From the NCBI GenBank assembly GCA_025617745.1, contig CM046870.1, positions 10,964,410 to 11,028,409 of the forward strand: a stretch of DNA of 64,000 nt, given 5' to 3'. The notes below the pieces were generated by a model that saw only the letters and a program-made list of their open reading frames with translations, did not search any database and was not told where the DNA came from. Below are positions 1 to 64,000 of this stretch, piece by piece. Each line of letters begins with the position of its first letter. Position 1 is the stretch's first letter. The position numbers were made by a program, and so were the translations under genes. This stretch comes from Heliocidaris erythrogramma (Eukaryota; Echinodermata; Echinoidea; Camarodonta; Echinometridae).

Positions 1-2402
1 ACTATTTGAAGAAGCAAATATGTCAAAATGAAATCACTTTCTAATATTCTTGTCATTACTGAATTTGTTTCGTTTATTCATGTTTTTACAGAATTACAGT
101 GATTTTTCTTTTACAGAATAAAAAGATTGACACTTGGCCCTCCGCAAATCAGTGGACTCCGTTAAACCAGAGTTCTGTTTCATAAAACCAAGGAGTTGAT
201 AAAGCTTGTCATCAACAACAATTGACAATAATGGTAAAGCTACTGAAATCCTGGAATCTGATTGGCTGAGAGCAGAATTGTCATTGAAATGAGGCAATTC
301 TTATTGATAACAAGTTTTATGAAACGGCCCAGGTTTAAATTACGATATCTTTATAAATATGAGGAAATTATTCTGTTTTCTACTGTGTAAATACTATGTA
401 CTGTAATTACTTGCAAATAAGCTATGAACAAAGAATCATTTATCTGCTAATATTACAGGAAAGGGTATTTATTATACATCAGTATTTTGGACGGTAATAT
501 ATATTTTCATTAAAAAAACGCATTTTATATTTATACCATGCATGGATTTATTTTCAAGATATGGTATGAGTGACATAAAATTGACATACTTTACATGTAC
601 ATAAAAGTGAAAATTATTTTGTTGCAGCGTATAGTAGGTATACCCAATTCACCATATTTTGGTGGTAAACTTTCAGAATACATGTCGTTCTAATAATGGA
701 TGGAATACTATTTCGTCTGTGGTAAAATGGTAATTGTGCTTTAAGATGTAATGACCTCAATTTGATTTCATTTTGATTGGAGCATGCATCTCCTATTTAT
801 ATCAATGAGAGTAAAAAGGAATTGTACAAATTACATTGTATAACTTAAATTTGATGATATTTTTCTTGACAAATGGAATATTTTATAAAATGACACTTTA
901 CTATTATAGTGAGTAATTTTTTCACTTCATCTCGAATAAACAAAATACATGTCATGACATGTACAGGAAGCAAAATAATGTCAGAAGTTAGTTAATTTGG
1001 TCATAGTAATTGTGATGTTTGTTTTCTTACTTTGAAAGAAAATGGGATGTTGAGAAGTGATTGGAATTTCCAAACCCATTGGATAAACACCTAGTATGGT
1101 TAGGGATATGCGAGTTGGTCTAGTGGCATTTGCACTAGGTCAGCTCTCTGTCTTTGTATACAAACTGACTTATGGGGTGTTGCAAGAAAGTTGCGATTGA
1201 TTGCAAGTTGCAACTGATCGGTACTGACCAATCAAAATCATTGTTGCAAGCGCATCTTCTTGAATGGGCAGACCCTGAACCATTGAGAATGGATGTTCTA
1301 ATTTGCTTTACCATTTGCAATCGATTGCAACTTTCTTGCAACACCCCATTAGACTCCAGTTCACGTGTTTTGGATGGTGACGTTAAAGGTGTGTCCCCAG
1401 ATGGAAATACTTGTATCAAGGGATACTCATCTGTAAAAGTTAATCACACATGCACGCACCCCCACTCACACACCGATCGACCCACACACTCACACACATA
1501 CACTGAATTTAAATGTAAATTTCTTTTTACAACAAAGCATGCTTGATGTTTTCCCCGACATACTAGTGGCAGCAAACATTGTATGGAAGGTGGATTCCAT
1601 CCATAGAAATGGTATTATAGATAAAAATTAAATTGGATATTTAGCCAAGTGTTTTTGTAAGAGACATTTTAAACATGAGCATTTGTTTATCGTGCTTGTG
1701 GTCATGCGGAGAACCTTTTTAAAAACTAAGATTCGTAAATGATCATAAGTACTAAAGAAAAAATACTTAATTGGCGAGTAACAGATCTTCCTATCATTTT
1801 TTAAATGAGAGTAACTGAAACTTATTCATATTCTATGAAATAACGTGAATATTTCATAGAATTAAGACATGACCACAAACGCAAGGTGAGAAATAAATCT
1901 CAACGCTCATATAATTTTTCATTAATAAGGGGGGATTAGAATATTCTGTAGGCCCTACAGAGGAATGCAATGTACTTCAAATGGTATGGCAAATAATTAT
2001 GTTAAAGAACTAAATGTCTTTGCTCTGAATCCGTGAGACAAAACTTTCCTCCCAGTGACGGATCAAAGTTTCTGTCTCAGGGGGAAGGGGGGCACTAATC
2101 ACCCAAATCTGTGCCAAGCAAGCATTTTGAAGGTGCTTTTTCACCCCGGCCAAATTTTTCAAGCAAGCAAACAAGCACACGAGAAAAAAAAATTAGGTGC
2201 CTTTTGGTTTGTAAAATTTTTGGCAGGGAGTGGGAAACAAATAGAGGATAATTATACTGTGTAGGCCTACCCCAGATTTTTTTTTTTCGGGGACAGGTGC
2301 CCCCACTCTCGGATCCACCTCTAGCTGCCACTTATTCATATGAGGAAAATGAGCTTGCGCTCACGATATGAGCAACTTGTTTAGACGAACATCTTCGAAG
2401 CT
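1..2402. other. Intergenic, AT-rich; no gene seen
   Basis: Holds a degenerate inverted-repeat fragment near 90-330 (TCTGATTGGCTGAGAGC, also at 52950), an inverted GCAAGAAAGTTGCGATTGAT pair at 1180-1345, a CA-rich run near 1450-1500 and a poly-G MITE-like fragment at 2055-2320. Its frames are not convincing. Confidence 0.6.
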
Positions 2403-2677
2403 TCACAATCCCTCCAGCCTTGCTAACGCCGACAACGGGCGGAGCTTCATTTCAGCTCGTTTGAGAGAGTAGCGGTGTCCTTTCCAAGGAGACCAGTTAA
2501 CGCCCTGTGATGTCGCCTCGTGGGGCCCAGCGAGGTACAGACCATTGAGCGATGTGGCATGACAGGCGTAGTACCACCAACCGCCGAAGAACGTCGCCGC
2601 GCAGTTCCCTTCATGCGCGTCGTTGTCCCGGTCTCTCGTCGTGAAGGGTCGGCTGGTATGTGACGTCAGTCCATTAC
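2403..2677 (-). CDS. FBG gene exon 5 (Ca2+ site and C-terminus)
   Basis: Starts after a (CT)n-rich polypyrimidine tract ending in CCAG. Encodes SRPFTTRDRDNDA, NCAATFFGGWWYYACH and LNGLY, then a basic end and a TGA stop at 2403-2405. No canonical AATAAA was seen close downstream. Confidence 0.92.
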
Positions 2678-2680
2678 CTG

Positions 2681-2711
<31 letters not shown>

Positions 2712-5700
2712 GAGGGAGAGAGAGAGAAAGAGAGGGGGAGGGAGAGAGAAAGAGAAAGAGAGGGGGGGGAGAATAGGAGAAAGATAGTTTATCAATACGG
2801 CAGTACCTAGTGGATAAAGAAGCTATTTCGTTGTCTTTCTTCTTTGTTAATTTATTATTGTAATTATCATCTATTTTATAACTTGAATTCATCTTTCACA
2901 TAATTATTCTCATTTTATACCTGCATCTCCTGTATAATGGCCCACCCTCAGAACGTAGTTCGTATTCTCATCGGAGAGCCGAAAGGTGCGATACTCGGCA
3001 TACCTCGTTTCACCCTCGAAGTCCTCCATGTCTATACGCAGCTGATAAAGCTTCTGACCGGCTATGCGACGTATTCTCTCGTTCCCTAGCCAGTGCTCTG
3101 CCGTCACAGAGCCGAACCCGTGTTTGTAGTCCGCCCAATCCCTGTCGAAATCAACCCCTCCGTCGAGTCGCCTCTGAAATACCTTCAGAATTACAGGATG
3201 ATTGACATTTTTTTGTTAAAGGTTAAATATCTTTATAACCGATTTACAATGAATCTATAAAACATGTAGCTCTGTTGTTTACTGTATTCAGATGCCATAA
3301 GTTTATTTGCGTAATTGTTGTGAAATCCATAAGTTTATCTTTAATTGCCCCAATTGATTTTGTCGATAACAAAGCATGAATCCCCATGGCGCCCAGAGCT
3401 AAAACGGGATATGTCCAGCCAGGGGCGGATCCACGATCGGAGGGGGCACAGTGCCCATAAAATTAGGGGGCAATTTTTTTATTGTGTACTAAAGGTATGC
3501 CAGTTGGGTTTCAAAAGGGAGGGGGCATGGACCGGTTTTTCCCCTATGTAGATCCGTCTCTGTGTCCTGCGGTCCACAATATTGGTTAATGTCAATGATG
3601 AGTTACCCCCCCCCCCCCTCCCCCCCCCCCCAATCTACGGCATTTGCTATCATAATGGTAATCTCCGTTCCTCACGAGGCGTCAATTGCTGACGTAGGAT
3701 TGCGTCAATGACTGGCGAAGTCGTTAACGCGCCATGTGAGACAGTGAAAAGATTACATTGGATTACCGACATATAGGCTTATTTTTTCACAATTTTGATA
3801 AGCGCAGATAATGACGCAATATGTAAATGTCACCTTGAGTGCAACCGGTGTATTTACCGCCTCTTCAGCCCATTAGTAATACCTGCGCCAATCAAACGTG
3901 TGAAGACAATGGACCCGTGCGTCAGTAATTCAACGCAATGTTTGCACTGTATTGTTTGTACGATATTTCACCCTCGAATGACATGTTGGAGACCGCGCCA
4001 GTCGCTGACGCAGTTCTCCCGTCAGCGAAATAACGCCTTGTGTGCTTGTTCAACCGGCCTTACCGTCCATCCTCCTCTGTCCGTCTCCATATCACAGTAA
4101 ACAAAGAAAGGATCATCGCAGTCATCTGGATAAATGGCGTACCGGCCACTCACATTCCGACCCGATTCTTGGATATCAGCGCAGTCACGTGGTGTACCCG
4201 ACGTCACTATTTAAATTTCAACGGATGAATGCATAATTTTTAAAATTTTAAATGCTGAAATTGAAATATACATCTCTACGGTTATCAGGGGACACTCCTA
4301 GTCCCACTTCAATCGAGGTGTAATTTTGTTCCTGAAAGAACTATTTTATATTTCTTCCTTTTATAAAGTTTGAGTTCTGGATATGGTGCAAAATAAGTTG
4401 AGTTTTCTCATTCTTTTTATGTCAGTTGGAAGAATATCATAAAAGAATTGTCCCCTGAAAGGGATAGCTCTTCAAATGCCCTTATATTCGAAATATGGAA
4501 AGGAATATCAAACTTAAAAGTATGGACCAAACATTCATGCCACATGTGTTTGTAGTCCCATATACCCATATATGTGTTCAGTGCATGTGACTTTCAGCAA
4601 GACTGGGTCAATTTCTTATCATCTTGATGATTCAAAAAAACTCACAATATATGCCAATTCTTATGTACTACATAATTAACCTTTCCCAATAGACCTGTAT
4701 ACATATTTATGCACTTATATTCCCTGAGCACCTAGTGACGAGCTATTCCATGAACCTGCTTTTTATAAATGAGCATCAATGCTTGGAATCCAGTTTGCAT
4801 ACATTATTTGTTGCTATGTCCGGCAAGCTTTCAGATTGTCAAGAACAACCTTTGTTTGAAAGTATGCATAAAATTTGCATGCATAAAATTTGTATTCATT
4901 AACGAAGCGGTCTATTGCTTCCATACCAGTTTATTTCACAATTTAATCGGACGCATGCGTGACGAGAACTCATCTTTATCTTCAATATGATATAGTTGGC
5001 ATTTTTAAAAGTTGCAATGCACCCGCTTTAGGCCCTACTTTAATTGTTTCAAGTTTGATATCCGCTTCAATTCATCATAATGCGGTTATTGATGGTGATA
5101 ATGCTATTGATAAAGGTGATCACAAAAAAATAAAGATAATGACAAAGGAGGATGTGGTAGAGATGTACATAATAATAATATAATAATAATAATAATAGTA
5201 ATAGTAATAATAGTAATAATAATAGTAATAACAATAATAATAATAATAATAATGATAATAATAAATGTAACATATATAGCGCCAAATCTACTTTGGGGAG
5301 TGCTCAAGGCGATTATGCATAATCTACCATATTTAAATGGTTGTTCACAACCAGTGGCGTACCTATAGGATTTTTAAAGAGTGGTGTTTAAAGACCTCAG
5401 CCTGACCCAAAACAACCATATATTGACGTAAAGCTTAGTAAACAAAGAATATAATTACCCTGGTTATTCATAAATTTTCGTCTCCGTTTATCCATAAAAA
5501 ATAAAAAGGATAATTTTTTTGGTCCGCCCCCTCCCTATGGCGTAACACTGCAGGGGGTCGCTAGACGTGTGACGACATGTCATGTATACAGCTCCGAGTG
5601 CGTCTACACGATAATTATGTCGTCATCAAATTTTCACCCCCCCCCCCCCCCCCGCAAAGTAGCGTTCTTCAGAGACGGGGCCCAAACCACCGGGGCTCAA

Positions 5701-7913
5701 CATTCGGGACGCTGTTACTCATTCCACATGAAACGGAATCTCATGAAGTTGGTTTCAATTTGTTCAGAAAATATATAGCTCCTCGTGGATGAATAAAGGG
5801 TATATTTCAAAATTCGGTCAGGCTGAGGTCTTTAAGATTATTCTTCATTTTCTCACAAGCAAACAAATAAAAGGTGGTCAGCATTATGGTCTGTCGTTTT
5901 ATTCCTAAATTCTAGGTCTTCACCATTTTGGGGGTCTCTTCTTACTCCAAAATTCCTTGACAAGAAAAAAAAAGAAGGTTATCAGCATTTTGGGGTTAAA
6001 AACATGCTCAAATACTTCTAAAGGGGGTGTTTGAAGACCAAAAGTGGGGTGATCACCTAAAACAGGGCAAAAGGGAGGGGAGCTCGCAAAATACGTCACC
6101 GACCGGAGTTGCCAATTTGTTTTTGATTGATTATAACTTCAAAAGTTCATAACTTTCTTATTTCTCATCGGATTTTCTTTTCTTCATATTTTCATTTAAT
6201 CTTTCCTATTCTGCTTCTGTTAAAACTAACTTGTTATCAGTGTGGACTTTCCCTTTAATAGTGTGATGAAAGGGAGGGACGAAGGGGGGGGGGGGGGGGT
6301 TAGACCATTTTGCTTACCCCTCTCTTCTATTCTCTCCAACAATTCTTGTGACGTCATCATACTTATTCGAGCTGCTGCGATCAACTGTGCCACATGGTGG
6401 AGATCTCCCTGCGAAGATCGCATCAGCTGCTAATTTAAAAGCGATAATGAATTTAGTTTAGGCCAAGTTTCGTTTGGCGTATGTATGCTACTACAGATGA
6501 TATTACAGCAAGAATAAAACCCAAAACAAAACAAAGAACAAAACAAAACAAAAAAAGGCAAATCGTTACTCTATTCACATTTTATCATGTTAGCTCGTTA
6601 TAACAAACTCCTTGGGACCAAAGAAAATTACCTGTCTATATCGGAACCTTGTGAAAACTATCAGGGCTAAAAAAAAAACCCCAGTAGAATACAAAGAAGG
6701 GGACCTTTTAAAATTACCTTGTTATAACGGAAGTTTGTTATAACATGGTTCTTTATAACGTGGTTCCACTGTAAAAGCTTTAAAAAGTCGATTATTTGAA
6801 ATTCATTTTCATATGTGTACAGATTTTCAGATTAAGATTCAAAACACATTTATTCCCTTCTCATATAATCAAAGAAGTACAAAAAAAAAAAGAAATTTAC
6901 ATTGACAAATACATCGTAGAAGGAGGCGGGGATCCAAGGAAGCATATACGGCTGGTATTTTACATAATAGTCATATTCATGAAGCGGCCTTGTTGTGCCT
7001 TCGACTTTGCCCACTCCTCTTTAGCCATGTGTAATTGCATTTTTGTCATTTAAATCAAATGACCACCAAAAGTGAAATTGATTGACTCATCAGCATGCAT
7101 ATTATCAGGTTCGGCGCACCATTTTTCTCAATCAAAATTCCTTGACCCGCCACTGAGTAGATAAGATTCTTGGTATATATGATTGGGCGGGCATTATATA
7201 TTTTTGTATTTAATTACGAATTTATTTTGGAATGCAACTCTTAAATATTTCTATAGCAGATTTCGAGACAAAGCCGGAAGGTTTCCATTTTCACTAAAAT
7301 AATGCAACCCAAGCGAAAAGTTTAGTAGCGTCTTCGGAAGATGGGGTGGGGGGGGGGGGGGGGGGGGGGGGGAGTCAATCAAATCCCCGAAATGGGAATT
7401 AGTTGCTTTCTTCAATTTCGTCAGTAGAAGAGGGCCACGGATCAAAAATGTCATTTAAAAAAATGTTGAACTGACTACAATAGTGGAAGAAATAACATTT
7501 TTTCGTTATTTTCATAATATTCTTATCCATTTAAATGAAGTATATTTTGTTTTGATATAGTTTCAAATAACAAGCAGAAGTCATGTGAAATTTTTGGCAA
7601 TCTATCCTCGAAAAAGAGTCTAATGCCTCAACTAATCATGCTAATGACCATGATAAAAATAGATTGAAATAATATGATTGACACAGCAACGATTGCATGA
7701 CACATGAACTAGTGATATCATAATTCAAAATATTTTAATTCAAAATAATCTGGGTTAAAAAGAATGTGTCCTTACCTGGCTACTAGCACTGGTCAAAGCG
7801 GCCCCCATATCTACCAAACTCTCTGAACTGACTGCTCTTAAAGATGCAAAGAAAACATACATCAGCCGGCCTAAAGCAATATTTGATTTCCGATCGCAAA
7901 CCATAATTTTCAT
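2403..7913 (-). CDS. Fibrinogen-related (FBG-domain) secreted protein, 5 exons, 309 aa
   Basis: Coding exons on the minus strand are 7776-7913, 6318-6429, 4064-4206, 2921-3182 and 2403-2677. They total 930 nt, and each GT/AG junction preserves frame. The protein has a hydrophobic N-terminal segment (LMYVFFASL, about residues 17-25), a short amphipathic helix rich in L/I/E (about 47-82), then a complete fibrinogen C-terminal domain (about 88-300). Diagnostic FBG features are [27 protein letters not shown] across the exon 3/4 join, GFG, the calcium-site motif DRDND (234-238), and the NCA...GGWWYYACH disulfide region (C244, C257). FBG proteins such as ficolins, tenascins and FREPs bind carbohydrate or acetyl groups outside the cell; ligand and role here are inference. 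An in-frame upstream ATG at 7949 would add 12 residues and could give a different signal peptide. C113 is an extra cysteine inside the domain. Confidence 0.88.
2681..2778. repeat. (GA)n/G tract in FBG intron 4
   Basis: GA- and G-rich array; read on minus it is the polypyrimidine tract preceding the exon 5 acceptor. Confidence 0.9.
2921..3182 (-). CDS. FBG gene exon 4 (middle of FBG domain)
   Basis: It begins VFQRRLDGGVDFDRDW and continues through HGFGS, LRIDMEDFEG and YVLRVGHYTGDAG, all in the usual FBG order. The donor GTATAA leaves phase 1. Confidence 0.92.
3420..3562. mobile_element. Poly-G hAT-like MITE, FBG intron
   Basis: Starts CAGGGGCGGATCCACG and ends GATCCGTCTCTG. The 8-bp flanks TGTCCAGC/TGTCCTGC match at 7 of 8 positions. 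Confidence 0.55.
4064..4206 (-). CDS. FBG gene exon 3 (start of FBG domain)
   Basis: The acceptor is ATAG at 4207-4210 and the donor is GTAAGG in phase 0. It encodes PRDCADI, then YPDDCDDPFFVYCDM and GGWT, the canonical N-terminal part of a fibrinogen domain. Confidence 0.9.
5164..5268. repeat. (AAT)n microsatellite
   Basis: AAT with AGT variants, next to a SINE-tail fragment (5271-5320), in FBG intron 2. Confidence 0.9.
5392..5831. mobile_element. TTAA-flanked MITE, copy 1
   Basis: Ends AGACCTCAGCCTGACC and its inverse, flanked by TTAA at 5388-5391 and 5832-5835. Length 440 bp, non-coding, with an internal C tract. TTAA duplication is typical of piggyBac and Kolobok types; the family is not assigned. 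Confidence 0.8.
6318..6429 (-). CDS. FBG gene exon 2 (short helical neck)
   Basis: The acceptor is ATTAG before CAGCTG (a second AG lies 3 nt on), the donor is GTAAGC in phase 1. It encodes about 37 residues including HHVAQLIAAARI and ELLERIEER, predicted amphipathic helix, probably an oligomerisation neck. The phase-1 end joins exactly to the two-base start of exon 3. Confidence 0.75.
6590..6776 (-). mobile_element. Tigger/pogo-like MITE
   Basis: The right edge, read on minus, starts TACAGTGGAACCACGTTATA with repeated CGTTATAAC words, and the left side mirrors it (CTCGTTATAACAAACTCC). Left boundary uncertain. Confidence 0.4.
7776..7913 (-). CDS. FBG gene exon 1 (signal/anchor segment)
   Basis: Forty-six codons from ATG at 7913 to CAG followed by the donor GTAAGG (phase 0). 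It encodes a basic start and the hydrophobic stretch LMYVFFASL. The frame is open upstream and contains another ATG at 7949, so the exact start is uncertain. Confidence 0.7.
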
Positions 7914-7949
7914 GATCCCGAGAATGAATTTGAGTCGGTACAATAACAT

Positions 7950-9839
7950 CCAATGATAATTCACGTTATAGGATCTCCTGTCTGTCACTTTAACTTCGAT
8001 GCTACAGAATCTGATGCACGTTGAGCGGAGTTGTGGAACACAAGCTCGTAAAGAAAAAGAATATTTCTTTTTAGGCAAGATCCTGTAGCCGTGTTGTCAT
8101 GAAGTTTCGATTTGGAAGTTCAGTATTATTACTCATGGTGAACATATCAATACGATATTTGAAGTGTGAACAAGGGTTTAGTGTTATCAAGGGTATTCTC
8201 GTCATATTGTGTTGGATCGAGGTGGATGCATCATTCATAACTACTTCAACATGTTAAAAGAAATTGGTTTGACAGTACACATGAGATTTATATTTTGGTT
8301 CTCCGAGTCTCCCCCAAAACAATATGATCAAACAGAGCAGGCTCTTATTTTCACTGTTTTAGAATACCATTTTTATGCTATTTCTTCTTTTAAATTAGCC
8401 TTAATACTCTTTGTTCATTTCAGCGATTTCATGTTGAGTTCGTATTCCATTGTCTTGTTGTTTATTACCTTGTTATTGTTGCTTATATTGTTTATTATTT
8501 AGTAGACTGTGTTTAATTGCTTTTTTGTATGATACAATTTTTCCCTCTCCCCTTTTCTTTTTCTCTCTCTTTCCTTTTTCTCTCTCTTTCTCTCCCTCTC
8601 TCTCTCTCTCTCTGTTGCTATCTGCCCTATCTGCCCTATCTCTCCATCTGTGTCAGTTTCTACACCCCTTTCGCTAACTTTAACCCCCCCCCCCCCCCAG
8701 CTCCATCTCTTTCTTTCATTCCATCTCTTTTACTCTCTCTTAATTATCCGTTTCCCACCTCCTCTCCCTCTCTTTTCAACTGCCTTTTCACTTTCTTTCC
8801 CCTCTCCCTTTCTTCTCACTTGCCCCCACTGCCAAATGGACGAAACATTGAAAGAAGAGCATGTTTATACGAAATTTATTTTTTGTTGTTGTTGTTGTTC
8901 TATCCCGTCGTCCCGTCAATACAAAAGGTGGTGCAAACTTCCCAAATGCGATAATTGTCGAGAAATAAGACCTGAGTCATTTTCAGTTCAAATTTGTCAC
9001 TAGCCACCGTCTGTGAATCACATGTACATAGATATAATATTACATACCTCCGTAATTACTCATAATACCCCCTCTCCTGCGAAGCGATTCCTGACCAAGG
9101 GGAATTACCCCCTTCGACTCAGCGGAAGTTTAGCACACACGCAAGCAGTGCAAATCCAGACAAGTTTGCCGGTGTTGCAGACGATACGAACTTTTACTGA
9201 CCACGCAGGCGAGTTACCCCTTCAGATTGAAAGGATTTTTGTGAAATAAATATGAAATATTCATACTACATGTATTACGCTCCATATAGTGCTGTATTAT
9301 AGTGCTGTATTCTTTGGTTTATGCAATGTATATTATGAAGAATTGAACCCTAAATATTCCCCGTGTACCCCGGGGCATATGCCCTGCCCCCCCCCCCCCC
9401 CCCCCAGATACGCCACTGCATATACACGCTAAGACACCAGTTAACACAGAACCGATAGCGGTTTTCAGATCTTTGAATTTACTGTTATCAATTAGCCAAT
9501 AATATGTGGATGTAAATATTGTCACGATAAATGTTCAAGAAGTAATGAAGTATTATCGATTTGGGATATAAAGCAGAATCACCTCCTTTATCCAGGCGGT
9601 GCATGGGACAAACTATATAATCGACACCAGTGGCGGATCCAGGGGGGGGGGCACTTCCGGCCCGTGCCGCCCCCCCCCCCTCCCTTTGGAATAAAAGTAT
9701 GCATTTTGACCATAAAGGATCCGCCCTTTTGTCGATATTTATTTTTTGCTTGTAAGAGAATTATGGAGGGAAACTGGACCCCATAACCCCCCTCCACACA
9801 CACACACACACACACACACCCTCACACATACACACACAC
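7950..9839. other. Upstream region of the FBG gene; no gene seen
   Basis: Expected to hold the FBG promoter; no TATA box was picked out with confidence. Contains CT-rich DNA (8540-8830), C tracts (8683, 9385, 9670) and fragments of the CAGTGGCGGATCCAGG family. Confidence 0.5.

Positions 9840-9892
<53 letters not shown>
9793..9892. repeat. (CA)n then (TA)n microsatellite
   Basis: CA repeats 9793-9838 with one interruption, then (TA)n 9840-9892 abutting the Penelope-like fragment. Confidence 0.9.
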
Positions 9893-9895
<3 letters not shown>

Positions 9896-9924
9896 ATCAA
9901 TGATGAATAAGACAACCGTTAAGA

Positions 9925-9975
9925 GATGAAAGAATTCAAATTTTCGCCCATAGGGCTTCATCAGGAATGATGACT
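9925..9975 (-). ncRNA. Degenerate hammerhead-like motif
   Basis: Minus strand shows CTGATGA (9958-9964), a perfect stem II GCCC/GGGC with loop TAT, and GAAA. Stem III could be AATT/AATT, but the stem I strands do not pair well, so self-cleavage is doubtful. Confidence 0.35.
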
Positions 9976-10043
9976 TTATTAAAAAATGCATCCAGCATCA
10001 GCAAAGCGCAATGCGCTAAAGGATAAGCGCATAGCGCATCAAA

Positions 10044-10300
10044 AGCAAAAGTGCAAAGGAGGGAGAAGAGAGAAAGAGAGAAAGAGAGAGAGAGAGAGGG
10101 AGATCGCGCGCACTAGAGAGAAGAGAGAGAGAGAGAGTTTTACAGAGGAGAAATAAAGAGAAAGAGAGGAAAAGAGACAGAAAAGGGAGAATAAGAAACA
10201 GAAAAAAAAGAGTCAAAGAAAAAGGGTGAAGGAAAACAGAAAAGGAAAGAAAAGAAAAGAAAGGACAAGAAAGAAAGAAAGAAAGAAAAAGTAGAAAATC
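10044..10300. repeat. GA-rich purine tract
   Basis: Almost pure purine run (GAGA, GAAA units) between the degenerate hammerhead and the GIY-YIG frame. The leucine/serine-rich reading frame on minus is an artefact. Confidence 0.85.
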
Positions 10301-10920
10301 ACACGGTAGGAAAAGAGTAAAAAGATACATTCATCCCCCCAGGTTGGAGAGAGCCGAGATGGTGGATGAGGCGTTCCTCTCTCTCTTTCCTGGCCGCATC
10401 TGACTTGAAGTCATTGACAAGGATGCTTACTTGGAAATGTCCAATGTTGTGGTCAGGCTGGTTGAAATGCTGTGCCACAGGTAGGCCTGCAGACTTGATC
10501 CTGATTGAGCGAAGATGTTCAGTAACTCTGTCGGCAAGCCTCCTCTTAGTTTCGCCGACGTATAAATGTTGGCACTTCGTACAGTTGATTGCATATATGC
10601 AATCCTTAGTAACGCAAGTAAAACTCCCGTTGATCCTCCAAGTACCCTTGGGTCCCTGAATCTGTGTACTGTTGGATATCACTCGGCAAGTATTACATCG
10701 CGACCTCCTGCAAGGCCTATATATATATACAGTGTATATGTATATATATATGATATAAAGATGTACATGTTCTAATATTATGATTTGGTTGGTAAAATGA
10801 AGAAGTAGATAAAAAAGTGCTCTTAACCAAGTGAACAGATCGCTTTGCATTTTCCCATTCCAACATTTAAGAAATGGAAATAAACTGAGATTATAAAGTG
10901 AGATCAGAGAATCCTAAATA

Positions 10921-11370
10921 TTTATACCCCCCGCCAAACGAAGTTTGAAGGGGGTATGAATCAGTCAACGGTTGGGCGGTCGGTCGGTCGGTCTGTTTCA
11001 AATCTTGCGGATCGAACTACTTTCTCAGTTTGCGACCAAAGCTCATGAAATTTGGTACACACATTGGTCTTGGTGGGAAGATGTGCAAGACATATTTTTC
11101 GGATGAGTCAGAATCTGCGTTGCCATGGTAACGGCATATATATGGCAGTAAATCAGGGAAAAATCTTGCGGATCGAACTACTTCCTCAGTTTTTGACCGA
11201 AAGTCATGAAATTTGGTACACACATTGGTCTTACTGGGAAGATGTGTACAATGTGGAAACGGCATATTATATGGCAGTAAATCAGGGGAAAATCTTGCGG
11301 ATCGAACTACTTCCTCAGTTTTCGACCAAAAGTCAAGAAAGGCTGTTGTCACGGGGCGGGGGTATTAATC
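10921..11370. repeat. Complex repeat with direct copies
   Basis: Begins CCCCGCCAAACGAAGTTTG and ends GGGCGGGGGTATTAATC. GCGGATCGAACTACTTCCTC and GAAATTTGGTACACACATTG recur at about 11005, 11167 and 11297, and an inverted piece follows at 11440-11530. Confidence 0.6.
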
Positions 11371-13049
11371 ATCATCTTCAGTGATATTTCTAGTTCCCCT
11401 TGATGAAATCAGAAAAAATCATAATGTTCAGATTATGAAGACTGAGGAAGTAGTTCGATCCGCAAGGTGTTTCCTTGATTTTCTGCCGTATATATGCCGT
11501 TACCATGGCAACGCAGATTCCGACTCATCCGAAAAATATGTCTTGCACATCAAGCATGGAAGCGACATTAAGAGGAATAACTGCTGGGTACAATATACAA
11601 ATTGCCAATATTTTGAATGTCATGTTTTCTATAATTATCCACCTAGCATGTCTAGAGAAAAACGTATCAGTACGACCTTTCACATTTCGAATAAGACTGA
11701 GGAGGTATACTATGGCTTCCTTGGCCCTGCACACACACACTAAAACATCTTTGCCTTTGTCGTATGTAATATTGAGGAGTGATTTGAAAAACAAAAATAT
11801 TGGAAGAATCACTTCAGTCCAATATGTTTGATAATAGGAGTGAGGCAATATGACAGAGCCATAAAATGAGTGAGTGAGAAGTTTGTTAGAGCATGATAAG
11901 TTCTTTAGATGTTTTGTCACTGATCAAGGGAGGAACTATTAAGATTCAAAAATATTTTGAGGACAAAATATCTGAAATAGGGTCTAGGACATTATAGACG
12001 CTGTAAATACGCATTTATATGTCAATAATATATGGATTTTGCAAGATTCAGTTTCATTGATGACCTATCCTTTTAAACTAATTTCTAAGGAACATTTGGT
12101 CCACAGGTCTACATTGGAAGGAGTAATTCTAGTAAAGCTTTAATTATGTTTACGGTATTTTGTTGTAGGCAGTACAAATGGAGAAAGAAAACATTAGACA
12201 GATGTGAGCTGGAAGTGATGAAATAAAACTCATGCTCTGAATGGTAATTGATAATTTGAATTTGAATGCTGATTTTATGATTCTATGACATGCAAGTATG
12301 ACATTCAATCCCACGCGTTATTTTCTTCATCCTTTGTTATGTCTAATAGAGGCCTATAAAGGCATTCGTCATTAGCGCGTAATATCATAAAATATGTTTT
12401 CATTGTTGTAACTACGCATAAGATACGGTGGTAAATACTTTTGGGGAAACAAAGTATCAGTGGCGTATCCAGGGGGGGGGGGGCGCAACAGGCGCGCCCC
12501 CCCCCCCCCCCCCTATTGGCCGTCGTAAAAAAAAAAAAAAACTAGCAAAAAAAAAAAAAAATTCCTCATACCAATTTAAAATATTGTTCATTTATAAAAT
12601 AGGCTTCAAAATTGGTCACATATAGCACTATTTTGCATCTCAGCCCTTCTACAGAAGCCAAAATTTTCCAAAGACCCCTCCCCATGACGGCCCATGTCAA
12701 TAAGTTTCGCCTACTTTGTTGCATCCGCGTACTTGAAGGCCACCTGAATGACAAGCATCCACGCACTATACGAGCACACGCATAGACAAATTAAAACTTA
12801 TAGACGGAAAGGTAGCACCCGCGGATTTCCCTCATTTGCATATAAGCTGTAGCGTCACCATTCAGGCTAAGCGTATTCGGCCCTGATTCGGCCACGCCCA
12901 TTTGGTAACATTTCATTTTCCCGAAGCCCCCGATACCAAGAAAATATCGAAAAGTATCGAGAAACTCCTTATGCATTATTCATTTTTGTTTTGCATACTC
13001 GATTTATCAAACTTTGATTGGACCGGACCTTATGAATATGAATGTGATT
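11371..13049. other. Intergenic; repeats only
   Basis: Contains an inverted piece of the 11-kb repeat, a poly-G/poly-C MITE start at 12458-12514 and AT-rich unique-looking DNA. No supported gene. Confidence 0.5.
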
Positions 13050-16000
13050 GAAAAGGGACGATTTTACCTCTCTTCGTCACTTCCGCTGTGAATTTGACGT
13101 CACCCGCACAAAGTAAAAAAAGTTGTGGAAAGTTTAGAGGTGAGTACACCTGTATTTATGCTTAATTTTCGAAAATTAGATTATATTATAACAAGTTCTG
13201 CCATTGTGAGTAATCTGTTTCAATTTCTCTACATTTTGAAGGATTCTACAGAGCTGTATGTCATGAAACAATGTGTAATCTACTCTCGAACTTTCAATTC
13301 AATTTTCATCGTCATGAGCTAAATGTTGCAGCTCGATTCCCCTTACCACCCTGTCACTCGTGACGGCTTACCCGGACTTTCGGGCGGGACTAGCTAGATA
13401 CGTTTCGATAGATGATCTATTGATTGATGTCAATGCCAATGGCTGACAGATTTCGTAAACCTCGAAATAGATCGAACTTATTCTGTATTTCGATGATTTG
13501 GTTATCTAAGTTAGATGTAGACGCATAGACCTCGTTATATTCTGAAAGACAAAGGGCCCAGGTGAGACTCTTTCTAATTAATTGATTCTGTAGCGTAGGC
13601 TGTTCTTGTCAGGATTTTTTTTTGAGAATGAAGAGGGGTTTCATGTTGATACTAGTATTTTCCAGAGACCAGTCCAGGTCAAGGTTTACTTTGTGTACAT
13701 GTACATAGTTTGATAATGCAGGGTTGTAATTTTAACGTAGTGGTTCTTAGTAAAAGTTAATTTGCTTAGGTGTACTAATGTTAGATGAGCTTTGGCCCAC
13801 TTTTTTCTTCTAAAGTTGAGCCAAGGCCAAAGCCAAGGCTAGCTAGGCAAGCATCTAAATGATCTAGACCGAACGAGAGAGAAATTTCGGTCTAGGCTAG
13901 CATCATGGTGATGAGGTTTTATATTTTTTACATTTCAAGAGAGAGAGAGAGAGAGACGGGGTACATAAATTAGTGTTGATTATAGACCAGAATCAAAGGC
14001 CTTTTAAAGAGGTAATAAATCTCCCCTGAGTATTAAATAGCTGGATGGCCTTTGTTTCAGTATTGCATTCATTAGTCTCATTCATGTTGACTTTGATTTC
14101 CATCAGATAAACATGGCAAGGAACTAACCTGTGGCTGATCTACTTGAAGACCTACTAGGTCTCCTTACATAACTTAACAACTGTTGGAGGTGCCGGATGC
14201 AGTGGAAAGTCCTACTTGATGAGACATGAGAAATAAACAGGTAAGTCTAGACCTTACTTGGGCAGCCTGAACGCATAGCGTTCGTGCTAGCATCCCTGGG
14301 CTAGGGACTAGACCTAACTAGTTAGACCTATACCTATTACAGCTAAAAATTATAGACTAGGTCTGGTGGTGGTAGTGGATCCAGGATCAGTTAACTGGGG
14401 AAGGAGGGGGGGGGGGGGGTGATGATGTGTTCACAATAAAGAGTGGCATTTTTAGTTAACATTGTCCGACCAAAACAACAATTTTTTTTTTTTCTTTTTC
14501 TGAGGAATGGACAATTCATTTGTCATTTTTCCTTTATCCACCACTGAGATCTGTTTTCAGTGTAATATGAAATTAGCTGTTTAGTGTCTTTAAATATCAA
14601 TTATGATATATTTAAGGGATGTTCAGTGGGATGTCATAAATACAAATTTTATCCCCTTAATTATTACATTTAACATTTCATTAATTCCTGCAAACAGAAA
14701 CAAAACAAAATAAGATGGGTGAATGTATGTTATTGATGATATTATTATTTTCATTATTATTGTTATCATTATGATCATTATTATTGTTAGTAGTAGTAGT
14801 AGTAGTAGTAATATTAGGGCCAAATATGACACTATTGATTACAGTCCATAAATCTATTGTAGTTAGTCTCGTCTTTGAAAAGATGAAGAGGGTGAGGATG
14901 AGTGTTTGTGTGATTTTTTTCTTAATACAGGGTAATGCTTCTCTACCTCATCTATTCTACAACAGATGATGATGAAGAGGAATGCTTACCTACTGAGAAT
15001 GAAGACAAATTCTGATAGGAACAATTACTACTTAGCTGCTTCAGTTTTGCATGGTAGGCATATGCTTTAAGAGTAAGATTGCTATCAGCCTTCAGGGGCG
15101 TCAATGTGTTTTTCGAGGGGGGGGGGGGGCACAACAGCCTAATAGCACCCTTCATGATTTTTTCAATGCCTCTTAATTGCCAGCTTCTCCAAGGTAACAT
15201 GAGTCAGGGAAATATGATTATTATTATTATTATTTTTTTTTGGGGGGGGGGGGGCAAAACTATATTATTTGCCCTCCTACTGCCCACTTACCACCCCATA
15301 ATCAACGCCCCTGGTTGTTATTAGTACCTCAATACAATCAAGGTACACACTTTTTGGTTTAAGAAGCCATTTTCTTGAGACTTTACTAATTTAGTTTCTT
15401 TTGAATAGCCTTGAAAATTTTATCTGTCCAACTGGAAAAACTTTTTTCCTCTTTAAATACTTTTGAGAATTCGCACTTATATATTATATATATCATTTAA
15501 AGAGTCGATGTTAACTATTAATAGGAAACTCTAAATTTCAGTCTTTTTGCAAATTCTAATTGTTGCTTGCTAAATTATAAAATACACAATGGATGCTATT
15601 TTCTAAACTCTTTCCTCTTTTCTTTCAACAGACATGGATTTCTACTTCAACTCTTCAGTGAAATAGACCCCTGCTTTGATAAACATCTAAATTTCTTCAT
15701 ATTGAAATCATACCTGGATTCCAGTCTAATATGCATCATTAGAATGGCGGAAGAGGAGTTTTAAACGGGCGCCGCGGAACGTCTTGGAAAGTGGAGGGGC
15801 TTAGTGGGGGGGGGGGGGGGGGGGGGCTGCATGTATTACCACATTTTTTGCACTGCCGTACGTTTGCACGTGTTTACTGAAAAAGGTGGGGGCTGCAGGC
15901 CCCCCCCCCCCCCCCGGTTCCGCGGTCCCTGTTAAAGTTCTTCAATTATATCTTAACCATCTTACCCACCCCCCTCCCCATGTCAAATGTTGCAGTCGCA

Positions 16001-16110
16001 TGCAGCCATTTTGTGTAGTAGCTCGTTATTGTGAGGAGGTCTTCCTCTTCTATGTGGCCTAGTGACATTACATGGCCCCTAATGAAATAAAGATAAGCAC
16101 TGCCACAGCC
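13050..16110 (+). ncRNA. Candidate spliced long non-coding transcript
   Basis: Several well-formed splice signals share the plus strand: donor GTGAGT after 13139, donor GTGAGA after 13561, exon 14107-14240 (CATCAG/GTAAGT), exon 14931-15053 (TTAATACAG/GTAGGC) and a last exon from 15632 (CTTTCAACAG) running to AATAAA at 16086-16091. A CRE-like TGACGTCAC lies at 13095-13103. No exon carries a convincing reading frame. The last exon contains a GC-rich MITE (15766-15931). Assembly is inferred from signals only. Confidence 0.27.
15766..15931. mobile_element. GC-rich MITE with G/C tracts, copy 1 (5-bp TSD)
   Basis: Ends CGGGCGCCGCGGAAC and GTTCCGCGGTCCCTG, flanked by TTAAA on both sides. Contains a long G tract and a long C tract that could pair. 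Confidence 0.7.
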
Positions 16111-16576
16111 ACTTGGCCTCTCCTTTATTAAATCTTCTCACCATGTATAACAAATTAATAATAATAATTAACTGATTCTGTGAATTTGTGCTAATTTAAA
16201 TACTATTCTATTATTGATCTTCAGAGAAAATCCATACTATTCAACACTTTATTTCAGGATGCCACTGTTCAGACAAAAGTAGCAATTCCTACTTTTTCAA
16301 CATAATTTTAGCCATATAAAACCACTGTTTATGTAGTACCCAAGGGCCCATTCCAGATGATTTTCCCACTTTTTTATCAATTCTAATTGGCATCCCTGTT
16401 ATTTAGATTCAAACTATAGAATTAGATCTCTGTGTGTGTTTCTCCCCCCCCCCTTTTTTTTTAGTTAGACTTTTAATACTATTAATATGCAATATACATG
16501 TACCAACTAAAAGGAAGATGAATCATTTGATTTATATTTCTTAGAAGTGTCAACAAGACTCACATTTGTAAACAAA

Positions 16577-16989
16577 TTTGTAGGCATTTTACTCCCAGTG
16601 TTAAAGATCGTATGCTCGATCTGTAATGAAAAACACAAGTCAGAAAAAATTGGAACCAGCGGGATTCGAACCTGTCATCTACTGCTTTCCGGGCAGCGAC
16701 TTAACCACCAGGCTATTCTGGTTCACGGCCAAGTCACGATGAACTGGAATCAAATACCAAAGATCCTCTTCTTTCTGACTCATTAATATTCAACAGTCCG
16801 CCGTAGACAATGGTTAGTAAACGAAGAAGCTTGATGGGAGGAATTTTAATTTGTAAACAAATTAAAATAGGCATTTTACTCCCAGTGTTAAAGATCTTAT
16901 GCTCGAACCAGCTGGTTCCAATTTTTTCTGACTTGTGTTTTTCATTACAGATCGAGCATACGATCTTTAACACTGGGAGTAAAATGCCT
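16577..16989. repeat. Composite tRNA-SINE with inverted tail copies
   Basis: A minus-strand tRNA-like head lies at 16653-16724 (7-bp acceptor GAACCAG/CTGGTTC, B box GGTTCGAATCC, 5-bp anticodon stem), with its tail running to 16577. The tail (GACTTGTGTTTTTCATTACA to GGGAGTAAAATGCC) recurs inverted at 16911-16989, and part of it is direct at 16868-16908. Confidence 0.6.
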
Positions 16990-19007
16990 AAAAAATTGTT
17001 TACAAATTAAAATTCCTCCCATCAAGGTTCTTCGTTTAAAGACTCACATTATCTGTTTTTCAAGAGTAACATGGTGTGCGTATTGAACATGGAAATTAGA
17101 TGGTCATTTATTTCTTTTATTATTTCTTCTTTTGTGGGGTGTAGTGGTAAAAAGTTAATAGTATCTATTTCTCCAGTGTAAATTCAATAATTTACCTCTT
17201 GAATAGGGATTGAAATTAATAATGTATGATTCATTTACATTGAAATTCATTTTTTTAATGCATGTACATATTTGTACTACTGTCAAGAAAAGAATGATAT
17301 TATTTGACCATGACAAGTCAGTTGTAATAGAACTCATGAAAGAGTATGACTGCAGATAAATGATGGGTTTATTTAAGAAGTAATACAATGTCTAAACATC
17401 TCTAAGGACTGTTATCATTTCTGCATGTACAAAAATATTCATTAAAAAGTGAGAAAATCTAACTATTCCCGAATTGACGTGTGCATAAAATTGCACCTTA
17501 AATCTCGATTGTAAGAAAGATAATTGTTATTGAAAATTTGCATGTGAACATGATAAAGGTCCTCTCACGTTATATCAATGACATGAACCATATGGGGATG
17601 GGGGTGTGATCGAGGTGCGTATGAGAGAGAGAGAGAGGGATAAAAAAGGGAGAGAGGGATAAAAAAGGGGAGGAGAGAGAGGGAGAAAAAAAGATGAGAA
17701 AAGGTGAAATACAAGATTTTATGATTTTTTTTTTTTTTTGGGGGGGGGGTTAGCCAGCCCTCCAAGATTTTTCCCCCTCCAAAATGAACCAGGACGTGTG
17801 ATCGAGGTGTGTGTATGAGAGAGAGAGAGAGGGAGAGAGAGAAAGGGGAGGGAAGAAAAAAGATGAGGAAAGGTGAAAGAAGATTTGATGAAAATGGGGG
17901 AGGGGAATTTTTTTTAGCTAGCCCTTCGAGAATTTTTTTTCCTCCTCCAAAATTCGGGGGGTGGGGCGGGGGTTACCAGATTTGATGAGGTCCAGTTTTC
18001 CTCCATAATTCTCTGACAAGCAAAATATGAATTTCAAAAAAGGTTATATGTTATAAAAGAAAGGGGTGGCACACTTAAATAGGCTTATACTTGTCTTTTA
18101 AAAAAAAAAAATAGAGGGGGGGGGGGGGGGGTTCAGAAGCTGTTAGGGGGTAGTCTGTCCCTTGCCCACCCCCACCCGGGTATGCTAGTGGCGGGGGGGG
18201 GGGGGGGGGGGTGAGAAAGAGGGAAAGAAAGTAAAGAATAAAAATGTAATAGTTTTCGGGTCAACTAAAATGGCCGAATTTTCAAGGTTCATAATTCTCT
18301 TTGAAAGGTACAATTATAAGATTCACAAATTGGTATCAATGCGAAAGTTGCCCCTCAAGAAAATCAAAGGATACCTCTTCTTCTACACCGGCTGATATTT
18401 TATTCTTACCTTAATTTGGCCTTCAATTATTATACACACTCCCCCTCCCCCCTTTTTTATAACATTATCCTACTGGTCAAAGATAGTAAATTTATTAAAA
18501 AGTAATTTGAAAAATTACTTATTATGAATGTAAAAGTTTTTTCTCTTAATTCATGAGATGTGATAAATTTAATGTGAACAACATGCATTTATCTTCTTCA
18601 TAACTACGGTATACAACTCATTGAACTCGACCAAGTAACGTTATTTAAGTGGAACGACGTTAACCCTTTTGTGCTGACTGATCACATGTTGGGACCTAAT
18701 TATCATAAAGATTTAATGACACCATATGAATGAAGCCCATTCGTCAATTATCGACGCACCGTCATTAGCCAAGTGATGAATACATTAGCATACATGAATA
18801 GATTAGGCGGATTTGACCTTTCTTAATGCGCATGCGTGACACTGATCCACATTTATATTTTACCTGTGTGTAAAGCATATACACTGTAGGGGAGCATCGT
18901 ACAAAATGAATAATGCATCGGGGGCTTCGGGCGCGTTCAAATCGTGCCCAAATGTTACAGCGTAATGGCGGCCGCTTTAGGGGCTTGGCACACGCACAGA
19001 TCTGATT
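16990..19007. other. Intergenic; low complexity
   Basis: Unique-looking AT-rich DNA, then the tandem duplication at 17.6-17.96 kb and several G tracts (18117, 18194). No gene seen. Confidence 0.5.
17590..17960. repeat. Tandem duplication, about 200-bp unit
   Basis: GTGTGATCGAGGTG followed by a GA-rich run, AAAGATGAG, GGTGAAA and TAGCCAGCCCT occurs twice in direct order. Confidence 0.6.
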
Positions 19008-19289
19008 CACTGACCTCTACCACCTGGACGGATCATCGCCCATTCCCGCGCGTGCGAGCACTTGAAGTGGGCGCGGCCATGTTACTCTTCCGAGAGCGAT
19101 GTGGTTTAAACACGTTACGCACTGAACATCTGTGCGTTTTGACCATGGGCGTCCGCATGGGCGTCCGCATGATTGTACACAAATCTGTATTCCAGCTTTC
19201 TCGCGCGTTGATTTTTCAGAAGTGCAACATGGCGGACCACGACTTCACTTCTCTGAGCCAATGAAACGTCCAGGTGGTAGAGGTCAGTG
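19008..19289. mobile_element. MITE with 8-bp TSD
   Basis: Inverted ends CACTGACCTCTACCACC..., 23 bp, with a perfect 8-bp duplication ATCTGATT at 19000-19007 and 19290-19297. 282 bp, no coding content. hAT-type by TSD length. Confidence 0.75.
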
Positions 19290-19927
19290 ATCTGATTATT
19301 GAGTGATCAGTCTACAAACACAAGAGATCTTCTAATTTTCAGGGAATCAAATATCGATAAATAATTTTCTTTCACAATTTTTCAGTTGAATAATAGTTAT
19401 TAGTAATAGTATATTAAATTTACACATATTATGTAAGGAGACAAACAAATATCTTTTTCAATTATTTATTCATCATTTGGAAACATTTGCGTAAAATTCA
19501 AATTGGCAACAAAAAGTACTTCTGCTCTGGGCTTTTCCGCTCATTAGGCAAGGTAATTTATTCATGAAATTGGATGGCCAGAATTCCATGCAGCCAATCG
19601 AAAGCCAGAATAGAAAGGTCAAAGCTGGACCTTGTATTCTTTTAAGAAACCATTTAACTGGTTAATTTCCGCCATTAGAAACACTTCGAACCAATCACCA
19701 AAGAAACCCTTGTCAACGTGCATGGACGTACTTTCCCATAGAAACGTGTGTAAATATGGTGTTTCGGCTTGTGTTTAACATCAATAAACAGGCCGTTTTG
19801 AAACAAAATGGGCCAGAATTCTACAAAACAAGCACTCATATTTTCATGTACAGCAGAACATTTGGGTTTTCTATATATATTTTCCTTTTTAACTGAATTA
19901 AACCAGTGTAAACTAAAAAAGATAAAA

Positions 19928-20884
19928 TGTGACCCGACGCCTCAAAACCTACAATAAGTCGCCAAATTTTTTTTGTTTTGTTTTGTACGTTTTCTGAAAG
20001 TCGAGATTCTCAGATTTCTAATGGTATATCACTTGCCTAGTTTACTCAATGATAACACCATTAAATGTCAGATTTAGAATCAGTATGTAACCAGCAATCA
20101 ATAACTCCTTTTCAGAGAAAATGGAATTTTAAGTTCGGAACAAAAGAGCGCTAAACCTTCGCTCTCTTGTGTGCGCCCAAGTAAAACTGGGTATTCAAAG
20201 GCCATAGCAAACAGTATGAAGGGATTATCAGATTAGGCTGAATAAGCCACTTCGGAGATGCAATCTGAGCATGAGGAGATAAAGGTCATCTGTACCAAAT
20301 TCTAAAACCCACTGACACTAATATTCGATATGTGCTCATGAATGTCATGTAATCATTATTCAATTATGCACTAATGGTGCATTCCATGATATCCAGGTGG
20401 AAGTATTCTTTTTAAAGGGGAAAACAAAAGCTATTCATGAGGCACCTCTATCACTCCCAGAGTTATTTTTCTGAAGTGCACATAAAGGGACCCTCCATGT
20501 CTAAAATATCTGTGGATATTTGGGGTCATTTGTACCATGCGCTAACCCCGAACTGGCTTATTTTGGCAAACTGCTACAGGAGGACCTATTCATTACTCAC
20601 TCCAAAAATCAGTTTAATACCTTTAGAGGTAAAGTAGTAATTTGCCATTGAATGAAAGTATTACCAAAGCTCTTTAAACATTCATTAGCTGGACAGGTGA
20701 AAGAGGAGTTATTTTAAAATACCCCCAAAACGAATTACGACTCACAAACTTGAGACATGATAGAATGATAATGAAACTACCCATTTCTATCAAAAACAGA
20801 AAATCGACTGATCGAAGCAAATTTGCTATTTTGGACTGTTTGCTTTGGGCTTTTTGGACTTATTGTAGGTTTTGAGGCGGCACA
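19928..20884. mobile_element. Possible non-autonomous element with inverted ends
   Basis: CGCCTCAAAACCTACAATAA near the left end recurs inverted near the right end. No target duplication was confirmed and the interior shows no recognisable gene. Confidence 0.4.
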
Positions 20885-21770
20885 AATGGTTTTAAAAGTT
20901 GAGATTTATGGATTTTCATGATTAATGTACATGGTTCAATGGTGGAAATTTGTGGTGGGTGATACGCGCGCGCGGAAAGTTAAACTCGCGCAATGCAACA
21001 CACTTTTTGGTATGATCAATAATTCCTGGCGCCCCCCCCCCCCCCCCCCCCCTATTGGGAAATCCTGGATACGCCCCTGAGTATATCTTCCTTCATAATT
21101 CCGGAGGTATTGTAAATTCAAATGGTTGCATTCTGATGTAGAAATAAAGCAGTAGTAAAAGTGAAATCTCTCATTTTTTGTTGTTTTTTTTCTTGGCTAC
21201 TTCTACGTATTATCTAGAGACAATTTCAGCCCATCACACAGCAGTGCATTAGCATTGTTAGTCACTAGCGATTTAGAAGGTAGTTCAACCTTTGTAGTAA
21301 GTTGAACTATGAAATCAGAAAAATCGGAGAAATATTTCACCTATTACACCTATAAATTTTACAATAACTAAAGATGCTGATCAGCTTTGGCTAAACACTC
21401 TTCCGAATGATCACTCTGCCGTGTGATTTTGTATATCGGCGAAGGTGCTGAGGAAACTCACATGCACGCGGCCATCGCGTATATAATACATATCCTTATG
21501 AAGAAATCCCATCTCCCTGTCGAGACAAACCATTCATCTCCGCCTTTAATTCCACATGTGAATGTATGTTTTGAGCAATGACGTCATTGAATGCGATATG
21601 TACTGAGAATGATGTACAGTGTATGTGTGGTCGATTAACTGCGGCCTTTTCATATTGACCGTGTCGCGTTTTGTTTTTTGTGTTAGTTCTTGTTTTAATA
21701 GTTATTATAATGTTGCAAAAGACACTCCAAAGGTTATGTATTAGGTACGCGACTGCATGTGAGATCGCTC

Positions 21771-21832
21771 AATGACCTTCGTCGGTATGTTGACGATCCA
21801 GAATGACCTTCGTCGGTACGTTGACGATCCAG
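21771..21832. repeat. 31-bp tandem duplication
   Basis: AATGACCTTCGTCGGTATG...GACGATCCAG twice with one mismatch. Confidence 0.7.
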
Positions 21833-21908
21833 AATCACGTGGCAGAGTGGCCACACCAGAGATTGTTTAGCCCAAGCTGCTAATTATATCAATGTGTGGT
21901 GGGCTTTA

Positions 21909-22144
21909 CACTATGAACACGGTGACAAAGAGAGCGGACAATTTATGCAGCTCCTCATTGTACCCTCCACAATAGCTCTAGTAGACAAACGGACAGCCCT
22001 TCACTGCTATTATGTGACACCTGTTCTACATATTTTTACAGGATAGCAATGAATGGATGTTCTTTTGTTAACCAGTGCAATTGTGAAAGGTACAATGAGG
22101 AGCAGCATAAATTGTCCGCTTCTTTGTTCGTCATGTTCATAGTG
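21909..22144. mobile_element. TTA-flanked MITE (PIF/Harbinger-like)
   Basis: Inverted ends of about 55-60 bp beginning CACTATGAACA, flanked by TTA (21906-21908, 22145-22147). A 3-bp TTA duplication fits PIF/Harbinger; assignment is inferred. Confidence 0.6.
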
Positions 22145-23108
22145 TTATAACAGACTGAGAAGGGGTGGGGAAGCATGTTCACGTGCCAACATGTTAATAT
22201 ACATCACGTGACGGATTTTATCCGTGTAGTACTCCTCTATAGAATGCACATAGGCCTAGGCCTACTCTTTCCCATTCATATAGAAATATTGGTATCTTAA
22301 CTCTTGATAACAATGGAATCTGGCAATAAAGTAACAAGTTTTAATACATCTAAGTAAATGTTCATCAGTAGCATTTTAATAATAGTATTTGGTAGAATCA
22401 AAAGTATTCTTTTGTCGGTGGGAAATGATGTTGATTAATTTCATACATAAACCTCCAATTTATCATACGACTATATAAACGGGGCAAAACAGTTCTATAA
22501 TAAACAGTTATGAAACAGAGTATGAAATGAAATTAAAAGTAAAACAACATAAACATGACTCAAGCTTGGCGCCTTTATAAATCAAAAAGTAGTACAAAAT
22601 TACAACTAAAAACAAAATAAATAATAATTTGACTTAAAATGTTAAGTACGAGTATACAGTAAAAATGAAAATCATATCACATTTATAGTTTATAATCCAT
22701 GAACATCATTGATTTGATTGTTCAGAAAAAAATAATACGACCAGCGCAAATAATCTAGCAATATCTTTTAAAATTATGTTCTGCATCTTCACCAAACCAA
22801 AATAGGTCAAATAGGTTCAAAGGGCAAATTCACTTTTAAATCTTTTATCTCTCTCGATCGAAAAAAACACCCTTTATTATTCTTCATTAAGTCAAAATGA
22901 ATCACAGAAGATTTGAGATTAAATGTATTCCTAAATTCTGGTAATGACAGAAAATAAAATTTTACAGCTTCAAACCAAACTTTAATACCCTACACGTCAA
23001 ATACTCTAAAACAAAAGAAACCGGCCAAAACCACGGATATATAGGGCATGATAAATAATTCATGATTACCTACGCAAATTTCGCTCGAAGGTTAACGTTT
23101 ATATAAGC

Positions 23109-23285
23109 TTAGGTCACATGTGTCCGATAAGGATAACGATACGGAGATCTTTCGTTAAGATTCACCCTAGAGATGCCCAATAATTAACAGACACGAGCAT
23201 ACTCACGTGTACATACCATATAGTAGGTGTGTATCGTTAATTGCAATCTCGTTATCGTTATCGGACAAATGTGACCCACGCCTAA
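23109..23285. mobile_element. Short MITE-like inverted repeat
   Basis: Imperfect ends of about 45 bp (TTAGG...GTCCGATAAGGATAACGA against the inverse of TCGTTATCGTTATCGGAC). Confidence 0.45.
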
Positions 23286-23924
23286 CCGTCCTATAACAAC
23301 ATAATTTAACAGGCTTTATAATCTACACTTAAAGATACTAAATAAAATTATGAATACTGTGAAAAGGGTTTGAGACACCAATAAAACTCTTAAAAACAAA
23401 TATCTGGTGAAATATTTGTTTCGAAAATGCAACTTCAGGGTAATTTTGGCAATTTCCCCAGAGTTTTTAAGAGGCAGCAGAAAACAAAGTAAATTTATAA
23501 GAGGCAATTTTCTCTTTACACACTAAATGGAAGTTTGTCGAATGAAACTTTCAAATATACATGTTAAAGCACTTTAAAGTGCCAGTAAACTGGAGCTCCT
23601 AAATATAACGCCATCTTTTAACAGGATTTGATATGTAACTGTGCCTCTCATTTTCCCACCATGCCCCATTCTAGTTTGTAAAAGCTAAGAATGTACCTGC
23701 ACACGATTTTCCACAATGCCAAGTTAAAAATAATAGTTTGATATATAAAATTTGCCTATTATCCAAACAAGTTGTTTGTCAAAATTCAAAATAAAATGCA
23801 ATTGATATTCAAATTAGAATCTTAATTTAGCTGTTAGATGGCGCTGTTCTGCCAATGTAATGCCACTTTAAGATACATGTATACAAAGTGTAACTGATTT
23901 GAGAGAGATGATTCATTATATATA

Positions 23925-24915
23925 CTGACCCACAATAAAAAGTACCCACGACTTTATAATGGTAAATCATATTTATATTGACAGACACAGAATGACGATG
24001 AACCAGGGTGGAAAGATTGACCTTTTATTGAAACATTTCACTAATTTCGGAAGACAATGCTGTCTCTTGTCAGCGCGCATTACAGTGCAGAACGCAACAA
24101 GTTGAAAAATGAAAGTCACATATCAATAGCGTGTGTGGCCACCATTTGTTTGTAGACAGGCATTGCATCTGTGCGCATACTGCGCACCAGTCTTTGAATG
24201 AAATCTTGTGGAATCCTGTTCCATTCATCTTGCAAAGTCTGGATCAGTTATGCACGAGTCCTGACCCTGCAAGCAATGCGCCTCCCAAGCTCATCCCACA
24301 GATGCTCAATGGGATTGAGGTCAGGGGACATCGCCGGCCACTCCATGGTGTTAATGGACTCACCCCTCAGGAATGCAGTGGTTAGCCGTGCAGCATGAGC
24401 ATCGGGCATTATCATGCTGAAAGATGCGCAGTCCTCGGTTGTTCTGCAGGAATGGCACCAGGTGTGGTCTCAGGATATCGTCCATTAACACCATGGAGTG
24501 GCCGGCGATGTCCCCTGACCTCAATCCCATTGAGCATCTGTGGGATGAGCTTGGGAGGCGCATTGCTGGCAGGGTCAGGACTCGTGCACAACTGATCCAG
24601 ACTTTGCAAGATGAATGGAACAGGATTCCACAAGATTTCATTCAAAGACTGGTGCGCAGTATGCGTCGCAGATGCAATGCCTGTCTGCAAACAAATGGTG
24701 GCCACACACGCTATTGATCTGTGACTTTTATTTTTCAACTTGTTGTGTTCTGCGATGTAATGCGCGCTGACAAGAGACAGCATTGTCTTCCGAAATTAGT
24801 GAAATGTTTCAATAAAAGGTCAATCTTTCCACCCTGGTTCATTGTCATTCTGTGTCTTTCAATATAAATATGATATACCATTATAAAGTCGTGGGTACTT
24901 TTTATTGTGGGTCAG
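23925..24915. mobile_element. Palindromic Tc1-like transposon remnant
   Basis: Terminal repeats start CTGACCCACAATAAAAAG, flanked by TA on both sides. The two ~435-bp arms are inverted copies of the 3' half of a Tc1-like transposase gene around a ~120-bp loop (24360-24479). The right arm (plus) encodes WPAMSPDLNPIEHLWDELGR and ends NGGHTRY. The loop, read on the minus strand, supplies ILRPHLVPFLQ and HDNAR before a frameshift. The N-terminal DNA-binding half is missing, so the copy is non-autonomous. Confidence 0.85.
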
Positions 24916-25080
24916 TATCACAAGAATTCAAAGAGAAACAGCTTATTTTAAACATTTATCCTGTTTGTGTGTATATTAGCAGTGCGTCGCTCGAAGATTT
25001 TGAATGAGGGATAAGCTCACACACTTCTAGAAACGCCGCTGTTGTAACTATATCATAAACACATCGACACCAGTAGGCAC

Positions 25081-25086
25081 TTTATT
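25081..25086 (-). terminator. Polyadenylation signal of the receptor gene
   Basis: AATAAA on the minus strand about 105 bp past the stop codon. Canonical hexamer and sensible distance; cleavage site not verified. Confidence 0.5.
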
Positions 25087-25189
25087 CAGCTTTCTTGCTT
25101 TCCACGTTTACAAACGACTTTCAGAAAAATGTTCTTGAATTGTATTTCATTATTCAATACAAGATACTGGTAATTCGAGGGATTTGGCG

Positions 25190-25637
25190 CTACGCATTTG
25201 CGACTTCATATAGTGAGTCTGTAGTCCCAGCCGCCCCATCTGGCGTCATATAAAGACCCTCCTGTTCAGAATTGTTCTTCAAGTATGGCATGTAACCCCC
25301 ACTCGCTGCCATCTGATCTTTACTCACTGCAGGCGGCGGGGGAGGCGAGGGTGCTATTCCATCAGGTAAATCGTATAAAGTCGGTGAGGTACTGCCGTTG
25401 ACACCGTTCGAGTCGAAAGTTGGATTCTCATAGGATTGCTCTCCCGCTTGCTTCAGATTTAGTTCTGTGTAGGGTGGAGGTGGATCCTGTCTTACAGCGT
25501 CTAGATCCATGTAGAGAGGGTCATCGTTCGGATGACCACCGGGGAGTGACGGGGGTGCCTCGGCGCACTTGGTTGGTTGCGGCCGGGATCTGTAGTCGTT
25601 ACTAGACTGCTGTCCCGTTTGGCCATAAGCGAGTCTC
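25190..25637 (-). CDS. Receptor exon 14 (cytoplasmic tail)
   Basis: Encodes 149 residues ending in SLYEVANA and TAG at 25190-25192. Motifs: DPPPPYTEL (Y732, WW-domain type), SYENPTF (Y745), LYDLP (Y764), LYMTPD (Y805) and YMDL (Y718). Three YxxP and one YxN are SH2-type consensus sites; phosphorylation is inferred. Confidence 0.9.
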
Positions 25638-28600
25638 CTATGAAAGGGGGAAACCAGGGTATACTTTAGTAAACTAATTTAAGCCTTAGCCACTATAGAG
25701 CGGTGACCGGTCGCCAGTTGTAGTAGAAAAGTTTTTTTGCAGTCTTCTAAAAGTTGTCTTTGATCGGTAAATAGTTCTTTGAGGGTTTGGTAGCCAGTAT
25801 GTTTTCGATTATGCTACGAAATCCTTTTGCTGACCGATCTCTCTGTAGGCGTATGTTTTTCGATCTTTGATCTTTGATCGATATTTTAGAGGGAGGTGAC
25901 CGGTAGGCGACTGGTTTGTGGCCCGGTGGAGCCACTCCCCCGCAGAGGGGGACGCGTATGACCGTTACCAAAAATGCAAATAACCCCCTTTTGCAGTCAA
26001 TTTCAAGGACATTTTGTGAAATTTAACCCCCTTTTTAACGTCAAAACAAGGACAAAATGGTACTTTAAAATACCCCTATTTTTAAGATTGTAAGGACACT
26101 TTCGGAAACTTTCCCCTATTTTACCAATTTCAAGGACAAGACATTTATACCCTTTTTTCATTAACATATAGGTGTCCAAGACCCGATTCCTCAAATTACA
26201 AGTTCACACATAATTAATGTGTTATTCATTTAAAAATATTTCGGCAATAGTTCATATAAACTCCTGGGGAAAAACCATTGAACTCTATGGACCATATAGT
26301 TATTTGAAATAACCGCATTGTCTGAACACTCACAAATAGGCGAGGTTAAATAACCTCATATGTACAAGCTTATCTGAAGATAACCTTGTACTCCAGACTA
26401 GCTTTTATGGGTGAATAGGCTTCAACAGCTTTTGTGCGTATCAGCGTGCCTATTTCCAGTCTAGATCATTCATACACGAGATGGCCTATGGGTAGCCCTT
26501 GCGTATGTGGGGCTGTATCCAACATTCACTGTTGCAGCGGTCACAAATTAAATCTTGTTTAGAGCAATTTTGTTGTCTGCTTTTTACTGCTGCAACAGTG
26601 AATGTTGGACAGTCCCACATAGGCAAGGGCCTATGAGTGTAGTATAATAAGCAGCAATGCAATGGCCACTCATAGGCCCTTGCCTATGTGGGACTGTGTC
26701 CAACATTCACTGTTGCAGCAGTCAAAAGCAGACAACAAAATTGCTCTAAACAAGATTTAATTTTCTTAAATTTGCTAGATTACCTGATTCAGGGACTCTT
26801 CAAGTTCAACTCTTACTTTACCACACACAATTGTAATGTAGGGATTCAGACTTGAATTTGAAAATGAAATTTTCCTCTCCTGTATGAATGATCTAGCCTG
26901 GAATTTAGTGGCAAAGGGCCTGTTGATACACACAAAAGCTATTGAAGCCTATTCAATCATAAAAGCTAGTCTGGAGTACAAGGTTATCTTCAGATAAACT
27001 TGTAGTACATGTATAAGTGAGCAATTGCCTACGAGTACCTCATAGCTACAGTCCTATACTTCGTGTGTATAATGTAGGCAGTCATACACCTCATCTTTTT
27101 AAAACACCACTGCACAAAAGTCACCAATATTCACTCAAAATCGGCATTTAATTTTCAAAAACCGACCCCAAAATATCCAAGAAATACAATAAATTCAACT
27201 CACCAATGTTGGAAAATATATTTTCAAAAATCAAATCCGTAATTTACTGTTGATTCTCGCGAAACGAGCTATCGGAGTCATTGTGTACATTTCCTGGTCG
27301 CCGCGGGCGCCGACATCTCCCCAAAAGAGTTTTGTCCTCAAAAATTCGGTCCCTGTGGCATACACGGAAAAGTTCCGATTTTCTGTGTGCGCGATCGTAA
27401 AGATCGATGTGCGCTTGCGATCCCGAGTTTCTTCGTGGACAAAAATTGTATTGGCCGATTTTAGTCTAAGACATCGGCAGTTTGTAAACAACACGCGATC
27501 GCGAAACAAATCGGCGGGGATTTCTCCGGTTTTGGACAAGATTTTGACTTTGGATTTTGCTGAAAATATAAAAAGTTCTTCCTAACGGCCATTTGAGGTA
27601 GGAGTGAGATTTTTAAGGGCTGAATTTGAAAGCAAGTATTTAAAATATTTATCTTATTTTTTTCCCCCATACCTTTATTTAGTACATGCGACAGAAAATA
27701 CCAACTATTTTACAGAAATGTACCCGGGAGTGCCTACGAGTGCCTCATACCCATACACCCATAAACTAACATGAAAGCGTATGAATGGGACTGTAGTGTT
27801 ACTGTTAGTGTTACTAATACTATTGTAAGTTGAACTATTCATACCTGTGAAGTGTGATCACTGTGAAACATAAGTCCTTTCACACGACTTTCACGAAAAT
27901 CACGATTCGTGCATCTTCCCACTTCATCTTTGAAGGGCATATGATTATATAAGTGAAAATAGTCCTTCAAACTTGGTCAGCGCCGACGTTCCGGAATTGT
28001 TTTGAGGGAAACAAGATGGCGCTGGCGAGCTGCCAGTGGCGTCATGTTGCCTATGCTATGGCTAATCAGCGTGCATCGAGCGATCGAGCCCAACATACAG
28101 CCCAGTGGGAAAAACTTACCTTCGCGTCCGCCATCTTGCTGAGTGACGGCAGTACGGGGATTTTTTTTCTCAACGATGAACGCGCCCTCCCCGGCAGGCC
28201 CGCAGCTAGCGACTCGGCTCCGGGATTTTTCTTCATGCCTTGGGTTTTCTTCCCTTTTCCTGACCCCTATTTTATCAATTTCGAGGACACCTGCGCACCC
28301 CTATTTTCTATATTTCGAGGAATATTCTGTCCGCGGACGTTCCTTGAAATTTACCCCTATATCCGCGATTTTGGTAACGGTCATGCGGTCCCCAAGTCAC
28401 ATTGAGTGGCTCCACCGGTAGGCGACTGGTTTGTGGTTGACGGCGACAGAGGAGCATTTCTCTTTTGTTTACCTTCAGTAGCCAATAAGCAGTTAGATAA
28501 CAACCAGTTGGCAACCAGTTGTCGAAATTGCCAACCGATCACCCACTGAGACCTTAAGATACATAACAGATTGGATAAAATAAATTTTGTTGTCCATTCA

Positions 28601-31008
28601 CTGTGTTATCGATTCGAAAGTGACTGTTTCATGTAAAATGACATCAGTCAGTATCAAACAATTCCTGACTGCCATATTTGATTGTCTTTACAACAGACAC
28701 CGATAATGGTGTATTAGCAATGAATAAGCCATCATTTTTATTCATATGCTACTGAGTGCCATATGGCATATGGACCCCATTCCCATTCGATTCTTCAGCC
28801 CCAAGGCCATGTTTCATTTCAGAAATGAACAAGCATTAAAGCCTTTATAATGATACAATGTTACATTCTCTGTACCTGTTTTCTTTGGACCTCCTTAAGC
28901 AGATGACCCCGACAACGACCGCGATGATGATTACCACAATGAAGGCCACAGCGCCAAATGCAGCAGGTACGACATGGCTCTTAGCTGGCTCACCCGTATC
29001 AGGCTGTGTGACTGGAGGCAGTATCGTCGTCACTGGGGAAAGTAGTAAAGATAGTAATGTTGGTCAATATATCAAAAAGTTTCTAACGAATCTTCTGGTT
29101 CGCCAAAGGCACGTTAAAAACATGTTAACATCACACTGAAAGCTTGTTTCATTATATCAAACTTTTTAAAGGAATTAAAAGGAATTCATATTTCCAAAAC
29201 ACATATATGTATGTTAGCCGTTATGATCACTGAGACCACTTTTCGTAACTGTGATAAGATGACATGTGCATGTATACGACATTTGATACAAGTATTTAGT
29301 AAAGCTTTGATACAAAGATAAGGTAGTTAATAGTGAGGAGAGATAACGCAATTATTGCATTAACTATGACCAGCTGCGATTTGCCCAGTACCACTTGCTC
29401 AATGGTGTGTGGGTATAGCAGACAGATGTTAAAATCTCTAGAACTTGTCTTTCAGTTCTCATCCATAATTTGACCAAACTGGATGGGAGAATTTTCCTTG
29501 AGATCACCATAGCCACACGCTTCCTTTGTTCAATGGTGACTTTCCATTCATATTGCTCAATCATTTCTTATCTCTAATAATGCTTGCAGCTACTGAGCAT
29601 CTCCCTTCCACAAATCTTACTGAAGCATAGAGAGTCGAGTCACCAGCACATATTTCTACATAAGAGGGCCGAGAACTGAACCTTGAGGCAAAGATACGTT
29701 TATACGTGCAGCATGTAGCCACTGTGTTTACCCCGAGTACATCTATAAGAAGGCTTGCTATAACCAATTATATGCTACAACAATAACCAATTATATGCTA
29801 CAATAAATGCTACATTTATCAGGTAAAAAGTTGAAAATATCATTCATACCGACTTCAAAGATCTGTGATGAAGTGATTCCCTGCATACCAAGCATGACGC
29901 CCTCTCCGACGACCTCGGCTAGGGGGTCATCAGCGAAGCGGTCAACCCGATAAACAGCATTCTTGACCCAATCAGACCAGTAGATGAAGTCACCGTGAAT
30001 TGTCACTCCATAGGGCTGGGATGGGGACGGTAGGGTGGCTACCAGGGTCCGTTCATTGGTCACCAGGTTGTACTGCTCGATCTGGCTTTGGTCAGGGTGA
30101 TTGGAGTCACACCAATAAAGAATCCGTGCTGCTTGTTTGGAAGAAAAGAGAAACGACTGTAAAGGAAAGTAATTGTTTACAGGACCGTACAGATAAATCA
30201 TAAGTAATGTAGTGATGATCATTTTAAGTTATACGTGCATTAAGAAGGATAATAAAACAGCCAAAGTATTGCATTTTGGTGGATATGTCCTAATATATAT
30301 TTTCTTATTAGTACCCAATGAAGATGAAATGTTGGTACATTTCGGCTACCAAATTGTAATGTTAATGTAATATTGGTTATTTTTCTCGTAATAATAAGTT
30401 TCAGAAAATATCTGATTTCAATCTAAGGTTTTGTTATGCTAATGTAGGACAATGAAATTGTAAATATTGTTATTTGTTTTATTTAAATTGTAATTGAACC
30501 ACGAAATTGTCTTTTGTGATCTGTTCTATTGTAAAGGGCATAAAACCACTACATAGTTTATCATGCGCTGTATAAATCCATCTTTATTATTATTATTATA
30601 ATGTTATGAAGTGCCGAATGGGGTCGTTGGACCTAAACGTTTAACCCCAAAGGTAATGTGGCAGGACCCACCCCCCCCCCCCCCCCCCCCCCCCGGCTGT
30701 GAGATCACCACTAACTCCTAATCTGAAGGCACCCCAATAATAAATAACTTGAAGGATATGTACTGTTTACCTGTAGGATCGATAGTAATTCCATTTGGAA
30801 AGTTGAGATTTTCTGTGACGAGAATTTCCCGCCTAGCGCCTGATCTAGATGCCTTCTCTATCTTAGGAACACTGCCCCAATCTGTCCAGTAGATGTCGCT
30901 GTTAAAATGAATGGAAACCATTTGGTTGAGTTTAGTGATGCATTTGTTTAAACTACAATGTTCAGCTCCTTATGACTGTAAAATGTCACCTCTCTCTTTC
31001 TCTCTATT

Positions 31009-31040
<32 letters not shown>

Positions 31041-31062
31041 CGCGTGTATATATGTATATGTA

Positions 31063-31102
<40 letters not shown>

Positions 31103-31392
31103 GCGAAAGGAAATGAGAGAATAATGGTTGCGTAACTTAAATCAAAGTTCTCCAGAGCTGTCCTCCCTTTTTTGAATTTTTTTGCAAAGGCTGAAAAAAT
31201 GTCTCCGCCGGGAATCGAACCCGGGTCGTTGGCTTAGAACGCCAATGCCTTCTAAGCATTGTGTGTCCAGCTGAATTACCATGTAGTAATATATACATAT
31301 ATATATATATATATATACAAGGGTCCCAAGTCCTTGTGTTGCCATAAAGCCATTATGGTAATAGCCGGGAGGGCGCATTGTTATACATAATT

Positions 31393-31439
<47 letters not shown>

Positions 31440-33596
31440 ATATCATTGTCGAGGTCAGCATAAAAAGTGCTCAATGCGTACTGCAGAGCAATATACATGT
31501 AGTTTGTTCCTAGTGCTTTAGTCTCGCTACCACTGGTTTCACGCAACGGCGTTCATCAGGCGAATGACTGGGCATAGTTAGATCCGCATGGGACGATGTG
31601 GTTTGATACGGTCGAGTGGTTTCGGGGTGTGATGGCGGCATTTAGAGATAATCTCACTGCGTTTATTCAACGCGTTTGTTTTGTTTATTATTATCAGTAG
31701 CTTTTCTTCAAGGCAGAGGTTACAGTTTCCGCTTTTTCTCCTATGCGTATTAGATCTTTTCATGATGCTCCAAATAATTTCGTAGTCGATGCTTCTCTTT
31801 TTAAGTTCCCATACATATTTTGACAATTCGGTTTCATTTTCATATTTCTGGTTTCTAAATGATTTGGTGTGGTTTCTATACCTCTCTTTAAATGTTCCCC
31901 CTGTGTTTCCTATGTACGTTTTTGATTGTTCCCCGTGGGTTATTGTTGCCTTATAGACAACTGCCGAGATTAGGCAGTTCTCCTGTAGTGGGCAGTCCTC
32001 TTTTTTCCTGCAGTTGCACGTTTTTTCAGGGTGTTGGTTGAGGGGGTTTGTTTTTCTTAGTGTGCTGTCGTTGTGAGTTTTAATTATTGCGTCCATATTC
32101 TTCATGCAGCTGTAGCTTACTTTGGTATTATTTCGGTTGAAAATTTTATGGAGCTTGTGGCCGGTGGGGAAGTGCCTATCTACTAGGTTGATGAATAGCC
32201 TCCCTACTTTAGTCTTGACATTCGCGCTGTAAGGGGGTTGAACCAGATGGTTTTTCTGCCCCGGTTCCTTTTTCTTTTTGGCTCGGATTCCGATTCATTT
32301 TTAGTGTACCTTATTTCAGTGTTGTAGCCGCTTTTGTTCAAAGCTTCGTTGTATATAGGGGCTGCCTTTCTGAATGCTTCTTCGTTTGATGAAAGTGATG
32401 AAATGCGCTTTTCGATAGCGGCTGGGATATGTTTGATGACGGTAGGGGGGTGGTTGGATTGGTTGTGTACATATAGTGGTGTATCGTTGGGCTTCCTATA
32501 GGGGCGGGTAGTTCCCGTTTCTAGATCGAGAGTTACATCAAGATAATCGACTGATTTTAAGTTTGTTTCGACCGTAATTTGTAGCCCAAGACCCTTAAAG
32601 ATTCTAATTAGATCTTTTCTTGTTCTATCGGCTCTGCTGCCCGATGCCCGGCGCAGCACTCCCAGGCCGTCATCACGGTAGAGCCCGATACTATGCGTAT
32701 TAAGTTCTTGTAACTGTGAGAGGGCGTATAGTCCGACAAGTTCGCAGACCTCTGCCCCATCGTAAGCCCCCATAGACACATCGAATTCGCGCTTGGATTC
32801 CCTTTTGACCCATGGGGAGAAGTTGTTGTCGAATAGTAGGGTTCTTCTTGCATGTAAAATACTATCCATTTCAATGCTTTTGATAGGGGTAAACTTTTTG
32901 GCCCATTCAAGACAAGTGACTAATAGGTCTTGACTTATTGAAGGATAAAAATCCACTATGTCGAAGACTATAAAAGAGAGGGAGTCTTTATCCGGTAATT
33001 TCTTAAACCAATTTATAACGCTTGCGGTATTAGTCCATTGGTTGGACTAGGGCCAACCAATGACTAGGGCCAACCAATGGACTAATACCGCAAGCGTATT
33101 AATACCGCAAGCGTACAGGAGAACTGCCTAATCTCGGCAGTTGTCTATAAGGCAACAATAACCCACGGGGAACAATCAAAAACGTACATAGGAAACACAG
33201 GGGGAACATTTAAAGAGAGGTATAGAAACCACACCAAATCATTTAGAAACCAGAAATATGAAAATGAAACCGAATTGTCAAAATATGTATGGGAACTTAA
33301 AAAGAGAAGCATCGACTACGAAATTATTTGGAGCATCATGAAAAGATCTAATACGCATAGGAGAAAAAGCGGAAACTGTAACCTCTGCCTTGAAGAAAAG
33401 CTACTGATAATAATAAACAAAACAAACGCGTTGAATAAACGCAGTGAGATTATCTCTAAATGCCGCCATCACACCCCGAAACCACTCGACCGTATCAAAC
33501 CACATCGTCCCATGCGGATCTAACTATGCCCAGTCATTCGCCTGATGAACGCCGTTGCGTGAAACCAGTGGTAGCGAGACTAAAGCACTAGGAACA

Positions 33597-33646
<50 letters not shown>

Positions 33647-36600
33647 TGAGCATAAAAATAAGACAAAAACTGTCCACCTAATGTAGCATTTAGAGTTATA
33701 TTGTATAAACTGTATGTATATATATATATATATATAATGTGATATGAATGAGAGAATTCTCTAATTCCTTTCACATTGTCTTTATTTTCAAAAGAGTTGC
33801 CAAAGCTCTTGTATATTCTATTTCACTTACACATATACAGTTAACAACAAAATTATTCATACCCCTTGGAAAATTCTAGTTTTTTGCATTTTTCCTAAAA
33901 ATGAGTGGTTAACTGAATTTAATTGCACATCACATGAATACATTTAGTTATCATCTGCAAATGAATGCTGTTTCTGGTTTCACCTCATTTGCATAACAAT
34001 AGAAAAGGTGAATTATCCAAACTGGGTGATGTTCAAAATTATTCATACCCTTGGTGATCTATTGACTTTGTCAATCAGTATGAATCCAGTCCTTGTGATT
34101 AATGCTCGTAACACTTTCTTCACACTGTCACAATGCTTCTGGAGGTCTCTACTGAGATATCAGGCCAATACCTGGTCTCCAATGGCCCAATCTCCTTGAG
34201 GATGTTGTCCACACATGCCATCACCTGGTCTTCAGGGGATTCGGTGGATTTAAAGCAGATTTTGTGTTTGCAGGTGGTGTAGTTTTAGACGTCATGAGGA
34301 TAGGACTATGATATTGATATTTTCGTTAATATTCCTTACATTTTAATGACAATTCTGTATCTAAGTTGAAACAAAGCACTCTTCCTGGAGAGACTTCCCT
34401 AGAGGCATTCACTGTTGCACTGTCAAGGGAAGGTATTTCCTGATACTTTTGTTCCATTATTATTATGGTAGTTGTCTAAAGGTTGGATGGTGCCAATTTT
34501 ATCAGTTTATTCAGTTACACTGATTGACACATTTTTGATATGGACACCTGCAAGTGGGTACTCTAGTGAAGCTTAAAATACTGATCTTTATGTTCCAGTG
34601 CACTGTCAAACTAGTAGCATTTTGTGCACTGCAGCTGGTAACATGGAGGGCATATGGTATAAATTTGGTTTACATTCATTTTGATATCAAGGATTGTAGC
34701 TTTCATACCAAAGATACAAAGAATATACCATATGAAGATTGATATACAGTAACAGTCAATGTGGGATGTGTATGGTACTCAAAGGTTACATACTGTTATT
34801 CATGGTGACCTGACGTTAGAGTCAGGAAATGACTTTAATATCACCAACATGGCCTTCCTGAGCACTCTGATTAAGAATGGGGCTAATGAATAAAGGTGAA
34901 CCCTCCCACCAGGCAGTGCAAAAGGGAAGGGCTCTTCAGGAATGGTGCTTTGCTTTCATAAGTAGATACAGAATTTTCATTAAAATGCATGGAATAAATG
35001 ACCGAAAATTTTAATATCATAGTCCTGTCATCATGAAGTCGATAACTGCATCACCTGTAGGACACGAAATCTAATGAACTCCCTGAAGGTCAGGTGAAGG
35101 CATGTGTGGACACATCCTCAAGGAGATTGAGCCATTGGAGAACAGGTACTGGCCTGATATCCCAGCAGAGACCCCTCCGGAAGCCTTGTGACGGTGTATT
35201 ATAATAAAGTGAATTACAAGCATTAATCACAAGGATCGGATTCATACTGATTGACAAAGTCAATAAATCACCAAGGGTATGAATAATTTTGAACATCGCC
35301 CAGTTTGGATAACTCACCTTTTTCTATTGTTATGCAAATGAGGTGAAACCGGAAACGGCATTCATTTGCAGATGATAACTAAATGTATTCAAGTGATGTG
35401 CAAGTAACTTCATTTAACCATTCATTTTTAGGAAAAATGCAAAAAACTAGAATTTTCCAAGGGGTATGAATAATTTTGTTGTTAACTGTATATACTTACA
35501 CATATGATTTGTCAGGCCCGAGTTGTGTTTTTGTGGTCATTTTAATAATCTCGTTGTAGTCATTATCAAGAAGTTTTCGGCAACAGAGGGGTGATAACAA
35601 TATCATTAGTCAATATCATAGGCATCCCTGAAATTTTTGGTCATTGTCAATTAAGTCAAGACATAACCACGATTCCTCCTCATGGATGCTTTCATGAAGA
35701 GCTTTTTTTATCAACCAAACATTGAATTAAGCATTTGAAGCAACTCGTTAATGAAAATATAAAATAAACAAAACAAAAACAAAACAGAAACCGACTGTTT
35801 CAGATGAATTATGATGCCTGTAAATGGTTGTTCAGCCGCAGCAAATAACGTAGAAATAGATATCACGTAGGCAACGAGGTTGCATCTTGTAGAACCAAAT
35901 GCCATAGGCCAATGGCGTGAAATGCCGTGAAATGGCGTGAAATGCCTAACTTCAGTGGGTCGACCCATCATTTCCATCGCTGCATATATATTTATATATT
36001 TTGTGTCTTATATCAATCGATCATTAACCCCCTCACTATTTCGCTGTTCATCTCTTATTTCTCTGTGTCTCTCTCAAGCTTTGCCAATTTTTGCTCTCCT
36101 CTCTTAATCTCACTGACTTGTTTATTGTAAATACCAATCGCATACCTGTACTTTAATTTCATTTTGAATTTTGTTCTTACGATTTACTTTTCTTTCTGAT
36201 ATTCCCTTTCACTTTCTAGTGCGTCTGTCAATTTTCCTTCCTTTATTTTATTTCTTTTCTCTTCCTCTCTCTTATTTTTGAGAGATTTTAACATTTGTAT
36301 CTGAACGCTGTACAGGTGTAGATAAGTTACTACACAATACCAGAAAATCAAAACATGAATCAAGTCGAAACTATTTTATTATTCAGTCAAACCTCAATGC
36401 ACTCTATCAATTGAAATTAAGTTTATCAAAACATTTTCAATATTTAGTGCAATATCACGATAAATATTCTCAAAAAATGGAATTTGGGTCCCTGAACTAT
36501 TAAACTATTATCATCTTATCATTTTGGGGAGTAAAATTTTACTCTTCATTAATACATTTTTAACTTGTTTTATGTATACACTTTTCTATGTAAGTAATCT

Positions 36601-39600
36601 GTAAATGTAACTATCGCGATACCCGACTTTAGTCGCACAAACTACCAAAAAAACACTTTTATTACCAAGAGTAGATTGACCGTCTACAAAGGTAAATGAA
36701 TGAATCAATTTTAAAATATATAAATATCACAATAACAATAACTAAACAATACTGAATACTTCTACAGCGCTCATATCCACCAAGCAATGTGCTCAAGGCG
36801 CTCCAATATTACCCTGGCTCTATCTAGGCTACCTATTTCGGTGCTCACAGCTTTCAAGGAATTCCTACCTACCAGGTACCATTTAACCCATTACCGACGG
36901 GAACCGGGTGGTCCCTGTATTAAGCCTATGGGAATGAGATAATTCAGTAGTCAACGGGTTAATACCTGGGTAGAGAGTGTGAGATTTAGTGGCAAATAAA
37001 CACCCAGAGGGGAAAATTTGTCATTTTCCCTCAAATACAATGGATATGACTGTCTAGTTGGTATCTCTGACAGGAGTGATGGGCTTGACCAAGCATAAGG
37101 TATTTTGTTTTGATCTATTTCAGGTTAATTGAACTATTCATCACATACTTTGGACTTTAGCCTTTCTCGATGTTTTTCAACTTTTATGCATACTTTTATT
37201 TATGTATGGGTAAATGTGTGTGTTATTATTCTATAATTGGATGTTAATAGTAATAATAACAGCAGTAATAGTATTAATGATGTGGGTAATAATGGTGATG
37301 ATGATGCTGATGATAATAATAATAATAACAATAATGATAATAATAATAATGATGATGATAGCAACAACAGCAAATAATAATAATAATAGTAATAATAATA
37401 AAAAATAATAATAAAAATGATAATATTAATGATCATGACAAGGATGACAATAACAATAATGATAACAATAAAAAAATGATAACACTGAAAATCTAGTATG
37501 TGTATATCAGTTCATTTTAAACTGTTCTAGAAGCTCTAGCAGTATTATACTATCTCCGTTCTGTAACAAAATAATGTTGATATATTCAGTGCATAAAGAC
37601 TTACCCCTGTTTTGTGTTCGGATATAAGCCATCGCTATCATGAAAACCACGATTGTCGATTTTTATCTAAATATTCCAATATCTAATAAATTACAAGTCA
37701 TCCTCACCACCGTTTCTTATATTAAGGAATGGGCCTAATAACTATTAATGTATTTTGTATTCAAAAACATTTTTATCCCAATATTCTCTGTTACAGAAAA
37801 GAACAGTTTAATTGGTTTGCATTGTTTTCACTTGCTAGCTGTACATACCTCAATGGATACTGAATATCAATTTCAAAATTATTCATACATCTGGCACAAT
37901 TCATTTTCAATAGCTTTCTATTCACAACCAGATGGTGTGATGACGAAAACCAGAATAATGTCAATTGAATAATAGAGTAACTGGGGATGGTGAATTGGAA
38001 CTATTGTGAATATTGACACTCCACATTCATTCACGATTTCAGACCCTTGGTGAATTTGATCAGAGATCTCAGTTTGCAATATTTCGTCATTAATGTATTT
38101 TGCTGCATTGTTATGAGCCTAGATATAAATAAACTATATACACATTATCCACTAATATTCCCTAGCGTCATTATAGCCATGTTAGCCTGAGTATGGCTAT
38201 TATGAAAATACGTTAATACTGGTATATCTCTACCTGAAAGTTCATATTTTGAGGAAAAAAAAGCACACCCGAAATCTTTTATTTTATAATATGCTCATAC
38301 ACATTTAAATGTAACATTAACTTCTGGTACCGAAAAGAAAATAGAATGAATAAACGACCTCGTTCCATTTCATATCTATCAAAATAATGTGCCAAATATT
38401 GCTAAATGTCGGCCATAATTTCTGGTAAATTTTTTCAAGTAAGAAATTATATTCTATAGGAATTAGAAACTCGCTTTTCCCCCTCGGCTACTGCTAAACT
38501 ATGTTTACCCTTAATCTGACGACTGGGACATTTACTGTGGGAGTAGACCTGGGGGCTGTTTCATAAAGCTGTTCGTAAAGTTACGCATGACTTTACGAAC
38601 GACTTGAATATGAAGTGCCAAATGAAATGCCCAAAGGTTTTCCTGACGTTTTAACAAAGTATGACTGTATTTCCAAAAATCTCAATTAGATTGTGTCAAA
38701 AAAATTATAATTCGCATTAAAAATGACTGTAAAGAATAAGAATGCTAATCTACGTCTGTATATTTTCAGAATATACATTTGGCTTGCCATATTCAATTCG
38801 TGCGTAGCTTTACGAACAGCTTGATGAAACAGTACCCCTAACTCCTGCGTTGGTGATACATTACAGACATGCTTGTGTAACGCGCGACTTCTATGATGGA
38901 TCAGTAAAAGAAAGAATTGAAAACCAACTGGTTACTTCCATGATACTAAAATACGAAGCAAAATTGTATTACAGTATATGTCATAATTATGATATTCACG
39001 AGTTTTCCCTTTCTTCCTCATGAAAATGTGTGCGGGAACCTAACTTTATCTATAAGATACAGTTCATAGTTCTTTGTATCATACATTTGTTTCTTGGTAA
39101 ATTCTGTACCATAACAGTTATATATAATTTTTTCAAGTTGATATTTGTACATTTTGTATAAAGGTTACATATTGTGTAATAACACAAATGGCCGGAAAGT
39201 TTTACAACCATAACTAATTGACTAATGACCGAGTATTGGATAGACGTGGTAAAGCTGATTGTGGCCTTTGAGTTGTCCTGGTCATCCTTGTGGATGTCCT
39301 TCTCTTGAACATGCCTGTCACCTGACAGTCTACTTGTCCTCTTTGTGTTGGTGTCTCAAGCCGTCCCACGCCTGGTTCATAGTTCGCCGCCATCCAGTCC
39401 GTCGGTGTGAAGGTGTGCCCATCAATGTCATCGACGTCGGAATCGTCTGATGTCAATTTTCTCATCTCAGCTCGGATGTCTTTAAGGTGCTCTGTCACCG
39501 TTTCCTTGACGGCAACGATGTCAGTAGGGTTACCCGTCTTCAAGAGCTCCTTGGCGTAGCCGTCCAGTTTCTCCGCCCGGGAGCGGAGTCGTCGGATACC

Positions 39601-42600
39601 AGACAAGACGGTCGCAACCTTTCGACCAGATACCTTCTCGATGTCCAGAATACGTGCTGTGAGATCGACACGCTTGGCCTCGATCTTGGCGTAAAGGGAG
39701 GCTATTTCGTTTTGAGCGGATTCATTAATCTTTGCTTTGAGTTCCTTGGCTTTGTCTGCGTTGCTCTGTAGACGTTGCTTGTAGGAGTTCGCGACGCGAT
39801 CAAAGTGATTCGGATCAATTTTACTGAGTAGCTGTTTCAATTCCCCTGCTAACTCTTCTTCCACATCGCTGATGTTGACACACTCGTGGTTGTTGAGCTT
39901 ACTGGCATGTTCGTCTAAAGAACACCGTGGACACAACGGCTGATGACATGGACGGCAGAACATGGTGAGTGCTGAACCGTGTTTTTTGCATCTTCTCTCC
40001 AATATTCCGATCTCACTTACGTTGTCCCCTTCATCCACGGGCACACCGTTCTGGAAGTCGAGTACGCCTATGATACGATGGCTTCTCGTCATCTTTAGAA
40101 GTTTATGGGCATTCACACACGCATCACAGATCAGTAGCTCACAGTCGACGCAGTAGGACTTGGCCAAGCAGATAGCACCGAGCTCTTTGCAGGAGCCACA
40201 CTGGCACCCACTGTCTTGAATCTTGGTCTCGATTCTTTCCCGAACCCTTGCCTCATTGACTCTCTTGGTCGCCCTTAGGTTGGGCAACAAGGAATCGATT
40301 CCTCTGGAGACGCTGGTGACCTCACGACAGAGCGGACAAGAGACTTTTAGGTTGCGGATACAGTGCTCCAGGCAACGGGTACAGAAAGAGTGAAAACACT
40401 TGAGGTACTTGGCATTGGTCAGCTTGTCCATACAAACAGCGCAGTTCATTTCATCCCGCTCTTTCTCCGAAACTTCAGCCATTCTCAATGCTGGTAGTCT
40501 CTATACATGCAGCTCAAAATGATAGTCACTTTGAATTATTGTCAGTTCCTTCGAAACGGTTGCACAACTGTTAAGAATAGTGCTGTATCTGAGTTATTTG
40601 CCAGCTGTAAACCTATATAAAATTATCTATATAATATATATCAGCGCTTTGAGCCAGTTTGGGAAAGGCGCTTTATAAATGCCAGGTATTATTATTATAT
40701 ATCTCCTGACCGAGACTTCTCAGATATGCCAACGTACTCTGATATGTCTTGACAGCTAGGCTCTCGCATAGTGATGACGCCTGAAGTCGAGGATACTCTG
40801 ACATTTCTTTTGCAGACGTGATTACCGTGATTATATAGTTCCTGTGATCCCATCAAGAATCTGCATACAGCAGTCACCAACATCCTGTCTCCTGCATCGT
40901 GGACCATATGAATATATATGTCAGGAACATGATTTCTATGTAACCTCTGTTGATAATCCTTTCGGTTACGATGACGAGGTCGTTGAGATTTCTTCGGACA
41001 ATGATCTCGATGGCATGACGTGTGAGACTCTGCAGGTTTGTAAGTCCTACTCCAGTTTATACGTTGTACTCGTGCCTCATCTTTCAACTACTGAATAAAT
41101 GTGGTCTATCTTATTCTGTTTACATGTTAAAGAATATCCCAACCAACCCATATGCTGGTATTCGCAAAAATTATAATTCAAGCTATGACACGTCACAAAT
41201 ACCGTCAAAACAATGAAACAATGTGGAATGAACCGGTGCCGTGATTGTACCACGCAGTGCTACTAAAAATAATAGATTTGCGCAGTTATCACACCCATGC
41301 CATTCCATTTGGCATTATTTCACGTGCTCATAATTAGAAAATTGCTAAATCAATAACCATAGTGTTTTATCTTTCTTCACTTATTTAGCATTTTATTCCG
41401 CCTACCATATGTGTGTCTGTCAATCAAGGCCGTTTTGTTTACGACTGTTTCTAGCCTTGCTCTGAGATGCAGTGCACAGAAAGGCCCACATTTTCTAGCT
41501 ACCAATATCGTGTATTGGCTGTATATAATTATCTTTCAATTCTGCTTTATACCATTGTTTATAATTATCTTCGTATAATTTGTAATGATGGCACTTAATT
41601 GAGAAGCTACGAATAAACTTTGGGACAAAAATATATCACATGAACGAGTATAAGTCTTTTCTCTTTTTCTTCTTTGCGTATTATTGTGTGATTGAAATGA
41701 TGTATTGATATTGAGTGTATAAGTCCCATTTTTTCGATCTTTTCAACAGTGACTTCGATCTCCGGGGCCTTGGGCCAGTTACCCCTTCCAGTAATCGAGG
41801 ACCGAGCATGTGCTTTTGAAACCATTGCTTTATGTAATTAGAAAATCACCATTATCTTCTCGTGAAAATAAGCTCCTCAACATTTTAGCACAGCGAACGA
41901 ACAACGAGAGCAAAATGTGGTAAAGCCTTCTGTTTAATTTATTAAGCGACTTGACAGAGAACAGAACCCAAACAGATCTGAAATGCAAACATATCAATTT
42001 ACTTTGTATAGTATGTCATTCAGTGGTTGGATGCAATTGGATTCGCTCCGCTGGCTCTCTATTAAAATGGAAAACGATTTCAACCAAACTAAGGTCATTA
42101 CTTCCCCGACTGTCGCGTTCACACTATATACGTAAACCTCCAGTAGTGGTAATATTCATATTTTACCTGGCAATTTACGTTTGGAGTCCAATAGTCATAT
42201 TAAGCATGATCACCCGAAAAACAAAGTGAAAATAGAGCGAAAATAGAGTGAAACTTCACTCTCTTCCTCAAAGAGAGCACTCGATAGTCACTCTATATAT
42301 TACTGACGTCACTCCCGGTGGAGTGAGAACATAGTGAAAATTCACCTATTTGTTTAGAGAGAGAGAGAGAGAGAGAGTACATCATATTTCAAAAACTTGT
42401 TTTGAAGATGATTGTGGCCAGGTATATTTTGATTGACTCTGAATAGTGTGAATACGCAAGATCACTAATGTAATTCAAATCAAATAAGCACGATTCCAAC
42501 ATACAGGAGCTGTTGGACTGTCACACATTCGCTGATCGCGATGGCCCAGTGGTTTAGAGAAAATGTCTTGGAATTAGGAGAGCGCGGGTTCGGGACCAAG

Positions 42601-45600
42601 TAAGTGCTCTACGATATTTCCCTTATAGGTAATTGTGATTCACAATGATCCCGTTCCTCTGACAGGACTATAGGTCCCCTGGTTGGCTTTCAGATTTTAT
42701 CAAGCCTCTACAAAGTTACCAAATCACTTTAAAATTTCTTTTGCACTTTTAAAGTGCAATATATGTACTTCTTTTTTTTTTGCAGCTCAAATGTTAAAGC
42801 TATGAATCGATTTCAGTAAGAAAATGTATATTTTTGTTTGTTTGCTTGTTTGTTTTACACAAATGGTTCTGCTCAGAGCTAAAAGTGAATTAACGCTATA
42901 ATTTGTTGGAACGCCTTCCTGTACAGGACTAAATTCTTTTAAAAGGCGTGTGCATAGATTTCTTTTGGCAAATCGCATATCATGACTTCAATGTTTTACC
43001 TATTGCCCAATATATTTCCTTAAATTGCTTTTTATATATATTTTTTAATGAGTTGCAGTGAACCATTGATTAGCCTTCTGGATCCTTGGTGTTTTGGCTG
43101 GCTATTGTTCACACTTTGCATGTTATATAAAAAAAAGGGGGAAAAAAGAAAACAGATTTGAGATTAAGCCCTTTTTGGCTTTCAATAGACGCATTCATGT
43201 GTCACTTGCACGAATTTTACACAACTGTTATCTCAATGTTATAAAATCTGTACCAAATAACATCATTTCCCCCTTTGCTTATTTTTTTCTATCACGAATA
43301 AGTATTATTATAGAAAGTGAATCTGCTTTTGCTAAAGAAAAAAAATAATGTTGTATTCATTATAAGAATATATTGCATTACATTGTTGGTTAATAAGTTA
43401 AAATCAGATAAAAAGAAATTTTAAAGTGATTTGGTAACTTTGTAGAGGCTTGATAAAATCTGAGCTGCCTGGCCTTACATGCTATCAGTGTATGTAATAT
43501 GGTGTAAAATGAAGCCCGGGGGGGGGGGGGGGAGCACTTCAAAATCATCATATCCTTCACAAAAGTATGCAAGTGACCGGAAATCCAGACTCATTTTCCC
43601 CAATAGACTCAGTGTTAGACTAAAGCGTATGGCCATACGCTTTCGTAAATGGGAGTATTCAGTCATAGATATCTTAATAATATAGCATTATATATTTGAA
43701 AACCTTTCTATGCCTGGCTATTTATTTATCTTTCTGAACATCATTATACAAGACAGATATCAAAACTCAACAATTTATTAAATCAAGCCTCCACAAAGTT
43801 ACCGAATGCCTAGGCGGTCTGATATTTTAGAATGGACGAAATTCAAACAAAGTCCCGTCTCCCCAAAACCGAAGTGACACACAATTCTCTTGCTCCACCT
43901 ACCCTGTTTGAATGTCCACGGTAATTCCTCTAGGCTCGTTCAAGCTACTTTGAATGATTGTCTGTCGTCCACTCCCATCTAAATTGGCAACTTCAATAAC
44001 GTCACGATCTTCATCTGTCCAATAGATCCGCCTCCTTGCAGTGTCAATGGCAATACCAACATGGACTGGGGGATAATATTAATATTAATAATAATGATGA
44101 TAAAATAATAATGATAATGATAATACTTATATTGGATACTTTTATAGCTCTCATATTCACCACACAAGATGCTTAAGGTGCTCCAATATTTCCCCGGCCC
44201 TAGCTAGGCTATATAGAGAGCCCTCTCAAATAAAATAAACTGATATTCACTCCTACACAAGTGATCACTGGCGTGACTCCCGGAGGAGTGAAAATAAAGT
44301 GAATATTCACTAAGACTCGGGAGAAATGATCGATCAAAGTCAGATTTCTAAACATTTTTTGAGGAGTTTATATATATTTACTTTTTAAATTGTCCTCTTT
44401 CAATTTCACATTCCACTGAGAGTCGATTTAATTCAATTTATCGAACCAAATTATTGGATTTCTAAGTAATGTTTGCACCTTTTTAGTTGAATACAACATT
44501 TCCATAGGCAAAAAAAAAACCCCAACAAAAACAAAAAACAACAACCCAAAAATGAAAGTAAAGTAAACGCCTACCATTGTTATCGAAGACGATTGTCTGT
44601 TTAAAACTACCATCAAGAGCTGCCTTTGTGATACTTCCATACGTCAGATCAGTCCAATACACATGTTTGAGTACGGGGTCATATGTTATGGCGACCGGAT
44701 ACTCCAGATCATCTAAGGGCAATGCCCTCACGCCTTGGTCAGTGGTGCCACCTAACCCTGTGTCACCGTTTGAAGCTTCCGTAACAATTGGAACTTGGAA
44801 GATTTTATTCTGCGCGCTGTCAACCACCAGCACGAAGTCGTCCTCGTATGGACCTTTTTAAAAAAAGAAGGAAATGATGTCACAAATTGTCTTGTCAAAT
44901 AGCTCAAAGTAGGCCTACAACGTAACTTGTAAACTCAAGATCCAATCACAACACACCCCAAAACACGAGGTAGTTCTACAATTAGTTTGCATTGCCAACT
45001 ACTACTTTCGACGAATCATAAGCGATACACAGCTTCTCTTATCCTGTATTAACCAACCAACCAACCAACCAGGAGCCACCTTTCACGCGCATGAGTAAAG
45101 CCTTCATTCTGATTGGATGATAGTGTACAGGTGTGATTGGAGGTAAATTCTGATTGGCTGAAACTAAACTCACTTGATTCGCATGTCACGCCGTTAACTG
45201 TGTAGCCGGACGAACATCCGCATGAATAATCCGCGTTACTGAGCGGGAAACAAAGTTCTGCGCATCCGCCATTGTTGGTAGTACATGGACCTGCAATTGA
45301 ACAAGGGAATATTATTTTCTTTCTCAAACAATTTATATTTTTATCTTAGAGAATATTGCTCAATCTTTGAATTATGTTACGTTCCGTCCTTCTTCTTCGC
45401 CCATACAATTCTTCTTCTTCTTCTTCTTCCTCTTTATCCTTCCTTCTCATCCCTTCTTTTTCAATCACTTTTTTCTTCTACTCTTCCTTTTCCCTTTTTT
45501 CTCTCTTCTCCATCTTTGTTCTCAACTGCTCCATCTATTCCTTCTTCTTCTCTTTATTTTCTCCCTTTCTTTATCCCCCCCCCCCCCCCTTTATGATCAC

Positions 45601-48600
45601 ATTCTTCTTTTTTCCACTTCTCCTCTCTTCTTCTTCCGTTTTCTTTTCATTTCTCCTTTATTTTTCCTTTTTGATACTCTCTCTCTGCTTCTTTTATTTC
45701 TTCTCCTTCCTGCTCTTCCTCTTCTTCTCTGTCTCCTTTTTTCTTTTCATTTCATGTCTTTATAATTATCTATATTTATATCATTATTAATCTCAGCTGA
45801 TAATAATAAGAATAACAACCGCAAGCACCAAATATCTTGTAGAATATGTATCAACATTATACTGTACAAAGCGCATTGGGACTAATCAGGGGCGGATCCA
45901 GGATTTAGTATAAGGGGGGGGGGGGGCACACAAATGCAGGTTTGTCGACTTTTGGAAAAGGTAGACCCGTATTTTTTGCGTCTTGTCAGCTTCTCGAAAA
46001 ATGGGCCGGAAGTGCCCCCACCACCCTGGATCCGCCAATGGGACTAATTATGAGTAACATCTGAGGTCTATTATCATCACAGTTATTATTAATACCAGTA
46101 GGCCTACTTGAAAACAGACAATAAAATACTGACTATTTACGAGTGGTTGCGTGTCTTCGTCGTCGGCTGTGATACCGAGTGCGTACGTATTGTGATCAAT
46201 GACCTCAAATTCGACAGCCTGGTTGACCTCGCCGACATTGCTAATGGTTGTAATATGACCTCCAGTCTCCCCTGATGTCCAGCTGGTCACAAAAAGATGG
46301 TTCTATATAAACACAGGTAGTGTTTGTTGGGGGGGGGGGGGGGAGAACAAGTATTTCGTATTTTTGCAATTTTCCGTGAGACTAATTAGCTGTCATTTGA
46401 ACTACAAAAAGTATACGATTAAAATCCCTCATCGCTTTTTTTGGCACTCCTAAATATGTCATATTCAAACAAACTAGATTTTAACGTGAGAAAATAAAGT
46501 TGTAAAATGGTCATTCCATGAGGGTGGGGCAAGAAAATGTGACGGTGTCCCCGTAACACTGGTATGAGATCTCCTTTTACACCTGGAAGATGAAATCATC
46601 TGTTGAGGATTTTAAGCAATGAATAAGCCTATGTCCATACATAGGCTTATTCATTGCTTAAAATCAGAATCATTCCTGCTTCAGTTGGTATACTCTTTTA
46701 AAGCTTTCCCTATAAATACGCGTTTCCTTTTTACCTGCGGAACATGGACACCACATTACATAAACTATTGGTCTACCATATTGTTTTACCATGAAGTTAG
46801 AGTACTTCTCAACATAGCTGTGCTTTTTATGGCTGTGCTTTTCATGCTAATTTCAAATTAAGCAAACGTAGTTACGGTTGATTGGAGGTATAGTTTCTCA
46901 ATTCTGGTTATGACACAAAATTGACCCAACTTCGTGGAATGACCCCATTAAAAAAGATATGGTATACAGACGAGAAAACCGTGAACCCAGCAATGACTCG
47001 TTAGCTAGAATTCATATACATATATGTTGTTTTACACGGGTCTTTGTCTACTTTCATATCGTTGAATCCCCCCCCCCCCCTTTGCTACCCATGTACGTTT
47101 ATAATAATAATAAAAAATCAGTGTAATTTCACATGTTGTTTTCCCCATTGTGACGGTACAAGATATTACCCAGATGAAAAATGTGAAAGGTCATAACGTT
47201 GGACAATCAACTCTAAACTGAGAAATACATAAGATTCGTACCCTCACGAGCACCATGTCGAAGAAATCACCACCAAATTGATAATGGACGAGTTGTCTAT
47301 TTTCACCTTCTAAATCCACAGAGGCGATGTTATCACTGCCACGGTCAGCGAAATAGATACTGTGAGTAGAAGGACGAGAACACTGAAAGACATCAGTAAC
47401 ATTTTAACATAATGAACAATAATGGTTATCAAAAGAACAACGATATCAAGAAGTAACATCAAACGGTACGGTAGGGGCACGAGGGGCACATGCCCTCCCC
47501 CATCGAATGGCGATAATTATAAAGAAAAGGGTATATTGAGAAGGGGGAAAAGAGAAATAGAGAATAAAATATATAAGGGAAGACATCGGAAATAAACAGT
47601 GCTTTAAATAGTTCAGTCATACCTCCACACCGACTCCATACCGAACGAATCTTGGATATTCGGGGAGTGCATTTTTTTGTAAATCATTTTTTAATATTTA
47701 TTTCTATTAATATTATTCTAACTATATATTTGATTTATTTGATTTATTTGATTTATTTATCTATTTTTGTCTATTTTTTATTAGTTGTTTGTTTTTGGTT
47801 GGGGTCGATCTGTCTCGTCGGTGTGAGTGGGGTATTGACATGAATTTGAAATTTGCTCTTATAAGAATGATGCTATCACCTTTCTGCTCCTTCTTAAATT
47901 CTACAGAGAAGAGCCTTTCCTCAATAAGACACTTAACTACAAATCTGAATATTTATATTTTAAAGATTACTCACATGCTGTTTTGGAAGTCGATGGCGAG
48001 TCCGTTAGGGAATTGAATGTTCGCATCGACGATCGAAGTCCGATCCGTTCCGTCTAGATTAGCTCGTTCGATGCTCGGTAGTCCGCCATAATCAGCCCAG
48101 AACATCAGTCTACATTGCGACAAAATTTAAGAAAATACATTTAAGAGTTAGCATCATGCACTGTGACAAATGAAGAAAATTTATTTGGACAATACATGAT
48201 ATGACGTACCGCTAGAACAATTGACAGAAAGGACACCTCATTTGGAGTTTAATGCTCCACTTTCAGTTAGTGGACAACCAGCCAGAGCCCCCTCCCCCTT
48301 TTTTTTAACCTAAGTGACACATCTTTAGTACACAAACCCCAAAATTAGATCCCCCTTTAAATGTGATACCGTAACCTTTTTTTAAATTCTCATCAGAAAA
48401 TTTTATGAATTGTGCCGCCTATCTCCTTTACAAAACCCAGGATATGCCCGTTTATGTTTACCAAATTTTGATGGCCTTTTACATGTACATATTATACATG
48501 TATAAAGCAATTTAAAATTAAAAGAAAAGGAAGTGGAAAGTGTTATTTTTTAGTAGTGAAAGACAACTTAAATTTAGTATAAGCGATTTTATGAAAATTG

Positions 48601-51600
48601 AAATATATCACTTGTAGGGCCATGTTCTTCAATATGCAGCATTTTTATAGCGATTTCTATCCAGAAATTATATTCAGATGCTCTTGCAAATATTTCTTAG
48701 AAAGGTGGTCCTAGAATTTCACCCTTCAATAGGAGGGAAGCGCCCCAGCGGCCCATCGCCCCAACCCACCCCTCTATGTATCCGCTCATGCCACTGACGT
48801 AACCAGACTTGACGATCAAGAGGTGCAGATGCTGAGAGTGGGGTGGCAAACAAAATTACAGAGTCACATAGTGCACGCACACACTTCGTTGGATTATATC
48901 TTTAGCGGAGGAATGGGAGGGGTGAGGTGGGGGCGTGGCCTCTCGTACCCCCTGGCTACGCCTATGGCTGATGCAATTCACTTACCCCAGTCCAGGATGA
49001 AGAGCGATACTTCTAGGTTTGCCCACATCATCCTGGATGAGTACAGCTCTCATTGTGCCGTCGTATCTGGAGACGGCGATCTGGCGGAATGATTGGTCGG
49101 CGGTATAGAGGTTCTTCGCCACCCAGTCCACTGCCATGTCTACAGGATGAAATAGCAATGATAGGGAAATTTGTGGTACTTTTGAATTAACATCTTGAAG
49201 TTTGAAGTCGTTACTGTTCGAGGTTAACTACAACAGACAGCTGTATACTGGGTGACTTCCTAAATCATGACAACAGGCCAAAGTGTGTTAAAACCACGTC
49301 TGAGAGTTCAGAGTTGAGCAGGATCACAGGCAATCACGGTACAAACCAAAGCCCTGAATATTCTTTTTGATGAAGGTGATAGAGATCCACTCCATGGAAT
49401 GATATTGCACTAAAATATTGTGTCATCCTACACTACAAAGGGCATTTTTGCCTCCTGAATTCTGGCGATTATTCTGGCGTAGTTACCTCTCTGAGAGGTC
49501 GACCGCCTCCGAAATTGAGTCCGCATGACGAGCCGTGGAAAGATTTCACCAAAATAAGAAGAAAATGGCTCTTAAAAATGCAGTTTTCTGGAGATTAAGC
49601 GACAACTTTTAGGTCTTGTTAAATTGGCTACACTTATACATGGGTTTAATAGACGTTGAAAAGAATGCATCGAAAGTAAAATACATATAAAGAGGCATCA
49701 TTTTCTGTGCACATTAAATGGGATTTGTTGTTGTTGCTGTTTTGTTTTGAATGGGTCATTTACCCCAATATTTTACAATTATGATTGTATAGAAATACCG
49801 TACGCATTAAAAATTTATATTATATAAGTTATAACATCAAATAATGATAACGAATGGGAGGGAGGGAGGGAGGGAGGGAGGGAGGGAGGGAGGAAAGGAG
49901 GAAGGGAGGGAGGAAAGGAGGGAGGGAAAGGAGGAGGGAGGGAGGGAGGAAAGGAGGAGGGAGGGAGGAAAGGAGGAGGGAGTGAGGAAAGGAGGAAGGG
50001 GGGTAGGGAGGAAAGGTGGAATGGAGTACACTGCAAAAACCAGGGTGTTAATTTAACACCATCTCGGTATCCATATTGGGCTACACCAGATAAGTGTCAA
50101 AACAACACCAGTTAGTGTTAAAACAACACCAGTTTGATATTGGTCTACACCAGATAAGTGTCAAAACAACACCAGTTAGTGTTAAAACAACGCCAGTTTG
50201 ATTCGAAACTGGTGTTGTTTTAACACTTATCTGGTGTAGCCCAATATAGATACCGAGATGGTGTTAAATTAACACCCTGGTTTTTGCAGTGTAGGGAAGG
50301 CAGTGGAGAGGGAGAAGGCAGGGAGGGGCAGTGAGGGAGGGACGGGAAACAGTCAACATTAGACAACATGGTGTCAAGGAAAAGAAAATACGTTGATGGC
50401 TTTTTCTGAGGTATAAACCTTCTGAAGGAGGGAGAGGGTGAAAGGGGGCGGGACAGGGAGAAATGATGGGTATAAGAAGTGATTGAGGGCAGGAGGGGGA
50501 AGGCAACACCAGAAAACATGATTTACGGAAAAGAAATGCTTTTTATGAGTATTCTGACAGAGGTACAGCTACCTTCTACACTCCCGAATCCATAGAGTAT
50601 TCTGTCTCCCTGACCAGGAGGTAATGTCTCCGTGTCATATGATCGTATCTCCAGCGTGCTGATATCTGAATAAAACAGAATGTTCTCTCTTCTATCTGCG
50701 GTCACTGCAACTCCATAGTTGAGATTCGTTATGAAGCAATCTGGGTAGAGATGGATCAAACCCTGTGATCTTAGTTTTTGCCTATTGCTTCAATATGTCA
50801 TGATATTAAATTGCTTGTACCAGTGTGATTCATTACTATTCTTTAATTGAAATAAAATCCTGACAGATAAAATGAGTATCACCATATAAAACATTATCAG
50901 TCGATATCGTAAAACTTCACAAAAGCGGCCGGTATCAAAAGAAATGGTGCATACTTAAAGACCTCAGCCTGACCGAATTTGAAATATACGCTTTATTCAT
51001 CCACGGGGAGCTATATATTTTCTGAACAAACTGAAACCAACTTCATGAGATTCCGTTTCCTGTGGAATGAGTAACAGCGTCCCGAATGTTGAGCCCGGTG
51101 GTTTTTCTGACGAGGGCCCCGTCTCTGAGGAACGCTACTTTGCGGGGGTGAAAATTTGATGACGACATATCGTGTAGACGCACTCGGAGCTGTATACATG
51201 ACATGTCGTCACACGTCTAGCGACCCCCTGCAGTTTCCTCTGTTGTTACGCCATAGGGAGGGGGCGGACCAAAAAAAAAAATATCTTTTTTATTTTTATG
51301 GATAAACGGAGACGAAAATTTATGAATACCCAGGGTAATTATATTCTTTGTTTACTAAGCTCAATATATGGTTGTTTTTGGTCAGGCTGAGGTCTTTAAA
51401 TACACGTGTACGAAAGAAAGTGAATAAAATAACATTAAAAAAAAAAGTCTTGTCTATCGATGAAACGCTTCCCCTCCCCTTCCCTGTGTAATCCGTGTCG
51501 TCGGTCAACCTCTCGGGTTGTTTCTGTAAAACATAAACACTTCTGATAATACCATGAAAAGTGAAATAGCTTACTTTGTCAATTCAAATTTGAATAAATG

Positions 51601-54600
51601 CGTCAATGATCATGACAATAAACATAAAGTACATGTATATCATAAAAGGGCAATTACTATTTCGAATCACTTACTTAGGTTGGTTAAACCTCCGATCTCT
51701 GTTTGGTTGAATTCGAAAGAGCATATTCGGTTCACTCGAGCCTCATATATCAGCCCATCTATTGAAGAAGAATGGGATGAAAATGAAATCATATACATAT
51801 TATGAGCTTTTATCAATTTTATACAATTATAGCACATTTCAGTCCATTTCAAGTTAGGGGCCACGGAGCCTCTTTAAAAGTGGTGAGTGGAAGAATGAGG
51901 CTGAGCATGCATTGCGAATGAGGATATCATTTTATTGCAATGCTACAGATAAAACGCGTCTACTTAAAAAAAAGTAGGAGGGGCTGCACCCCCTCCTCCG
52001 GTTCTGCAGTCCATGCAATTGATATTCGTCAGAAAATGGAGTACATTGGTCCCTGTCGGAACCCCAGGGGTAGTATTCTGACCACCATTTTATCTCTAAC
52101 ATTTTTTTTAATTTCATCTATTTAAACACAGTGGTATTCTGAGACCAGTTTTTTATCTTGGATTTTATCTCATGACCATGATCACATGACGTCATAGAAA
52201 TGATGACGTATCACAAGATCGATGAACTGCATGGGGCGGAATCCTCTCCAGACCCGGGGAGGGGGGCGGGGACCTACTAGGGCAGCCCTGCCGGCATATC
52301 TCAGCGCTAGATACGCCACTGCACTCAATAAGCATTTCAAAGAAAAGAATAGAACGATCCAACTATGACAAAGTAAGCATTCGCTGTATTGATATTTTCC
52401 GTGAAATTGTATATAGGTCCATGGTGATTTTGTCACACTCTGAGAACACCAACACAACAAAACTCCAATATCGACATTAAAACAATCATGGAGAGGTGTC
52501 GTAGTCTAATGGTTTAAAACACTTTGACTGCATGAGTTGCGAAAAACGCGGGTTCGATCCCCCGGCATGCAAGGCACTTATGTCCCTAATTGAGGAAGAC
52601 ATTTTATCTATAAACATTGCTCTTTTGTTGTAAGGTAAATAAATGGTAGTTGGCATATTTGATTACCAACGTGTGTGCTTGGTTCTTTAAAAATAAAAAA
52701 ATAAAAAAAGGAATAAAATAAACACTTTTCGTGTAAAATATAAACTTGCCTGTTCAAAGCCTCTGATATTTAACCTAGTGCTCCGACATATTTTTTCCAG
52801 CAACGATGGCTCCGGGCTTTATGGTTGAGGTTGTCATTGGGTAGTAGGTTGGGGTTAGGTTTAGGTATAGTGTTCAGCCTCGGGGAGCGTTCATCAAGTG
52901 TTTTGTCAGTGATTTTTACCGACAACTGTGATAAGCTACTGAAATCCTTGTATCTGATTGGCTGAGAGCAAATTTGTCAGTAAATATCACTGACAAAACG
53001 CTTGGTGAAACGTTATACCCAGGGCTGAAGTTTAGAATTCCGTTAGTGTACGAAATTAACGCGGAGCAATAATATTGTCGCCAGAGCAAGTGTCGTAAAA
53101 CCATTAAACCGACAAACACCGTTTCTTAAAGATAATGAAATTACGCCTATGAAATGTTGATGAACAGTTTATAAATTGTAAATATAATCTTTATAAGAGG
53201 GTGTATTATGGCGCTTCATCTATCTCCTCCTCCCCCCCCCCCCCCCCCCCCCCTCTCGTTCTGACGCGTGCATAGCTATTGTTGTATCACATATTTCCTG
53301 GTAATGTTCAATGAATAGAATATTAAATGCTTTGATATCTGAATAAGTGGAAACATTATACTGTAATGTAAACCTGATAGATAAATTCAGCACCAATTTG
53401 TACCGTATTTCACTGTTCTGCATGGTTTACTTTGTACCGTGTAATTCTGCCTTTTGGTTGCCATTTGACTTTTTATATGTGTCAGTGTTCAAAATTTGGT
53501 TCATTCACGTTATCGGTTGCTAAGCTGACGAGAGAGAGTGAGAGAGAGAGAGAGGAGAGAGAAATGGGGATATGGTGGTGGGGGGGGGGGGGGGGTGGAG
53601 GGAGGGGAGTGTGAAAGAACATATATAAGTGCGAATAGATCTAGAGAGCAGTTGCCCGTGGTAATAACCTATATAGATAATTTATCCAGAAGGAAAAAAA
53701 TATATATATTCAACCATTTGCGCGCAGGCCTCATCTAAAAATTATGGTTAAGGATCCAAATTCATGTTGCTCGTGGATTCACAAAGTAACAACTATTTTT
53801 TTTATACCTATATAAGAGCTTCTTTTTGCCCCCCCCCCCAAAAAAAAACAACAACAACATAAAAAGTACGCAGTGGCTATTCTTACGACGAGACGAAAGA
53901 ATAATTTTCCGGCTATTTTTACGACATGCGCATAGGGTTAGGGTTAGGAAAATGGAGCGTATGCGCATGTTGTAAGAATAGCCGGAAAATTATTCTTACG
54001 ACTCGAGGTAAGAATAGCCAATGGCTAAAAAGTAACGTAACATTAAATAAATTATGTCATATGTTGGTTGTTGACAGTCATTGTATATTATTGAAAGGAC
54101 CAAGTATAGTAAAGGAAAAAACCAACAAACAAATAAAATAGAAATCTTCTCTGGATCAGGTATACTACGGATAGTTGTTTTCTCATAGTCGTTTTCTCAT
54201 TTTACCTGATAATACTGAGCATTTTTATGGTTACGTAACTTGATAGGTTATATCTTGTATTTTCTTTGCACAAATTGAGAATCAGTACGACGTCCTGACA
54301 CAGGCTCAATATTCTTGGTTTTTATAAGATATATATCATTCTATAACTTCACAAATGACTGTTAAAATGTACTGGTCCAAATAACTACCCTTATTATAGT
54401 TTATTAGGTTCCAACAGATCGATGTGTTTATGTCCCATAACATCCGACCTAGGAATGAATTTAGAGGAGACGTGCAATGACCTGTGCTCTTCACGAAGTT
54501 ATGTTTTTATCTCAGTCCAGTCAAGCGATACTTAATACCGTCCCTCTCTTTGCACCAAAATACACTCAAACAATAACACGCACAAGCACCACGACACATA

Positions 54601-55437
54601 TAGCTCCCTAAATATTTTTTTTCTATTTATGACTTTAAAATCATTAACATAAAACTGGACTTTACTGTATTTCCATATGGCCCATCATACATTTCTTAAG
54701 TACTTTTAGATATTTATTTTGGCCGACCGTCTTATTCAAGCTCCGCTTATAACGGCGGCCTTCTGCTTCAAAATAGACTCCAATATACAATTATTGTACA
54801 TAATGTGTATCTCGGGTCATATAAATATCATTTATGTATTATTTCTTTGTATGATTCTTTGATTCTGCAAATTATTTTGTAATACCTCACATAACAATTG
54901 TAACTTATATCGCATAAATTAGCCTACATTTATCATGTACATCTGTAAATTATGCAATTTACTGACAGTGTTACACCAATTATTTGAATCAAGTGTAAAT
55001 TTAATTTGTTTATAATTATGGCAATTGATTTGCTATTTCTGTTATTGTAATTTGAGAATTGATTGAAATGCAGAAAATAAAATCTTTTCAAACAAAAAAT
55101 AAACTTAAAATACTGATTTAAAAACCTATTTTTTAAAGTATGATACACGGGTCATATCAAGTACATGATATCTGTTGTGTTTGTTTGGCTGTATAATAGT
55201 GGACCTCTATACGTAGACTCTTGCCAGTACCCCAACCGTGCATGCACGAACTTGTCCTCTCATAAATGTTATACAAATGGGTAATGTATAGAGATATCGT
55301 CATGCGAACCGCTTGTTACTAATAATTATGATTCATGATATGGATGTGAAAGACCACTCACCAGACTGCAAGACGTAAAGTACATGGATCATAATCATCA
55401 TCATCTGTTGAACCCCCATTTTCCTTCCTCTGTTCAT
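25190..55437 (-). CDS. YWTD-propeller/EGF type I membrane receptor, 14 exons, 824 aa
   Basis: Fourteen exons (listed separately) total 2475 nt, with GT/AG borders and every phase matching. Layout: signal peptide 1-25; first LDLR class B (YWTD-like) propeller about 26-301 (FYSD, FWAD, IYFAD repeats); one six-cysteine EGF 302-341 (C304, C311, C315, C325, C327, C338); second propeller about 341-620 (VYWTD, IYWTD twice, YWCD, IYWSD); short stalk; transmembrane helix about 645-669 followed by LRRSKENR; cytoplasmic tail 676-824. There are no LDLR class A repeats and no NPxY or PPPSPxS motif, so it is neither a typical LDLR nor LRP5/6. YWTD-EGF modules bind secreted ligands at the cell surface; the ligand here is unknown. 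A polyadenylation signal AATAAA lies at 25081-25086. The least certain junction is the end of exon 7. Confidence 0.88.
25923..28418. mobile_element. 2.5-kb inverted-end element in receptor intron 13
   Basis: CCGGTGGAGCCACTC at the left and its inverse at the right, extended by TGACCGTTACCAAAA/inverse. An 18-bp direct repeat TAGGCGACTGGTTTGTGG lies immediately outside (25904-25921, 28419-28436). Subterminal units of the type CCCCTATTTT...AAGGACA repeat near both ends. Internal open frames at 27231-27585 and 27953-28405 resemble nothing recognised. Confidence 0.6.
26361..27005. repeat. Nested foldback inside the 2.5-kb element
   Basis: Two-layer inverted repeat: outer arms share GAAGATAACCTTGTACTCC and its inverse; inner copies share CAACATTCACTGTTGCAGC and GTCTGC...TTGTTT segments. 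Confidence 0.65.
28876..29032 (-). CDS. Receptor exon 13 (stalk and transmembrane helix)
   Basis: Encodes a Pro/Thr stalk, then [20 protein letters not shown] and the stop-transfer sequence CLRRSKEN. The acceptor is CCCCAG and the donor GTACAG in phase 2. Confidence 0.92.
29850..30128 (-). CDS. Receptor exon 12 (end of propeller 2)
   Basis: Encodes [30 protein letters not shown] and AVYRVDR. A second in-frame AG acceptor would add one codon (start 30131). The donor is GTATGA in phase 1. Confidence 0.9.
30771..30898 (-). CDS. Receptor exon 11 (propeller 2 blade)
   Basis: The acceptor is TTAACAG. Encodes [17 protein letters not shown] and [10 protein letters not shown]. The phase-2 entry fits exon 10 across the 13-kb intron; the donor GTAAAC leaves phase 1. 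Confidence 0.92.
31199..31292 (-). repeat. tRNA-Ser-like sequence (SINE head or pseudogene)
   Basis: Anticodon stem AATGC/GCATT with loop TTAGAAG, a long variable arm and T arm CCGGG/CCCGG are clear, but the 5' acceptor strand is missing and the flank is (TA)n. Not a functional tRNA. Confidence 0.5.
31397..31437. repeat. (TA)n microsatellite beside Penelope-like element
   Basis: Uninterrupted TA run on the 3' side of the 31.5-kb element; a matching run lies at 33600-33640. Confidence 0.9.
31501..33060 (-). mobile_element. Penelope-like retroelement, 5'-truncated, RT + GIY-YIG
   Basis: Minus-strand frame encodes reverse transcriptase motifs [10 protein letters not shown] and LYRDDGLG (YxDD box), then after a 1-nt deletion in a G5 tract (32233-32237) the linker [11 protein letters not shown], a Cys cluster [15 protein letters not shown] and a GIY-YIG endonuclease ([18 protein letters not shown]). 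RT upstream of about 33050 is missing. PLEs combine these two domains to nick DNA and prime reverse transcription. The frame break means this copy is probably inactive. The 3' side has a hammerhead ribozyme and (TA)n. Confidence 0.8.
31520..31569 (-). ncRNA. Type I hammerhead ribozyme in Penelope-like element
   Basis: Core CTGATGA, stem II ACGC/GCGT with loop CGTT, GAA, minimal stem III ACC/GGT with loop AGT, cleavage triplet GTA, then stem I TCGC/GCGA extended by AGTC/GACT. All conserved positions are intact. Short-stem-III type I hammerheads are known from PLEs and retrozymes. Confidence 0.82.
33105..33600 (+). mobile_element. Inverted copy of the Penelope-like element 3' part
   Basis: Opposite-strand, essentially identical copy of 31501-31995: the last 82 codons of the GIY-YIG frame, the stop and the hammerhead ribozyme are the same. 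The junction is a small duplicated stretch (CCAACCAATG..., ATACCGCAAGCGT repeated) at 33046-33112. Head-to-head truncated copies are a known PLE integration product. Confidence 0.8.
33532..33581 (+). ncRNA. Type I hammerhead ribozyme in inverted PLE copy
   Basis: Identical to the minus-strand copy at 31520. Core CTGATGA 33542-33548, stem II 33549-33560, GAAA 33561-33564, stem III loop AGT 33567-33569, predicted cleavage after A33573, stem I 3' strand from 33574. Confidence 0.82.
33600..33642. repeat. (TA)n microsatellite beside inverted PLE copy
   Basis: Uninterrupted TA run directly after the 3' end of the inverted copy. Confidence 0.9.
33838..35488. mobile_element. TA-flanked foldback (Tc1/mariner-like) element
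   Basis: Ends are CAGTTAACAACAAAATTATT and its inverted copy, flanked by TA. Arms of roughly 580-600 bp are inverted copies of each other around a divergent centre. No transposase frame is recognised. TIR style and TA target suggest Tc1/mariner mobilisation in trans. Confidence 0.75.
36733..36870 (-). repeat. SINE-tail family member (GCGCTCATAT type)
   Basis: TACAGCGCTCATATCCACC and GTGCTCAAGGCGCTCCAATA match a diverged copy at 44125-44215. Related GCGC-rich tails next to ATT repeats occur at 5271-5320 and 40640-40690. Confidence 0.5.
37255..37475. repeat. (AAT)n-rich array
   Basis: Imperfect AAT/GAT repeats in receptor intron 10. Confidence 0.85.
38551..38838. mobile_element. MITE with TTTCATAAAGCTGTTCG ends
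   Basis: GGGGGCTGTTTCATAAAGC at the left and its near inverse at the right enclose 290 bp. Lies in receptor intron 10. Confidence 0.6.
39214..40482 (-). CDS. TRIM-type RING/B-box/coiled-coil protein, intronless, 422 aa
   Basis: One uninterrupted frame from ATG at 40482 to the stop at 39214. A C3HC4 RING lies at residues 14-52 ([17 protein letters not shown]). Two B-box zinc fingers follow: the first around [10 protein letters not shown]...[13 protein letters not shown], the second CKKH...[13 protein letters not shown] with trailing His residues. A long charged coiled coil covers about 200-335. The last 75 residues are acidic, then basic and Ser/Thr-rich, with no SPRY, NHL or other recognised C-terminal domain. 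RING proteins of this family are ubiquitin E3 ligases; substrate and role are unknown. It lies inside intron 10 of the receptor gene on the same strand and is intronless, which suggests a retrocopy or the single-exon TRIM type common in invertebrates. A SINE tail (about 40640-40690) sits just upstream. Confidence 0.93.
   Translation of the reverse strand: MAEVSEKERDEMNCAVCMDKLTNAKYLKCFHSFCTRCLEHCIRNLKVSCPLCREVTSVSRGIDSLLPNLRATKRVNEARVRERIETKIQDSGCQCGSCKELGAICLAKSYCVDCELLICDACVNAHKLLKMTRSHRIIGVLDFQNGVPVDEGDNVSEIGILERRCKKHGSALTMFCRPCHQPLCPRCSLDEHASKLNNHECVNISDVEEELAGELKQLLSKIDPNHFDRVANSYKQRLQSNADKAKELKAKINESAQNEIASLYAKIEAKRVDLTARILDIEKVSGRKVATVLSGIRRLRSRAEKLDGYAKELLKTGNPTDIVAVKETVTEHLKDIRAEMRKLTSDDSDVDDIDGHTFTPTDWMAANYEPGVGRLETPTQRGQVDCQVTGMFKRRTSTRMTRTTQRPQSALPRLSNTRSLVN
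40816..41035 (+). CDS. Orphan candidate coding exon (unrecognised, Cys-rich)
   Basis: A strong acceptor (TTTCTTTTGCAG) opens a 73-codon frame closed by CTGCAG before GTTTGT. The peptide carries [20 protein letters not shown], then an acidic stretch [13 protein letters not shown] and one more Cys. It lies divergently upstream of the TRIM gene on the opposite strand. No family is recognised and no partner exon was found, so it may be a gene fragment or chance. The overlapping minus-strand frame looks like a shadow. Confidence 0.25.
41036..43902. other. Receptor intron 10, distal part
   Basis: Contains the SINE at 42.5 kb, copies of its 3' end, a G tract at 43519-43532 and AT-rich sequence. No gene seen beyond the orphan exon. 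Confidence 0.5.
42538..42740 (+). repeat. tRNA-derived SINE
   Basis: A box TGGCCCAGTGG and B box GGGTTCGGGACC. The 3' end TTTATCAAGCCTCTACAAAG recurs at 43428-43470 (inverted) and 43780-43808. Confidence 0.5.
43903..44065 (-). CDS. Receptor exon 10 (propeller 2 blade)
   Basis: Encodes [18 protein letters not shown] and EPRGITVD. The donor GTAGGT leaves phase 2. The following intron is about 13 kb and holds the nested TRIM gene. Confidence 0.93.
44110..44220 (-). repeat. SINE-tail family member
   Basis: Same family as 36733-36870 (TAGCTCTCATATTCACC, AAGGTGCTCCAATAT), next to an (AAT)-rich tract in receptor intron 9. Confidence 0.5.
44575..44853 (-). CDS. Receptor exon 9 (propeller 2, blades 1-2)
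   Basis: Encodes [19 protein letters not shown], then [18 protein letters not shown], a classical YWTD. The phase-1 donor is GTAGGC. Confidence 0.93.
45174..45290 (-). CDS. Receptor exon 8 (EGF domain)
   Basis: Encodes [22 protein letters not shown] and VTCES, the six-cysteine LRP-type EGF that follows a YWTD propeller. The acceptor is TTGCAG, the donor GTGAGT, phase 1 on both sides. Confidence 0.93.
45405..45765. repeat. Pyrimidine-rich (CTT)n tract
   Basis: CTT/TTC-rich run with a C tract at 45576-45589, in receptor intron 7, upstream of the EGF exon on the minus strand. Confidence 0.85.
45887..46040. mobile_element. Poly-G hAT-like MITE with 8-bp TSD
   Basis: Starts CAGGGGCGGATCCAGG and ends CCTGGATCCGCCAATG, flanked by GGACTAAT on both sides. 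An 8-bp duplication and CAG-type ends fit hAT. Related CAGTGGCGGATCCAGG starts recur near 9631, 12458 and 5353. Confidence 0.72.
46134..46302 (-). CDS. Receptor exon 7 (last blade of propeller 1)
   Basis: Begins [15 protein letters not shown] after acceptor TATAG. The end at 46134 uses the donor GTCAGT (phase 1), chosen because it restores frame with the EGF exon. A closer GTAAAT donor after 46141 would end in phase 0 and break that frame unless a micro-exon intervenes. Confidence 0.75.
46608..46665. repeat. Perfect 27-bp-arm hairpin
   Basis: Arms GATTTTAAGCAATGAATAAG... pair perfectly around the loop CCAT. It sits in a larger imperfect inverted repeat bounded by GGTCATTCCATGAGG near 46506 and its relative near 46938. 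Receptor intron 6. Confidence 0.75.
47242..47359 (-). CDS. Receptor exon 6 (YWTD-type blade)
   Basis: The acceptor is TCACAG. Encodes [18 protein letters not shown]. Ends in AGG before the donor GTACGA, phase 0. Confidence 0.87.
47975..48109 (-). CDS. Receptor exon 5 (YWTD-type blade)
   Basis: Encodes [20 protein letters not shown] and FPNGLAIDF, a clear LDLR class B repeat. The donor is GTGAGT in phase 2. Confidence 0.92.
48986..49139 (-). CDS. Receptor exon 4 (YWTD-type blade)
   Basis: The acceptor is TGTAG and the donor GTAAGT in phase 2. Encodes [15 protein letters not shown] and PRSIALHPG, standard LRP propeller strands. Confidence 0.9.
49856..50005. repeat. (GGGA)n/(GGAAA) microsatellite
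   Basis: Purine-only array of GGGA with interspersed GGAAAGGA units in receptor intron 3. Confidence 0.9.
50029..50291. mobile_element. MITE with CACTGCAAAAACC termini, TA-flanked
   Basis: About 60-bp inverted ends (CACTGCAAAAACCAGGGTG...) with TA on each side. The interior has repeated AACACCAG units. It lies in receptor intron 3 beside a GGGA microsatellite. Confidence 0.7.
50573..50740 (-). CDS. Receptor exon 3 (YWTD-type blade)
   Basis: The acceptor is CCCAG and the donor GTAGCT in phase 1. Encodes [19 protein letters not shown], a class B repeat with FYSD in place of YWTD. Confidence 0.85.
50959..51395. mobile_element. TTAA-flanked MITE, copy 2
   Basis: 437 bp, same ends as copy 1, inverted relative to it, flanked by TTAA at 50955-50958 and 51396-51399. 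Lies in receptor intron 2. Internal order mirrors copy 1 throughout, with small indels and a shorter C tract. Confidence 0.8.
51675..51758 (-). CDS. Receptor exon 2 (propeller 1, first strand)
   Basis: The acceptor is CAATAG and the donor GTAAGT in phase 1. It encodes [17 protein letters not shown], like the opening strand of LRP propellers. A phase-1 entry joins exon 1 exactly. Confidence 0.75.
52488..52660 (+). repeat. tRNA-derived SINE
   Basis: A-box-like GTCGTAGTCTAATGG and B box GGTTCGATCCC, then a tail AAGGCACTTATGTCCC. Receptor intron 1. Confidence 0.55.
53875..54019. repeat. Foldback with TTAGGG-like centre
   Basis: Arms GGCTATTCTTACGACGAG and relatives mirror each other. The centre reads AGGGTTAGGGTTAGG. 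Receptor intron 1. Confidence 0.6.
55362..55437 (-). CDS. Receptor exon 1 (signal peptide)
   Basis: ATG at 55437 opens [11 protein letters not shown], followed by a hydrophobic core [13 protein letters not shown] second in-frame ATG is at 55419. The donor is GTGAGT in phase 1. A TATATA lies about 135 bp upstream (55571-55577); its role as a TATA box is unproven. Confidence 0.72.
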
Positions 55438-56149
55438 TTCCAGATTTAAAGGGCAGAGTTCGAAGACACGAAGATAGTCCAGAGTGCTGTATCTTCTACT
55501 ATTTGTTGTGTAGCGTTTCCTATGTGACGTTATACGAAGATATGATATGAAGTTAGATGTTTTCAAGGTGATATATAAGGCTTGTGTTGAAGGTAGTCGT
55601 TATCACGATTGATGTACAGGAAATCCGTTCTTATTATTTACTTTAATGTTGGAGTATTGTTTCTGATGGATCGTTGACGTTTTTCATTTCGCGTTCATCG
55701 ATGAATGTTGTTGAATGGTAACTTTCAGATGCACGTTTTTCCCCGAAACAGTTTAATTTTAAATTACATGTACCTTGATAATAAGCTTGAATGGTGAGGC
55801 GTGGTTTTATTCCGACATATATAGGGAGATACTTCTTTATGTAATGTTTCTATAAGCGTATCAAAATCAAAACGTCAACAAGCTCACCCAGATCCTTTAA
55901 CGTATAGCTCTCGGTTCGCGACTATACCACTTTCTCAGTCAAACAATATCATGAATATTCCATGGCAAACTATAAACAAAATCTACTCCATTTATGTCTT
56001 ATTCTTAGTTGACTTCTTCTTCTTCTTAGGAGTAGTCTGCTTCCTTCAAGCTTGAAGATTCTTGCAGAAGTTTATGAGGTAGTGTGTGTCTCAATGGTAG
56101 GGTGCATGTGCTAATAATTTACAAGGTGCAAGTAAAAACTGCCTTGGAA

Positions 56150-56500
56150 CTAGCTGCTGCTGCCTTTCGTCAGTTGAAGACGAAAGGCGTTGACTGAAGG
56201 GGCTGTCACAACATTAACTGGGAGGGTGTTCCATGCGTCTTCACAGTTCCATCGTGGACTTTCGAGTATGGAGTTTTTGAAGTCAAAGATCAACTGTTCC
56301 TCCAGATTATACAATTCGCTGTTATAATACCAGCACCACATTAATCACGCACAGTCTCTTGGAGATTGTTGTCTCTGGCTTGCCATCTCTGACTCTGATG
56401 AAGTCATTGAAATTGTGACGTATCCCGTTAGCATGTATTTCCTCCTTCTAGTTCTCTGCGTCACTTCTGATTTTACCCTTTCAAATCCATCATGTTCCTT
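56150..56500 (-). pseudogene. Possible non-LTR retrotransposon C-terminal remnant
   Basis: WNTLPVNVVTAPSVNAFRLQ on the minus strand resembles the W-N-x-LP-x-x-VV...SVNxFK ending common to LINE RT proteins. Upstream sequence is broken. Confidence 0.35.
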
Positions 56501-57862
56501 GGCAAATATAATGCCGCTAATCATGCTCCAACGAATACCTAATAATGATAGGCGAATACATTGAATGGGAGTTCTCCTCCGAACCTATATAATAAACAAG
56601 TGAAAAGTCTTCTGTGAACCCGGAAATATAAAGCCTCGACGACAGACATTGAAAAAAAAGACTATTGTTTAAAAAGTTATGTAATAATCTCATCACGTCA
56701 TTTGAATGGGAGTATACAAGGAAAGCGGTCTGGATGGTTAGAGGTCCGTTCTGGCTGGTTGACGGACTCAGAGAGTGAATTTGAACAATAGCATCTTGGT
56801 GTGAATATTGCATGGGCATTATTGAGGCTGAGGACACCTATTCAGGCCTGTCTGTCCTTTCCTTTTGTGTTTGGAAATCAGTTTCGTGTATCACGCTTTG
56901 TTGTATAAGGGTGAGTGGTTTCACAAGTTACATGTACTTTCCTTATCAGGCCTGGTTCTACCTATCGATAAGTGGATTATTCATGACTGTTTTCGACCAT
57001 CTTCACAGGTTTATTCATATTCATCACGTGTTTATTCTCAGAGGAAGGATACACAACGTGTACTTTGGTTACATTTTGCTGGATCCTGACCCTGTCATTA
57101 AATGTACATTCATATTATTTCAACATTTGTAAATTATAGATATTGCCCTACACACTCATGTAAAATTCAACCTGGCTAATAATAAACGTATAGTTTTTTT
57201 TTACAGGTTTACTTTTCATTTCATTTCCATTTTTTGGTCATAATATAACATTATTTTCACCAATTCTGTCACATTTTTGTAAGATGTGCAAATCATGGCA
57301 ACCGGTAAATGTTAACTAGTCCATTCAATCATGTGGAAAATAGATGTTCCTGGGGGTTCCTAATCTCTCTAAACCATCAAAGGGAGAACCTTTCAGATTT
57401 AGATTCAGATTCAGATTTTATTTTCAGCTAATGTTTAAATGTTTCAATAAACATAAAATGATTACAATAACAACAATATATAACAATGATGTTTTCCATA
57501 GATATGGACCCAATATCATATATCAATCATAGTAATAAATATGATGCACACATATTGATCTATTAAGTGATGTTGAAAACAGTTGGACATGTTTTTTAAA
57601 AAGCAAAGCTTGTAAATTACATGCCCAGAAACTTATATAACTTAATCACGAGTGGGTCGTTCGTTCAATAATATTAAATTCATAAAGCATCATTACGAGA
57701 AGCGAATTATTGATAAGAGAGAATTGATAAGTGAGTTGAGGTAAAAGGACTATTGCCTCAACCCACAAGAAAAACTAAGTGTGACAGTAAATTGGAAGTG
57801 GAAGACGGTGTGGAAACAAAAGATAATGAAAAGAAGGAGGGTGGAGGAAGGAGGAATGAAAG

Positions 57863-58041
<179 letters not shown>

Positions 58042-58143
58042 ATTGTGTCTGTGTGTGAGAAGATGGAAGAGAGAAGGCAGGAAAAAGAAGGGCTGAAAAG
58101 GGAGTAAAACAGAGAAGAGAGAGGGAGATGGAGAGAGAGAGGG

Positions 58144-58186
<43 letters not shown>

Positions 58187-60291
58187 TCCTGCTCGCTCAT
58201 GCAGTTTGATTTCATTGCATATAGTTGAAGAAAATATTCTTTCAACATACTTTTGTAACAGTTTAGACTTTAAAGGCACTGTGAAGGATTGACATGGAAA
58301 AGCAAAACAGCAAACAGGTGTGATTGAGTGATAGTATGGTAAATTGTAAGTGAAAATCACATGGAAACCTAATTACATGTATCAGTAAAGCTAAAGCCAA
58401 CTTTAGTTTTAATGTCTGTCAGAATATAAATAAAAGAAAATTCAAAAGTGTTTGCAAATTTTTGACAGGAACTCTAATGACAGAATGATATAAGTAAATG
58501 AATTGTAGGTGAATATTCAAACCAACATATACCAAGACCAAAGAACAAACAATCAAACAAAACAAAATATAATAAACTGGGCTCTTTTCATAAAATCGAT
58601 GTCTTCTAAAACTGAAACATTCCTCCTTTCTATAACCATAATTATGTATAGTAATGTAAACATACACATTTATTATTCATACTAGAGTCTGCGCCTCTTT
58701 TTTGGCAATTATTAACATGATTAATGACACGTCAGAGCTACTTCACATACCATATATGCATAAAACACATGCATGTTCCAACTTCTCAATCACATTTTTC
58801 ACCTTTTATGCATGATGGTAATTCCGTTGCCACAAATTTGGCCAAACAGGAAAAGATATTCCAATAAGTGTTATCTGAAGTTTTAAGGTACAAGTTGAAA
58901 TCAGAGAATTTTTAGTTTCCCCAAAAAATATTCACTCTTAAAGCTAGGAGGAAAACTTTCCCCCATTTATGGTAAACGGAATTACACCCATATTGTAGTA
59001 GAGGCTAAACACGCTTCCTGAAAATACTGGTTTGAAATATGGCTCATACCTTGGTACACATGTTGCGTACACATACACAATTATAATGAAAGTTAATGCA
59101 TGAGACACAAATTGAACAATGTATTTAATTCATCATCATCGTTATATTGCCCAAAATATTTAGTAAACAGCCAAAAAAAAAAAGTCAGAGTGTAAATTCA
59201 AACATGCATTGTGCAAATTCCGAATGAGATGGGGATTTTTTCAGTTTCTTTGGCTATTTGGAACAATTAAAGCGATCTTTATCAGTATAATGAGCTGATT
59301 TTGCCCTTCCCGTGTGGAATTGCCCTTCATTCCTTTTTTTTTCTCCCGTGCTATGCTTACCTTGATCAAATCGTCTTATTTTTGCAAAAGGTACAAAATA
59401 ATAAAACTCGTCCGAAACAATTATTGTACACCAGGAGAAGAAATTGAAACTGTAATACCGCCATCTTTCGCTGTAATCATGTAAAGACATTCTTGCCAAA
59501 CATGAAGTTTGCCTCTGTCAGGCATGTCAGGTAGAATAGTTAGTTAGAAAAAACCCGCAAACACCTTTTTTTAACCAATGCATTGTCGAAACGGGGGTGG
59601 GGGAATAGCTTTTACGACTTCATGTTCCCGTGCAAAGACCCCCCCCCCCCTTTTTTTTTAAGGCCTTGGCAGGAACGAGGCATTCCAGGGGCGAGGGAGT
59701 GGGGTGGGTCTAGTATTCTCGCTCTCTCTCTCGCTCGCCTTCCCTCTATATCTATCTCTCTCTCTCCCCCTCTCTATCTCTCTCTGTACCATTGCCAGAA
59801 TATTGTTTTTTTTTTAATAAACCATATAACGAAAACTAGTTGGAAATCACATCCACAGACAAGCACAACACAACGCCAAAATAGACGCTCGAGTGATTAC
59901 TCCTTGGTTCTACTTGTCGACGACACCCGGCGATTGGGCAGACAAAACGTGTCATTTCCTATTATAGACCAGCACTGAATCCGTATAATATTTTTCTCTT
60001 CATTTACTGAACAATGTACCATTTACTCACGTTCGCTTGCCAGATGTGAAGTATAGCCAGTTCAACATTCGTGTATCTAGGCGTACGGATACATTTTCGC
60101 GAGGGGGGGTGGGGGGGGGGCGGGGGGGGGGGGGGGGCTAGTACCTTATTATGCCCGAATATCAATTTCCAGCTTTCTCGCGTGGAACAAAACAATTTTG
60201 ACACTGATAATTGTGAAAATAATATAGAAATGAAACCGTATCTGTATTAATCCGCCATGCACGCTGCACAAAAAATAAGCTTATTCGGGCA

Positions 60292-60428
60292 CCCTTGTAA
60301 AAAAAGTACCATAGTAGGCCTACCCATGGTAATATGACGGTAATTCAACCAAATTACCATGATTTGATGGTAATTTGGTTGAATTACCGTCATATTACCA
60401 TGGGTACTATGGTACTTTTTTACAAGGG
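60292..60428. repeat. 137-bp foldback element
   Basis: Near-perfect inverted arms CCCTTGTAAAAAAAGTACC... through GGTAATTCAACCAAATTACC around a short centre. Confidence 0.7.
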
Positions 60429-61619
60429 CACCTCGCTGCCCATTTTAGGTGGTAGTTGCCCGAATATCGGAACGTTAAAAAAAAAAATCCTCGGGGGGGG
60501 GGTTGTCTCTAGTATATACCTTAAACTCCGATTCAGTGTAAGTCTCACACTGAATCATAACTGAATGGATTTTTCACAATCTCACACTGTGTGATTGGTG
60601 TAAAATAAAAATCCATTCTGTTCTTTCCAGAATTGTTGATTGGGCTATATGATGACATAAATGGTACCCCGGTGTACCAAATAAAAATCGGCCATTTTGT
60701 TGAATTATTTAATTTTTTTTTAGGGCTGTACCCTGGGTTACCAAAAAGTGGGAAATTATTTTGGTGTGATTTTTTCAACATTCAATTGTGTCCAATGTTC
60801 TTGTAAAAAATCCTATAAGTCATGTATTTTTATCAAATTCATTGTTGTGGTGAGTAATTATTCTATTGGTTTCTATTTCTTCGATTTGAAAGAGGGCTTG
60901 GGCCAGCAGGGTCATAATATTAAACACCATCAGCCTGCTCTTTGTCTCCCCTGTCACTCGCCTTCCTAAAAAACGCTACCATGTACACAGATCAGCGGCC
61001 TGCTTGTCCCAAAACTTCTGTATTGCAAGATATCGTGCTCTTTCAACTTTCTCGGTCCTTGAAATCTTCCGTCTTTTACGTCCTTTCCCTTACAGTAAAT
61101 TTCCGTATCCACCATCACCTTCCACCATTGTCTAAGTTTGAAAGTTTGACAGCTAAAATACAGTAATGATGATGTGATGTTTTTTAAGAAGAAGTGAAAT
61201 AAAATCAAGTTCTAAAGCCGCGGGAGCTAGCTTATAGCCACTGCGCTTGTGAGGGCTAGCTTGCTAGCGCTAGCACGAGCAGCAGTACAGTGCATGCATG
61301 CACACCATGCATAATAACACTGCACTGTTAACATGCATGGAGAATGACTACGTACACGCACTGCATCTCTGGGGTTGTACTCTAGTGGACGTGAGATGGC
61401 GCTACACAACGTGGTACCCCGGGGTACAACGCTACCCCGGGGTACCGCGTGGTGCATCATATACCAAAGCAATCCCGTTATGCGTATATATTGTATTGTA
61501 TTGTTTTGCTTTACACCATTGATATACTTTGTTCATAAACATCGCATAAGGCTTGGCATAAGTGATAAATGCATGTTAACAAACGATAAGGTAAATCGTT
61601 GATTTTTGTATACAAAATA

Positions 61620-61798
61620 CAGGCGCCGCGGAACGTCGTGGAAAGTGGAGGGGCTTAGTGGGGGGGGGGGGGGGGGGGGGGGGGAGGGAGGGCTGCGTGT
61701 ATACCACATTTTTGCACTGCCATACGTTTGTACGTGTTTACTGAAAAAAGTGGGGGCTGTAACCAGCCCCCCCCCCCCCCCCGGTTCCGCGGTCCCTG
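61620..61798. mobile_element. GC-rich MITE with G/C tracts, copy 2 (5-bp TSD)
   Basis: Same family as 15766-15931, flanked by AAATA on both sides. The shared core includes GGAAAGTGGAGGGGCTTAG and a TTTGCACTGCC segment. Confidence 0.7.
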
Positions 61799-62509
61799 AA
61801 ATAATGATAAAGATGTGTAAAATGGATTATTTTATGGTTTTCTTATAATCTAAATGATAAATACATTATAAAAATGATTTGAATAACCTGGTCGATAGAT
61901 AGATAGATAAATAAATACATAGATAGATAAACAGATATTTATGTGGTTTAATAATTAAATACAACATCAATGCGGCTAAGCCAAATTGCGATGAACGTAC
62001 AATGTATATCAATTGGTAATCATTAGCAGTTTTAAAAATATATTATTTCAACGAGCAGTATTTTGTATTATACTTTTTTGTTTCATATAAACCATAAGCT
62101 AATATGACGTTTCATTCGATGGACCTAGATAATTATTGATTCGATTAATATTTAAATTGTATAATGTGTGAAATGAATTTACTTTATTGAATTTAATTGA
62201 ATTTACTTTATTAAACACCATTGACATACACTATGTTCATCATTTTTGTTTCAACAAGAAAACGAGAAAGAAAGGATATTAACAACTTATATAGATTTCA
62301 AATAACAAAATATGTAAACATATCAGTGTATGTTAATAATATTTGATTTTTCAAAACTGCGTTCTACATTGTCCCTGTCACGTGACATACAGAAAAAAAA
62401 AGAATATAATCCCTTGTAGAAAATTAGAAACAAAGATATAAAATAATTTACGTATATACAAAATGCAGATATGAAGACAAAATAAGATTAATTAGATTGA
62501 AGAAATATT

Positions 62510-62731
62510 TTAAAATTTGGAAATTCTGAAGCGGCATACATTTCTTCGGAGTCGAAAACTTTCGATAAGATGATACTTTTCCTGTTTAATATCAGACTTA
62601 AATTTCCTGTATGTTCTTAATTTGGTCCCCTCCCCACTATTAATTCCGTACATCGCTGTGCAAATCTGTGGTAAATTGGTTTTGTGACACCGCAAAGATA
62701 TAGATATGAAAGCAATACATTTAATCAACAA
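62510..62731 (-). pseudogene. Degraded non-LTR retrotransposon 3' end
   Basis: The minus-strand frame has GEGTKLRTYRKFKSDIKQEK and RNVCRFRIS, resembling the C-terminal region after the RT of LINE-type ORF2 proteins in invertebrates. Short and isolated. Confidence 0.38.
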
Positions 62732-62809
62732 AGAATAGTCTGTATCATATGCGTATTTTTTTTTTACAAACTATAATTATGACATTTCATTCCATATTCT
62801 GGATTATAT

Positions 62810-64000
62810 GATTTCTCGTTCAAATTCGTAAGCTGGCCACACGAATTCATTTTATGTGCATTCAAATGCACCGATTCTGCCACCGTAGCTGTGTTTTATC
62901 ATTCAAATTTGTTTTTTAGCATTCGATTTCATAAAACTGTCATTCAAAAACATTTTGTTTGCATTCGAATTAAAACGTGTTTCGTCTTTGGAGAATTTTC
63001 ATTCAAATTAAAGCGAGATGATTCGCGATTACGTAATAACGCCTTCCGTGAATTCAAGTTCATTTCTTTGCATACAACTTCACACGCTTTGCAGACAAAA
63101 TAAACACGTTAATCATGTTAATCTCACCCAATCTTCATATAGATCCGCTAGCTTCGTTCCGTGCTTCGTTCCGTTCCATACGGTATAGTGAGCAACAAAC
63201 ATTTCACTTGCTCCCACTAGGGTTTTATACCCACTAAATCAACACTATTTAGCAACTGAACGATATATTTTTTTATACCTAGTCACATCACCGACATGTA
63301 GAATTAGCAAAGTGTGTGGTGTAGGACATTACATGCTGGGACATCGCTTTATTTTCATGTTTGTTTATTTGTTTATTTGTACATTTTTGGTTGTTGAAAA
63401 TTTATTCGGCGGTCACGATCTCTTTTGGGCCATTTATTTGTGTACATTATGTAGTCTTTCTACCACAGTCATAATCACAATCACCATCCTAAATCAACAC
63501 TATCCTAAATCAACACGTTATCATGTCTCTTTTTCGTGCCATATTGAAATTTTGTAATACCAAGAAATTATTTGAATCACCATCCTAATCGTGGGGGTGG
63601 GGGCATGTCCCCCTGTCCCCCCTGTCCCCCCGCCTGTTGATACCCATGACCCTCAGGTGGTATGCAAGAAATTATTTGAATCACCATCCTAATCGTGGGG
63701 GTGGGGGCATGTCCCCCTGTCCCCCCTGTCCCCCCGCCTGTTGATACCCATGACCCTCAGGTGGTATGCAAGGAGTTATTTCTCAAACACATCACCGGAT
63801 ATTGATAAAGAATAAAGCTCACTTTTGTTAGATGAGAAAAATGTGCATATACCATATGTTTGTAAAGATAGGCGAATTTGAATGAAAACTTTGTTTATGT
63901 TGAATGACCAGGTGTGAAATTGAATGCTCCGGACGTCCGCTTTGCCAGCGTTGACGAATTTGAATGCAAACTGCGCATTTGTAACCGGTTATTGAATGAT
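62810..64000. repeat. Dispersed CATTCAAAT motif arrays in inverted orientation
   Basis: CATTCAAA/CATTCGA words recur about every 20-60 bp in 62860-63010; the inverse (TTTGAATG, TTGAATG) recurs in 63870-64000. Suggests subterminal arrays of one element running off the window. Confidence 0.4.
63561..63768. repeat. Two perfect 104-bp tandem units
   Basis: CAAGAAATTATTTGAATCAC to GGTGGTATG repeats with a period of 104 bp, each with a CCCCCTGTCCCCC-rich core. Confidence 0.85.

Follow-up and report, generated by a model that had tools for sequence, protein, structure and literature searches.

Penelope-like elements (PLEs) have a telomerase-like reverse transcriptase domain and a C-terminal GIY-YIG endonuclease, and they usually carry direct pLTRs or tandem copies, which are absent from their 5′-truncated copies. 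The minimal type I hammerheads of these elements were reportedly described by Cervera and de la Pena in 2014 and by Lunse, Weinberg and Breaker in 2017, and the report of Lunse et al. 2017 is said, by its title, to hold that Penelope hammerheads act as dimers. Passages of two reviews (PMC6155905 and PMC7761336) place them in pLTRs as minimal type I motifs and describe them as having no tertiary contact between loop I and loop II; review passages, including some in PMC7761336, also report them acting as dimers or with the help of protein. PLE hammerheads are thus a known class, as a sequence-only reading of the DNA analyzed here had stated. According to the relevant parts of PMC11167929, the Poseidon element PAc from Anolis carolinensis has a protein that, at AT-rich DNA, cuts both strands and extends them; the PAc hammerhead shows no cleavage without protein, uncut RNA is the dominant substrate, and hammerhead mutants have no effect on insertion in vitro. 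In Adineta vaga, head-to-head inverted copies of Penelope with junction palindromes and a microhomology deletion are interpreted, in passages of PMC3846280, as products of self-priming with an antisense template. The word hammerhead has a count of 0 in the main text of PMC3846280. Amphibian hammerheads are described in part of PMC7229834 as having a weak helix III and using dimers. Both the motif class and the head-to-head arrangement are already published. In a limited search of the literature we found no description of hammerheads specifically in head-to-head copies, and we make no claim of novelty.

The window (the whole stretch of Heliocidaris erythrogramma DNA that we analyzed, 64,000 nucleotides) contains a perfect inverted repeat with one hammerhead motif in each arm. 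We hold with good confidence that the locus is one defective head-to-head Penelope-like insertion and that its hammerhead is a passenger, taking identity, arrangement, and passenger status jointly. Its features are as follows:

31500..31987, minus strand: left arm of the inverted repeat, perfect over 488 bp (0 mismatches, blastn)
33114..33601, plus strand: right arm of the inverted repeat, same content as the left arm (0 mismatches, blastn)
33018..33117: rearranged head-to-head junction with palindrome arms and short direct repeats
33600..33639: (TA)20 tract adjoining the right end of the element, an AT-rich target
32204..33046, minus strand: 5′-truncated reverse-transcriptase-like frame (DIVDFYPSI and YRDDG in the translation)
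31578..32294, minus strand: linker and GIY-YIG-like endonuclease frame (motif order VVY...YIG...R...E)
33086..33523, plus strand: second, shorter endonuclease-like frame (tblastn, 99.3% over 136 aa)
33534..33581, plus strand: copy 1 of a compact type I hammerhead ribozyme motif, predicted cut after A33573
31520..31567, minus strand: copy 2 of the hammerhead motif, letter-identical, predicted cut after A31528

Each arm consists of the C-terminal part of the endonuclease-like coding sequence, the hammerhead, and the 3′ end of the element. We read the locus as two joined copies: one on the minus strand that would run from about 33045 to 31502 and is 5′-truncated and frameshifted, and a shorter, internally deleted one on the plus strand that would run from about 33070 to 33599, with a scrambled palindromic junction between them. 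At its end each copy would carry the compact type I hammerhead that belongs to the element, so that one motif stands twice, near both outer ends. At the junction, 28-bp palindrome arms (33018-33045 and 33070-33097) are accompanied by a 17-nt direct repeat (33045-33061 and 33062-33078) and a 16-nt direct repeat (33083-33098 and 33100-33115), and a hairpin with a seven-base stem and a five-base loop can be read directly from the sequence at 33031-33049. Past the junction, the plus-strand copy skips about 1 kb and resumes in the endonuclease-like part. The two copies stop at identical element bases on their outer sides, GGAACAAAC followed directly by TA, 26 nt past the predicted cut. When the flanks were aligned locally, no convincing case of a target site duplication emerged. 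The only stretch they shared, 10 bases long, was rejected as a candidate duplication: it was equalled in 78 of 2000 shuffles and in 47 of 2000 window-pair draws, the latter number including draws less than 200 bases apart, which were skipped yet still counted within the 2000.

Three features of the locus fit PLEs: the head-to-head layout with a junction palindrome, the AT-rich target, and the hammerhead just past the endonuclease-like stop. Neither a direct pLTR pair nor tandem copies were found at the locus; because it holds only one copy per orientation, membership among the PLEs is by likeness and not proven. The Penelope-like identity of the element is inferred from motif and layout.

In the coding frames, DIVDFYPSI and YRDDG are, we take it, reverse-transcriptase motifs, presumably of Penelope type, and the order along the element is PLE-like: reverse-transcriptase motifs, linker, YIG motif, stop, hammerhead. 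The reverse-transcriptase-like frame leads to the endonuclease-like frame only via a frameshift near 32.24 kb on the minus strand. With a reverse transcriptase that lacks its 5′ part and a frame that is interrupted, this copy is unable to encode a whole enzyme. The order VVY...YIG...R...E matches the description of GIY-YIG in part of PMC1564403. Searches of both frames, and of sub-pieces of the endonuclease-like one, against Pfam, NCBIfam, PHROGs, and PDB sequences returned nothing significant. The best matches, all below significance, were a retron reverse-transcriptase model (E 0.11, the strongest RT-related profile), two PHROGs without an assigned function (E 0.023 and E 0.04), and two Pfam families with unrelated names, YhfX-like_C (E 0.084) and Myosin_VII_N (E 0.099). 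Two structures predicted from single sequences were of poor quality (pLDDT 35.5 and 42.7), and a fold search on the pLDDT 42.7 model, which is too poor to use, gave nothing at E ≤ 0.001, with the GIY-YIG name absent from the best 50 of 338 matches. No protein relatives were confirmed in viral, bacterial, and archaeal contigs, where an animal element is not expected. We thus regard the reverse-transcriptase and GIY-YIG identities as putative, assigned by motif only.

On the minus strand, LDLR class B repeats were identified on both sides of the insertion (30721-30969, 45.3 bits; 43902-44078, 47.2 bits), together with a weaker, sub-threshold stretch at 29794-30228 (16.7 bits; cut-off 21); a motif scan also picked up LDLR class B stretches. 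Because these exons flank both sides on the minus strand, the insertion probably lies in an intron of a putative LDLR-class-B gene, to which the minus-strand hammerhead would be sense. The sequence-only reading had singled out the paired arrangement in a gene intron as worth testing; the intron is indeed probable, but the arrangement is not new in kind, given the head-to-head copies described in passages of PMC3846280. Two further features lie close by. At 31208-31257 (minus strand) there is a partial tRNA-like Rfam match (32.6 bits, not called by ARAGORN) that is possibly a tRNA-derived SINE. At 33837-35491, adjoining the right end of the Penelope-like insertion, there is an element flanked by TA, its terminal inverted repeats long, imperfect, and beginning with CAGTTAACAACAAAATTATTCATACCCC, which we take to resemble a non-autonomous element of the Tc1/mariner type.

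How could such a locus have formed? We propose that an AT-rich break primed reverse transcription of the element RNA, which would have run from 26 nt past the cut back to about 33045; that the end of the cDNA then folded back on itself at the short hairpin; and that the folded cDNA would have served as its own template, stuttering and jumping by 1 kb, before closing at the (TA)n site. For the step of self-primed fold-back copying, taken alone, we have a modest preference, and we consider it somewhat better than an even guess. A possible but less favored alternative to this step only is that target-primed reverse transcription started from both ends of one AT-rich break, each priming in the 3′ region of one of two element RNAs, and that the two cDNAs were joined in the middle by microhomology. 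The stop of both outer ends at the same element base is consistent with two-ended priming, as is the report, in part of PMC11167929, that the PLE protein cuts and extends both strands from start sites without an apparent difference between strands; however, the common inner breakpoint, the 28-bp palindrome, and the stutter repeats are explained more simply by fold-back.

We also considered whether the inverted repeat could have come from a single element copy through an artefact of assembly or cloning, as the zero mismatches over 488 bp might suggest. We judge this to be unlikely, because the left and right flanks differ from one another, both arms end at the same element 3′ base, the second copy is internally deleted, and the junction is complex as well as palindromic.

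The hammerhead motif itself is complete. The core CUGAUGA is located at 33542-33548 (plus strand) and 31559-31553 (minus strand), and both copies have a 4-bp stem II closed by the tetraloop CGUU and followed by GAAA, a 3-bp stem III (ACC/GGU) with the loop AGU, and an A as the cleavage-site base (33573, plus strand; 31528, minus strand). Stem I has four Watson–Crick pairs, followed by one G.U pair in the structure descriptor or by a two-base bulge (AU) and four pairs in the folded model. The conserved core of the type I structural definition (CUGANGA / GAA-A / U-H) is thus present, as are its three helices, with stem I as the open end. The hammerhead matches start 11 nt past the frame stops at 33523 (plus strand) and 31578 (minus strand), counting the stop. 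A sequence-pattern scan found one hammerhead per strand. Because the 488-bp arms that enclose them are perfectly complementary, the two hammerheads amount to one observation.

These results uphold most of what the sequence-only reading had said of the motif. With the descriptor and a covariance model (R1, described below), every core position and all stems of a type I hammerhead with a 3-bp stem III proved intact in both copies; the coordinates and the cut site after 33573 were exact, and the claim of an inverted pair on opposite strands is borne out by the complementary arms. The claim that the motif lies just downstream of a GIY-YIG stop holds for its distance from the endonuclease-like stops, whereas the GIY-YIG name is carried by the motif order.

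To assess whether the motif could fold, we compared predicted structures. For the 81-nt region alone, the best fold had a free energy of –16.8 kcal/mol versus –14.9 kcal/mol for the best fold that contains the hammerhead, and the predicted share of the hammerhead in the monomer ensemble was about 2%. In the competing monomer fold, the first three bases of the core, CUG, are paired to CAG at 33566-33568, a stretch that spans the beginning of the stem III loop. When two copies were folded together, the best fold was a double hammerhead in which stem III is longer (–41.4 kcal/mol versus –33.6 kcal/mol for 2 × –16.8). This fold need not be a special adaptation, because the double hammerhead is the best fold for 39 of all 64 triloops that stem III could have, the motif's own included. 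Since there is only one hammerhead per strand, no dimer can form within a transcript of the locus. In transcripts that fully cross both arms (n = 2), the antisense arm takes up every one of the 37 hammerhead bases counted, and of 18 transcripts with differing start points none (0 of 18) had the hammerhead as its predicted best fold. The earlier proposal that transcripts of either strand could self-cleave is therefore doubtful on these models: the monomer share is small, no transcript favors the hammerhead, and each strand has a single copy. Predicted folds can only lower the case for activity and cannot exclude it, because energy models ignore tertiary contacts, protein, and kinetics.

We next weighed whether the hammerheads have been maintained as a functional pair, either to cut RNA transcribed from both strands or to trim the intron. 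The intact core positions and stems in both copies and the sense orientation of the minus-strand copy to the probable host gene argue for such a role. Yet the arms are identical throughout, coding sequence included, so the youth of the arms or homogenization by gene conversion would suffice to keep the motif and selection on it is unneeded; moreover, the predicted folds disfavor the hammerhead, and the element is truncated and frameshifted. We consider a maintained pair very unlikely. A still more speculative idea, to which we give little credence, is that read-through RNA forms a 488-bp hairpin that serves as an intronic, self-trimming source of double-strand RNA. If this were true, the hairpin would bear a hammerhead at one outer edge and the antisense of that hammerhead at the opposite edge, and a race between zipping of the arms and folding of the ribozyme would decide whether the hairpin is released from the intron of the host and is then drawn into silencing of the element by small RNAs.

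In our main reading, the hammerhead of living relatives would act on tandem transcripts of the element, probably as a dimer or assisted by the protein that the element encodes. At this locus, it is single on each strand and, as predicted, buried in the long double-stranded stem of the read-through RNA; here it is most likely a passenger and presumably inactive.

To determine how readily such a motif arises by chance, we searched with a structure descriptor of core and stems, which matched at these two sites and nowhere else in the window. On dinucleotide-shuffled windows it found 1 site in 300, or 0.0033 expected per window; the expectation for the sequence pattern was 0.01 per window. Eight other hammerhead-like cores, at 9964 (minus), 51107, 51125, 53525, and 56395 (plus), and 15658, 7424, and 5672 (minus), were rejected, as they fail the descriptor. 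Of note, 9933-9969 (minus strand) has the core CTGATGA, GAAA, and a stem II, but stem I has no match there (R1 8.0 bits, E 6.7), and 51080-51200 (plus strand) and 5560-5700 (minus strand) are apparent copies of an interspersed repeat with CTGANGAACGCTACTTTGCGGGG, whose letters come near a hammerhead and which failed the descriptor.

The sequence-only reading had named the Rfam hammerhead search beforehand as a check that could count against it. Rfam called no hammerhead in the whole window at the gathering score, and none at E ≤ 10 on 31300-33800, 33500-33606, 33530-33585, or 31480-31620. Because it falls below the gathering score and has no match at E ≤ 10, we do not file the motif as a member of an Rfam family (the family in question presumably being one such as Hammerhead_1). 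For comparison, we scanned viral contigs with a pattern that has the stem III letters and core of the window, which gave 109 stretches. Among these 109 loci, 12 (L013, L016, L020, L023, L029, L043, L057, L063, L082, L085, L089, and L094) together gave 13 hammerhead-like sites with the descriptor; stem III was 3 bp in 11 of the sites, and L043 had two sites with a stem III of 6 bp each. A near-identical hammerhead-like sequence occurs in five of the viral loci (L013, L023, L057, L085, and L089). At the gathering score, Rfam called 0 of the 10 descriptor sites in the nine viral loci tested. We thus rejected the argument that no Rfam match means no hammerhead: Rfam at this score misses comparable viral motifs too, and it missed the compact form in every search we ran.

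We therefore built a covariance model, R1, from eight viral-contig hammerheads (six distinct), leaving out the window sequence. R1 found both copies at exactly 31520-31567 and 33534-33581 (30.1 bits, E 1.4e-6), and the runner-up among its 12 matches scored 13.5 bits (E 0.14). R1 is not fully independent of the window, as the pattern used to retrieve its seeds has the stem III letters of the window and the descriptor used to select them demands pairs. The E-value is flattering because the seeds share the stem III letters through this fetching, and the covariation of the seeds is partly built in because the descriptor demands pairs; still, the gap to the runner-up is large. A purely coincidental match to the hammerhead pattern, for which the empty Rfam search at E ≤ 10 might speak, is scarcely credible given the 0.0033 sites expected per window, the 30.1 bits from R1, and the position after the endonuclease-like stop, where a hammerhead is expected.

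Together, the locus is a clean example that combines two known Penelope traits, compact hammerheads and head-to-head insertions. Like the minimal PLE hammerheads, the motif has a compact type I core, a short helix III, and a site past the end of the endonuclease, and the double hammerhead that is the predicted best fold of two window copies adds to this likeness. The described motifs are tandem, whereas here there is one copy per strand, inverted; in passages of PMC6155905 and PMC7761336 they are usually without helix III, whereas stem III here has 3 bp. Animal retrozymes and newt satellites likewise have type I hammerheads in animal repeats; as described in part of PMC7229834, however, they are short non-coding tandem repeats, and the motif here is part of a coding retroelement fragment. 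With the Adineta vaga copies described in passages of PMC3846280, the locus shares inversion, a junction palindrome, internal deletion, 5′ truncation, and an AT-rich target. There, only a pLTR is duplicated, whereas here most of the endonuclease-like end is; in addition, we saw no target site duplication here, unlike in the Adineta vaga copies. PAc, from what is described in parts of PMC11167929, combines a reverse transcriptase and a GIY-YIG domain, to which the putative frames here would correspond, with a hammerhead, and its insertions likewise end downstream of the cut at an AT-rich target. In PAc, reverse transcription starts 111-118 bp into the ORF and the cut is 26 bp into the ORF, whereas here the end is 26 nt past the cut. 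Because both copies run 26 nt past the cut site, the template RNA was probably uncut at the hammerhead. These ends provide a genomic hint, from one locus and one event, about the role of the hammerhead, and the hint of an uncut template agrees with the in-vitro results for the anole element in the same parts of PMC11167929.
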